A stretch of DNA of 43,399 nt from a virus: positions 1 through 43,399 of the IMG/VR virus record IMGVR_UViG_3300046511_000270. One strand, written 5' to 3'. The translations under genes were made by a program, and so were the position numbers. Below are positions 1-43,399 of the stretch, one piece after another (position 1 is the first letter of the stretch; each line of letters starts with the position of its first letter). The notes under the pieces were generated by a model that searched no databases, was not told where the DNA came from, and was given only the letters and a program-made list of their open reading frames with translations.

Positions 1-59
1 CCAAAAAAACCCCCCTTTATGGGGTACGCCCAGTATTGCCTTAACCCCCCCCCCCCCCC
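1..59. repeat. Left copy of an imperfect terminal direct repeat
   Basis: This stretch aligns with 43316-43373: both read CCA(A/T)AAAAACC..CCTT..ATGGGG(T)ACGCC, then a TGCCTT-containing segment, then a long C run. I count roughly ten substitutions or indels over about 58 bases. Such differences beside homopolymers look like read noise at a contig end, so the true genome is probably circular or concatemeric and was opened here. A genuinely diverged terminal repeat is the alternative. Confidence 0.6.
45..59. repeat. Poly-C tract (15 C) upstream of the Cro-like gene
   Basis: An uninterrupted run of 15 C follows TTAA; the other end of the window has the equivalent 13-C run at 43361-43373. The reading frame of the Cro-like gene at 111 is open backwards through this run. 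Its length is uncertain because it sits at the contig end, but its presence at both ends, in matching context, suggests a real homopolymer. Confidence 0.55.
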
Positions 60-110
60 GCTAAAAATCTAGCGATTACAAAGGTTTACAGGTTACTCGC
101 CGCGCGCAAT

Positions 111-323
111 ATGACCGGCGCCGACCTCGCGCGCGTGATCGGCGTCGACCGCGCGGCGATCACCGGCTGGCGCAAAGGCGCGATGCCGCGCCGCGACAAG
201 ATTGCCAAGATCGAGGCATGGAGCGGCGGCACGATCCGAGCCGCCGATTGGTTCGCGCCGGCAAACGACGAGCTCCCGCTCGCGGAAGACGAGCCGCCGC
301 TCGCGCACTTCGCGGCGCATTAG
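111..323 (+). CDS. Cro/CI-like HTH regulator, N-terminus probably encoded upstream
   Basis: A 70-residue product from this ATG begins inside a helix-turn-helix domain (LARVIGVDRAAITGWRKG, then a GG-x-I-x-A-x-DWF stretch typical of small Cro-like proteins). No Shine-Dalgarno precedes the ATG. The same frame is open upstream to the TAA at 42-44; bases 60-110 encode an amphipathic stretch (ITKVYRLLAARN) that fits the missing first helix. Joining the ends gives an ATG at 43350 that enters this frame through 13 C. It is first gene of the plus-strand arm and lies beside the palindromic operators, so it is probably the early switch protein. Family assignment is fairly secure; the start is not. Confidence 0.75.
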   Translation: MTGADLARVIGVDRAAITGWRKGAMPRRDKIAKIEAWSGGTIRAADWFAPANDELPLAEDEPPLAHFAAH

Positions 324-325
324 GC

Positions 326-469
326 ATGGCCGCGCCGATGCAGATCATCGCCTGTCGCCGGCGTCGCGGCCGTCTACGGTGGGACCGACTCGCCCTCTAC
401 CTCGCCGCGCTCGCGCTATGCGTCGGCGCGTGGTGGCTGGTGCTGTCGGCGATCTTGCGCCGGCTATGA
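326..469 (+). CDS. Small single-pass membrane protein
   Basis: This 47-residue product starts two bases after the stop of the regulator gene. It has a basic N-terminus (residues 9-19 rich in Arg) followed by one hydrophobic helix (about 20-43, LALYLAALALCVGAWWLVLSAI), so it should lie in the inner membrane with a positively charged cytoplasmic end. The ATG at 326 is chosen over upstream in-frame codons because those overlap the regulator. The stop overlaps the next ATG (ATGA at 466-469). I recognise no family; in this position it could be an accessory immunity or exclusion peptide, but that is speculation. Confidence 0.55.
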   Translation: MAAPMQIIACRRRRGRLRWDRLALYLAALALCVGAWWLVLSAILRRL

Positions 470-681
470 CCGCGCGCCGCCGACCGCCGCTGCACCTCGT
501 GCCGCCGGCGCCGCTGCGGATCGTGATCGGCTCGGCCGAGTATCGACATCTGCTCGCCGGCTATAGCGTCGGCTTTCACGTCGAGGGGATCGACGTCCGC
601 GTCGAGCTCGGCACCCTCGAGCTCGTCGACCCGCCGGAAGCGCGCGAGTTTCTCCCGGCACCGCGAAGGCGCCGGCGATGA
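466..681 (+). CDS. Hypothetical small protein
   Basis: A 71-residue product, coupled by ATGA overlaps to the membrane protein before it and the nuclease after it. It has a basic, proline-rich start, a central beta-like region (residues 20-55) and an acidic stretch before a final Arg run. There is no recognisable motif. The support is the tight operon-like packing and codon use matching the neighbours. Confidence 0.5.
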   Translation: MTARRRPPLHLVPPAPLRIVIGSAEYRHLLAGYSVGFHVEGIDVRVELGTLELVDPPEAREFLPAPRRRRR

Positions 682-1526
682 GCGAGCCGACGATCATACG
701 TTGCTCGGCGTTGACCGGATATCCGGATTGCCCGCGCCGCGCGGCGACGCGGCTGTTCTGGCGCGAGATCGCGGGCGCCGGCTTCAAGCTCCGGCCGACG
801 CTGCGCGGCATCGGCGCCGCGGTTGGAACGGCGGTGCACGCAGCGGCAGCAGCAGTCTTTGCCGAGAAAGCACACGCCGGCCGGCTGCCGCCGGAATCGG
901 TCGCGCTCGACGCGACCAAAGCGGCGCTCGACGCGCAGATCGGCGGCGTTCTGATCCAGTACGACGGGCAGCGCGGCGCGACGCACAATCGGGCCGACGC
1001 CGAGGCGCAAGCTCTCCGGATGACGCGCGCCTATTTCCGGTCGGTCGCACCACGGGTCGACCCGATCGTCGTCGAGGAACGGCTCGAAGCCGAAGTGTCG
1101 CCGGGGCTCGTGCTCTCCGGCCAGCCGGACATCGTGGCGCGCGAGCCGCGCGCGGTGCGCGATCTCAAGACCGGCGCACGGCTCGGATCGCACGCGCCGC
1201 AGATCGGTGGCTACGCGCTCCTGGCGCGGTCGCACGCGCTCGACATCGACGAGGCCGCGATTGATTGGGTGCAGCGCGCGCCGGTCGCGAAGCCGCAGCC
1301 GGCGCCGGTGTCGGTCGAGCTCCGCGTCGCCGACGCCGAGACCGCCGCGGCGAACATCATCCGGCATATCGCCGGCGATCTGCGGACGTTCCGCTACGGC
1401 GACGCCGAGCGGCACATTCTGCCGGGTGATCCGTGGGCGTTTCTCGCAAATCCGGCGTCGATGCTGTGCTCGCCGAAGTATTGCCCCGCGCACGGCACTG
1501 AATTTTGCAGAGAAGGGAAAGAATGA
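678..1526 (+). CDS. RecB/Cas4-like PD-(D/E)XK exonuclease with a probable Fe-S cluster
   Basis: This 282-residue protein has the RecB-family nuclease signature: GQPDIV near residue 148 supplies the metal-binding Asp and DLKTG near 163-167 the (D/E)XK Lys. Cys18 (in DCPRR) and C-terminal Cys264, Cys269 and Cys277 form the split four-Cys pattern seen in AddB/Cas4-type iron-sulfur nucleases. It should degrade one strand at DNA ends to make single-stranded DNA for annealing. It overlaps the next gene by four bases, and with the two downstream proteins (putative annealing protein, Rad50-like ATPase) forms a phage recombination module. Family assignment is strong; direction of resection cannot be read from sequence. 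Confidence 0.85.
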   Translation: MSEPTIIRCSALTGYPDCPRRAATRLFWREIAGAGFKLRPTLRGIGAAVGTAVHAAAAAVFAEKAHAGRLPPESVALDATKAALDAQIGGVLIQYDGQRGATHNRADAEAQALRMTRAYFRSVAPRVDPIVVEERLEAEVSPGLVLSGQPDIVAREPRAVRDLKTGARLGSHAPQIGGYALLARSHALDIDEAAIDWVQRAPVAKPQPAPVSVELRVADAETAAANIIRHIAGDLRTFRYGDAERHILPGDPWAFLANPASMLCSPKYCPAHGTEFCREGKE

Positions 1527-2602
1527 TGGCAGTATCAGCAATGCCGGCGCTTGCCTCGCCGCGGTCGGCGCCGACGCTCGAAGCGGTCCGCAGTATGGCC
1601 GGCGGCTTCGATCTCGACGCTTTTCACGTCATGGACCGGCGCGACGACGAGCTCGTCGCCGAGGAGCTCTTGCACGGCGCGTTGTCGGCCTCGTTTGTCT
1701 ACAATTTCGAGATTTCGGGCAAACAGATCACCGGCATCAGCGTCGTCGGCGCGCGGCACCTGGCGGCGCACTATCGCGGTCTGCGACACCGGCTCGTCGC
1801 GTCGACGCAGAAGACCGGCGAGCTTTTCACCTTCACGAGCTTTCCGGCCGAAAACATGCCGATGTCGGTCTCCTGCGCCGTCGTGCCGGAGCTCGCGCAG
1901 GAACCGGACTTTTATTCGGTCGTCGTCGATCTCGCCGACATCAAAGCCGGCAACACGCTCCAGATCGAGCGGCGCGAGGACCGATACGAATACCGCCGCG
2001 ACGGCACGCCCTACGAGCGGCCGAACTATCAGGCGATCGCGCAGTCGAAGGCGTTTCGTAATGCCGTTCTGTCGATCGTGCCGCAGGACGTTCTGCTGTT
2101 GTGGCGCGAGCAAATGCTCCGGCTGAAAAAGGGCGAGACGATCGCGGTCGGCGTGTTGCAGCAAAAGCGCGCCAACGTCCTGCAATTCGCCGCGCGGCAC
2201 GCGATCGCGCTCGACCGGCGCCGGATCGAGAGTTTGACGCTCGACCAGATCGCCGGTCTCGGCGATGCCGCTCGCGACGGTGCGCTGCCGGCATTCGTCC
2301 GCGCCGCACAGGCTCTTGGTCTCGAAGTCGGTCATGCCGAAGCCGGTGCCGCCGCGGCCGAAGCTCTGCCGGAGCCGGCGAAGGCCGACGAGCGCCCGCC
2401 AACGCGCCGTGGGCGCCCACCGAGAGCGGCAAGGCCGGAGGGCGGCGACAGTAGCACCGGCGGCGAACAGCGCGCCCAGGAGCAGGAGCCGCGACCGCAA
2501 CCGGCATCCGAGCGCGAGACAGCGCCGGAAGCGCAGCCGACGTCCGGTATCCCCGCGGCCGAAGTCGTGCCGGCGCCGGCTGGTCGGCTGAATTTCGACT
2601 GA
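1523..2602 (+). CDS. Putative single-strand annealing/recombination protein
   Basis: A 359-residue protein starting at ATG 1523, with a good ribosome site (AAGGGAAAG) and a 4-bp overlap with the nuclease. Residues 1-220 look folded: GISVVGARHLAAHY near 75-88, then a SKAFRNAVLSIVPQDV-like segment near 170-190, which recalls SKA-RNA-x-IP segments in several annealing-type phage proteins. From about 270 the chain is Ala/Pro/Glu/Arg rich and apparently disordered, ending in RLNFD, like an acidic-aromatic docking tip. Gene order next to a RecB-like nuclease suggests a RecT/Erf/Sak-like partner. The family is not certain; a non-annealing accessory protein is possible. Confidence 0.6.
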   Translation: MMAVSAMPALASPRSAPTLEAVRSMAGGFDLDAFHVMDRRDDELVAEELLHGALSASFVYNFEISGKQITGISVVGARHLAAHYRGLRHRLVASTQKTGELFTFTSFPAENMPMSVSCAVVPELAQEPDFYSVVVDLADIKAGNTLQIERREDRYEYRRDGTPYERPNYQAIAQSKAFRNAVLSIVPQDVLLLWREQMLRLKKGETIAVGVLQQKRANVLQFAARHAIALDRRRIESLTLDQIAGLGDAARDGALPAFVRAAQALGLEVGHAEAGAAAAEALPEPAKADERPPTRRGRPPRAARPEGGDSSTGGEQRAQEQEPRPQPASERETAPEAQPTSGIPAAEVVPAPAGRLNFD

Positions 2603-2862
2603 TGCCGATGACCGGCTATTGGCAGAACGAAACGTCCGGCGTGCTGCGGCCCGCCGTGACGGCGTACCTGAGCGGCCGGCCGATGACCGCAATCGAGCTC
2701 GCCGCGATGCGAGCCTATCTGCGGCAATGGATCGCCGCCGGCGCAGCGTGGCGCGGACCGGCAATCGACGATCTGCGCCGCGACGTCGAATCGTTGACCG
2801 ACCGCGCGGCAATCAAGCGGTGGCTCGACCGCGCCGAAGCCGAAGGAATCGACCCGCTATGA
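2602..2862 (+). CDS. Conserved-looking phage hypothetical protein
   Basis: An 86-residue product whose ATG overlaps the previous stop (TGATG) and whose stop overlaps the next ATG. It begins MPMTGYWQNE, has a PMTAIELAAMRAYLRQWI helix near 32-50 and ends in a Leu/Arg-rich helix with GIDPL at the C-terminus. It looks like a compact all-helical protein. I have an impression of similar proteins in proteobacterial phages next to recombination genes, but no function is known to me. It could be a small partner of the flanking annealing protein or ATPase. Confidence 0.6.
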   Translation: MPMTGYWQNETSGVLRPAVTAYLSGRPMTAIELAAMRAYLRQWIAAGAAWRGPAIDDLRRDVESLTDRAAIKRWLDRAEAEGIDPL

Positions 2863-4586
2863 CACTCGACTGCAAGGTCCGCGATTATCGCGGCTGCGAG
2901 CGCGCCGACGTGATCGTCGATCCGATCGCGCTCGTCGCCGGCCCGAACGGCGCCGGCAAGACGTCATTCGCCCAGGCAATCGCCGCGGTGTTGACCGGCG
3001 AGGCGCTCTTGCGCGGCGTCTCGAAGCAAATCGCCGGAGTGTTGGTGCGCGGATCGCAAGCGTCGGGCGCCGCGACGGTGCAGACCGAATCCGGAACGGC
3101 GCGCGTCGATTGGCCGGCGTGCACGCGCCGCACCGAGCGGCAGCCGCCGGAAGCCTCGCGCTTTGCCGCCGGCATCGTCAGCGTCGCCGATCTGCCGCCG
3201 GCCGAGCGCACGCGCGCCTTTGCCGAAGTGCTGAAAGCAGACCCGACGCGCGACGATCTTGCGGCGGCGATCGGCGAGCACGTCGAGCTCGACGACGAAG
3301 CCGTCACCGCCGCGGTATGGGATCTGATCGAGCGCAGCGGATGGGACGGCGCGCTTGCGGCGCGGCGCGAGCGCGGTGCCGAGCTCAAGGGTCAATGGCG
3401 TCAGATCACCGGCGCCAACTACGGCAGCCGCGTCGCCGCGTCCTGGCGCCGCGAGCTCGAAGACGAGCGCCGGACCGAGGCCGAGCTCGCCGCGGTGTTT
3501 GAAGCCGCGCGGAGGGAGCACGAGCGCGCGGTCGGATCGTCGGCCGCGAGCGCCGCCGATCGGCAGAGGATGACCGAGCTTGCCGGCGCGCAAGGCGACC
3601 GCAACAAGGCATTGGTCGACGCCGAGGCCGCGGTCGCAGCCGCCGAGGCGGAAGTCGCCAAGGCGCGTGAGGCGCGGCGCGCGCTGCCGTCCGGCGAGCA
3701 GAGCGAGGCCGAGGTCGGCTGTCCGTCCTGCGGCACGATGCTCGTCGTGCGCCGCGGCGCGAGCTTGCTCGATCCGCCCGCCCTCGAGCTCGCCGGCACG
3801 ACGCCGAAGCTCACCGCGGCCGAGGTAAAAGAGCGCCGCATGGCACTGGCGACCGCCGATGGTCAGATCGCCAATCGGGAGGACGTCTTGCGCGTGGCGC
3901 AGCGGGCCCGGTCCGTCGCCGACGTCGAATTGCAGGCGGCGATCGACGCCGGTCTCGCGCTCGCCGCGCTGCCGCCGGCGAGCGACCACCAGGTGGACCC
4001 CGCAGCGACGCGCGCGGCGCTCGACCGCGCCGAATCCTATAACGCCGAGGTCCGCGCAAAGCGTCGAGCCGACGAGATCGCCGACCGGATTGCCGGCAAT
4101 GAGATCGTGCTCGATCTGCTCGCGCCGGACGGTCTGCGCGCTCGCAAGCTCGGCGCCGTCGTCGAGTTATTCAATGAGCGGCTCGCGTGGCTGTGCGCTG
4201 CCGCCGGCTGGCGTCCGCTGACGATCGACACCGAGCTTGAGCTCGCCTATGGCGGTCGCCGATACCCGCTCTTGTCGGCGAGCGAGCAATTCCGCGTCCG
4301 CGTGATTCTGCAAGTCGCAATGGCGAAACTCGACGGCTCGGCACTCGTTCTGATCGACGCCGCCGATATTCTCGACGGTCCTGGCCGAGCCGACCTCTTC
4401 GAGCTTCTCCGGACCGCCGGCGTGCCGGCGATCGTGTGCATGACGCTGGCGCGGCGCGAGCAAGCGCCGGACCTCGCAGTTGCCGGTCTCGGCCGAACGT
4501 ATTGGATCGAGGGACCGGCCGATGTCGCACGCGCGCTCGGCGCCGGCGTCACGGCGCCGATCGAGCGACAGGCAGCCGCGGCATGA
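2859..4586 (+). CDS. Rad50/SbcC-like ATPase with zinc hook
   Basis: This 575-residue protein has an ABC-type SMC/Rad50 layout. Walker A is GPNGAGKTS at 28-36. A long Glu/Ala/Arg-rich coiled coil (about 190-290) leads to a CPSCG zinc-hook-like motif at Cys288/Cys291. A second helical arm follows (about 320-440), then a degenerate signature LSASEQ near 472 and Walker B VLIDAADILD near 495-503. It should bridge or clamp DNA ends with ATP. No Mre11/SbcD nuclease is encoded here, so the RecB-like nuclease two genes upstream may act with it. The start at 2859 is set by the ATGA overlap. The arms are shorter than in bacterial SbcC, as in other phage versions. Confidence 0.85.
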   Translation: MTLDCKVRDYRGCERADVIVDPIALVAGPNGAGKTSFAQAIAAVLTGEALLRGVSKQIAGVLVRGSQASGAATVQTESGTARVDWPACTRRTERQPPEASRFAAGIVSVADLPPAERTRAFAEVLKADPTRDDLAAAIGEHVELDDEAVTAAVWDLIERSGWDGALAARRERGAELKGQWRQITGANYGSRVAASWRRELEDERRTEAELAAVFEAARREHERAVGSSAASAADRQRMTELAGAQGDRNKALVDAEAAVAAAEAEVAKAREARRALPSGEQSEAEVGCPSCGTMLVVRRGASLLDPPALELAGTTPKLTAAEVKERRMALATADGQIANREDVLRVAQRARSVADVELQAAIDAGLALAALPPASDHQVDPAATRAALDRAESYNAEVRAKRRADEIADRIAGNEIVLDLLAPDGLRARKLGAVVELFNERLAWLCAAAGWRPLTIDTELELAYGGRRYPLLSASEQFRVRVILQVAMAKLDGSALVLIDAADILDGPGRADLFELLRTAGVPAIVCMTLARREQAPDLAVAGLGRTYWIEGPADVARALGAGVTAPIERQAAAA

Positions 4587-5137
4587 CCGCGCGCAAATGC
4601 GGCGGCTGCACGCTCTGCTGCAAGCTGCTGCCGGTGCCGGAGCTCGGCAAGCCGGCGAATACGCGCTGCCGGCATCAAAGCCATAAGGGTTGCGGCGTGT
4701 ACCGCGGAGCCGGCTTCCCGGCCGCCTGTGCCGTCTGGAATTGCCGCTGGCTGGTCGGCGAGGGTACCGGCGCGCGTCCGGACCGCGCCGGCTATGTCGT
4801 CGACATCATGCCGGACTTGATCGCAATCACCAGTTCCGAGACCGGCGAGCGCCACGAGCTCGTCGTAATACAGGTTTGGGTCGATCCGGTGCGGCCGAAT
4901 GCGTGGCGCGATCCGGCATTGATGCGCTTTGCCGAGCAGCAAGCCACCGAACACGGCGAGGCAATGGTCGTCCGCTTCGGCACGACGCGCGCGATCGCGG
5001 TCGTTGCGCCGTCGTTCTGGGGCGACGGGCAATGGCGGATCATCGAAAACGGCGAAATCGTCGCGAGCCGGACCGGCTCGCTCTTGCTCGATCGGATCGC
5101 CGCGCAGGAGGGAAAGCATGGCGCCGACGCTCAATGA
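4583..5137 (+). CDS. YkgJ-like Cys-rich (metal-binding) protein
   Basis: A 184-residue product coupled by ATGA to the ATPase gene. The N-terminus carries eight Cys: CxxCxxCC at 6-13, then Cys29, Cys37, Cys49 and Cys54. This resembles the YkgJ/CxxCxxCC family of putative zinc- or iron-chelating proteins. The remaining 130 residues are mixed alpha/beta without a motif I know. It sits between recombination genes and the integrase. Function unknown; metal binding is a family inference. Confidence 0.6.
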   Translation: MTARKCGGCTLCCKLLPVPELGKPANTRCRHQSHKGCGVYRGAGFPAACAVWNCRWLVGEGTGARPDRAGYVVDIMPDLIAITSSETGERHELVVIQVWVDPVRPNAWRDPALMRFAEQQATEHGEAMVVRFGTTRAIAVVAPSFWGDGQWRIIENGEIVASRTGSLLLDRIAAQEGKHGADAQ

Positions 5138-5603
5138 TCCGGCGACGCTGATCTCGATCGCCGAACAAGTTGCGAGCGACCGACTGGTCGACACCAAAGG
5201 CGGGCTCTGGCCGACGTGGATGCTCTTCCCGAGTGCCGGCGCCTTCGAAGTGCACATTACGCCGTGGCGAAGCAAATTCGAGCGCGCGATCGCGCTCGCG
5301 ACGATCCGCGACCGGCTCACTACCGATTCAAACATCGACGCTTATTGCGTCATGTCGGAGGCATGGACATCAGTGATGTCGCGCGAGGAATTCGACCGCG
5401 GCGACGCTCGGCCGGAACCGCGAAACGATCCGAAGCGGCGCGAAGTCGTGATGATTATGGCGGTGACACGGGCCGGCGACTTGCAGGGTCGGATGCTCGA
5501 CGTCGTACGCGACTACAAGGGCATGATCCGGCTGTTACGCGAAGCCGCCGGCGCCGCCGGCGCCGAGCTCGGCGGCGAGCTCGCGAGAATGTTCGATGGC
5601 TGA
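5118..5603 (+). CDS. Hypothetical protein
   Basis: A 161-residue product starting at ATG 5118, with a strong ribosome site (GGAGGGAAAG at 5107-5116) inside the end of the preceding gene. It contains WPTWMLFPSAGAFEVHITPW near 33-53, a central segment (residues 90-125) and a helical, Ala/Gly-rich C-terminus ending in ARMFDG. I recognise no family. Its position suggests an early gene expressed with the recombination module. Confidence 0.55.
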   Translation: MAPTLNDPATLISIAEQVASDRLVDTKGGLWPTWMLFPSAGAFEVHITPWRSKFERAIALATIRDRLTTDSNIDAYCVMSEAWTSVMSREEFDRGDARPEPRNDPKRREVVMIMAVTRAGDLQGRMLDVVRDYKGMIRLLREAAGAAGAELGGELARMFDG

Positions 5604-5796
5604 GATCACCGGACGCGCGGCCGAGGCGCGTGCGCTCGTCGATTACGCGCGCGGGACGTTGCTGCTCGATCGGCCGCAGACGCTTACCGCGCTGTCGCGT
5701 GCGGTCGGCTTGATGCTCGACGATTTGACCAACGAGGGTCGCGAGCTCGCGATTGCGGCGATGCTCGCGCTGTGGCGCCGCGGGGAGACCGACTAG
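5596..5796 (+). CDS. Hypothetical small helical protein
   Basis: This 66-residue product overlaps the previous stop by eight bases (ATGGCTGA), an arrangement also used twice in the minus arm. It is almost entirely helical (ARALVDYARGTLLL, LSRAVGLMLDDLTNEG, LAIAAMLALWRR) and mildly acidic. No motif is recognised. Confidence 0.5.
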   Translation: MAEITGRAAEARALVDYARGTLLLDRPQTLTALSRAVGLMLDDLTNEGRELAIAAMLALWRRGETD

Positions 5797-5799
5797 CCC

Positions 5800-6012
5800 A
5801 TGTCGCGCGGTCCGCTCCGCTTCCGGCAACATGACGTCGAGCGCGCGCTGAAGGCGTTGCGTGCCGCCGGCGTTTCGATCGCGCGCGTCGAGATCGGCAC
5901 CGAGGGCGTCGTCATCATCCCCGGCGAGCCGGCGCCGAGCAGCATTGACGCCGACAAAGCCGAGCGCGAGCTCGACGAGATGGTCCGGCGTTCGGCCAGG
6001 AGGCGACATTGA
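5800..6012 (+). CDS. Hypothetical small protein upstream of integrase
   Basis: A 70-residue product beginning MSRGPLRFRQHDVERALKALRAAGVSIARVEI, followed by a beta-like VVIIPG segment and a basic tail. It starts three bases after the previous gene and its stop overlaps the -35-like element of the integrase promoter. The arginine-rich N-terminal helix could bind DNA. Its place immediately before an integrase makes an excisionase-like role worth considering, but there is no winged-helix signature I can point to. Confidence 0.5.
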   Translation: MSRGPLRFRQHDVERALKALRAAGVSIARVEIGTEGVVIIPGEPAPSSIDADKAERELDEMVRRSARRRH

Positions 6013-6038
6013 CAAACTGTCGCAAATCACGACATAAG
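6009..6038 (+). promoter_or_regulatory. Promoter-like sequence for the integrase
   Basis: TTGACA (6009-6014) is followed after 18 bases by CATAAG (6033-6038), a consensus -35 with a fair -10. The spacer contains GACA-AAC-TGTC (6011-6021) and a second CGACA (6030-6034) forming an inverted TGTCG/CGACA pair, so an operator may overlap it. It lies at the junction of an otherwise tightly coupled gene string, just ahead of the integrase ribosome site. Confidence 0.45.
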
Positions 6039-6086
6039 AGTACGCGGCTCGGCACGGCGCTGAGCCCGATTGGCAAGGAACGCCAC

Positions 6087-7157
6087 ATGCAAGTCAACGT
6101 CCGCTTTGTTCACAACTACGAGGACCGGCATGGCCGCGAGCGGTCGTATTTCCGCCGCGACGGCAAACGGATCGCGCTGACGGCGCGGCCGATCGGCGGT
6201 CTCGATTGGCAAAAGCAATATCACGCGGCGCTCGGCGGTGCCGAGCCGGCAACCGGCAAGCTCGGCGTCGGCCGCAGCGAAGCCGGCTCGGTCAACGCGA
6301 TGATCGCGCGCATGATCGCCTCGCGCGATTGGCAAAAGCTCAGTCCGAGGACGCGGCGAAACTACGGCCCGACGCTGACATTCCTGCGCGACAAGATCGG
6401 CAAGGGGTCGGTTGCGGTGTTGCGCCGCCGGCATATCGTCGACTTGCTCGCGCAGACCGCGAATGACGGCGCCTATAACATGCTGCTCGTCACGTTTCGC
6501 AAAGTGATCGCGGAGGCGATCGAGATCGAGCTTCGCGAAGACGATCCGACCGCCGGCATCGACAAGCGGTTGTCCGACAACCCGCTCGGCCGCGAGTTCT
6601 GGACCGACGCGCATATCGAGCAATACCGCCAGCGGCACGCGCTCGGCACGACGGCACGGCTCGCGCTCGAAATCGCCTATGCGACCGGACTGCGGATCAG
6701 CGACTTGTGCAAGCTCGGCCGGCAGCATTTGAGCGCGGACGGCAAGTCGTTTGAAATCATGCCGTTCAAGACGCGGAAATTCGGAACGACGGTAACGCAG
6801 CCGTTGCGCGATCCGGACTTGCTCGCCGCGCTCGCGACGGCGCCGGTCCGCGGTCAACGCGCTTTCCTGTGCACCGTGACCGGCCGGGACTATTCGGTCG
6901 ACGGGCTCGGCGACGCTTTCGTGACGTGGTGCCGGGAGGCCGGCTTGCCGGATTCGATCCGCGCGCATGGTCTGCGGAAGTCGTGCGCGGTGCGGCTCTC
7001 GCACGCCGGCGCCTCGACGCACGAGATCATGGAGTGGATCGGCGACAAGGACGAGAAGATGGTCGCGCTCTACACGAAAGCGAGAAACACGCGGCTCTTG
7101 TCCGAAAGCGCAGCCGAGAAGGTCGCCGCGTTCGCGGCGCGGAGGGTCGGCCGATGA
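6087..7157 (+). CDS. int: Tyrosine recombinase (phage integrase)
   Basis: A 356-residue site-specific recombinase. The N-terminal part (1-75) is a small arm-binding-type beta region, residues 75-165 the core-binding (SAM-like) domain and 180-345 the catalytic domain. Catalytic residues visible: Arg203 in ATGLRISDL, a Lys in the PFKTRK turn, HGLRKS with His294/Arg297, and the nucleophile Tyr329 in ALYTKA. The usual second His/Trp position reads Asp (IGDKDEKM). ATG 6087 is preferred over an in-frame TTG at 6009 because AAGGA lies a few bases upstream and the TTG falls in the promoter-like TTGACA. It makes the element temperate. Genes flank it without space for attP, so attP must lie elsewhere. 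Confidence 0.93.
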   Translation: MQVNVRFVHNYEDRHGRERSYFRRDGKRIALTARPIGGLDWQKQYHAALGGAEPATGKLGVGRSEAGSVNAMIARMIASRDWQKLSPRTRRNYGPTLTFLRDKIGKGSVAVLRRRHIVDLLAQTANDGAYNMLLVTFRKVIAEAIEIELREDDPTAGIDKRLSDNPLGREFWTDAHIEQYRQRHALGTTARLALEIAYATGLRISDLCKLGRQHLSADGKSFEIMPFKTRKFGTTVTQPLRDPDLLAALATAPVRGQRAFLCTVTGRDYSVDGLGDAFVTWCREAGLPDSIRAHGLRKSCAVRLSHAGASTHEIMEWIGDKDEKMVALYTKARNTRLLSESAAEKVAAFAARRVGR

Positions 7158-7471
7158 CCGGCATCGGACAAAAGCTCTCGGCGCCGAGCGCGCCGAGCAC
7201 CACCGCCGAGCCGGCGCCACAAGCGTCGACCGGCAAGCTGCGCCGGCGCCTACCGCGCTGGCCGCTTGTCTGTATCGCCGGACTCGCCGCCGGCTTCGTC
7301 GTTCTCTATTGGCCGGACATTGCATTTCTGGCGCATTCGGACTGCGGTCGCGTGTTCGCCGAGAGCGGCAATCAGCTAGTGGCGCCGCGCGACTCTCTCG
7401 GATGGTATGACAAGCAACGGCACGATGTTCTGATGCTGTGTCTTGCCGAAGCGCGGGCGCCGAGCAAATGA
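7154..7471 (+). CDS. Hypothetical single-pass membrane protein
   Basis: A 105-residue product overlapping the integrase stop by four bases. Residues 1-35 are Pro/Ala/Ser rich and basic at the end (KLRRRLPRW). One hydrophobic helix follows (about 37-57). The distal part contains Cys residues at about 64 and 97 that could form a disulfide in the periplasm. This N-in/C-out layout suggests an inner-membrane protein with a periplasmic domain. No known family. Confidence 0.55.
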   Translation: MTGIGQKLSAPSAPSTTAEPAPQASTGKLRRRLPRWPLVCIAGLAAGFVVLYWPDIAFLAHSDCGRVFAESGNQLVAPRDSLGWYDKQRHDVLMLCLAEARAPSK

Positions 7472-7725
7472 CCGCGGACACGATCGCGCCGGCCGAGCGG
7501 CTCGCGCTCTTGGTCCGCACCGGCGAAGCTCTTTACGGGCGGCACTGGCACCGCGATCTTGCCGAAGCTCTCGGAATCAATCTCCGGACGATGCAGCGGT
7601 GGGCGGCTGGCGATTTCGTGCCGCCGGTCGCCGTGATGGACCGGCTCACCGAGCATTGCCGCGAGCGCGCGGCCGAGATCGAGAAGACGCTCGCGGCGCT
7701 CGACGCGCGGGAGGCTGCCGAATGA
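7468..7725 (+). CDS. Small HTH DNA-binding protein
   Basis: An 85-residue product with ATGA overlaps on both sides. Residues 25-52 (HWHRDLAEALGINLRTMQRWAAG followed by FVPP) form a helix-turn-helix of the Cro/XRE type with the usual basic recognition helix. The C-terminal 25 residues form an acidic/basic amphipathic helix that may mediate dimerisation. It is probably a transcriptional regulator of the plus arm or of lysogeny. It differs from the Cro-like protein at 111 in lacking the GG-x-I-x-A segment. Confidence 0.7.
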   Translation: MTADTIAPAERLALLVRTGEALYGRHWHRDLAEALGINLRTMQRWAAGDFVPPVAVMDRLTEHCRERAAEIEKTLAALDAREAAE

Positions 7726-8174
7726 CCGAGTTTCGTATCGTACTCCCCGAAGTGCACGACGCCGAAACCCAACGAGTGGTCGAGTGGTTGAGCCAATGCA
7801 AGCAGATGCAGCGTCCACCCGAGGCGGCGGCGCGGCTCCTGACCTTTATCGTCAAGCTGCACCGCACCCGCACGCCGTTCCCGACGCGCGGCGCCGTCGC
7901 CAAGCACCTCAACATCGCGGTCCCGACCGTCAACATCGTGATCTCGAACCAGATCGCGCTGGGCCGGCTTCGATGGGTGGTCGAGACGACGCGCGGCTTT
8001 GTCAAACAGCGTCCTACCGTGGTGCAGCACAAATTCATCATCCCGGTCGAGCCCGACTTGATAAAGGTAGTGGAGGACGCCGAGGCTGCCGCGCTTTCGG
8101 ACGCCGAGCGAGAGCGGGAGGCGGAACGTGAACAGAACGAGAAACTGGCTAACCGCGAACCGGGTAGCCAATGA
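7722..8174 (+). CDS. Putative winged-helix/HTH protein
   Basis: A 150-residue product, again ATGA-coupled. Residues 33-100 look like a replication- or transcription-type winged helix: LLTFIVKLHRTRTPFPTRGAV, then a recognition-helix-like AKHLNIAVPTVNIVISNQI and a beta hairpin LGRLRWVVETTRGFV. The C-terminus is a highly charged Glu/Arg coil. It is followed by the A+T-richer gap at 8175-8353, so it could bind there. Function is inferred from fold pattern only. Confidence 0.55.
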   Translation: MTEFRIVLPEVHDAETQRVVEWLSQCKQMQRPPEAAARLLTFIVKLHRTRTPFPTRGAVAKHLNIAVPTVNIVISNQIALGRLRWVVETTRGFVKQRPTVVQHKFIIPVEPDLIKVVEDAEAAALSDAEREREAEREQNEKLANREPGSQ

Positions 8175-8353
8175 GCCGGAAAAACCGTTATGAATCAACG
8201 CTCGGAATCACGCTCCGGACTTCGGGGAGAATTCCGGAAAACATGACATTTCAATCCTTTAGCGGTGCTAACCGGATTTATCGACCGCATATTAAATCAA
8301 TGAGTTACGTTCGCGCACCCTGATAATTGGCTAACCGAATTCGGAGCGAATCG
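8175..8353. promoter_or_regulatory. A+T-richer gap with GCTAACCG repeats
   Basis: This is the only sizeable non-coding gap inside the plus arm and is visibly less G+C rich than its surroundings. GCTAACCG occurs at 8267-8274 and 8330-8337, and once more just inside the previous gene at 8148-8155. The last copy runs into the perfect palindrome CCGAATTCGG (8335-8344). GATAAT at 8322-8327 could be a -10, but no good -35 is present. A regulatory region, attP or replication-related site are all possible. Confidence 0.35.
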
Positions 8354-8602
8354 ATGGCGGATTGGAAGCCGCGCCGCGGACAAGCGATCGAGACGCTTTA
8401 CGCTTGGATCGTGACCGAGCCGGACGGCGGCGAGGGGGTCGCGAGCGCGCAGCTTGGCGAAATCCACATGGCGCTCGTCGGCGCCGACATGGACCGCATG
8501 AAATCGCTACGCGAGTTCGCCGAGATGATTCGCCGCGCGACCGGCTATCCGGTCCGGCTCGTGCGCTTCGGCAGCCGCGACGATCTGGAAATCTTGCCGT
8601 GA
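8354..8602 (+). CDS. Hypothetical protein
   Basis: An 82-residue product starting at ATG 8354; an in-frame TTG at 8327 lies within the -10-like element and is less likely. It reads MADWKPRRGQAIETLYAWIV, then mixed alpha/beta to RFGSRDDLEILP. No family recognised. Its stop overlaps a GTG that starts the zinc-ribbon gene. Confidence 0.5.
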   Translation: MADWKPRRGQAIETLYAWIVTEPDGGEGVASAQLGEIHMALVGADMDRMKSLREFAEMIRRATGYPVRLVRFGSRDDLEILP

Positions 8603-8907
8603 TTACGGATCAAGCCGCGCTCGGCAAGCTGCTCCGGTTGCAATGTCCGGAGTGCGGCGGCGTGCTGCTCCGCGGACCCCGCGGCGGTGCGAGCCGCAAT
8701 CTGACGTGCCGCTCGTGCAAAATGAAATTCAACGCGCTCGGCTTCGAGATCGGCCAAGCCCTCGGCGCCGAACGGCTCGGTCTCGATCCGGCTCAGGCGG
8801 CCTACTATGATCCGGCGATGCCGCCGCGCGCGTGCGATCATTGCGGGACGAAATACACCGGCCGCGCCGTCTATTGCTCTATGGCTTGCGCGCTGGACGA
8901 CGCATGA
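8599..8907 (+). CDS. Zinc-ribbon protein with two Cys4 sites
   Basis: A 102-residue product starting at GTG 8599 (GTGA overlap). It has two metal sites: Cys16/Cys19 with Cys37/Cys40 (CPECG...CRSCK), and Cys79/Cys82 with Cys93/Cys97 (CDHCGTKYTG...YCSMAC). The second half looks like a small C4 finger of the kind found in restriction- and transposase-linked zinc fingers. A nucleic-acid or protein adaptor role is probable. Partner unknown. Confidence 0.65.
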   Translation: MITDQAALGKLLRLQCPECGGVLLRGPRGGASRNLTCRSCKMKFNALGFEIGQALGAERLGLDPAQAAYYDPAMPPRACDHCGTKYTGRAVYCSMACALDDA

Positions 8908-9134
8908 CCGAAGCCGAGGCAAAAGACTGGCTTCCCGGTGACGGCAGTCTCGACGCGATCCGCGCTGAGCACGCCGAGAACCTAGCCAGATGGAGCGACC
9001 CCTCGAAGATGCAGCCGAGCCCCTATGCGCTCGCGACCGCGGTCGCGCTGCTCGCCGAGATCGACCGACTCACCGATCTACTCGACGTCGCGATGGCAGA
9101 TTTGCCCGCTAGCCTGAGCCTGGATCGACCTTGA
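8904..9134 (+). CDS. Hypothetical protein, last gene of the plus arm
   Basis: A 76-residue product with an ATGA overlap upstream. It is acidic at the start (TEAEAKDWLPGDG), then helical (LATAVALLAEIDRLTDLLDVAMADL). No motif recognised. The inverted repeats at 9162-9192 and 9249-9276 follow it. Confidence 0.5.
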   Translation: MTEAEAKDWLPGDGSLDAIRAEHAENLARWSDPSKMQPSPYALATAVALLAEIDRLTDLLDVAMADLPASLSLDRP

Positions 9135-9161
9135 AGCCGCTACCTTTCGGGATGAACGCCG

Positions 9162-9192
9162 TGTATTTCAAACGTCCCTCATTTGAAATACA
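9162..9192. repeat. Perfect 11-bp inverted repeat (TGTATTTCAAA/TTTGAAATACA)
   Basis: TGTATTTCAAA at 9162-9172 and its exact reverse complement at 9182-9192 flank a 9-base centre. The arms are A+T rich in a G+C-rich genome, with no T-run following, so it is not a good intrinsic terminator. It resembles a dimeric protein-binding site: an operator, or a recombinase core site such as attP. The integrase gene ends 2 kb upstream. Confidence 0.5.
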
Positions 9193-9248
9193 GTGCCCTC
9201 GACTGGAATTGCGTCCGCGTTGGCTCTGAGAGGTTCGCGGGCGTTAAA

Positions 9249-9276
9249 GAGCGGTCGGGTGCCAGCCCGACCGCTC
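9249..9276. terminator. Strong hairpin between convergent arms
   Basis: GAGCGGTCGGG (9249-9259) and CCCGACCGCTC (9266-9276) form a perfect 11-bp stem with the 6-base loop TGCCAG. It lies after the last plus-strand gene and before the end of the minus-strand arm. No clear U-tract follows on either strand, so a bidirectional terminator or rho-assisted stop is inferred from position and stem strength. Confidence 0.55.
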
Positions 9277-9447
9277 ACCTCCTACAAGCGACGCCGAGCG
9301 GCGGTCGCTGAGCCGCCGGAGCGAGTGCGCCGGCTATCTCAGCACCGGCGGACGCTTCCCGCGCCGTAGGAGCTCCGGAGGCGATTTCTCGGGATGCCGG
9401 CGATTCATCCCGGATTGATCCGGTATTGTTGCCGGAATGAATCCCGC
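9277..9447. other. Non-coding remainder of the convergence zone
   Basis: No convincing gene is present. GATTCATCCCGG (9402-9413) pairs with CCGGAATGAATC (9432-9443), 11 of 12 positions. Inside it lies CCGGAT-TG-ATCCGG. Just after the final minus-strand stop codon (9448-9450), this would fold as an RNA hairpin at the end of the long minus transcript. Confidence 0.4.
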
Positions 9448-10062
9448 TTATCGGCTGACGAGCTTGCCGGCGATCTCTCGCGCCGCGGCGACGGCGACGC
9501 TCTCGGTGCCGGTGTCCGGCGCCGTGTGCCATGCGAGATAGATCACGCCGACGAATGCCTCAGAGCTCGGCGGTATAGGCACGGCGCAGCCGCGCACCAT
9601 GCCGCGGTCGGCGAGTCGGCGTGCGATCGGCGAATCGCGTCCCTCGAGATCGACGCAGGACGGATGACCGGCGAGCACGCTCACGAGCGCGGATAGATCG
9701 CTCGTCGTCACGATGACCGGCAGCCGCCGCGGTGTCGGGATCACCGGACGCTGCCCGTCGCGCCGCCGAGCCGCGACAAACCGTTGCGAATTCGCCGAAA
9801 GGTCGACCGCCCAAATTTGCACGAGGTCGGCGCCGCTCTCGTCGTCGAGCTTTTCGAGCGCGGCCGGCACCGCGGCGGTATCGAGCTCGGCCGCGGCCGG
9901 CGTCAGCCACGCCTCGACGAGCTCGTCGCGCTGCTCATATACCGCGGCGCCGACGACGCCGACGATCGCGAGCACGACGACCGCGGCGACTTTCCAGGGG
10001 CGATCGACATAGGCCAGGACGGCGCCGGCGATGCCGCCGATCGCCGGCTTGTCATCGGGCAT
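9448..10062 (-). CDS. Membrane-anchored protein with GAF-like distal domain
   Basis: The final gene of the minus arm, 204 residues from ATG 10062, which overlaps the previous stop by 11 bases. Residues 20-42 (RPWKVAAVVVLAIVGVVGAAVYE) form one membrane helix after a DRPWK motif. A soluble C-terminal domain follows (VQIWAVDLSANSQRFV..., CAVPIPPSSEAFVGVIYLAW), with a GAF/PAS-like alternation of beta strands and a CAVP motif. Similar DRPWK/CAVP phage membrane proteins sit near lysis or tail-end genes. Holin or spanin function is conceivable because no endolysin or classic holin is seen nearby, but I cannot demonstrate it. Confidence 0.6.
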   Translation of the reverse strand: MPDDKPAIGGIAGAVLAYVDRPWKVAAVVVLAIVGVVGAAVYEQRDELVEAWLTPAAAELDTAAVPAALEKLDDESGADLVQIWAVDLSANSQRFVAARRRDGQRPVIPTPRRLPVIVTTSDLSALVSVLAGHPSCVDLEGRDSPIARRLADRGMVRGCAVPIPPSSEAFVGVIYLAWHTAPDTGTESVAVAAAREIAGKLVSR

Positions 10063-10276
10063 CGTTGATGACCACCACGGCGGTCTGAAAGGTCGTCGTC
10101 GGTGTCGCCGGCGGTGGCGGCACGAGCAGCACCAGGCGCGCGACGACATCGACTTGCGCGGCCGAGGGGTTGGTGAGCAGCGCGAGCCGCACAACCGCGT
10201 CGGCGGTGATACTCCCCGGCCCGCTGACAAGCGCCTCGCGCGTGACGACATCGACGACGCCGGTCGTGGCAGCCAT
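10052..10276 (-). CDS. Hypothetical small protein
   Basis: A 74-residue product whose ATG overlaps the previous TAA (TAATG). Sequence is Val/Ala/Thr rich with a PPPPATPTTTF linker and strands such as VVDVVTREALVSG and VVRLALL. It resembles small beta-rich structural proteins near the end of tail operons. No family recognised. Confidence 0.5.
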   Translation of the reverse strand: MAATTGVVDVVTREALVSGPGSITADAVVRLALLTNPSAAQVDVVARLVLLVPPPPATPTTTFQTAVVVINDAR

Positions 10277-11829
10277 TACGACGCGATCCGCGGGCCGTGC
10301 GTCGCGGTGTTGACCGCGGTCGCCGTCCAGGCCGCGCCGGTGTGCGGATCGGTATCAAAATAGGACGTCTGCCAGCCATAGCTTGTCGGCGGCGTCTGCG
10401 CGGCCGCGCTGCCGGTGCCATCGGTGCCGCCCGAGACCGTGTGCAGATCGACCGTCCGAGCGCCGCTGTCGCTGCGTTTGACGTGCGCCTTCACCGCGAC
10501 GGCATAGACCGTGCTCACAAGACCCGGCAGCGCGGGGAAGCCGTAAAGATCCTCGGCGCCGACCGTCGAGCCGTTGATCGTCGCATTATCGCCGGCCGGT
10601 CCGGTGCCGTTCGCCGGATTGCCGAGGATGCTCGAATAGTTGCCGGCGGCGCCGGTGCAGTTGCCCCATATTTCCCATGTCACCTGATTGAGCGTCATGC
10701 CGGCGCCGGTCGCCGGTGCGCCGCTCGAATAGGTGTTCGCTTTCCGCTGGCCGAGCGTCGAGACCGTCGTTGCCTCGAAGACCGCAAGCTGTGCCACGGT
10801 GTCGACGATATAGCCGAGCCAGTACGCCGTGCCGCCGGTCAGAGCTTGTCCGGCGGCGAAAGGCAGCGTGTTCGCCGTTCCGGTCGTGCAGCCGGTGACT
10901 TGCGTCCCAGTCGCGACGAGCGCCCCCGGCGTGCCGCCGCTGTCGGCGTAGAGCACCGAGCGGAAATTTGCGGTAGAGCTCGTCGCGAGCATTTGAAGCC
11001 CGACCGAATTGAGCGTGCACGCGACCGCCGGAACGAACCGCATAAGGCAAAGCTGGTTCGCGCCGGGACTGTTGTTGGCGCCGCTCGTGTTGCCGACGCC
11101 GGTCATCCCCGAGCCGAGACCGGCCGGCAGGATCACGTTGCCGGCGTTCGTCCATTGCTTCTGGCTGTCGCCGAGCGGGTATTGCGTGACGACGACCGGG
11201 CTGGTGAGCACGACCGCGTTGTTCACGGCGCCGGTCGTGTCGAAAACATAGAGATCGTCGACCGTGATGCTCGATCCGGTGCCATTCGCCCAAAACGCAA
11301 AGCCGTCCGCGGTCGTCTGCCCGCTGCCGGTATTGCCGGTGCCGGACATGATCGAAATGCCGTCGAGCCAGACCTGATAAGCCGACGCGGCGCCGAACGT
11401 GATGTCCCATTCGAGGTAATGGATCGAGTTCGCGAGCAGCGCCGCCGCCGCCGTCGCGAGGATCGTGCCGGTGCGAATGCCGGTCCGGATCGAGAGCTTT
11501 GCGGCCGGTCCGTCGAAGGTGATCGAGCAAATCGTCGTGCCGGCGTGTTGGAGCTCGAAGCTCCAATTCGGCGACTGCGACGCGACTATCGGACTCGAAA
11601 AACGGAAGCCGCCGACGAGCCGCCCCGACGCCGGCAGCGACTTCGCGAGGCCATAATTCGCTAGGTTGGTGATCGCGAGCGCATAGCCTCCGGACGTGCT
11701 GAGCGGCGCCGCGATCGCGAGCGACCCGTGCGCCGTCTGATAGTCGGCGAGCATGAGCGACGACGTGCTCGGCGTCGTCTGTCCGGCGGGGCCGAAATGA
11801 TCGAAGCCGTCGAGCCAGAGCGCGGCCAT
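10276..11829 (-). CDS. Large secreted-like structural (tail) protein, lectin-like
   Basis: A 517-residue, Gly/Ser/Thr/Asn-rich, almost Lys-free protein. Residues 1-205 (LWLDGFDHF..., WSFELQHAGTTICSITFDG, HYLEWDITFG..YQVWLDGI, ITVDDLYVFDT) have the strand pattern and VDDLYV motif of a concanavalin A/LamG-like jelly-roll found in phage tail appendages. Residues 215-517 hold more beta repeats. It probably decorates the tail tip or fibre and may bind surface glycans. Located among distal tail genes. Confidence 0.7.
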   Translation of the reverse strand: MAALWLDGFDHFGPAGQTTPSTSSLMLADYQTAHGSLAIAAPLSTSGGYALAITNLANYGLAKSLPASGRLVGGFRFSSPIVASQSPNWSFELQHAGTTICSITFDGPAAKLSIRTGIRTGTILATAAAALLANSIHYLEWDITFGAASAYQVWLDGISIMSGTGNTGSGQTTADGFAFWANGTGSSITVDDLYVFDTTGAVNNAVVLTSPVVVTQYPLGDSQKQWTNAGNVILPAGLGSGMTGVGNTSGANNSPGANQLCLMRFVPAVACTLNSVGLQMLATSSTANFRSVLYADSGGTPGALVATGTQVTGCTTGTANTLPFAAGQALTGGTAYWLGYIVDTVAQLAVFEATTVSTLGQRKANTYSSGAPATGAGMTLNQVTWEIWGNCTGAAGNYSSILGNPANGTGPAGDNATINGSTVGAEDLYGFPALPGLVSTVYAVAVKAHVKRSDSGARTVDLHTVSGGTDGTGSAAAQTPPTSYGWQTSYFDTDPHTGAAWTATAVNTATHGPRIAS

Positions 11830-11842
11830 TTGCTTTGCTACC

Positions 11843-12331
11843 TCATGTCTCGAAGCCGACGAGCGTCGCGGCGAAATCCTTAAACGTCGCGTCCGGTGTC
11901 GCCGCTCCGGTGATCGCGAGCGTGTCGCCTTGCGCGAAATTGACCGGCAAACCGCCGGAAGTCGTCAGCGTGCCGAGCATCTCGCCGGGGCCGAAGACGA
12001 TCGAACCGACGCCCGTGAACGTCGAGGGAGCCACCTGCGTCGCCCGCTGGATCAGAATCGACGTGATCGCCGTTGACGGGGCCGAGCCACGCGCTTCGCT
12101 TGTGTGACCGAGATAGAGACCGAAGTTCACCGGAAACGTCACCGGCTTGCTGATGCGGAATTCGAGCAGCGTTTGGCTCGGGACCATCAGCCCCGGCACG
12201 AAGCACGCCACGATATAGCGCGGATTGTTGGTCGACGAGCTCGCCGCCCACTTCGTGCCGTCCCACTGCCACGACAGCACGCCTTGGCTGAAAATCTGGC
12301 CGACGGTCGGCGAGCTCGGGAAGTCGATCAT
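11843..12331 (-). CDS. Distal tail-associated protein
   Basis: A 162-residue product beginning MIDFPSSPTVGQIFSQGVLSWQWDGTKW, a start typical of phage tail-fibre accessory proteins (PxPxxGQxF...WxWDGTKW). The rest is beta rich with few charges and ends in a TLVGFET segment. It may be a short fibre or a head domain shared with longer fibres. Spacing to both neighbours is under 15 bases. Confidence 0.6.
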   Translation of the reverse strand: MIDFPSSPTVGQIFSQGVLSWQWDGTKWAASSSTNNPRYIVACFVPGLMVPSQTLLEFRISKPVTFPVNFGLYLGHTSEARGSAPSTAITSILIQRATQVAPSTFTGVGSIVFGPGEMLGTLTTSGGLPVNFAQGDTLAITGAATPDATFKDFAATLVGFET

Positions 12332-12334
12332 CGG

Positions 12335-13564
12335 TCAAATCCGCGCATCGGCGACCGCCGGGATGCAGTAGTTGTGAGCGGCGGTCGGCGCCGTCGTCTG
12401 CTCGCCGAGCATGACGCCGGTCGCACTCTTGCCGGTGACAGGATCGACCAGCACGACCGCATCCGAGGCGCCGCCGACATCGCGCCAGTTCGCATTCGCG
12501 GCGGACGGGTTGAACGTCGTGATCGTCGGCGCCGACCACATTTCGACCGGAAAGCTCCAATAATTCGAGAAGGTGCCGGCGGTCGTGCTCGCGGCCGCGG
12601 TGCACAGCGCACCGAGCACGCCGGCGTTTTGCGCCGGTGCGGTGCCCTGCGGAAACGTCTTCAGGTAGAAGCGTTGCAGCCGCTTGAGCTCGAGGGCGTA
12701 GTCCGGCACCGAGAACGCAGTCGGCACGGTGCCGAGCTCCCATTTCACTTCGCCGATCTGAAATGTCGCGCCGGTGGTTTCGAGCAGGTTCGCTTGCGTG
12801 ATCCCGGTCGGCACCGTCTTGCTGACGAAGGTGCTCCACACCCCCGGCGTCGAGCCGGTTTGCGTGCTGGCGTTAAGCCAGAATTCGATCTGACCGGCTT
12901 TCGCCTGTCCGGTGATCGTCCAGCCGGCGCCGGTGTCGCCGGGGATCGCCATGCCGCATTTCGTCCAGGCGTTCGCGCCGCTCGTCGTGCACGAGCCGGT
13001 GAGGACTCGGGTGTTCGCCTGCATCCGAAACACCACCGACCACGAGCCCCCGAGCGACGACTTGATCCACCACGACAGATAGGTCGGCTGCGCGCCGGTG
13101 CTCGAATAGCCGAGCAGCGCGATCGTGTCGGCCGGCACCGGCTGAAAATAGCGCAGATAGTCGCCGGCGGTCGTCGCGACGCCGGTCGTCACCGTCACGA
13201 GACTGCTATAGCTCGCACCCGGCGGCGCGTCGGTCGACCGCTGCACCGTCGTCGCGCCGATATTGACGCTCGACTGTTGCAGCCGCCAGCCGTCTTGCAG
13301 CGGCGTTCCGTTGCCGCCGTTCGGCACTGCGACCGACGCGCCTTCTCGCACTTGGTCGAATTGAAACGCGCCGTTGTAGGCAATGTTCTCCGCGGCTGAG
13401 GACGGCGTGCCGCACGCCAGGAGCCCGGTCGCGTCGAGCGCATTGAAAAACTGGCCGGCGGCGCACGTCGCCGTCTGGATTGGACTGACGGCGGTCGCCG
13501 CGATGAGTCCGACCGCTGCCGCCAGGAGGCCGGCGGCGCCGAGCGCGCGGTAAAGCGTTTTCAT
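12335..13564 (-). CDS. Tail appendage protein with signal-peptide-like N-terminus
   Basis: A 409-residue product starting at ATG 13564, overlapping the fibre stop by four bases. Residues 1-30 (MKTLYRALGAAGLLAAAVGL...) look like a signal peptide or membrane anchor, unusual for a virion protein. Residues 55-250 contain an AENIAYNGAFQFDQVREG start and a jelly-roll/carbohydrate-binding pattern (LSWWIKSSLGGSWSVVFRM, GQIEFWLNAST). A LKRLQRFYLKTF motif near 310-325, known from phage tail proteins, and a C-terminal beta domain follow. It is probably a receptor-binding or fibre-associated protein; secretion of a lysogen surface protein is an alternative. Confidence 0.65.
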   Translation of the reverse strand: MKTLYRALGAAGLLAAAVGLIAATAVSPIQTATCAAGQFFNALDATGLLACGTPSSAAENIAYNGAFQFDQVREGASVAVPNGGNGTPLQDGWRLQQSSVNIGATTVQRSTDAPPGASYSSLVTVTTGVATTAGDYLRYFQPVPADTIALLGYSSTGAQPTYLSWWIKSSLGGSWSVVFRMQANTRVLTGSCTTSGANAWTKCGMAIPGDTGAGWTITGQAKAGQIEFWLNASTQTGSTPGVWSTFVSKTVPTGITQANLLETTGATFQIGEVKWELGTVPTAFSVPDYALELKRLQRFYLKTFPQGTAPAQNAGVLGALCTAAASTTAGTFSNYWSFPVEMWSAPTITTFNPSAANANWRDVGGASDAVVLVDPVTGKSATGVMLGEQTTAPTAAHNYCIPAVADARI

Positions 13565-16500
13565 GCTGTCGCCCATCCGCCGAGTTGAGAGGTCGCGATC
13601 CAGACGCCGGCCGCGTGGCACTCGATCTCGACATAGCTGTAAGGCGTCGCGCCGGTCACGGTGCCGCCGGCCGAAGTCAAGAGCGTGCCGAGCGCGATGA
13701 TGTCGGTCCCGGCCGCGTCGACGATGATCGAGTGCGCGGCGTGTACCGCAAAGCTGAAGGTGAGCCCGTTGGCGGCTGTCGGCAGCGTCAACGTGATATT
13801 CGCCGCCGCGCCGATGTTATCGAAATGCGTCCCGTTGTCGAGCGCAACGATCGTGTAATTGGCGGTTTTCGATACCGTCAAAACGCCAGCGGCCAGCGGC
13901 CCGCGGATCAGGCTTTGCGCGGTGCTGTCGCTGCGGATCGCGTAGTTGTTGACGGTGCCGCCCGAGGCGGTGCCGCCGTTGCCGGTGATGTAGATGCCGT
14001 GGTTATTGGCGGTGCCCGAGGACGCTCCGCCGCTCGGCACGTTGAATTCGCCGCCGAAATTGCTGATCGTGCCGCCCGCCGCCCCGGCGGTGATCGTGTT
14101 GGCGAAAAAGCCTCGGTTGCTGGCGCTGCCCGCTGCGAGATTGTTGTTTGTCGAAAAGGCGGCAGACTGGAACCCGTACTGATTGGTGATGCTGCCGCCG
14201 GTCACGTTGGGCGAGGCTGCAAAAAAATGGGTGAGGCTGCTGACCGAGCCGGTGAAACCCGCGCCGAGCGTCGGTTGCGATTGATATGTCGACCAGCCCC
14301 CAAGCGCGAATGACCCGGCGTTGATCGAGGCTGTTACGTTAATGCCGTAGGCATTGGTCAGCGACGCGCCGGTCGGCGTGAAAACGCTGTCGACCGTGAT
14401 CGCGGTGTTCGCGCTGGTGCTGCTCGACGAGAAGGTGCCATCAATGTGGAAATAAGTCGCGCCCGCCGTGGTGTATGTCCCGCGGATTTGCACGATGCCG
14501 GTGTTCGCGGAAGGCGCGGCGCCAAGGCCGACTTCGCCGACGATCGCGCTCCCCGAGCCGTTGACCGTCAGCGAGCCGGTGAGAGTGCCGCCCGCCAGCG
14601 GCAGATAGTTTGCGGTCGCCGTGGTGATCGCGCCCGTGACAAAAGCCGTCGTCGCGACGCTGGTGTCGTTATCGCCGGCGGTCGGCGTGGGCGCGGTCGG
14701 ATTGCCGGTCAGCGCCGGCGAGGCGAGCGGCGCGAGCGGCGTGATTGCCGTATCGACGTAGAACTTGGTCGCCGCGTGCAATGTCGCCGTAGGCGCTCCG
14801 GAGAGCGTCAGGAGGCCGCTTAGCGTGCCGCCCGTCAGCGGCAGATACGGCGTGGCGACGTCGACCGTCGAGGGCGTCGTGCCGGTGTTGAGCGACAAGC
14901 CGGCGCCGACTTGCCAATTCGGACCCGCCGGTCCGGTTGCGCCGGTTGCGCCGGTTGCGCCGGCCGGACCTTGCGGCCCCGGCGCTCCTGGCTGGTTCGA
15001 CGCCGGCACCCATTGCTGCGACGAGCCGTCGTCATAGAAGACATAGAGTTGCCCGCCGGCGGAATCGAACCACGGTTTGCCGGCGGTCGGCGCCACCGGC
15101 GGCGTGTCGCCGATCGAGATCGCACCGCCGGCGCCGCCCGGTTGCCACGACGGATCGGCGGTCGTGCCGCCGGTCGTGAGCACCTGGCCGGACGTGCCGG
15201 CTGCGAGACCGAGCCAGCCGGCCGAGCTCCGGAACGCGAGCGTGCCGCGCGTCGAGCCGATGTCGTAATCGAGGACGTCCGACAGCGAGTGCCCGATCGC
15301 TGCCGCGGTCGCGCCGCTGAGATTGGCGAGCAGGTAGTGATCGGCGATCGGACCGGCGCCGCCGCCGCCGGCTGCCCATGACGGGTTCGCGCTCGCGCCG
15401 CCGGTCGTCAGCACTTGCCCCGCGCTGCCGGGTGCGAGCGCGGCATAGGTGCTGCCGCTGCGGTAGATGACGGTCCCTTGCGCGCTCGAACCGAACGTGT
15501 GATCGAGGAATTGCGTCAGCGTGACCGGCGCCGGCGCGGCCGAGCTCCCCGCGACGTTCGCGAGCAGCGTCGAATCGGCGGTCGGCGCAAACTGGATGAC
15601 TCCGCTCGACGTGATCGGCCCGCCGGTGAGGCCGGCGCCGGTGTCGACCTTGGTGACTGTCCCGGCGCCGGTCGGGCTATCCCATACCGGGTCGGCGCCC
15701 GGTCCCTGCGTCTTGAGGTATTTGCCGCTGCTCGGGTCCGGCTGCAGGGTCGTCCAGATCGTGCCGCCGCGATAGGCGATGGACCCCCGGATATTGCCGA
15801 CCGCGGCGTCGAGCAGCGCGGTCAGCATGTTCGGCGCCGGTGCCGCCGGCGATGGCGTGTTGTTGGCGAGGATCGTGCCGGCCGAGACTGTCGCGAGCGA
15901 GATCGTGCCGGTGCCGGTGATGTCGGCGCCGCCGGTCGAGATCCCCGCGCCGGCCGAGATCGTCGTCACGCCGCCGGGTGCTGCGGCCCACAGCACGTCG
16001 GCGCCGGCGCCCATCGTCTTGAGGAATTGCCCGCTCGCGCCAGGAGCGAGCGCCGACCAGCCGGTGCCGCCGCGCACCAGCATCGTGCCGCGGCCGGTCG
16101 TCAGAACGTGGTCGAGATAGTCGCTCAGCGTGTGCGCGATTGCCGGCCCGGTCGTGCCCGAAATGTTGGACATCATTGTCGCGTCCGGCACCGAAGCGCC
16201 GCCGGTGATCGCGCCGTCGACATAGCCCTTGGTCGCGACATCGCTCGCGGCACTCGGCCCCGGCATTCCGGTTATCGTGCCGCCGGTAATCGTCACCGCG
16301 CCGGCCGATTGATAGGCCATGCTGCCGAGCGCGACATTCTCCCACCGCGCGTCAGCGCCGACCCACCGCAGGAAATCTTGATCTTGCAGGTTGGTAAGCA
16401 GCACGTCCGGCAGGCTGCTCAGGCTCGCGTCGACCGCGCCGAATAGCTGCAAGAGTGCCGGCGCACCGTCGACCGCGAGCGCCGGATCGAATGCCGTGCC

Positions 16501-16839
16501 GGACGTGTGGCCGATCTGCACCATAAAGATGCCGACGTTCGCCACAGTGAACACGTCGAGCACTTCGTAAATCGTCGACGGCAGCCACTCGCCGCGCCAG
16601 CGGAAGGTGAGCACCGGCAACGTGTACGGGCCGAGCACGGTGCCGTCGTGCAGCGTGATCGTCATCTGCGTGCCCGAGACGGCGATCGACGCTATGCCGT
16701 TCGGCGTCGCCGGGTCGTTTTGCAGATCGAATATCGCTTGCGCGAGCGCCCAGAAATTGTCGTCGACTTCCGCGGCCGACAGATTGCCGCCCTTGCCCGG
16801 TCCCCACGGTCCGAGCGTGCGGAAGACGAGAGTGTCCAT
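13561..16839 (-). CDS. Long repetitive tail fibre protein
   Basis: A 1092-residue fibre. Residues 1-215 form the virion-attachment head (WRGEWLPSTIYEVLDVFTVANVGIF). About 220-580 contain four tandem ~70-residue units, each with LLANxSG..A, LxDxLD, RGTxxxR, W..LAPG..GQxLTTGG and ADPSW. A collagen-like triplet run (about 614-640, PGAPGPQGPAGATGATG) follows, then LPLTGGTLSG and GNPTAPTPTAGDNDTSVATTAF elements typical of fibres. A Gly/Asn-rich beta region ends with a C-terminal domain (VSKTANYTIVALDNGTHF..., probably trimerisation). It should mediate host recognition. The next gene starts within its stop codon. Confidence 0.88.
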   Translation of the reverse strand: MDTLVFRTLGPWGPGKGGNLSAAEVDDNFWALAQAIFDLQNDPATPNGIASIAVSGTQMTITLHDGTVLGPYTLPVLTFRWRGEWLPSTIYEVLDVFTVANVGIFMVQIGHTSGTAFDPALAVDGAPALLQLFGAVDASLSSLPDVLLTNLQDQDFLRWVGADARWENVALGSMAYQSAGAVTITGGTITGMPGPSAASDVATKGYVDGAITGGASVPDATMMSNISGTTGPAIAHTLSDYLDHVLTTGRGTMLVRGGTGWSALAPGASGQFLKTMGAGADVLWAAAPGGVTTISAGAGISTGGADITGTGTISLATVSAGTILANNTPSPAAPAPNMLTALLDAAVGNIRGSIAYRGGTIWTTLQPDPSSGKYLKTQGPGADPVWDSPTGAGTVTKVDTGAGLTGGPITSSGVIQFAPTADSTLLANVAGSSAAPAPVTLTQFLDHTFGSSAQGTVIYRSGSTYAALAPGSAGQVLTTGGASANPSWAAGGGGAGPIADHYLLANLSGATAAAIGHSLSDVLDYDIGSTRGTLAFRSSAGWLGLAAGTSGQVLTTGGTTADPSWQPGGAGGAISIGDTPPVAPTAGKPWFDSAGGQLYVFYDDGSSQQWVPASNQPGAPGPQGPAGATGATGATGPAGPNWQVGAGLSLNTGTTPSTVDVATPYLPLTGGTLSGLLTLSGAPTATLHAATKFYVDTAITPLAPLASPALTGNPTAPTPTAGDNDTSVATTAFVTGAITTATANYLPLAGGTLTGSLTVNGSGSAIVGEVGLGAAPSANTGIVQIRGTYTTAGATYFHIDGTFSSSSTSANTAITVDSVFTPTGASLTNAYGINVTASINAGSFALGGWSTYQSQPTLGAGFTGSVSSLTHFFAASPNVTGGSITNQYGFQSAAFSTNNNLAAGSASNRGFFANTITAGAAGGTISNFGGEFNVPSGGASSGTANNHGIYITGNGGTASGGTVNNYAIRSDSTAQSLIRGPLAAGVLTVSKTANYTIVALDNGTHFDNIGAAANITLTLPTAANGLTFSFAVHAAHSIIVDAAGTDIIALGTLLTSAGGTVTGATPYSYVEIECHAAGVWIATSQLGGWATA

Positions 16840-17895
16840 CTACTGCGCCGCCTCCGCGGTGTCGGCTTCGGCGCGCGTCACCAGCGACTCCAAATTGTGC
16901 GCGCGCGTGATCTTGAACACGTCGACCGATTCCACGTTATCGTTTGCGCCGATGTCGTAAGGGTATTGGATCGTTTGAGTGACGAGCTCGTCGCCCTCGA
17001 CCGTGACGCCGGTCGCGCTTGCGGTGAAAACCGGCAGCCCCTTGTATCGCGTGTATTTGACCGTCGAGCGATAGCCGACGAGGTGCGGGTCAGTGTGGGG
17101 AAATGTTACCTGCCAGATGTAATCTTGATCGGCGAGCGCGCCGAGGCTGAGGATGTAGGTCTGCCGGATCAGGTTCGCCGAGTGCGTCCGATAGTTGTAG
17201 GTGGACATCCAGCTATCTGTTTCGTCCCAGGTCGAATCGTAAGCAGAGCCGTCGTTGACCGAGCAAGCGATCGTTGCGTCCGGCGTACCTTGATTGATGA
17301 CGTAGAGGCTGCCGAGGATACACTCGACGACACCGCTTCCGAGCAGGGTTCCGCCGTCGAAATAACCGCCCGCCGTTGGGTCGGCGTTGAAAGCAGCGAC
17401 TTGGATGTCGAGTTGCTCGCCGACACTCGGCACCATCGAGTTGTAGCCGTTTTGCATCGCGAGACTTATGCCGTCGCTGTGAGTGTGGCTGTAATGGTTG
17501 ATCGCAATGCCGTCGACCAAGCCTTGACCACCAAAGAACGGTTCCCACAGAAAGCCGAGCGGCGGGTGATCGCCGAGCGAAATGCCGATCTGGTAGAATT
17601 CTTCCTTGTATTCGTAAAGCTGGCCGAGCACCGGGTCGTTGTTGCCGCCGCCGACCGGGAACCAGACAGCGGGATATTCCGCCGCGACGCTGCTTTGTAG
17701 ATCGGCGGCGTCGATGATTTCGCCGATGTCATAGTCGTTGTTTAGGCTGCCGTAGCTCGGGTCAGCCGGAAACGGATACGACGCAATGTCCGGCTGGTCG
17801 ATCTCGATCACGGCCCAATCGCCGCTCGCGAAATTGACATCTTTCAGCCGGTCGAGCGGCGACTCAACGTAGGGACCGCCGTGTTTGTCGCTCAC
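16840..17895 (-). CDS. Tail-associated protein of unknown function
   Basis: A 351-residue product. GTG 17895 (GTGA overlap) is preferred over an in-frame TTG at 17925 that would overlap the preceding gene. It is acidic, rich in Asp, Tyr and Asn, and less Ala/Arg rich than most products here; the DNA is correspondingly less G+C rich. It contains YGSLNNDYDIGEIIDAADL, a GISLGDHPPLGFLWEPFFGG segment and a beta-rich C-terminal half. Position between tail tip genes and the fibre suggests a fibre connector or tip protein. Confidence 0.6.
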   Translation of the reverse strand: MSDKHGGPYVESPLDRLKDVNFASGDWAVIEIDQPDIASYPFPADPSYGSLNNDYDIGEIIDAADLQSSVAAEYPAVWFPVGGGNNDPVLGQLYEYKEEFYQIGISLGDHPPLGFLWEPFFGGQGLVDGIAINHYSHTHSDGISLAMQNGYNSMVPSVGEQLDIQVAAFNADPTAGGYFDGGTLLGSGVVECILGSLYVINQGTPDATIACSVNDGSAYDSTWDETDSWMSTYNYRTHSANLIRQTYILSLGALADQDYIWQVTFPHTDPHLVGYRSTVKYTRYKGLPVFTASATGVTVEGDELVTQTIQYPYDIGANDNVESVDVFKITRAHNLESLVTRAEADTAEAAQ

Positions 17896-18335
17896 TGATT
17901 CTTGAATGTCCAAGTCGAGCCGCAATTCGTCGGTGTTTGTACGGCGTCGTTATGCGCGAAGTCCGCGGCCCATTGGTTGAGGTCGGCATTGATTTCCGAC
18001 GCGACATAATCGACCTGATCCCAGTTGTCGTTGCAGGTGTTTTGCTCTTTCTTTTTCATCGTCATCTTTTGCGGCCGCTCGACATCGACCCAATTGTCGC
18101 TTGTCGGGTCGCCGCGTTGATAGATACGGATCGGGATCGGGATGCGGCTTTGCTCGTCCTGGGTCTCGGCGCAACACTCGACGTTCACGCCGGCGGCAGG
18201 CGTCGGCATGGTCGCGGTCGTGCCCCATTTCAGCGTTGCGCGTTCGCGCGTGCCGGAAGGCGTCGACGGGATGACCGTCGTGCCGTGCGACTGCGGCGAC
18301 TGATAGGGTCGGACGATATATTCGAGGAACGACAT
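17892..18335 (-). CDS. Tail-associated hypothetical protein
   Basis: A 147-residue product beginning MSFLEYIVRPYQSPQSHG. It has Cys54/Cys55 (VECCAET), a Lys-rich MTMKKKEQNTCNDNWD stretch and many Asn/Gln, unlike the Arg/Ala-rich norm of this genome. It sits four bases from the large tip protein and overlaps the next gene. Function unknown; probably structural. Confidence 0.55.
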   Translation of the reverse strand: MSFLEYIVRPYQSPQSHGTTVIPSTPSGTRERATLKWGTTATMPTPAAGVNVECCAETQDEQSRIPIPIRIYQRGDPTSDNWVDVERPQKMTMKKKEQNTCNDNWDQVDYVASEINADLNQWAADFAHNDAVQTPTNCGSTWTFKNQ

Positions 18336-18338
18336 CGC

Positions 18339-21137
18339 TCACCTTCCGGACGTGGCAGAGAGGTCGATCGTCCGCGGCAGCGCGAGTTGCGACACCGCGG
18401 GATAAAACGGCGTAGTGAATTCCGCGCCTTGCAGCGGCTTTAGGTCGAGCAGCACCGTAGTCGTCAGCGACCGCATGGCGCCGACCGGATCGCCGGCGGT
18501 CGGCACGACGACGTTCTGAAAGCTCGCCAGGACCGGCACCACAGTCTTGAGCCCATTGGTCACGACGCACTCGTTCACCGCGGCGTCGGCGGTGAGATTC
18601 GTCAGATTGAGACCGTCGTCGGCGATGACGAAATCGTCGAGGCTTTGGTAATAGAAATCGTCGAGACCGGCCGGCGCCGACTGCGCGCCGGCGATCGCCT
18701 CATAGCCGGGAGCGACGTAGCCGTCGTCGACATAGACCGGCACGCCGGGTTGCGCTTCCGAGCCGTCGCCGGTGCCGATCGTGCAGCCGATCGTGAATTC
18801 ACCGAGCATCGTATCGCTGGCGGTGAGCTTGTACGATTTCACCTTGCCGGTCGCGGTGCCGCCGGGGAGCCGGTAATCGGTCAGCGTCACGCTATGCCGC
18901 AGCGTAATTGCGAGCGCGGTGCGCCAATCGACCGCGAATGTCACGTCGACGCTACGCGCGCGAGCTCGCATCTTCGCGCGGCCCATGAGCAGGATATTTT
19001 CAAACGACAGCGCGCCACGCGGCGTCTGGAAGTAGCTGCGCGACGCGGCATCGCCGATCGGAATCGCGCCACCGGGGTCGACCGCCTGGTCGACAAATTG
19101 CGAGCTCAGGCTGATGGTCTCGCGGTCGTTTTCACCGGAGTCGGAAAGCTGCCGCTGTACGCCGGCGGTGAGGACCGCGGTCGCTGTCTCGGTGCGCCGC
19201 CGGTTCGCTTTGAATTCAAGCGTCATCCGGATTTTGTAGACGTTCAGCGGGAAAGCGACCGACAGCATCCCGAACGGGTGCAGATACACCGCGACGTTGC
19301 TTTGATCGGTCGACGCGCCGGCTTGGCTCGGCACTGACTGCCCGCCGGCATAGACGACGTTGTAATACATTTGCTTGTAGGGACCATTCGGCGCCACCGC
19401 GTCGAGGATGTAGCAAAGCGGATAACCGGCGGCGTCGTTCTGCGTCGAGAGCGAATAGCCGCCGCCGATGCTCGTGCCCGGTTTCGGCCAATCCGATTTC
19501 AGACCGTCGCCGCAGAGGCACGAGATCAGGCCGCCGCCGCCGGAATTGAACGTGTTACGCGGAAACGTGTGGTTGTACGCGCTGCCGGAATCGTAAAACG
19601 CGCTGACGATTCGCTGCGTTACGTCGATCTTTCCCTCGGCTTGCTGCATCCATGCGACGGTGCCGGTGATCGTCGTTTCGACGAGTGGCGGTTGACCGTA
19701 GGCGAGGCTAAAGCGGTCGTAAATCGCTTGATCCTGGCCGATCGCGACCGCGCCGTCTTCGCCCTGCAGTATGTCGCTCGCCGTCACCGCGAGCGTCTTG
19801 CGGTCGATGTGCCATAGCGCGGTGTAGGTTTCGAGCACCGTGTCGGGGTTGACGGCAGCCTGCGCGAGCCAGATCGGATCGTAATAGGGCAGCACCGCGA
19901 GCTCGTTGGCGAGGGCGAGCTTTTGCACGTTCAAATCGTCCGGTCGCGCGAGGAATTCCAACTGCACGAGCTCGCCGGCCATGAGGCGCGGCACGCCGAC
20001 CAGGCGCCCGTTGAACAGCGGCACGAGGTCCGCAGCGGCGCCGCCTTCCGGCGTCCACGCTTGATCCCACGAGAGCCAGCACCACAGGTTCCGGCCGGTC
20101 GCGAGCAGTCCGACGAACGGGTTGCGGAGCTCGATCGTCAGCGTCGCGAAGCTGCCTTCCTGGTGGTCGATCTCGACGCGGATCACCTCTTCGTCGAAAC
20201 GGTTGTGCACCGCCGGATCAAATGGCGCGTTCTGCGTCCGCGGCCCGGTGATCGTCAAAATCGCATTGAGCACCGTGTCGGTCGCGAACTGGTCGAGCGT
20301 GATCGCCGTCGCGCCGATCGAGGGCGCGACAAAGGTCGAGCTCGTTTGGATGCTGTTGCCGCTGACGCCATAGACAAGCCCCGGCGTGAGGCTCGCGAGC
20401 GCGGCGCTCGGGATGCCGGTCACGCTATAGGCGTCGCCGGTTGGAAAGCCGGAAAGTTGCAGCGGATAAAAGCCGCCGGCGAACGATCGCACGTCCTGCT
20501 CGGCGACCGTGTAAGTCGTGATCGAGGTCTCGAAGCCGAATTGGTCGATCGCCAAGTGCGTATGCGGCGTCGCGGCGAGTATGTGCATATACCCGGTGCC
20601 GCCGCCGTCATAGGTCATGTAAGCCGCGCTGACGGTCATTATCCCGCCGCCGGTCGTGTACGTCGTGCCGGTCGTCGTGCCGATCGGCACGTTGGTTTCG
20701 CCGATGCCGGTGCCGAAGATCCCGTAAGTGCCGGCGTCGAGCGTGACGCCGGTCAGATCGACTGCGTTGCTGCCCTGCGTCAGCGTGCCGCCGACCGTGC
20801 CGACGACCGTCGATTTGGTCGCTTCGTATGTCGCGCTCGTCAGGGTGTCGGTCGCGGCCGCGCTGAGATTGAGCGAGCTCGGCAAGCCGGCGAGCACGCT
20901 ATCGTCGAAGACGAAAAAGACGCCGGCCGGCAGACCGGGGCCGGCGAGCTCGTAAAGCGCGCCGGTTTCGAGCCCTTGCGCGCTCGCCATGTTGCGGAGT
21001 TGAAACTCGCCGGCGACGACATCGCCGACGATCGTCACGCGGTCGAGTCGCGCGCCGTGCGTCGAGCCGTTGGTGACGAGTGTCACCTGTTCCGCGATCG
21101 TGCCGCCCGCCCATGCAAAGCACCAGGGACCGGGCAA
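18339..21137 (-). CDS. Large tail tip/hub protein
   Basis: A 932-residue protein starting one base after the preceding gene. The N-terminal third includes inserted Gly/Thr-rich beta domains (about 90-290). A central region (about 320-480: EEVIRVEIDHQEGSFATLTIELRNPFVG, LFNGRLVGVPRLMAGELVQLEFLARPDDL) has the pattern of phage tail hub domains that ride on the distal tail ring. The rest contains beta-rich segments and a DFYYQSLDDFVIAD tail. Its place after the tape measure supports a baseplate hub or tip role. A peptidoglycan hydrolase motif (NlpC/P60, lysozyme) is not visible. Confidence 0.7.
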   Translation of the reverse strand: MPGPWCFAWAGGTIAEQVTLVTNGSTHGARLDRVTIVGDVVAGEFQLRNMASAQGLETGALYELAGPGLPAGVFFVFDDSVLAGLPSSLNLSAAATDTLTSATYEATKSTVVGTVGGTLTQGSNAVDLTGVTLDAGTYGIFGTGIGETNVPIGTTTGTTYTTGGGIMTVSAAYMTYDGGGTGYMHILAATPHTHLAIDQFGFETSITTYTVAEQDVRSFAGGFYPLQLSGFPTGDAYSVTGIPSAALASLTPGLVYGVSGNSIQTSSTFVAPSIGATAITLDQFATDTVLNAILTITGPRTQNAPFDPAVHNRFDEEVIRVEIDHQEGSFATLTIELRNPFVGLLATGRNLWCWLSWDQAWTPEGGAAADLVPLFNGRLVGVPRLMAGELVQLEFLARPDDLNVQKLALANELAVLPYYDPIWLAQAAVNPDTVLETYTALWHIDRKTLAVTASDILQGEDGAVAIGQDQAIYDRFSLAYGQPPLVETTITGTVAWMQQAEGKIDVTQRIVSAFYDSGSAYNHTFPRNTFNSGGGGLISCLCGDGLKSDWPKPGTSIGGGYSLSTQNDAAGYPLCYILDAVAPNGPYKQMYYNVVYAGGQSVPSQAGASTDQSNVAVYLHPFGMLSVAFPLNVYKIRMTLEFKANRRRTETATAVLTAGVQRQLSDSGENDRETISLSSQFVDQAVDPGGAIPIGDAASRSYFQTPRGALSFENILLMGRAKMRARARSVDVTFAVDWRTALAITLRHSVTLTDYRLPGGTATGKVKSYKLTASDTMLGEFTIGCTIGTGDGSEAQPGVPVYVDDGYVAPGYEAIAGAQSAPAGLDDFYYQSLDDFVIADDGLNLTNLTADAAVNECVVTNGLKTVVPVLASFQNVVVPTAGDPVGAMRSLTTTVLLDLKPLQGAEFTTPFYPAVSQLALPRTIDLSATSGR

Positions 21138-21599
21138 TCAGTCCTCTTCGAGCTCGAGGGACCACGCGACCGCGGCGTCCCACTCGTCGCGCTCTTGATG
21201 CCAGTGCACGACGCGCATCCTGAATTGCGGGCAGTAGTAGGTGAAATCGCCCTCGACGCGGACGCTGCCGGCGACCGGACTGCGCGTCGGCGTGCCGTCT
21301 GCCGTCTGATAGCCGAGCTCGACCAGCGAATTGACGTTGACGAGCATTCCGACCCAAAGCCCGTCGAGCGCCGGCGGCGCCTGATCGTTGCCGCGGACTT
21401 CGAGGCGGTATTTGCGGAATTGCGGCGCGCTGATGTCGATCAAGCCGCCGTTGACGTTGCGCGCGAGCTTGTCGAGCCCCTGGCCGGCCTCGATCGGGCT
21501 CAGCGTGCCGTGCAGAGCGCGCGCCGAATACGGATTGATGCCGGGTGCGGTCGACAGATCGAAAGTGATGCGAAGGGCGGTGTACGGAAGGCCGATCAT
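21138..21599 (-). CDS. Distal tail-type structural protein
   Basis: A 153-residue product whose ATG overlaps the tape-measure stop (TGATG). It starts MIGLPYTALRITFDLSTAPGIN and contains ISAPQFRKYRLEVRGNDQAPPALDGLWVGMLVNV and a MRVVHWHQERDEWDAAVAWSL motif. The beta-rich pattern and immediate post-tape-measure position suggest a distal-tail ring protein linking tube and hub. I do not recognise a named family. Confidence 0.6.
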   Translation of the reverse strand: MIGLPYTALRITFDLSTAPGINPYSARALHGTLSPIEAGQGLDKLARNVNGGLIDISAPQFRKYRLEVRGNDQAPPALDGLWVGMLVNVNSLVELGYQTADGTPTRSPVAGSVRVEGDFTYYCPQFRMRVVHWHQERDEWDAAVAWSLELEED

Positions 21600-23530
21600 C
21601 AGGCGTTCGGGCGCCCCGCGAACCACGACGGTTTGACGCCGGCCGAGCGTGTCTGTTGCCGGTTCGCTTCGCTGACGAGCGCGTCGACGACATGGCTCGC
21701 GCCGCTGAGCGGAAACGACTGCGAGCCGATATGCAGATGCACCGCCGCGCGACCGGCGCCGCCGTCCGCTGACGATGCGAGCCCGCCGGACGCGAACCGC
21801 AGCGGCGGCACGCCGACAAAGCCGCCGGATGCAAAGCTGTTGATCGCCGAGAGAAAGCCGACGCCGAGCCGGCGGACCGACGTCGCGTTGACGACGAATT
21901 CGCCATTGGAGAGCCGCGCCGGAATGCTGTCGCTGGTGCCGGTGCCGGCGCCGCGGACCCACCCGCCGCTCGCATATGGCGTCGGAACGAGCGCCGGACC
22001 GGGCAGCGCGCCCGGTTTTTTGAGCAAGTCCATGCTCCGGTTCCACTCGTTCGCGATGTCGTCGCCGAGCGCCTTGAAATACGGTTTCAGCGGATCAAAC
22101 GACTTTTCGACTTCGCCGGCGACGCGCGACGCCGATGCCGGGATGCCTTCGTCGAAAACCCGGTTCAAGTCGGTCGCGGCGTCGCGCGCCTCTTTGATCC
22201 CGATCGCAAGTTCGTCGATTCCCTTCACCGCCGCCGGCGCACCTTTGACAAGAGCGTCAAGCTGAGCGCCTTCCACCGTCTCGCGCTTTGCGACTGTCGC
22301 CTCTCGTATGGCGTCCGCCGCGCCTTTCGCTTCATCCGTAACGAGCGACCGAGCGGCGCGCTGCTGGTCGTTTAACGCCTTGAGACCGCCGCCCTTTGTC
22401 GACATCAAGTCGAGCGCGCCGGCGATCTCTTTGTAAGATTTCCCCATAATTTGCACGGCGATCTCGTCGGCATATTCGACACGACCAGCATCGCGCCATC
22501 GCTTTAAACCGGCGGTGATTGCGTCGATATATTGCTGCTGGCTTTCGACCGTGCCGGTGAATTTCGTCGCGTCGTAATTGAGCGCCGCATAAGCGTCGGA
22601 CATGCTCTTGATCTGCGCCGGCGCGGTTGCCGTGCCGCCTTTCAAGATGGTCGGCGCACCGGCGACGACACTCGGCGGTGCATTGCCGCGCAAAATTTCG
22701 ACGCCGACTCCCGTCACGGTGCCTGGTATCGGCGCCTCGCCGCCGCGGACGTTCGGGCCGCGATAGCCCTGCAGCGGCACGGCGCCGCGCGCGACGTCCT
22801 CCGGAAACCGCTCGGCGAGCGAGCGCGTGTCCGGAGGACCGAGAGCGGCGCCACCGCCAGGGCCGACGAATGCCGCGCCACCGCCACCCTTTAAGACCGT
22901 CGTGCCGCCGAGAGTTTGGCCGGCAAGCTCGCGCTCGCGCCGCGCCTGCTCTAGCGATCGGCTGAGCCGGTACGCAAGCGGTCCGACTTCGTTCGGATCG
23001 ACATTCGTGCGCGCCAACGCCGTTTGAATACCTTGCAACGTCTCGGTGCTAAACACCGTCGCTTTCGACATGCGTTGCAGCGTCGTAACCTTGTCGACAG
23101 CATCGCCGATAACATCGGTGATCTTTTTGAATCCTTCGTAGACCCCGGCGGCGACGATGCCGCCGCGCAGACTTCTAAACGCGCCGGCGATCTCGGCGAC
23201 GGAATCGGCCGCACCGCCGGCTTGGCTGCCGACCACGCGCAACCGCTCGCCGAGGGCGGTCAGCGGTCGGCCGACTTCGACCTGTGCTTTGGTAAGCGCG
23301 GTAAGCTCCTGGCGCAGCCGGAAGACGCGCACCGTCGCCTCTTGCGCGCCGCGTGCGACCTGTTGCTGACGGTCCCACTGGCCGGTTTTTTGCGCCTCGA
23401 TCGTCGCCGCTCGCAGTTGCTTTTGCCAATCCTGCAGAACGACCGTCGCCTTGTCTAAATCGGCCTTGAGCTTGCCGGTATCGACGCCGATCGTGATCGC
23501 CAAGTTGGAAGCGGTCGACGACAGTGCCAT
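21599..23530 (-). CDS. Tail tape measure protein
   Basis: A 643-residue protein with a long helical/coiled N-terminal half (about 1-110 and 180-220, rich in Ala, Gln, Arg), an Ala/Gly-rich segment near 110-135 (AFRSLRGGIVAAGVYEGFKKI), and the hallmark C-terminal motif ASGGWVRGAGTGTSDSIPARLSNGEFVVN near 520-550. It would set tail length: at about 0.15 nm per residue, a tail of roughly 95-100 nm is expected. It follows the tail chaperone genes, as in other siphoviruses. Confidence 0.9.
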   Translation of the reverse strand: MALSSTASNLAITIGVDTGKLKADLDKATVVLQDWQKQLRAATIEAQKTGQWDRQQQVARGAQEATVRVFRLRQELTALTKAQVEVGRPLTALGERLRVVGSQAGGAADSVAEIAGAFRSLRGGIVAAGVYEGFKKITDVIGDAVDKVTTLQRMSKATVFSTETLQGIQTALARTNVDPNEVGPLAYRLSRSLEQARRERELAGQTLGGTTVLKGGGGAAFVGPGGGAALGPPDTRSLAERFPEDVARGAVPLQGYRGPNVRGGEAPIPGTVTGVGVEILRGNAPPSVVAGAPTILKGGTATAPAQIKSMSDAYAALNYDATKFTGTVESQQQYIDAITAGLKRWRDAGRVEYADEIAVQIMGKSYKEIAGALDLMSTKGGGLKALNDQQRAARSLVTDEAKGAADAIREATVAKRETVEGAQLDALVKGAPAAVKGIDELAIGIKEARDAATDLNRVFDEGIPASASRVAGEVEKSFDPLKPYFKALGDDIANEWNRSMDLLKKPGALPGPALVPTPYASGGWVRGAGTGTSDSIPARLSNGEFVVNATSVRRLGVGFLSAINSFASGGFVGVPPLRFASGGLASSADGGAGRAAVHLHIGSQSFPLSGASHVVDALVSEANRQQTRSAGVKPSWFAGRPNA

Positions 23531-23533
23531 CGG

Positions 23534-23686
23534 TTAATTCTCCAAATTGCGCTGATAAGCGCGCATCGCCTGTTCGTTCGCGTGCGTGGCGTGCCGGTTC
23601 ATGTCGAGCTCTTCGCGGAGCTCTCGCCGGCGCCGCCGATCTGCGAGAAACAGGAACGCTTGCAATTGCCGCGGCGTGTAATCCAT
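23534..23686 (-). CDS. Tail assembly chaperone, downstream (GT-like) part
   Basis: A 50-residue product starting at ATG 23686, which overlaps the previous stop (TGATG). It reads MDYTPRQLQAFLFLADRRRRRELREEL. The frame is -1 relative to the upstream chaperone and is open far upstream; the codons just before the ATG encode AERLIAAGHDPKSV, which looks like natural chaperone sequence. A -1 ribosomal frameshift making a G-GT-like fusion is therefore plausible, although no textbook XXXYYYZ heptamer is evident. It lies directly before the tape measure gene, as in lambda-like phages. Confidence 0.65.
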   Translation of the reverse strand: MDYTPRQLQAFLFLADRRRRRELREELDMNRHATHANEQAMRAYQRNLEN

Positions 23687-24141
23687 CACGCTCTTTGGGT
23701 CATGCCCTGCGGCAATGAGCCGTTCGGCGCCGGCGGCGCACTCATAGCCTGATCCCTCCCAGGCAGGCCGGCGACGAGCTCGCCGGCGAGCATCGTCAGC
23801 CTTGCCAATAAAGGGGCGACACCCCGCGGAAACGTGATGTCGCGGATCGCCGTCAGGCAGTCGATCACCTCGTCGAGCGTCAGCGCACCGCTCGTCGCGA
23901 CGTGCTCGGCGGCGTCCGGCTGGTCCGCAGTGCACGCGATCACGGTCGCGATCGCCTCCGGCGCCATCGCGAGCTCGATGACGTTGAGCTCCGGTGCGCC
24001 CTCTGTGAACAGATTGCGGAGCATCGGAAACTGTAAAAAGAGCTCGCCGATCTGCCGCAGACTGAGTCCGTGCAGGACGAGCTCGCCGCCGGCGACCTTG
24101 ACGGTGCGCGTCTGCGGCATGACGTCGACGAGCGAGACCAT
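23686..24141 (-). CDS. Tail assembly chaperone (G-like)
   Basis: A 151-residue acidic, helical protein between the tail tube and tape measure genes. It begins with a short beta hairpin (VKVAGGELVLHGLSLRQIGELFLQFP), continues as alternating helices to about residue 125, and ends in a Pro/Gly/Ser linker. This is the layout of tail assembly chaperones that bind the tape measure. The last ~40 codons overlap an open -1 frame leading to the next gene. Confidence 0.72.
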   Translation of the reverse strand: MVSLVDVMPQTRTVKVAGGELVLHGLSLRQIGELFLQFPMLRNLFTEGAPELNVIELAMAPEAIATVIACTADQPDAAEHVATSGALTLDEVIDCLTAIRDITFPRGVAPLLARLTMLAGELVAGLPGRDQAMSAPPAPNGSLPQGMTQRA

Positions 24142-24144
24142 CGG

Positions 24145-24711
24145 CTATTTCGCCGCGACCGTGCCGGCCGACGACAGCGTGCCGATTGTGCTGTCGAGGC
24201 CGAGAAAGGCGATTTTCATGTTGTCGTAACTCCACTCGTCCATGACGATGTTGAGGCTCGCGGCCTTCTCGTGAATGATCTCGTCGTCTTTCACCCGCAC
24301 GCCGACCATCGACGAGTAATGCGGCAGCGTCGTCACCGCCGGCACGAATTCAAACGTCGGCACATTGCCGATATGGCGATAAGTGATGTCGCCGATTAGC
24401 TGAATTTCGACGTTGCCCTTGCCGACGTAATAGAGGTCGGTCAACGGCGAAATCATGCCGGTGTCGGGGTGGGTAATCGTGCCGAAACTGCCGGTCGCGT
24501 CGGCGAGCACTTCGCCGGTAATGTGCAGTTGTCCCCACTCGTCTTGAATGACGCCGATCGGGTTGTTCGGCCGAAACATGACATTGACGAGATTCATTAC
24601 GATCTGCGGCCCCTTGGCGTTGCTGCCGGTAAATTTCACCGCCGCGTTGATCTTGTCGGCCGCGAAGATGTCGAAGGTGCCGGGGACGGGGGCGGCGCGC
24701 GGTGTTTGCAT
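24145..24711 (-). CDS. Major tail tube protein
   Basis: A 188-residue protein with a strong ribosome site (AGAAGGGAAA) before ATG 24711, consistent with a highly expressed structural gene. The sequence (VKFTGSNAKGPQIVMNLVNVMFRPNN..., GQLHITGEVLADATGSFGTITHPDTG, YVGKGNVEIQLIGDITYRHIG) has the tail-tube pattern of a beta-barrel with long loops. Order (connectors, this gene, chaperones, tape measure) supports it. No sheath gene follows, indicating a non-contractile tail. Confidence 0.75.
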   Translation of the reverse strand: MQTPRAAPVPGTFDIFAADKINAAVKFTGSNAKGPQIVMNLVNVMFRPNNPIGVIQDEWGQLHITGEVLADATGSFGTITHPDTGMISPLTDLYYVGKGNVEIQLIGDITYRHIGNVPTFEFVPAVTTLPHYSSMVGVRVKDDEIIHEKAASLNIVMDEWSYDNMKIAFLGLDSTIGTLSSAGTVAAK

Positions 24712-24729
24712 GGCTGATTTCCCTTCTCG

Positions 24730-25380
24730 CTAGGTCATTGGCTGCGTTTGTTCACCTTGCGCGACGACGATCCGCAACGGCACGATCGCGCCGGCAATCC
24801 GCCCGTTGTGACCGGGGTCTTTTTGCACTTCGCCTTCGATCCGGCAGAACATGACGCCGCGCAGACCGAGGTTCTGTTGAAAGCCGCGAGGCGTCGGGTA
24901 AAGCACCGCCTCGATGCCATCGATCAACGTGTTGATCGTCGCCGCCGGAATAGCGTTCTGGTCGGCGCCGGCTTTGGTGAAAATCCAGGCTTCGCAGTGA
25001 AGCTCGATCATTGCCGCCGAAGTCGAGCCGCGGTCGGGGTGAATTTCGAGCGTCTCGACAAGGTAGAGCGCCGGCATGTCCTGTTCGGCGTTCGGGTCGG
25101 CGAGGCGGCGCTCGACCGTCTGGAAGCCCTGCGTCATTGCCGAGCCGGTGCGGTCGCCGATTGCCGGCAGCGATACCGTCACGCTCGGATCGAGGGTCGC
25201 GATCGTCGTGTCGCCGGCGAGCCCGTCGCCGACGACCGGCATTCCGACCATGAGCCCGCTCGTGTCGCTGACGTTGGCGAGCGTGACATCGCCCTCTGCC
25301 GTGTCGGCGGTGAAATTGAACACGAGCGGCGGCGAGTTGAGCAGATCGAACAGCGCGCCGACGATGATTTCGCGGATCAC
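24730..25380 (-). CDS. Tail terminator-like protein with inserted beta domain
   Basis: A 216-residue product overlapping the previous stop by four bases. Residues 1-20 (MIREIIVGALFDLLNSPP) and 95-216 (QDMPALYLVETLEIHP, HCEAWIFTKAGADQNAIPAATINTLIDGIEAVL) fit tail-terminator proteins. Residues 20-85 are an inserted Asp/Val/Gly-rich beta segment (GDVTLANVSDTSGLMVGMPVVGDG). It should cap the tail at the neck. Inference rests mainly on gene order. Confidence 0.62.
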   Translation of the reverse strand: MIREIIVGALFDLLNSPPLVFNFTADTAEGDVTLANVSDTSGLMVGMPVVGDGLAGDTTIATLDPSVTVSLPAIGDRTGSAMTQGFQTVERRLADPNAEQDMPALYLVETLEIHPDRGSTSAAMIELHCEAWIFTKAGADQNAIPAATINTLIDGIEAVLYPTPRGFQQNLGLRGVMFCRIEGEVQKDPGHNGRIAGAIVPLRIVVAQGEQTQPMT

Positions 25381-25850
25381 TGGCTCGCGTCCTTGACCGA
25401 TTGATCGACCGCGGCGGTGAGCTCGGCCAGGATGCGCGCGTGCATCGCTTCGGCCGGTCCGCGCAGGAACCGGCGCGCGGCGATGTTGGCGCGGCGCGTG
25501 TACGCGCTAACGGCGATCGAGCCGCCGGCGCGCTGGTACGCCCGCACCTGAAAACGCTGGTGCGCGCCGTATTCGAGCGCCGCGGCGGCGATGTTCGGAC
25601 CGGCGCCGCTCGGACCGAGCACGCGGACACGACCGCGCACCGCGGTTTCGCTGACGTCGACGAATGACCGCGTTTCGAGTTGCAGCCGGCCGGTGCGGCG
25701 TGGCTCGGCGGCGCGCACCCGCAGCCGTAGCTGGTCCGTCAACGTGGTGATCGTCGTCGTGAGGTTGGTCTTGAGCGTCAGCGGCAACCGCTCGAATTGC
25801 AGCACAAGGCGGCGATCGTCGGTTTTGACGGTGAAGACCGGCGGCGTCAT
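25377..25850 (-). CDS. HK97 gp10-like neck/tail-completion protein
   Basis: A 157-residue product from ATG 25850, overlapping the connector stop. It has a helical N-terminus with repeated Thr/Leu (LKTNLTTTITTLTDQLRLRVRAAEPRRTGRLQ), a TGRLQLETRSFV strand, AAALEYGAHQRFQVRAYQRAG and RRFLRGPAEAMHARILAEL. The R-TG-L followed by A-x-x-x-E-YG pattern is characteristic of HK97-gp10-type proteins. It should sit at the head-tail interface. Confidence 0.75.
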   Translation of the reverse strand: MTPPVFTVKTDDRRLVLQFERLPLTLKTNLTTTITTLTDQLRLRVRAAEPRRTGRLQLETRSFVDVSETAVRGRVRVLGPSGAGPNIAAAALEYGAHQRFQVRAYQRAGGSIAVSAYTRRANIAARRFLRGPAEAMHARILAELTAAVDQSVKDASQ

Positions 25851-26473
25851 CCGATGATGCCACGCCGGTAGGGGTTGAGCATTCCGGCGATGTCCTGCGG
25901 CAGCGGATCGCCCCCTGGCATTCCACCGACCCAATACTCTTGCCGCCCCATCCCCGGCGTTTCGGCCGCGCGCAGCATCGGATCGCGGCCGCGCCCGCTA
26001 TTGCCCATCGTGCAGAGATCGAGCACCGCTTGCTGAATGTCGTCCGGCACCGGGTCATAACCGGCGGTGTATTGCACGACGATCGCGCCGGCGCTCGACC
26101 ACTGCATCGGCTCGACGATCCGGTAAACCAGACCGGCGAATTGATCGACGCCGAAATCGACGGTCGGATCGAGCACGGTGCCGTCGACGGTGACGACGAC
26201 GGTCGTCGGATCGACCGGCGCCTGTGACAGCACGAGCGGCTCGCTCTGCGCGGTCGTGCAGCCGCCGCGGAAGTTGTCGACGTAGCCTTGCGGCACGAAA
26301 ACCCGGTTGCAGTAGCGTTCGGCTTGCCGCGACATGCGCTCGATCAATTTGGAGAGCCACGGATCGTTTGCGGTGTCGTTCGGCTTGATCCGGAGTTGCT
26401 CGCGGACATCGGCGAGCGTGACGAGCGCGTGCACGGGTTCCGGCGTCGCGATCGTCGTGTAAAGCGGTTTCAT
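25847..26473 (-). CDS. Head-tail connector (gp6-like)
   Basis: A 208-residue product from ATG 26473 with a 4-bp overlap upstream. The N-terminal half (VTLADVREQLRIKPNDTANDPWLSKLIERMSRQAERYCNRVFVPQ) is the helical bundle of gp6-like connectors. The middle carries a beta insertion (YVDNFRGGCTT..., VVVTVDGTVLDPTVDFG), and a C-terminal helix (YDPVPDDIQQAVLDLC) follows. It forms the ring below the portal. Confidence 0.85.
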   Translation of the reverse strand: MKPLYTTIATPEPVHALVTLADVREQLRIKPNDTANDPWLSKLIERMSRQAERYCNRVFVPQGYVDNFRGGCTTAQSEPLVLSQAPVDPTTVVVTVDGTVLDPTVDFGVDQFAGLVYRIVEPMQWSSAGAIVVQYTAGYDPVPDDIQQAVLDLCTMGNSGRGRDPMLRAAETPGMGRQEYWVGGMPGGDPLPQDIAGMLNPYRRGIIG

Positions 26474-27489
26474 CGCCGGCCGGTCTCGCCGTGGTAAAGC
26501 TCGAAAAAGCCGCGAATGTCGAGCACCGCGCCGAGCGTGCCGTCGCTCATAATCGGCACCGCGCGATATTCGTCGATCGCCCAATCGGCGATTGTCGGCC
26601 CCGGCGGGCCGGCCGGACCGCGTTCGCCACGCTCACCCGGCTTGCCGCGACCGCCGACTTGTCCCGACAGCGCCCAGCCGTCACCCGGCAGCGGACCGGG
26701 ATCCTCGCGCTTCGCGCGCCACTCCGAGCCGTTCATTGAAACAAGATCGAACTTTCGGTAAACGCGCGTCGGCTGGTAGAGCCCGCAGACTTCGCCGATC
26801 GGCGCGTCGAGCCCCGGCGGGCCGGCCGCGCCGCACCGCGCGAGCAAGACCCAATCGTCAGACGGCGGCGTCGCCGCGGTGTCGCGCTTCGCGCAATAGG
26901 TCGAGCCGTCGTGCGCGACGACCTGGCGCTCGTAATGCACCGCGCCGGCGACGAATTCGCAGACCGCAGGAAACGCGCCAGGAGGCCCAGGAGGCCCCTC
27001 TTTGCCGGTCGGCCCCTCTATACCGCCTGGTCCCGTTTCGCCACGCTCGCCGCGCTCCCCTGCGGCGCCTTGCGGCCCTTCGGCGCCGTCCTCGCCCTTG
27101 GGCCCCGGCGGTCCCGGCTCGCCGGCCGGTCCGGGTTCCCCGCGAATGCCGCTCGGGCCGGCCTCGCCGGCGACGCCTTGCGGCCCTTCGGCGCCTTCTG
27201 CACCGCGCTCGCCGGCCGGTCCTGGCGAGCCTTCCGCGCCGCTAGGCCCCGGTTCGCCGGAGCGCAGACCGTCGAGCTTCGCGGCGACGAGCTCGAAGAG
27301 CTCTAGCTTGATCTGCGCCAGTTGCCCGTTGAGCTCGGCGACGACGCGGCGGTGCTCGGCCGCGGTGAATTCGCGCTCGCGCTGCCACTCGCGGCGCTCG
27401 TCGGCGAGCACTCGGCCGAGAGCGTCCGTCCAGCCGTCATGCAGCGCGGCGGGCGGCTCGGATAATCCGGTCGGCAAGCTGGTTTGCAT
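26470..27489 (-). CDS. Collagen-like structural protein with CBM-like modules
   Basis: A 339-residue protein. Residues 1-75 form a charged helical/coiled region. Residues about 77-172 are an almost unbroken Gly-X-Y collagen-like run (GEPGPSGAEGSPGPAGERG and onward). Two short modules follow (about 178-215, ERQVVAHDGSTYCAKRDT; and 230-275, PTRVYRKFDLVSMNGSEWRAKRED) with a chitin-binding (CBM5/12)-like W/Y pattern, then another Gly-X-Y stretch and an acidic end. It overlaps the portal gene by about 50 bases. Probably a decoration or neck whisker that adheres to surfaces; unusual in this gene position. Confidence 0.75.
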   Translation of the reverse strand: MQTSLPTGLSEPPAALHDGWTDALGRVLADERREWQREREFTAAEHRRVVAELNGQLAQIKLELFELVAAKLDGLRSGEPGPSGAEGSPGPAGERGAEGAEGPQGVAGEAGPSGIRGEPGPAGEPGPPGPKGEDGAEGPQGAAGERGERGETGPGGIEGPTGKEGPPGPPGAFPAVCEFVAGAVHYERQVVAHDGSTYCAKRDTAATPPSDDWVLLARCGAAGPPGLDAPIGEVCGLYQPTRVYRKFDLVSMNGSEWRAKREDPGPLPGDGWALSGQVGGRGKPGERGERGPAGPPGPTIADWAIDEYRAVPIMSDGTLGAVLDIRGFFELYHGETGRR

Positions 27490-28903
27490 TTGGCTCGTTT
27501 CCGTCGTCTTCGGCCGGCGGCACCGGCGCCGGTGGCGTTGCCGGCGGTGTTACCGGGTCCGGCTGCTGTTTCGCGCCGTAGGACAGCGGCACGACCTGTT
27601 GCTGCACGCGCGGCTCGTCGCCGTCTTCGGCTGCCGGCAAGTCTTCGAGCCGTCGCGCTTCGTTCGGCGCGAAGATGCCGCCCTGCACGCCGCGCGCGAG
27701 CGCGTCGATCCGGTCCTTCATGTTGCTGCGCTCGAGGGCGGCAGTGTCGAGCTCTAGGTATTCGTCCGGCCAGCCGTCGAGCCCGAAGAACCGGCCGATC
27801 GCCTCTTCGATGTGATTGAGGCAAAAGCCGAGCCCTGACGCGATCCAGAACCGCATGAGATTTTCGACTGATGACTGCGGCCCTTGCTGGCCGAAGATGC
27901 TCAACAATTCGAGCGGCACGCGGTACGCCGAGGCGACGCGCCCATCGGTGATTTGCAGTATTTCGGCAAGCTGCGCGTCACGGCTCGTCGTTTGCGCCTG
28001 AGTCCATTTCATGCCCCAGGTCAAGATCGGCGTGCCGCCGACGTTCGCGCCCTTGGTCTGCTCGTCCCACGACGCGCGCGACGCCTTTAGCTGCGCGTCG
28101 GTCAGTTGTTGATCGGTCGAGAGCACGCCGGACGGGCGGCCTTGGTTGGCGGCGAAGGTAAGCGCCTGCTGCACCATCTGGTTCGACGCCGCGACGTCGA
28201 TCATCGCCGCGGTGAGCGGCGGCTCGCCAATCAGCGGGCGATAGCGGTTGCGGTAGGTGTCAAGCCGAACGTGCAAGACGTCGCGCGCCGGCACCGCGCC
28301 GAGCATTTCCTTTGGGATCGCGTTGTCGATGACCGGATTGCCGGCCAGGTGGTAATAAATCTCGCCGCTGCCACCGGCGATCCGCGGCGCCGATATGCGC
28401 GAATCCATCAGGTGAAGCTCGACGACTTCAAAGCGGTTGTTGCGAAGCGCGAGCGCGTAAGCGTTGCCGTCGTCGTAAAGCGAGCCGGTCAGATTGAGCA
28501 AAAAGTCGGAAATCGACTGGTAGCTGTTCGGCCGTTTCAGAATGCGCGACAGCGCCGAATTCTTCACCCGCTCGCGACCGCCGTCGCCGGTCGATCGCCA
28601 GTGAGTGCCGGGGCACATGGCGGTCGTCTGCGCGTAAGCCGCGATGCACGAGTGCACGATCGCGCCGCCGCTCGCCGGCAGCGGGTTGTAACCCAACTGC
28701 CAGAAGTTCCACGGCCAGCTTGTCGGAATGATGCCGCCGCCGAGCGGCAACAGGAAACCGTCGCCGATCTGCTGTTTGACGCGCGGCCGCAGCACTCGGC
28801 CGACCGCGGCTGATACTCGTGCGAGAGCGGTCGCCGGCGGCGCCACGGGGCGTTTACCGGCGAGCGCCGGTCTGCCGCGTGCCGGCGTTGACCGCGACCG
28901 CAT
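27437..28903 (-). CDS. Portal protein (HK97 family)
   Basis: A 488-residue portal. The N-terminal region is basic and Pro/Ala rich. The core (about 85-400) shows SCIAAYAQTTAMCP, LNLTGSLYDDGNAYALALRN, VLHVRLDTYRNRYRPLIGEPPL and VASAYRVPLELLSIFGQQGPQSSVENLMRFW, all classic for HK97-type portals. The C-terminus ends with a Pro-rich tail and Arg-rich helix. ATG 28903 overlaps the preceding gene by 50 bases; an internal GTG closer to that stop is possible. It forms the dodecameric DNA channel with the terminase. Confidence 0.92.
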   Translation of the reverse strand: MRSRSTPARGRPALAGKRPVAPPATALARVSAAVGRVLRPRVKQQIGDGFLLPLGGGIIPTSWPWNFWQLGYNPLPASGGAIVHSCIAAYAQTTAMCPGTHWRSTGDGGRERVKNSALSRILKRPNSYQSISDFLLNLTGSLYDDGNAYALALRNNRFEVVELHLMDSRISAPRIAGGSGEIYYHLAGNPVIDNAIPKEMLGAVPARDVLHVRLDTYRNRYRPLIGEPPLTAAMIDVAASNQMVQQALTFAANQGRPSGVLSTDQQLTDAQLKASRASWDEQTKGANVGGTPILTWGMKWTQAQTTSRDAQLAEILQITDGRVASAYRVPLELLSIFGQQGPQSSVENLMRFWIASGLGFCLNHIEEAIGRFFGLDGWPDEYLELDTAALERSNMKDRIDALARGVQGGIFAPNEARRLEDLPAAEDGDEPRVQQQVVPLSYGAKQQPDPVTPPATPPAPVPPAEDDGNEPNANQLADRIIRAARRAA

Positions 28904-29399
28904 TCGACGGCGGTGCCGCGGTCGAGCCGCCGGCGTTTGTCGCGGTGACGATGCACGTCAAGCTGTGGCCGGCGTCGCTCGCCGCGATTTCGTAGGTGTC
29001 GCCGGTTTTGCCGAGCTCGACGCCATCGCTCAGCCACGAATAGGCGTAGCTCGTCGGCTCGCCTTCCCAGGTGCCCATCGTGCACGAGAGCGTCGCGCCG
29101 ACCGTGCCGGCGCCGGCGACATACGGCACCGTGACATTGACCGGCGCGGACGGTGCCGGTGTCGGCCGGTCCGGCACATGCGCGGTCTCGATCGCGTTCT
29201 CAATAAAGGCTTGCTGCAATCGCAGCGACGGCATTTCCAGATTATTTGGGTCGGCCATGTCGTCGGGGTGCATCAGGCCGAGCCGAGTCATGTCGAGCTC
29301 TTCCTGTGTCGGTGTCGGCACGCTGCTCGTCACCTTGAGCGTCTGGTCGGTCAAGGTCTGCCGCGCGGCTTGTTCCGCGCGGTATTCTTCCTCGGTCAT
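28854..29399 (-). CDS. Ig-like domain protein between capsid and portal
   Basis: A 181-residue product with a good ribosome site (AGGAG seven bases before ATG 29399). Residues 1-75 are charged and helical. Residues about 85-172 form a bacterial Ig-like fold: VTVPYVAGAGTVGATLSC, TWEGEPTSYAYSWLSDG, TYEIAASDAGHSLTCIVTATNAGGST, with Cys105 and Cys148 placed as the Ig strands require. Ig-like domains on capsids are decoration or adhesion elements. It follows the capsid gene after a hairpin at 29424-29446. Confidence 0.78.
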   Translation of the reverse strand: MTEEEYRAEQAARQTLTDQTLKVTSSVPTPTQEELDMTRLGLMHPDDMADPNNLEMPSLRLQQAFIENAIETAHVPDRPTPAPSAPVNVTVPYVAGAGTVGATLSCTMGTWEGEPTSYAYSWLSDGVELGKTGDTYEIAASDAGHSLTCIVTATNAGGSTAAPPSNAVAVNAGTRQTGARR

Positions 29400-29423
29400 C
29401 AGCGGACTCCTGTTTGGTGACGA

Positions 29424-29446
29424 TCCGGCGCCGCCACAGCGCCGGA
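29424..29446 (-). terminator. Hairpin after the capsid gene (attenuator candidate)
   Basis: TCCGGCGC (29424-29431) and GCGCCGGA (29439-29446) make a perfect 8-bp stem with a 7-base loop in the short gap between the capsid stop and the next start. No U-run follows, so it may partly terminate or protect the abundant capsid message rather than stop transcription fully. Confidence 0.4.
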
Positions 29447-29468
29447 ATGCGCCACGTGTACCGTCTGG

Positions 29469-31439
29469 CTACCAAGTGACGGCCGCAATCCAGGCGACGA
29501 CGCCGGTGCGGCGCATCGCCCAATTCATCGGCAAGACCATGCGGAGCGCGAGGCTGTCGGTCTGGAACAGATTGCGGACCGGCGCCGCGACGGTCGGCGG
29601 CGTGCCAGGGGTGCCGATTTGCAACGGCGTCGTATCCTCGAAGTGCAACGTCGCTTGGTCGCTGACGTCAAACCGCGGATCGTCACCCGTCACCGACATG
29701 AAATCGTCGGCGTTCATCAGGATCACGGTGCCGAGCGGAACCGTATTCGACTCGATGACCGGATAACCCTGCAGCATCCCGCTGTCGATCTCGGCCTTGA
29801 ACGGGAAGAAACCGCCGGCGTTCATCGTCAGCGAGATCGAAACCGCTTGCTGCGGGTTCATGATCCAGACCGGCACCCGAAGCGCGTTCGCGGCCGAGAG
29901 GACCGCAATCAGTTGCTTCACGTCGGCGACGAGCGCGGCAAAGCCGCCGCCGGCGGTCGGCGTCAGACCGGCGACGCCGTTGCGGAGCCCCGCCGGCCGG
30001 ATCGCGGTCGCCGGATTGGCGTCGATCAAGATCGTGTCGACCGCGACCTCGGTGTCCTCGGTAATCAGTTGCCGGAGTAGTTGCTCGATCTGCGGCGTCG
30101 AGTGCTCGGCAAGCTCGCGGGTGTACGAGCAGATGATCGCCATCTTTTTGAGACCGATCGTCACCGGCGTAAATGCGGCCTGGCGGACCGGGATCGGGGC
30201 GCCCTCGCCGACGAATGAGCCGGCGACCGCCGGCGTCGACGAGCGCGTCGGCATTGACAGTTGCGCGAACCGGCCGAGCGACGCCCGGAAACCCTTGGCC
30301 GATAGCGGACGGAAGATGCTCGCCGGCATGAGCGCGTCGAAAAATTCGCCGTATTGGATTGCGGCGAGTTCCGCGGCCCATCCGGTCGTCGTCAGCGTCG
30401 CCGGCGCCGACGCGGCGCGCGTAAACCACTCGTGAATCTCTCTCGTCGTCGCGAAATCGGCATAGTGCCCGTACCGCTCGGCGAGGATCGCGTCGACCGG
30501 CTTTTTCGTAATGTGCGCGAGCGCGGTCACGACGCAGTGACGGATAAAGAGATAACCGGGCTCGACTTCGCGCTGCGGCTGCGGTTGCGCCCACACTGGC
30601 CGGTCGGTCCGCTGGTTGCCTCCTGGCGGAATGACCGTGGTTCGCGACGCCGGCACGACGATCGGCTGCTCGGTGCTGTTGCCGAGTGCGCGCTCGGCGC
30701 GTTCCATTGCAGCGATCTTCGCGAGCGCGGCCTCGATCCGCTCGGTGAGCTCGTTCGATTTGGTGAAGTCGTCGGCAGCAATGAGGCCGCCGAGCTCGTC
30801 GCGCATTGTGTTGACTTCGATTTGCGCGGCTTGAATCCGTTCGCTTAGCTGGTTCATCGGTTGATGCTTTCGGATGAGGTTTCCGGCTGGCACGCCGATG
30901 GACCCGCGAGATTGCCGCGCTCGATCGTCATCGGCCGACACGCCGAAGATCAATCGCTGCCCCTCTGCGGAAATGCCGAGCGCCTTCGCGACCGCGAGCG
31001 CGTTCGGGTTGGCTGGCACCGTGACGAGAGAGCACTCGACGAGCTCTTGCTCTAGGAAATGCAGACCGCCGATTTGCGAGCCCTCGAGCGGCTCGATCTT
31101 GTCCGGTGCGCTCGGGTGAAAACCGACCGACACCGCGCGCAGCACTCCGCCGGACACGGCAGCGTGCAATTCGCGCATCCGGTCCGACACCGGCGTCAAG
31201 AGATCGAGCCGGCCGCGGAGCTCGCCGTCGCGGACCCCGACGTCGAGCCATCTGCCGATCGGAAAGCGCGAGTCGTGACCGAACAGCGCGATCGGATTTT
31301 TGCGGAAGTTGTCGAGCAGCCAGCCGTCCGGCTCGATCACGTCGCCCATGCGGTCGACGCTGCCGTCCGACATGATGAATTCGAGCGGATCGTCACCCGG
31401 TGGCGGCGCCGCGACAGTCTTGATCCGAATGCCGTTCAT
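29469..31439 (-). CDS. Fused prohead protease-major capsid protein
   Basis: One 656-residue reading frame contains both HK97-type functions. Residues 1-155 are a U35-type prohead protease: VDRMGDVIEPDGW, catalytic His55 in ALFGHDSR and Ser104 in RAVSVGF, then ECSLVTVPANPNALAVAKA. Residues 195-255 are a delta-domain-like coiled coil (MNQLSERIQAAQIEVNTM...). From about 340 follows an HK97-fold capsid (GWAAELAAIQYGEFFDALMPASIFRPL..., VPVWIMNPQQAVSISL, GYPVIESNTVPLG). ATG 31439 lies eight bases after the terminase stop. An internal ATG at 30857 (residue 195) could give a separate capsid protein. Confidence 0.9.
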   Translation of the reverse strand: MNGIRIKTVAAPPPGDDPLEFIMSDGSVDRMGDVIEPDGWLLDNFRKNPIALFGHDSRFPIGRWLDVGVRDGELRGRLDLLTPVSDRMRELHAAVSGGVLRAVSVGFHPSAPDKIEPLEGSQIGGLHFLEQELVECSLVTVPANPNALAVAKALGISAEGQRLIFGVSADDDRARQSRGSIGVPAGNLIRKHQPMNQLSERIQAAQIEVNTMRDELGGLIAADDFTKSNELTERIEAALAKIAAMERAERALGNSTEQPIVVPASRTTVIPPGGNQRTDRPVWAQPQPQREVEPGYLFIRHCVVTALAHITKKPVDAILAERYGHYADFATTREIHEWFTRAASAPATLTTTGWAAELAAIQYGEFFDALMPASIFRPLSAKGFRASLGRFAQLSMPTRSSTPAVAGSFVGEGAPIPVRQAAFTPVTIGLKKMAIICSYTRELAEHSTPQIEQLLRQLITEDTEVAVDTILIDANPATAIRPAGLRNGVAGLTPTAGGGFAALVADVKQLIAVLSAANALRVPVWIMNPQQAVSISLTMNAGGFFPFKAEIDSGMLQGYPVIESNTVPLGTVILMNADDFMSVTGDDPRFDVSDQATLHFEDTTPLQIGTPGTPPTVAAPVRNLFQTDSLALRMVLPMNWAMRRTGVVAWIAAVTW

Positions 31440-31446
31440 CGCTGTA

Positions 31447-33147
31447 TCACCCGACCAATGCCGACACGTTCGCGATCTGCGGCCCCTCGCCGGTCGAGGC
31501 GCCGATCGCCATCGCGAGCGCGACCATCCCGTCGATCCGGCCGGTGCTGCGCCGCTTGTCGTAAATCCGGTTGGCTTTCGGGTCGGCGATGTGCACCGCC
31601 GACGCCGCGGCATAGGTCAGCGCCGGATTCTTCCGGACGCGCAGCTTGCCCTTGCCGATCAATTCTTCGAGAAGCTCAACCGAGCGCGGCATCCACAAGC
31701 CGCTGTCGGCCGAGCGCGCATATCCTTGACCGTGCGGGACGAGCTCGACATCGAGGCCGAGCTCGTCAATGTCGCGCTCAAGGTACTTAATCCGATATGG
31801 GTCGTAGGCGATCCGGTTTAGGCTGCGCTCGGCTTGCAATTCGCTGATCCGCTGCGCGACGAAAGCGTAATCGACCGCGCGACCCGGCGTCGCCGTCACA
31901 TGACCGCCGGCGACCCACAGTGCATAGGGCACGCGATCGCGGCTCGACCGCTCGCCGAGCGTATCGGCCGGCGTCCAAAACTCGACGACCGCGTGCACGA
32001 TGCCGGCGTGATCCGGCTCATAGACCCGCGCCAGCGCGGTCAAGTCGCGCGTGCCGCTGAGATCGAGACCGCCGACGACTTCGAGCCCAGCGAGCGCGTC
32101 CTCGTCGAATTCGGCCTCGCACGCGCGCCACAGCGCGCCGTCGATCGCCGGGTTCGCCGCGTCGACCCACTGACAGAAATTCAGCCGCCGGACGAGCGAC
32201 GCCTTCGCCGGCATCCCCTTCGCTTCGCGGACTTGCTTCCGCAGATATTCCGGTTGGATTGTGACGCCGAGCGACGGGTTGGCTTTCTTCCAACACCGCT
32301 CGTCGTCGAGCGGCTCGTCGCCCTCGTCGAGCGCGCAGACATAGCCAAACCACTCGTCGTCGACGACCTGGCCCGTGACGACGCGCTCGGTGTATTCGTG
32401 ATGCTGGAAGCAGATCGAGCCGCGGTCGACGCCGCTATTGGTGATTTCGAGGATCAGCGGTTGCCGCCGACCCTTTACGCCGGCGGTGATTTTCTCGATC
32501 ACGACATCGGTCGGATGCTCGTGCACCTCGTCGATCAAGGCGAAGTGCACCCGCTTCCCGTCGAGCCCGCGGCCTTCCGACGAGACCGGCCGGAAAAAGC
32601 TCGCCGCGTCGAGATACGCGAGATTAAACACGGCGCGTTCGCCGGACTTTTGCAGTCGCCGCGTCAGCGCCGGCGACCGCTCGACCATGCGAACCGCGTC
32701 ACGAAACGGGATCTGGGCTTGATCGCGCGTCACCGCCGCGGCGTAACACTCGGCGCCGCGTTCGCCATCGGCCGTCAGCATATAAAGCCCGAAGCCGGCA
32801 CCGAGCGGCGACTTACCGCTGCCCTTGCCGGTCTCGACGTACCCGGTCCGATAACGCCGCGGTCCGTCTTTGCCGCGCCGCCAGCCGAATAGGCTTCCGG
32901 CGACAAACGCTTGCCATGCTTCGAGCTTGAACGGTTGCCCCGCCCGATCGCCGTCCGGCAACCGCAGCACCGTCGCGAAAAACTTGATGACGCGACGGCA
33001 CTCGCGGACGTCCCAAAAGAGACCGCGATCCGGACCGCTTTCGAGGTCGGCCAGGTGTCGCTTGCACGCCGCGCGGACAAGCGGACCGGCGACCGTCTTG
33101 CCGGCTAATACCGATCGAGCATAGCGCGTCGCTGCGTCAGCGATCAA
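31447..33147 (-). CDS. terL: Terminase large subunit
   Basis: A 566-residue packaging motor of the Terminase_1/HK97-like family. Walker A is ETGKGSGKS at 105-113, Walker B LIDEVHE at 204-210, and the coupling region ITNSGVDRGSICFQHHEY near 235-255. The C-terminal RNase H-like nuclease begins with GGLDLSGTRDLTAL near 357-370 and continues to AYDPYRI and the RRSTGRIDGMVALAMAIGA end. It overlaps the small-subunit gene by 11 bases. It cuts concatemers and drives DNA into the prohead. The family commonly works with HNH proteins at cos sites, and an HNH gene is nearby. Confidence 0.95.
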   Translation of the reverse strand: MIADAATRYARSVLAGKTVAGPLVRAACKRHLADLESGPDRGLFWDVRECRRVIKFFATVLRLPDGDRAGQPFKLEAWQAFVAGSLFGWRRGKDGPRRYRTGYVETGKGSGKSPLGAGFGLYMLTADGERGAECYAAAVTRDQAQIPFRDAVRMVERSPALTRRLQKSGERAVFNLAYLDAASFFRPVSSEGRGLDGKRVHFALIDEVHEHPTDVVIEKITAGVKGRRQPLILEITNSGVDRGSICFQHHEYTERVVTGQVVDDEWFGYVCALDEGDEPLDDERCWKKANPSLGVTIQPEYLRKQVREAKGMPAKASLVRRLNFCQWVDAANPAIDGALWRACEAEFDEDALAGLEVVGGLDLSGTRDLTALARVYEPDHAGIVHAVVEFWTPADTLGERSSRDRVPYALWVAGGHVTATPGRAVDYAFVAQRISELQAERSLNRIAYDPYRIKYLERDIDELGLDVELVPHGQGYARSADSGLWMPRSVELLEELIGKGKLRVRKNPALTYAAASAVHIADPKANRIYDKRRSTGRIDGMVALAMAIGASTGEGPQIANVSALVG

Positions 33148-33616
33148 AAAACCCTGCCGGGTCGTCGTCGTGCTCGTCGTCGAGCCGGACGCGACTGCGC
33201 GCCGATGGCGTCATGCCGAGCTCGGCGGCATAGCGCACCATGTCCGACATCGCCTTGTTGGCAGTGCCGACGATCGGGTTCTGGATCGTGTTGCCGTTGC
33301 TCGTCTTGATGAGCAATCCTCCGGTGCCGGGATTGCGCCGTGCGAGCTCGGCAAGGATACGCTCGGCTAGAACCCATCGACCGTATGCTTGGCAGTAAGC
33401 CGCGAGCACGCCGCGGTCGATCGCCGTCAGCATACCGGCTGCCAGGAGCCGACGCGCGACGCGCTTCCATTCGGTCAGACCGTCCTTGCTGAGCTCGGCC
33501 GGTGCATCCGGCAGCAGCGGTCCCGGCCGAGGCTCTGCTCGATTGAGCTTTCGCCCGCCGGGATTGCCGGTAATGAGCTTGAGGTGCGTCGGCTTGGGCT
33601 TCCGGCCGGTTATCAT
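33137..33616 (-). CDS. terS: Terminase small subunit (P27 family)
   Basis: A 159-residue product from ATG 33616. It begins MITGRKPKPTHLKLITGNPGGRKLN, almost the signature of P27-type small terminases (GRKPKPTxLKxxxGNPGxRPLN). Residues 40-150 are helical (LTEWKRVARRLLAAGMLTAIDRGVLAAYCQAYGRWVLAE, NPIVGTANKAMSDMVRYAAELGMTPSARSRVRL). It recognises the packaging site and recruits the large subunit. An in-frame TTG at 33661 gives a poor Pro-rich extension and was not used. Confidence 0.92.
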   Translation of the reverse strand: MITGRKPKPTHLKLITGNPGGRKLNRAEPRPGPLLPDAPAELSKDGLTEWKRVARRLLAAGMLTAIDRGVLAAYCQAYGRWVLAERILAELARRNPGTGGLLIKTSNGNTIQNPIVGTANKAMSDMVRYAAELGMTPSARSRVRLDDEHDDDPAGFFDR

Positions 33617-33707
33617 GTGACGGGGGGGCGGCTCTTTTTTTGCGGGAGGGGCCCCCGGCAACCGGTGCCAGCATTTGCACGCGCAAAAGCGAAACGCGAA
33701 CCGGGGG
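33617..33707. other. Gap between HNH and small terminase genes, cos candidate
   Basis: These 91 bases have no gene. They hold two G/C clusters (GGGGGGGCGG near 33619 and GGGAGGGGCCCCCGG near 33644) and a T8-like run. In HK97-like phages with HNH-associated terminases the cos site is usually beside these genes, so this is the best place to look for it. No defined cohesive-end sequence is recognised. Confidence 0.3.
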
Positions 33708-34028
33708 TCAAGTCTGGTGCCAATGGTGCCCCAGGTCGATCGGCGAGCCGTCCGCGTCGCAGCCGGTGATGATAAATCGCTCGTCGCGCAGAGCGGCGCC
33801 GGTGCCCTTTTCGCGGTGCGACTGATTATCGTGGTTGGCGCACAGTGAGCGCAGATTATCGAGGTTGAGCGCCAGGTGCGGCGCGGTGCGGAGCGGTTTG
33901 ATGTGGTCGACGCGCGCGTCGCCGCGACCGGAAATGTCGCGCCGGCAGACGACGCAGCGGTACCCGTCGCGCTCTAATGCACGCTTGCGAAGCCGGCGCC
34001 ATGCCGTCGTCGTGTAAAAGCCGGTCAT
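33708..34028 (-). CDS. HNH endonuclease (packaging-associated)
   Basis: A 106-residue HNH nuclease coupled to the glycosyltransferase gene by a 4-bp overlap. The zinc ligands Cys25/Cys28 (CVVC) and Cys63/His66 (CANH) flank the catalytic DH at 41-42 (VDHIKP) and the N in LDNLRSLC. Next to terS/terL such proteins support cleavage of cos during packaging. Alternatively it is a homing-type nuclease. Confidence 0.88.
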   Translation of the reverse strand: MTGFYTTTAWRRLRKRALERDGYRCVVCRRDISGRGDARVDHIKPLRTAPHLALNLDNLRSLCANHDNQSHREKGTGAALRDERFIITGCDADGSPIDLGHHWHQT

Positions 34029-34900
34029 GCGGCAACATCTCGAGGGATGATCCGCATCCCGTAGTCGTCGACGCCGGCGGCGATCTCGACATCATCGCGG
34101 CGCACGAGCCTGTTGCGGCGAAACGGCGTGTAGTCGACCGAGTGATGCCAGCGACCGAACTTCCACACGACGCGCGTCACGTCACCGTGCAGCCGCGCGA
34201 GCATTTGCGACTTCGGCAGCGTGCCTTCGGCGGCATAGAAAGCGTCGGTGTTGCCGCCGGTCATCGTCTGCGTCCGCGCTTTGCCCTGCAGAAAGGCGTT
34301 GAACTGGACGGTGCACCAACCGGCTTTGAGCACGCGGAGCGAGAGCTCGACGTCCTCGTTGTATCGGCCGCGCCAGCGAAACGGCAGATCGTTGCGGATC
34401 AAAATGCAGGAATAAAGCCGGGTGTTGAGAATGATCGGGTTGAGCTTTTGTTTGAGCTTCGCGAAAAATATGTAATTCGGACCGGCGAGCGCGACGTTTT
34501 TGTACCGCAGCGCGAAGTCTTCCATGATCTTGAAAATCGTGCCGTCTGCGACCGGGGTGCGCGTGTTGCGGTTGAGCCGGTAGAACAGCCGGATATTGTC
34601 GTCGACGACCCAATGCCGGTCGTGCCCTGCGGCGAGCGCGTGATCCCACGCGAAGTTGCGCGCCGGTCCGCTGCCGGTGCTTTGATCCGGCGCGAGCTCC
34701 ATGCAAGCGTCGTAATCGCGTTTGTAAGCCGGATCGAGCACGAGCAGTCGCCGGCGGTCGATCACCGCGGCATAGGCTTCGAGCTCGTCCGGCTCGACGA
34801 TCACGCGGTAGGGCACGCGCATCGCGTCGAGCGCGCGCATCGTCATCCGGCTATCGGCGCGGCCTTTTGACGGAATGTAGATCGGAAACTGCGGATTCAC
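34025..34900 (-). CDS. TET-associated-type glycosyltransferase (putative DNA base modification)
   Basis: A 291-residue product starting at GTG 34900, overlapping the ParB-domain gene by four bases. It has a GT-A-like start (IYIPSKGR at 7-14), the VIVEPDELEAYAAV segment near 33-46, GPARNFAWDHAL at 78-89 and the HWVVDDN metal/sugar-binding motif at 96-102. EDVELSLRVLKAGW follows near 190. These features match the TAGT family of phage and eukaryote-linked glycosyltransferases predicted to glycosylate modified DNA bases. Neither a TET/JBP oxygenase nor a hydroxymethylase is encoded here, so the acceptor base is unknown. A protein or glycan acceptor cannot be excluded. Confidence 0.78.
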   Translation of the reverse strand: MNPQFPIYIPSKGRADSRMTMRALDAMRVPYRVIVEPDELEAYAAVIDRRRLLVLDPAYKRDYDACMELAPDQSTGSGPARNFAWDHALAAGHDRHWVVDDNIRLFYRLNRNTRTPVADGTIFKIMEDFALRYKNVALAGPNYIFFAKLKQKLNPIILNTRLYSCILIRNDLPFRWRGRYNEDVELSLRVLKAGWCTVQFNAFLQGKARTQTMTGGNTDAFYAAEGTLPKSQMLARLHGDVTRVVWKFGRWHHSVDYTPFRRNRLVRRDDVEIAAGVDDYGMRIIPRDVAA

Positions 34901-35625
34901 TCCGCGGCCTCGCCGGTGACGAATTGCTTGTTTTCGTGCTGCGCGCGCGGCTGCGGCGGGTACCAGATCCAGCGCGTCTTTTCGCCGACCGGCTGTTTGA
35001 CGAGCTTCGCGAATTTCTCGACGTCTTCCGGCCCCGCCAAGTGCACGATGATCGAGCGAAACGCCATGCGCGATTGCTGCACGAATTCCGGCATCCCCTC
35101 CCATTCGCGGTTGGGGTCGTTCTCGTCGGCCCATAGCTGGTCGAGCTCGGCGACGGTGAAGCCGGTCAATTCGAGATCGACACCGAGGTCGCGCAGATCG
35201 GCGAATTCGAGACCGAGCAATTCGTCGTCCCACCCCGAGAGCAGCGCGAGCTTGTTGTCGGCGATCCGGTAAGCGCGGATTTTCGCGGCCGACCAACCCC
35301 GCGCGATCATCACCGGCACGTCGGTCAATTTCAAAAGCTCGGCGGCGAGCACGCGACCGTGACCGGCAATGAGCTCGTCGCTCTCGTCGATCAAGAGCGG
35401 CATCGTCCAGCCCCATTCGCGGATCGACGCCGCGATCGCCGCGACTTGTCCGTCCGAATGCGTCCGCGCGTTGCGCGCATAGGGAATGAGGCTCGCGAGC
35501 GGCCGACGCTCGACAGCATCGGCCGGCCAGACGATCGGCGCCGGCTTGCGGCGGCGCCTTGTCGGCCGATCGGCAGCGGAAAGAGCAGCGGCACCGTTGC
35601 GGTGCGTTGTTGAATTTCTCGGCAT
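34897..35625 (-). CDS. ParB/sulfiredoxin-fold domain protein
   Basis: A 242-residue product. Residues 1-35 are basic and disordered. A ParB N-terminal-type domain spans about 42-125 (RPLASLIPYARNARTHSDGQVAAIAASIREWGWTMPLLID, then LIAGHGRVLAA at 85-95, the ParB catalytic/nucleotide-binding loop). A C-terminal region (about 175-230: FRSIIVHLAGPEDVEKFAKLV) follows. It lacks the ParB HTH and dimer domains, so it is not a classical partition protein. Such domains recur in phage DNA-modification loci and near methyltransferases. The gene follows a 316-bp gap containing a parS-like site, and precedes a glycosyltransferase with overlap. No clear ribosome site precedes the ATG. Confidence 0.82.
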   Translation of the reverse strand: MPRNSTTHRNGAAALSAADRPTRRRRKPAPIVWPADAVERRPLASLIPYARNARTHSDGQVAAIAASIREWGWTMPLLIDESDELIAGHGRVLAAELLKLTDVPVMIARGWSAAKIRAYRIADNKLALLSGWDDELLGLEFADLRDLGVDLELTGFTVAELDQLWADENDPNREWEGMPEFVQQSRMAFRSIIVHLAGPEDVEKFAKLVKQPVGEKTRWIWYPPQPRAQHENKQFVTGEAAE

Positions 35626-35709
35626 TTGCGGAGGTCATCAGCCAGCGCAGAAAAACAATGCGTGGATGATGGCTTTTTCCGTACCTGCATCGGGAAGTCG
35701 GAGTCAAGG

Positions 35710-35725
35710 TGTTTCATGTGAAACA
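35710..35725. promoter_or_regulatory. parS-like site
   Basis: TGTTTCATGTGAAACA differs at one central position from the consensus bacterial chromosomal parS, TGTTTCACGTGAAACA, and keeps both outer half-sites intact. It lies 85 bp upstream of the ParB-domain gene and directly abuts the -35-like TTGCAG at 35726. A 16-mer this close to parS is very unlikely by chance in 43 kb. Confidence 0.65.
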
Positions 35726-35847
35726 TTGCAGGAACACCGCGCCTCGACTATATTCGGGCGGCGAAAGTGCGGACCCTCGGAAGCGCCAGCGAAGAGGGGT
35801 CGCGGCAGGCGGCTCAAGGGACAGGGAAAGCCTCTTGAGCCGCTTTT
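35726..35847 (+). ncRNA. Candidate small RNA (promoter-like plus intrinsic terminator)
   Basis: On the plus strand, TTGCAG (35726-35731), a 17-base spacer and TATATT (35749-35754) precede a sequence ending in a perfect 10-bp hairpin: GCGGCTCAAG (35809-35818) with CTTGAGCCGC (35834-35843), followed by TTTT. The predicted transcript is about 87 nt (35761-35847), antisense to the minus-strand leader of the ParB-domain gene. There is no ORF. Internal GGACCCTC and GAGGGGTC segments could form a further stem. The -35 match is only 3 of 6. Confidence 0.45.
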
Positions 35848-35941
35848 GCGTCTGGCGTTTGAAGTAGCCCGAAGCTCCCGCCGTTCGGGCGTCGACGGCT
35901 CGGCGGCTGCGGAATCCCCCGATAACGCGCAGCCTCGGGAT
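35848..35941. other. Rest of the 316-bp intergenic region
   Basis: No gene is visible. Next to the stop at 35942 the minus strand contains GAATCCCGA paired imperfectly with TCGGGGGATTC (within about 35909-35941), an attenuator-like hairpin after the preceding minus-strand gene. The rest is G+C rich without a clear motif. Confidence 0.3.
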
Positions 35942-36190
35942 TCAGACGGCGCGCGTGCGCCGCTCGGCTTCGGCGATCAATCGTTCGCCATATGCGATGC
36001 GCCGGCGCAGCATGGCAGCGAAGACCGGCGCCGCGGCGAAGACGACCGGCAGCAGCCAGACCGGAAACTCGTCAAGGTGCCACCACGCCCATTCCCACAG
36101 GTCGAGCCGTTCGCGCCAATGCGCGAGCGCGAACCGCGCGGCGCCGATCGCGCGGCGCATCTCGGCGAGCTCGATCTCGATCTCAGCCAT
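35942..36190 (-). CDS. Small membrane protein
   Basis: An 82-residue product from ATG 36190, sharing the 8-base overlap ATGGCTGA with the gene before. An acidic helix (AEIEIELAEMRRAIGAARFALAHWRERLDLWEW) precedes one hydrophobic segment (about 43-62, FPVWLLPVVFAAAPVFAAML) and a basic tail (RRRIAYGERLIAEAERRTRAV). One membrane span with cytoplasmic coils is likely. No known family; a holin role cannot be ruled out. Confidence 0.6.
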   Translation of the reverse strand: MAEIEIELAEMRRAIGAARFALAHWRERLDLWEWAWWHLDEFPVWLLPVVFAAAPVFAAMLRRRIAYGERLIAEAERRTRAV

Positions 36191-36383
36191 CACCCGTCAT
36201 TCCGTTGCGCGCATCGAGGATCAATGCAGCCGTTGCCATCTTCGTCGCGCTCGGGCCCCATAGGCTTGCAATGCGGCGCCCGTTTGCATCGACGATGTAA
36301 ACGTGCCCTCTGCCGTGATCCGCGCCGATAGCGGTCGTTTGGTAAGTCCACGGTGCGGGCGCGAGCGGCTCGATCTCAGCCAT
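36183..36383 (-). CDS. Hypothetical phage protein
   Basis: A 66-residue product starting MAEIEPLAPAPWTYQTTAIGADHGRGHVYIVDANGRRIASLWG. The PWTYQ...I-DANGR-IAS-WG pattern is a recurring small phage domain of unknown function, probably a short beta sheet followed by a helix (TKMATAALILDARNGM). It shares the start codon context ATGGCTGA with both neighbours, suggesting translational coupling. Confidence 0.6.
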   Translation of the reverse strand: MAEIEPLAPAPWTYQTTAIGADHGRGHVYIVDANGRRIASLWGPSATKMATAALILDARNGMTGDG

Positions 36384-36582
36384 CGAGCAAGTCCGGTAAT
36401 TCATTGTCGATGATCTTGCCGCCGTCCGGCGACGTCGCCGGAAAGCTCGCCCAATGCTGCCGATACCAATCTTCGAGCGGCATCGGCGCCGCCTGCGATT
36501 CGGCGTTAAAGCCGCCGACTCGTCCGTACCAACGGCGCGTTTCGGTCGCGGCTTGCTTTGCGTAATCGTCGATCGTCGGCAC
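36376..36582 (-). CDS. Hypothetical protein
   Basis: A 68-residue product. GTG 36582 is chosen because GGGAGGG lies five bases upstream, a strong ribosome site. The sequence (VPTIDDYAKQAATETRRWYGRVGGF, then LEDWYRQHWASFPATSPDGGKIIDNELPDLL) is acidic at the end and looks like a helical adaptor. It overlaps the gene before by 77 bases in another frame. No family recognised. Confidence 0.55.
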   Translation of the reverse strand: MPTIDDYAKQAATETRRWYGRVGGFNAESQAAPMPLEDWYRQHWASFPATSPDGGKIIDNELPDLLDG

Positions 36583-36745
36583 GGTATCCCTCCCAACTAT
36601 CGAATGATCTTTTGCGATAGCCGGTCTCGATGCCATCGCGGTTGAGCCGAAACTTGGCGTCGAGCGCCGCGCGCGCTTCGGCGATCTCGTCGGCGCGCGC
36701 CGCGACCGCTTGCCGGTAATGCTCGCCGCCGTCAGCCGCCTTCAC
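36506..36745 (-). CDS. Hypothetical protein with long overlap
   Basis: A 79-residue product from GTG 36745 (GTGA overlap with the zinc-ribbon gene). It is strongly basic and helical (EHYRQAVAARADEIAEARAALDAKF..., YRKRSFDSWEGYRADDRRLRKASRDR). Its last 25 codons overlap the next gene, including the latter's ribosome site. A DNA-binding role is suggested by charge only. Confidence 0.5.
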   Translation of the reverse strand: MKAADGGEHYRQAVAARADEIAEARAALDAKFRLNRDGIETGYRKRSFDSWEGYRADDRRLRKASRDRNAPLVRTSRRL

Positions 36746-37125
36746 GAGCACCCCCCGCTCGTCGAGCCGCAGACCTGACAGGTCAAGCACGTCCCGGTCC
36801 GCACCATCGCGAACGCGCCGCAGTCCTGGCAGAGCTCGCCGGTTAGCATGGGCTCTGCAAAAGGCGCGCTTTTTATGCGCGTTCTTATACCGACGCCGGC
36901 GACCGTCGGTTTCGGCTCGTCGATCCAGCTACCGTCAGCCACCGCTTTGCTTACGATCGTCCGAAGCTCAGCAATCGTTTCGGTAAGCGTCGGCGCGATC
37001 GGCTCCAAGATCCCGCGCGCGTCCGGCGGACAGCGCAGCCAGCCGCCGCCCTGCTCGCGGTCCCACGGCGGCAGCCGGCAATCGCAATCGCGGATCGAGC
37101 CGCCCAGGAGGCGATTGCAGATCAT
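36742..37125 (-). CDS. Orphan zinc-ribbon protein resembling the NrdJ C-terminus
   Basis: A 127-residue product from ATG 37125. The last 30 residues (LCQDCGAFAMVRTGTCLTC, then CGSTSGGCS) closely follow the Cys-rich C-terminal tail of class II (B12-dependent) ribonucleotide reductases, where C-x-x-C residues re-reduce the active site. No reductase body is encoded here. Residues 1-35 carry more Cys (CNRLL, CDCRLPPWDREQGGGWLRC). It may be a stand-alone thiol/zinc domain acting on the host enzyme or simply a zinc-binding adaptor. Confidence 0.6.
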   Translation of the reverse strand: MICNRLLGGSIRDCDCRLPPWDREQGGGWLRCPPDARGILEPIAPTLTETIAELRTIVSKAVADGSWIDEPKPTVAGVGIRTRIKSAPFAEPMLTGELCQDCGAFAMVRTGTCLTCQVCGSTSGGCS

Positions 37126-37280
37126 CGTAGCCCCGGCATGAAAATGAAAACGCCGAGCAGCAGCACGGCGATAAACGCCAGCCAGTTGCCGGCCCAATTG
37201 AATTGCGCGGCTTGCGGCACCGGGAGGTTCGTCAGGAACCATAGGAACATGCAAACGACGAATAGGATTTCGACGATCAT
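37122..37280 (-). CDS. Two-span small membrane protein (holin candidate)
   Basis: A 52-residue product coupled on both sides by ATGA-type overlaps. Two hydrophobic helices (about 2-20 and 30-49) are separated by a short turn, NLPVPQAAQFNWAG. Size and hairpin topology fit small class II holins, but also generic phage membrane peptides. It lies in the small-gene cluster rather than beside an endolysin. Confidence 0.5.
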   Translation of the reverse strand: MIVEILFVVCMFLWFLTNLPVPQAAQFNWAGNWLAFIAVLLLGVFIFMPGLR

Positions 37281-37351
37281 TGCGTCAGTCTCCACAGCAG
37301 AACGCCGACGATCATTCCGGCGCCGAAGGCGATCGGCAAAAGCGCCATCAT
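37277..37351 (-). CDS. 24-residue hydrophobic peptide
   Basis: MMALLPIAFGAGMIVGVLLW followed by RLTQ: a tiny hydrophobic peptide whose start overlaps the previous stop and whose stop overlaps the next start. Perfect coupling on both sides supports it as a real gene despite its length. It may pair with the two-span protein that follows. Confidence 0.45.
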   Translation of the reverse strand: MMALLPIAFGAGMIVGVLLWRLTQ

Positions 37352-37578
37352 CGGTCGACCCGGTACAGCATCGCGCGCCAGACGACGCCGGCGAGCTCGC
37401 GGTAATAGGGCGTCGGCTTCGAGCTCGGCGTCGCGAGCTCAGCGGCACCGGCGGCGATCATTGTCGCGTCCGGATGCACGAGCTCGTCGAGCACGACCTT
37501 GACCGCGAGCTCGGCGGTCTCGGCCAGGAGCCCATGCTCGTTGACGAGCGTCCGGCGCGCGCGATCGGCGGCGTTCAT
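37348..37578 (-). CDS. Hypothetical helical protein
   Basis: A 76-residue product from ATG 37578, overlapping the HTH gene by four bases. MNAADRARRTLVNEHGLLAETAELAVKVVLDELVHPD and YYRELAGVVWRAMLYRVDR look like two helical blocks. No motif recognised. Confidence 0.5.
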   Translation of the reverse strand: MNAADRARRTLVNEHGLLAETAELAVKVVLDELVHPDATMIAAGAAELATPSSKPTPYYRELAGVVWRAMLYRVDR

Positions 37579-38027
37579 GGCCGGCTCGCGAACATGACCG
37601 GCGGCAGCGCGGCAATCGCGGTGATCGCCCACGCCCGCGCCGTCTTTGGGTCGACGTGGTAGCGCCGGCCGAGCTCGGCCCACGGCAGGTCGGCGATAAT
37701 CACCTGATCGCAAAGCCGCGCCGCGAAGCCGCCGATCTGCTGGCGTACCAGCATCAGCCGTTGCGCCGCGCCGGCATGACGCACCCTCGAGCCGTCGCGC
37801 GAGCCGGAGGCGTCGCTCGGCTCGGTCCGCATAGCTGCGCGCGCTTCGCCGGCGACCGCTTCGGCCAGGCCGCGGTAAACGAGCGCGGCGCGATAGTCGA
37901 TGATCCGGATCGCGCCGTCGCCGAATAGCTGCTCGATCCGCGTCCGGCGCCGCCAGAACGGGCGGTATGCCGTGCCGTCGATCACCGGCGGCTCGATCTC
38001 GCCGTGCTGCGCGAGGTAGGTATTCAT
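37575..38027 (-). CDS. HTH protein, possible late-gene regulator
   Basis: A 150-residue product. Its C-terminal third holds an HTH (LPWAELGRRYHVDPKTARAWAITAIAALPPV), and the middle contains a DYRAALVYRGLAEAVAGE helix and an Arg-rich linker. The arrangement resembles DUF6456-type or sigma-like phage regulators with a C-terminal HTH. It sits midway in the small-gene cluster upstream of packaging genes, where an antiterminator or late activator would be expected. Role is inferred. Confidence 0.55.
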   Translation of the reverse strand: MNTYLAQHGEIEPPVIDGTAYRPFWRRRTRIEQLFGDGAIRIIDYRAALVYRGLAEAVAGEARAAMRTEPSDASGSRDGSRVRHAGAAQRLMLVRQQIGGFAARLCDQVIIADLPWAELGRRYHVDPKTARAWAITAIAALPPVMFASRP

Positions 38028-38284
38028 GCCGGCACCGAAAGCGTCGTGCCCATCAGGCGGGCGTTGATCTCGACGAGTTGCCGCACGCTCTGGCAGTGCA
38101 GCGCCAGGAGCTCGGCGCGCAGCGCGCGCGTCGCGTCGATGTCGCCCTCGACGTAATGACCGGCGAGCCAGATCGCGAGACAGTCGGCGAGCGCGGCGCC
38201 CTGCAGCGGCGCCTGTCGGCCGGCGAGCACCGGCTTGATCTGCTCGACCATCGCGGTGACGGCGTGCGCGTCGTGTCCGTTCAT
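38024..38284 (-). CDS. Hypothetical helical protein
   Basis: An 86-residue product (MNGHDAHAVTAMVEQIKPVLAGRQAPLQGAAL...) with ATGA overlaps on both sides. It is wholly helical with Cys residues at about 35 and 64. No family recognised. Confidence 0.5.
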   Translation of the reverse strand: MNGHDAHAVTAMVEQIKPVLAGRQAPLQGAALADCLAIWLAGHYVEGDIDATRALRAELLALHCQSVRQLVEINARLMGTTLSVPA

Positions 38285-38754
38285 CGGCGGTGCCTCCGCA
38301 GCGGAATGCCCCAAGCGTCGAGCCGGTCGAGCATTTCGTCGACGTTGTGCGCGATTGCGATGTCGAGCACGGCGCCGGACGCGAGCAGCGCCGGAAAGAC
38401 GTCCTCCTGGCCGACGAGCACGCGCGGACTGCCGCGGCGCGTCCGCGCGATCCGCGTGCGCGACAGTCGACCGCCTTCGCGCTTGAGCTCGACGCAATAG
38501 ACGCCGCGATACAGAAACCACAAATCCGGCAGACCGCGCTTGAGGCCCATGCGGCTGTAACGCGCCCACTGCGGCGCGCTCAACTGGACCGCGCCGGCCG
38601 GATAGCAGAACCACAGCGCCGGCGGCATCAAGAGCCGGTCGAGCGCCGCGGCGCAGCACTCATGGATGTCTTGCTCGAGGGCAATCTCCGGCGTCAGCCG
38701 GAAGCGCGGCGCCGGCGCCGGCAGATCACCGAGACGGAATGCCGGCGCTCTCAC
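38281..38754 (-). CDS. VRR-NUC domain nuclease
   Basis: A 157-residue product from GTG 38754. The core GLKRGLPDLWFLYRGVYCVELKREGG supplies Asp77 and the E-x-K pair Glu89/Lys91, the VRR-NUC version of the PD-(D/E)XK fold. An extra helical N-terminus precedes it. VRR-NUC proteins cut branched or flap DNA (FAN1-like), so it may resolve replication or recombination intermediates before packaging. Confidence 0.82.
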   Translation of the reverse strand: MRAPAFRLGDLPAPAPRFRLTPEIALEQDIHECCAAALDRLLMPPALWFCYPAGAVQLSAPQWARYSRMGLKRGLPDLWFLYRGVYCVELKREGGRLSRTRIARTRRGSPRVLVGQEDVFPALLASGAVLDIAIAHNVDEMLDRLDAWGIPLRRHRR

Positions 38755-38939
38755 GGCGGAAGCTCGACAAACGCCGCGAGCTCATCCTCCCAAAAGAACG
38801 ATCGGCCGGCTATCGCGACGAAAGAGGGCCGCAGCATGTGATCGAGGATCGTCAGCCGCGCGACGACGGTGCCCTCGTGCGTCCGCAATTCGAGCGGCAC
38901 CGGCGGCTGCGTCGCAACGGCGGTCGACGTCGAGCTCAT
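38751..38939 (-). CDS. Hypothetical small protein
   Basis: A 62-residue product with overlaps on both sides. Beta-rich: VPLELRTHEGTVVARLTILDH, SFVAIAGRSFFWEDELAAFVELPP. No family recognised. Position between the GapR-like and VRR-NUC genes. Confidence 0.5.
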   Translation of the reverse strand: MSSTSTAVATQPPVPLELRTHEGTVVARLTILDHMLRPSFVAIAGRSFFWEDELAAFVELPP

Positions 38940-39397
38940 GCGGCGCCCGCCGGCTCGGCGGTGCCCAGATGTCGGCGAGCTCGCGAAAGCGCGTCGTCGA
39001 CGCTGACGGCGCCGGCGGTCTCGGCGCTCGCATCCTTGCGCGGTCGGCCGCGGCGCCGGCCGATCGGCTGCTCGGCGAACGGCGTCGGCTTCGGTGCCGG
39101 TGCCGGTGCCGTGGCACGCTCGACCGCGGCCGCGCCGAGCGGCGTGTCGGCCAGGAGACCGAGCGCGCGCCGGTATGCGGCTTGCGTCGCGAAGAACGTC
39201 GCGCGCGCTTCGGCGTCCATCTCCATTTCGCGGACCGCGCCGCGGATCATCGCCGGCACGAAGCCGGCTTCCTTCGCCTCGGCGAAGACTTCGCCCATGT
39301 CGTCGTTGATCGCCTTGCGGTCGCTGCGCAGTGAGAGAATCCGGTTGGCGTACCGGCTCAGTGCTTCGGCGTCGATCAATCCAACGTGTTCACTCAC
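38936..39397 (-). CDS. GapR/DUF2312-like nucleoid protein
   Basis: A 153-residue product from GTG 39397 with a very strong ribosome site (AGGAGGT). Residues 8-80 (LSRYANRILSLRSDRKAINDDMGEVFAEAKEAGFVPAMIRGAVREMEMD... AAYRRALG) match the DUF2312 domain. Its chromosomal member GapR is an essential alphaproteobacterial protein that binds over-twisted DNA during replication. From about 95 the chain is Pro/Ala rich with an AT-hook-like GRRRGRPRK. The phage copy may help its own replication or reshape host DNA topology. It is good evidence for an alphaproteobacterial host. Confidence 0.78.
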   Translation of the reverse strand: MSEHVGLIDAEALSRYANRILSLRSDRKAINDDMGEVFAEAKEAGFVPAMIRGAVREMEMDAEARATFFATQAAYRRALGLLADTPLGAAAVERATAPAPAPKPTPFAEQPIGRRRGRPRKDASAETAGAVSVDDALSRARRHLGTAEPAGAA

Positions 39398-39698
39398 TGG
39401 TTACCTCCTGTTGTGTGGTTTGCTGTTGTGTTGTTTCGAGACCGAGCGCGCGCCGGCCGGCGGCGAGTGCCTCCGGCGTCGGCGTGTATTCTTTCGCAGT
39501 GACGCCGAGCGCCGCTCCCGGCGACTGTGCCCGCCGCGCCACTGCGGCATTCTGCAAGAGCTCGTCGCTGCACTTGCGATAAAGCACCGACCAATGCACG
39601 CGCTCGGCCGCGGCGTAAGCGTCGAGGTCGGCATAGCCCTTCGATCGCGCCCACCGATTGACGAGCTCGCGACCCTCGCGCTGTGCGTCGTCGGTCAT
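39390..39698 (-). CDS. Hypothetical protein
   Basis: A 102-residue product from ATG 39698 (ATGA overlap). It is helical (REGRELVNRWARSKGYADLDAYAAAERVHWSVLYRKCSDELL) and ends in a Gln/Thr-rich tail (ETTQQQTTQQEVTSE), a clear low-complexity end. No family recognised. Confidence 0.5.
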   Translation of the reverse strand: MTDDAQREGRELVNRWARSKGYADLDAYAAAERVHWSVLYRKCSDELLQNAAVARRAQSPGAALGVTAKEYTPTPEALAAGRRALGLETTQQQTTQQEVTSE

Positions 39699-40360
39699 AG
39701 CGTGTCCGCCCATCGGTAGTTGCCGCCGTCGTCGCCCTCAAATGTCGGATCGTCGACCGGCGAGCGCACCGACTCGCCGTCTTCGAGAGCGTCGACCATT
39801 TCCGTCAGTGGCGCGAAACCGTATTCGGCCGCGATCGTCCAGCTATAGCGCCGACCCATGCGAGCCGGTATGCGGCCAATGACGTCCGGCAGCCGGCGAT
39901 GAATCTCGTAGCCGGTAAAGCGGACCGTCTCAATTCCGAAGGCCGAGCGGATAAGCTCGTCACGTTCGGCGTCGAGTGCAGGATTGTGGAATTTCCGCCC
40001 GTCGCACTCGACGATAATCTTGATCGGCTTCTCACCGCGGACGAAACCGACGACGAGAAAATCAGCGCGATAATTGCCGACGCTGTGCTGCCCGTAGACG
40101 AGCGCGCCGGCGCGGCGATCCTCCGGCAGAGACCGTGCGCCGCGGAACAGCCCATCCCGCGCCTCATATCCGAGAAAGCCGTGAATGCCCAAACACATGA
40201 GGCGCTCGATCGGGCTCTCGCATTTGTCATAAACAGCGCGCCACGGATCGCCGTCAGCCCACGGCAATCCGGCGGCTGGCGTGCCTTCGGCCAAGCCGAT
40301 GCGGGTCAGCGCGGCGCCGATCGAAATCACGCCGCTCGTCCCAGGTTGCGGCGTTTCCAT
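39695..40360 (-). CDS. DUF559/Vsr-like PD-(D/E)XK nuclease
   Basis: A 221-residue product; ATG 40360 is used, giving a 34-bp overlap with the DUF1376 gene. CESPIERLM near 47-55, YRADFLV with Asp100, and IIVECDGRKFHN near 115-126 followed by AERDELIRSAFGIETVRFTGYEI are the Vsr/DUF559 restriction-endonuclease-like motifs. Such proteins nick or cut DNA in repair, restriction or mobile-element contexts. Its place in the early minus arm suggests a role in replication or host-DNA attack. Confidence 0.72.
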   Translation of the reverse strand: METPQPGTSGVISIGAALTRIGLAEGTPAAGLPWADGDPWRAVYDKCESPIERLMCLGIHGFLGYEARDGLFRGARSLPEDRRAGALVYGQHSVGNYRADFLVVGFVRGEKPIKIIVECDGRKFHNPALDAERDELIRSAFGIETVRFTGYEIHRRLPDVIGRIPARMGRRYSWTIAAEYGFAPLTEMVDALEDGESVRSPVDDPTFEGDDGGNYRWADTL

Positions 40361-41118
40361 TCGCGAGTGTCGTCCCAACCCTCGAGCTTGCGCTTCCGGT
40401 CGAGATGATCCAGCCACCATTGCGCGCCGTGCTCGGCGTCGTCGCCCATGAGACCAGCGATTGCGGTCGACCGCTCGGCGTCCGCCATCCGCTCATTGCA
40501 GTACCGCATGAGCTTCTGGCGCAGTTGCTCCTTGATGTTGGTCCGAAGCCCTGGTGCTTTAGGCGGCGTCAGCCGCCCCCTCGTATTGCTCCCCAAATTC
40601 AAATTTGCCTCGCCGTCGCGCGCAGCGGCAGACTCAGCGTTAGATGATCTACTCTTGCGATACTTAGTCTCCGCTCCCTTCACCGTGGAATTCCGCGGAA
40701 TTCCGCCGGAAGGTTTAGCGCGTTGTTTTCGCTCGCGATCCGCGGCCTTCCGCTGGGCGAATTTCGCGCGCTCGCCGGCCGCCGCTTCGGCCATCGCGCA
40801 CAAAAATCGGTGATAGAGCCGACCGTCAGCGCAGCGCACAAAACCGTGCAGCGCCGCAGAGCGGATTTTCGCCCATTTTTTAAGATCGCGGCCGAAGCCG
40901 GCGAGGTTGCAGAGCAGCGCGTCGTCGTCCGGCAGTGAGCCGGCCGGCACCTGATGCCACGCGCGGCCCCACAGTGTCACGCCAGCGCGCCACGCGGCGT
41001 CGTCGGCGAGCGAGTTAAAGTCGCTATTGAATAGCGCAATGAGATCGAGCCGCATCCAGCGGAAGTCGCGCAGATCGAGCGCGGGGGGGACGAGCGGCGC
41101 GGGCGGCTGCGCGGACAC
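40327..41118 (-). CDS. DUF1376 replication-type protein
   Basis: A 263-residue product. Residues 18-115 (FRWMRLDLIALFNSDFNSLADDAAWRAGVTLWGRAWHQVPAGSLPDDDALLCNLAG..., WAKIRSAALHGFVRCADGRLYHRFL) are a DUF1376/YdaU-like winged-helix domain common at phage replication loci. A long basic linker and an acidic/Trp-rich C-terminus (AQWWLDHLDRKRKLEGW) follow. It probably recruits host helicase to the phage origin. No helicase, primase or polymerase is encoded, so the phage should depend on host replication. Confidence 0.75.
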   Translation of the reverse strand: MSAQPPAPLVPPALDLRDFRWMRLDLIALFNSDFNSLADDAAWRAGVTLWGRAWHQVPAGSLPDDDALLCNLAGFGRDLKKWAKIRSAALHGFVRCADGRLYHRFLCAMAEAAAGERAKFAQRKAADRERKQRAKPSGGIPRNSTVKGAETKYRKSRSSNAESAAARDGEANLNLGSNTRGRLTPPKAPGLRTNIKEQLRQKLMRYCNERMADAERSTAIAGLMGDDAEHGAQWWLDHLDRKRKLEGWDDTREWKRRNLGRAA

Positions 41119-41124
41119 CGGCGT

Positions 41125-41769
41125 TCAATCGAGACTAAGGCTAGTGCGCGGGAGGCGCGACACTTGAAGTAATAAATCGAGTTGTTGCGGACGTCGTGCG
41201 GTCAGCGACGGCACCGCGGCGACCTGTGGAGGTTGGCGAGTCGCTGGCATTGGAAATGCCGCACTCCAATTAACGCACATTGCGCGACCGACTGCGGAAA
41301 GCACAATATCGGTCGGGACCGCGACTGAAAGCGTCACATATCCGTTATTACGAGCGCGAATTGGTTTATATTTATCGCACCATGTCCGACCGCACTGGCG
41401 CCATGCGGCCTGCAAAGTCAGCGTTGGTAAAAGATAGCATCTCTGGCTCGGAACGAGGGCATAGGCGATAAACTCGCAAGCTAAAGGCTTTTGTATCCAG
41501 CCGGGAATCTGTCGTGCTTCATCCGACCACCTTTCGAGTAAAATATCCGGCCAGTCCTCTTTTCGCACTTTCTCATCGACGCAAATTGTTCTGCCGCAAG
41601 CGAGAGTTATAAGCCGGTCAATACCGCCGCGTTGTGCCCAACCGTCATCGCGGACACTTACCATTGACCGCACGGCTGGAAATGCTCGCTTATAGACATC
41701 TTCCCACCACGGCGCCTCTGCGTAAGCGTGCGATTCCGCGAGGCTAGTTTTGAAATCGTGCACAGTCAT
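41125..41769 (-). CDS. PD-(D/E)XK nuclease paired with the methyltransferase
   Basis: A 214-residue product from ATG 41769, overlapping the methyltransferase stop by four bases. WWEDVYKRAF near 21-30, GIDRLI with Asp51, and ICVDEKVRK with Asp65/Lys67, followed by DILLERWS, match the restriction-endonuclease fold. Later segments (PGWIQKPLACEFIAYALVPSQRCYLLPTLTLQAAW) recall an uncharacterised phage family. Its DNA is less G+C rich than its neighbours. Coupling to a MTase suggests a restriction-modification-like or host-DNA-degradation role. Confidence 0.7.
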   Translation of the reverse strand: MTVHDFKTSLAESHAYAEAPWWEDVYKRAFPAVRSMVSVRDDGWAQRGGIDRLITLACGRTICVDEKVRKEDWPDILLERWSDEARQIPGWIQKPLACEFIAYALVPSQRCYLLPTLTLQAAWRQCGRTWCDKYKPIRARNNGYVTLSVAVPTDIVLSAVGRAMCVNWSAAFPMPATRQPPQVAAVPSLTARRPQQLDLLLQVSRLPRTSLSLD

Positions 41770-42788
41770 TCCGCCGCATCCGGCACTTGATTTCCCCAAC
41801 AAACCCAATCCGGACGCTCCAGCGCAGTCCGTCCGAAAATTTCGAGTTTCCGGACGCCGGGATACATACGGTCGATGATTTCGTAAAAGGTCGGTGGCTT
41901 CGCACTGTGATCGAGCCGCGGTGCCTCTATAACTGAGTCTGGCCGATCTTCCGCCGCTGGCGGCGGGAGCTCGCCGCGCTTCGCGATAAGCAGTGACTCA
42001 TGCCGGCCGCGTACGTGGTAGCCCATGCCGATCTGGTCTTTCACCCAGACCATATCGGTGCGGTAGGTGAAGCCCCAGGCATCAAGCACTTTCATGCACT
42101 CATAGAGCTTCGGCGACGTCGCCCAGAGAAACAAAACGCAGTTGTCGTGCGCCGCATCGACGACCGGCATAGCGCAGATCGCGTCAAGCTCCATTGTCGG
42201 ATAATGATTTTCGATCGCGCGGTTCGAGCCGCCCATCGGCGGGTTCTCGTAGCGCCACGGCGGGTCGGCATAGATCACGCAAAACTTTCCGAGCGCCGCG
42301 GCGTTAAACTCGACATCGCGAGTCCGCTGGAAGGCTGCGCCTTGCTTTATCGCGGCGCGCAGTTGATTGCGTGACCAATCCTCGCGCTCGGCGCGGTCGA
42401 GCCAGAAATCGGCGTCGGCAACCGGTAAGCCGGCGACCTCGGCGTGGTGCGAGAAGGAAACAAGTTCCCGCCGGCGGGAAGTTTCAAACGCTATGCATAC
42501 GCTCGCGGCATTGGCGCACGTCTGGAACGCCGGCCCGCGCCAGTCTTCGCGGTCGACGATCGCCTTGCGGTCGCCGTAAGTGTGCTCGCCGAAGGCCCAC
42601 CAGTCGCCGATCCACCACTGAATTGCGCCTTCGACTTCTGCGAGCACTCGGCCGCAGGCGATCCAATCATCTTGCGAAAGGCCCGTTGGTAGACCGAGCG
42701 ACGTGCGCGTCCGCTCGCCGGGAAGCTGCAAGCGCGGCACCAGCAACGGCAACGGTGCGACCGGCGCGAGCGGTAATTCGCCGTCCAT
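41766..42788 (-). CDS. MT-A70 family N6-adenine DNA methyltransferase
   Basis: A 340-residue product, first gene of the minus arm. The catalytic motif DPPW is at 175-178 (VIYADPPWRYENPP), with ATSPKLYECMKVLDAWGF, MVWVKD and a RHESLLIAKRGELP segment typical of MT-A70 enzymes. Residues 35-150 (GLSQDDWIACGRVLAEVEGAIQWWIGDWWAFGE..., then LVSFSHHAEVAGLPVADADFWLDRAEREDWSRNQLRAAI) are a DNA-binding-type domain found in phage and plasmid proteins. It would methylate adenines to protect phage DNA or change regulation. The target sequence is not deducible. Confidence 0.88.
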   Translation of the reverse strand: MDGELPLAPVAPLPLLVPRLQLPGERTRTSLGLPTGLSQDDWIACGRVLAEVEGAIQWWIGDWWAFGEHTYGDRKAIVDREDWRGPAFQTCANAASVCIAFETSRRRELVSFSHHAEVAGLPVADADFWLDRAEREDWSRNQLRAAIKQGAAFQRTRDVEFNAAALGKFCVIYADPPWRYENPPMGGSNRAIENHYPTMELDAICAMPVVDAAHDNCVLFLWATSPKLYECMKVLDAWGFTYRTDMVWVKDQIGMGYHVRGRHESLLIAKRGELPPPAAEDRPDSVIEAPRLDHSAKPPTFYEIIDRMYPGVRKLEIFGRTALERPDWVCWGNQVPDAAE

Positions 42789-43040
42789 CAGGCAAAGTCC
42801 GAGCGTTGCGCGCAGAGCATGGCGCCGGGTCCGATCCGGTAATTGGCGAGAGAGTGTTTCGGGGGAGGCTGGGACCGCCGTTCGGACGGTCCGTACTTAT
42901 CTTTCGGCGGGCGTCGGGAAAGCCATGCGACCAATCTGCGTTTACAGCGGAAGCGCCTGGCCGGGAGCTTCGACCCGCCCGCGGCCGCTCGTCAACCGTT
43001 TTTTGCAGTATAGCGACGAGATTGTGAAGACGCCGCTTGC

Positions 43041-43059
43041 TGTTGAATAAAACTCAACA
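43041..43059. promoter_or_regulatory. 19-bp palindromic operator 1
   Basis: TGTTGAATA-A-AACTCAACA: two 9-base halves around one base, matching TGTTGAGTT-N-AACTCAACA with two changes in the left half. It lies about 30 bp upstream of a minus-strand TATACT. Confidence 0.55.
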
Positions 43060-43080
43060 GCGCGCCGGTTTGGCCCTTAC

Positions 43081-43101
43081 TGTTGAGTTTGCGTTGAGTT
43101 T
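43081..43101 (+). promoter_or_regulatory. Two directly repeated operator half-sites
   Basis: TGTTGAGTTT (43081-43090) and CGTTGAGTTT (43092-43101) repeat the half-site of the neighbouring palindromes in tandem, 11 bases apart (one helical turn). A weaker AACTCAA lies at 43128-43134. Confidence 0.5.
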
Positions 43102-43200
43102 GGTCGAAACCGCTTCCGAAGCCGGCTAACTCAATCGTTGTGTTTCGGTTAGCGTTGGCGACTAAACCACGGGATACAATGCACAATCGCGCGGTTCGCG

Positions 43201-43219
43201 TGTTAAGTTAAACTCAACA
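43201..43219. promoter_or_regulatory. 19-bp palindromic operator 2
   Basis: TGTTAAGTT-A-AACTCAACA: one mismatch from perfect symmetry and the same 9-1-9 layout as the palindrome at 43041. It ends 10 bp before a plus-strand -35-like element. A lone CTCAACA half-site follows at 43264-43270, near the expected start of transcription. Confidence 0.58.
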
Positions 43220-43229
43220 CCGTTTTAGC

Positions 43230-43258
43230 TTGACCGTTTCCGAATACGACGCTTTGAT
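43230..43258 (+). promoter_or_regulatory. Promoter-like sequence reading towards the plus arm
   Basis: TTGACC (43230-43235) and TTTGAT (43253-43258) are separated by exactly 17 bases: 5 of 6 and 4 of 6 matches to consensus. If the contig ends are joined, transcription from here would enter the Cro-like gene after about 85 nt. Confidence 0.48.
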
Positions 43259-43315
43259 TACGCCTCAACAGCACGTTGTCGGGTGTCGAGCGGTCGACCG
43301 CCACCGCCCCGATCC

Positions 43316-43373
43316 CCATAAAAACCACCTTGAATGGGGACGCCGACGAATGCCTTTACACCCCCCCCCCCCC
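43316..43373. repeat. Right copy of the terminal direct repeat, with 13-C tract
   Basis: Counterpart of 1-59 and probably the more accurate copy, since it continues smoothly from unique sequence. It contains GGGGACGCCGACGA before ATG 43350, then CCTTTACA and 13 C (43361-43373). Sequence after 43373 is G-rich and looks like read noise. Confidence 0.6.
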
Positions 43374-43399
43374 GGGGAGAGTCTGGGGGGGGGGATGGG

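Follow-up and report, generated by a model that had tools for sequence, protein, structure and literature searches.

The window, by which we mean the whole 43,399-nt IMG/VR contig analysed here, derives from a temperate phage, as indicated by the integrase that it encodes. The contig is interrupted at a long run of cytosines, and its two termini view this one place from opposite directions. The features of the terminal regions are as follows.

1–44, plus strand: mixed-phase copy of the right-end flank 43315–43360 (77% copy, two-register fit), not independent sequence
45–59, plus strand: left-end view of the C-run, called as 15 C but best fitted by 13 with an admixture of 14
60–323, plus strand: Cro/C1-type HTH regulator, the 87 aa encoded after the run, assigned by HTH_3 and HTH_26, family alignment and modelled helices
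678–1526, plus strand: PD-(D/E)XK nuclease (PDDEXK_1, E=6.5e-12)
43041–43059, no strand: operator-like palindrome TGTTGAATAAAACTCAACA, with two mismatches to TGTTGAGTTWAACTCAACA (zero expected by chance)
43201–43219, no strand: operator-like palindrome TGTTAAGTTAAACTCAACA, with half-sites at 43081 and 43092
43336–43340, plus strand: Shine-Dalgarno-like GGGGA, from the duplex energy over the 20 nt before ATG 43350
43350–43360, plus strand: proposed start and first codons ATG CCT TTA CA, whose frame joins 60–323 with 13 or 16 C
43361–43373, plus strand: C-run as viewed from the right end (13 C)
43374–43399, plus strand: degraded, G-biased copy of 60–85 (identical at 12 of 26 positions; 13 of the 14 mismatches are toward G, and six of the seven non-G bases match)

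The right terminus reads GGGGA, nine nucleotides, ATG at 43350, CCTTTACA, 13 C and a G-rich tail, in agreement with the layout in the initial annotation (including CCT TTA CAC after the ATG), and at the left terminus 44 nt precede 15 C and GCTAAAAATC, which begins with GCT at position 60. The annotation had also supposed that the two ends join, and this is borne out by the reciprocal reads of the flanks and by synteny with a relative, G007 (41,192 bp), which matches this phage at 82% in the large terminase and 65% in the nuclease. G007 carries nuclease and terminase divergently on one contiguous stretch, with the gene order across the junction unbroken, and the same arrangement in our phage requires joined termini. 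The C-run halted the assembler and the circular genome was therefore opened exactly at the run; the closed circle is approximately 43,314 bp long (43360 − 60 + 1, plus 13).

A further suggestion, that the C count differs between the ends (13 and 15), does not hold. Positions 1–60 match 43315–43374 at 77%, and when positions 44 to 1 are read on the minus strand the register of a 13-base tract alone explains 70% of the bases and that of a 14-base tract alone 61%, while the two superposed explain 91% (43±9% for a null of shuffled flanks). This pattern is the trace of a read holding molecules with unequal run lengths. The 15 C are a mixed-phase call, because the bases to their left superpose the registers of 13 and 14 C, and the numbers 13 and 15 are therefore no evidence for natural variation. 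Mixing inside one read arises during flow-cell amplification, so the mixed registers do not argue for variation in nature either; they are compatible with slippage during sequencing, which counts against the frame switch proposed below. The C-run is a single real place read from either side, with a best length of 13 and 14 mixed in.

An origin of the run in sequencing or assembly, from a phage that has no C-run at all, was considered. Contig ends are rich in such runs (67 of 120 C14/G14 runs in the viral contigs L118–L237 are no more than 150 nt from an end), and the right tail at 43374–43399 is G-biased. However, the right end is read as C, which gives signal in two-colour chemistry, and not as G, and reads in both directions continue past the run into the opposite flank; because of these two observations a poly-G artefact, which had been named as the finding that would overturn the annotation, is excluded for the tract. 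The contig-end runs also show no strand skew of the kind expected of dark-cycle poly-G (24 C and 15 G at right ends, 17 C and 11 G at left ends). We therefore regard an artefactual run as very improbable. A poly-G read artefact does account for the G-biased tail that follows the tract, as signal fading in two-colour chemistry leads to G calls. Long C/G runs break viral assemblies, and this explains where the present contig starts and ends.

With 13 C the frames on the two sides of the run join exactly, entering the Cro-like protein at GCT 60 as had been anticipated, and they encode MPLHPPPPAKNLAITKVYRLL..., in which MPLHPPPP is followed by the 87 aa of a 95-aa Cro/C1-type HTH protein. The 87-aa part scores above the curated cut-offs of HTH_3 (25.0 bits, cut-off 23) and HTH_26 (24.4 bits, cut-off 22) and under that of the P22_Cro profile. 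An AlphaFold model of translated 45–320 places helices at residues 9–20, 25–32, 36–43 and 50–60 with pLDDT of about 85–91 across the HTH, and its closest counterparts in the PDB are domains of Cro/C1 type (Foldseek probability 0.96–1.00, E-values >0.01). Helix 1 of the model (residues 9–20) begins four residues past the run, supporting the proposal that the fused frame supplies the first helix of a Cro/C1-type protein; in function the regulator is a putative Cro.

An upstream start is likely because modelled helix 1 begins so close to the tract. There is no ATG, GTG or TTG between the run and helix 1; ATG 111 would remove the helix, and ATT 75 has no ribosome site and would trim the predicted helix. 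The duplex energy over the 20 nt upstream of ATG 43350 is −8.0 kcal/mol, which is reached by 3.4% of background windows, and at the other candidate starts it is about 0 or above, such that a ribosome site is seen only at ATG 43350. The ribosome site and the helix model thus favour ATG 43350 as the probable start, in which case the run would lie within the coding frame.

Translated in silico from ATG 43350, 13 or 16 C give a full-length product (95 aa for 13 C), 14 C give MPLHPPPPR and a stop after 9 residues, and 15 C give MPLHPPPPPLKI and a stop after 12. The predicted rule that 13 and 16 C keep the frame and 14 and 15 break it consequently applies to this start but not to two others, as TTG 43330 is in frame at 14 C and ATG 43334 at 15 C, both without a Shine-Dalgarno sequence. 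Because these fallback starts exist, though lacking a ribosome site, the ‘off’ state may only be ‘low’.

The two 19-bp palindromes at 43041 and 43201, of which none are expected, are upstream of the regulator, where approximately 570 nt without an annotated-looking gene separate it from a divergent MT-A70 methyltransferase. Promoter and terminator consensus sequences had no match in the regulator leader, and in the window we found no homologue of the CI-type proteins that the relatives carry. The operator pattern was found elsewhere in three low-GC contigs, all without runs. Of the other genes in the genome, 34025–35707 (minus strand), adjoining the packaging genes, encodes a protein with a C-terminal match to phrog_842 (beta-glucosyl-HMC-alpha-glucosyltransferase; E=2.7e-46), with possible DNA or cell-surface glycosylation as its function, and 38936–39397 (minus strand) encodes a GapR-like DNA-binding protein (Pfam GapR_DNA-bd, E=2e-10) of the alphaproteobacterial nucleoid-protein type that is conserved in the relatives.

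A run of approximately 13 C is far beyond chance. Leaving aside the C-runs at the termini and a stretch of 10 G in the degraded tail on the right, the longest C/G run in the core of the sequence is 7, and in 1.94 Mb of loci fetched regardless of runs two runs of at least 12 were found where 0.05 are expected. Both are in HTH regulators, one in G007 (12 C) and one in L098 (14 G); the latter (L098:3745–4335, minus strand) is the C1-type repressor of a low-GC phage, and slippage in its run, which is near the 3’ end, would alter the last third of the protein. We also surveyed 120 viral loci with C14 runs, scanning the 115 that have a host gene, and for the most part these genes encode methyltransferases or are of no assigned type. 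A single one is an HTH gene, and its run is just downstream of it; the best candidate for this gene is in L223, where a 15-C run at 763–777 is 23 nt past the stop of a small Cro/C1-like gene. Across the 120 loci we see no general tendency of C14 runs to concentrate in phage regulators; such runs are uncommon in regulators overall, yet they recur in this small set. In four IMG/VR contigs (L121:945–1776, L132:4348–5167, L149:6439–7311 and L179:5018–5835) a G14–15 run is located within the gene of a C-5 cytosine methyltransferase, and the open frames on the two sides of the run are long and overlap; from their sequences these genes look like phase-variable phage methyltransferases.

Relatives were found through the conserved PD-(D/E)XK nuclease neighbour, and they have a small HTH gene at the same operon place. 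Comparison of N-termini, proposed as a check on the extended frame, gives a divided answer: several relatives have 10–20 extra residues (as in the L267 extension, MRRPPPRGVPSNPG) and one extension contains PPP, but most of the HTH proteins begin just before helix 1. About 30 relatives lack the run, and those in prophages of Azospirillum and other genomes have no run of at least 9. An IMG/VR search for near relatives of the regulator gave none, phage records gave only weak Staphylococcus HTH matches together with nuclease relatives in Bordetella, Burkholderia and Pseudomonas, and the leader DNA had no match in the phage records. In G007 the 12 C are at the 3’ end of the Cro-like gene, and the contig of another relative, L245, begins with 9 C at the same operon place. 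We asked whether the run of L245 interrupts a Cro-like gene, but shuffled sequences match the family profile as well as the L245 peptide does, and we therefore retain L245 solely as evidence of position. In both 60–85 and L245:10–35 the C-run is followed directly by AAAAATC, 3–4 bases and CGATTACAA, a likeness that seemed strong but proved on scanning to be of modest significance only. A search for the C-run followed by GCGATTACAA returned a single match, L002, which is unrelated.

The run might instead act in cis within the immunity region, as DNA or as RNA, for example as a replication origin or a transcription or recombination signal, its position relative to the regulator being secondary. 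Operator-like palindromes adjoin it, L245 shares both its operon place and the motif after it, and the G007 and L223 runs are at or just past the 3’ end of the regulator gene. The position of the run relative to the gene nonetheless varies among the phages, the motif in common is of modest significance and most relatives have no run, and we consider a cis-acting role improbable.

A more serious alternative, though one we still think doubtful, is that a real run, prone to slippage, has no selected switching role and is there incidentally, either as prolines tolerated in an N-terminal extension that the protein can dispense with or as 5’ untranslated sequence ahead of a start at ATT 75. It would account for the relatives without a run that begin just before helix 1, ATT 75 is at about the family start position, and neutral drift with slippage could yield 13 C without a conserved position. 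The length of the run, set against the expectation for these genomes, and the poor credentials of ATT 75 speak against it, and if the run is in the coding frame slippage would truncate the protein even where it is unselected.

Homopolymeric tracts of this type are known from phase-variable bacterial genes with simple sequence repeats, such as the Campylobacter jejuni poly-G loci (PMC6321876, PMC4004267). As in those loci, a long C/G run that probably lies in a reading frame, here 13 C where the maximum elsewhere is 7, would make the protein subject to truncation by gain or loss of one base, a toggle between full-length and truncated forms that in our case is seen in silico only. The bacterial loci are mostly surface, modification and restriction genes, whereas the gene described here is a phage early-operon regulator whose run may vary in length. 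If read from ATG 43350, it shares with the methyltransferases of L121, L132, L149, L179 and L181 a C/G run of similar length (14–15 bases in theirs) within the coding sequence of a phage gene, but those are enzymes of unrelated phages. In profile, helix order and size it resembles the HTH regulators of Cro/C1 type that temperate phages carry (Pfam HTH_3; solved structures of Xfaso 1 Cro, 3bd1, and 434 Cro, 2cro), having a score above the curated cut-off and a modelled HTH fold that includes helix 1, and like them it is the first early-operon gene next to palindromic operator-like sites; it differs in that its putative N-terminal proline extension is encoded by a homopolymer.

We tentatively propose a slippage-prone frame switch in the regulator as the most likely reading, at somewhat short of even confidence. 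In this explanation the temperate phage would carry a true run of approximately 13 C in codons 4–8 of a Cro/C1-type HTH regulator, the first gene of a rightward early operon. Translation would initiate at ATG 43350 with the run decoded as prolines. A slip of one or two bases would cut the product short at 9–12 residues, so that the regulator would be switched by frame, reversibly, between on and off (or between high and low). The analysis establishes the tract and its junction, the reading frames, the membership of the HTH family and a predicted fold, while the start codon, slippage in vivo and any influence on the choice between lysis and lysogeny are inferred. A bolder and rather unlikely extension makes the lysis/lysogeny regulator a contingency gene: through C-run slippage a single phage population would hold decisions mixed in a heritable way, and runs in this gene would have arisen independently among related phages. 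A literature search, in which subscription papers were thinly covered, gave no report of a homopolymer-switched phage Cro or CI.

Many ‘linear’ viral contigs are broken at C/G runs, which is where such switches would sit, and gene callers thus miss them. Should the run slip in vivo, the phage would randomise its own early regulator by mutation, and this would constitute a bet-hedging route separate from noise in CI/Cro expression.
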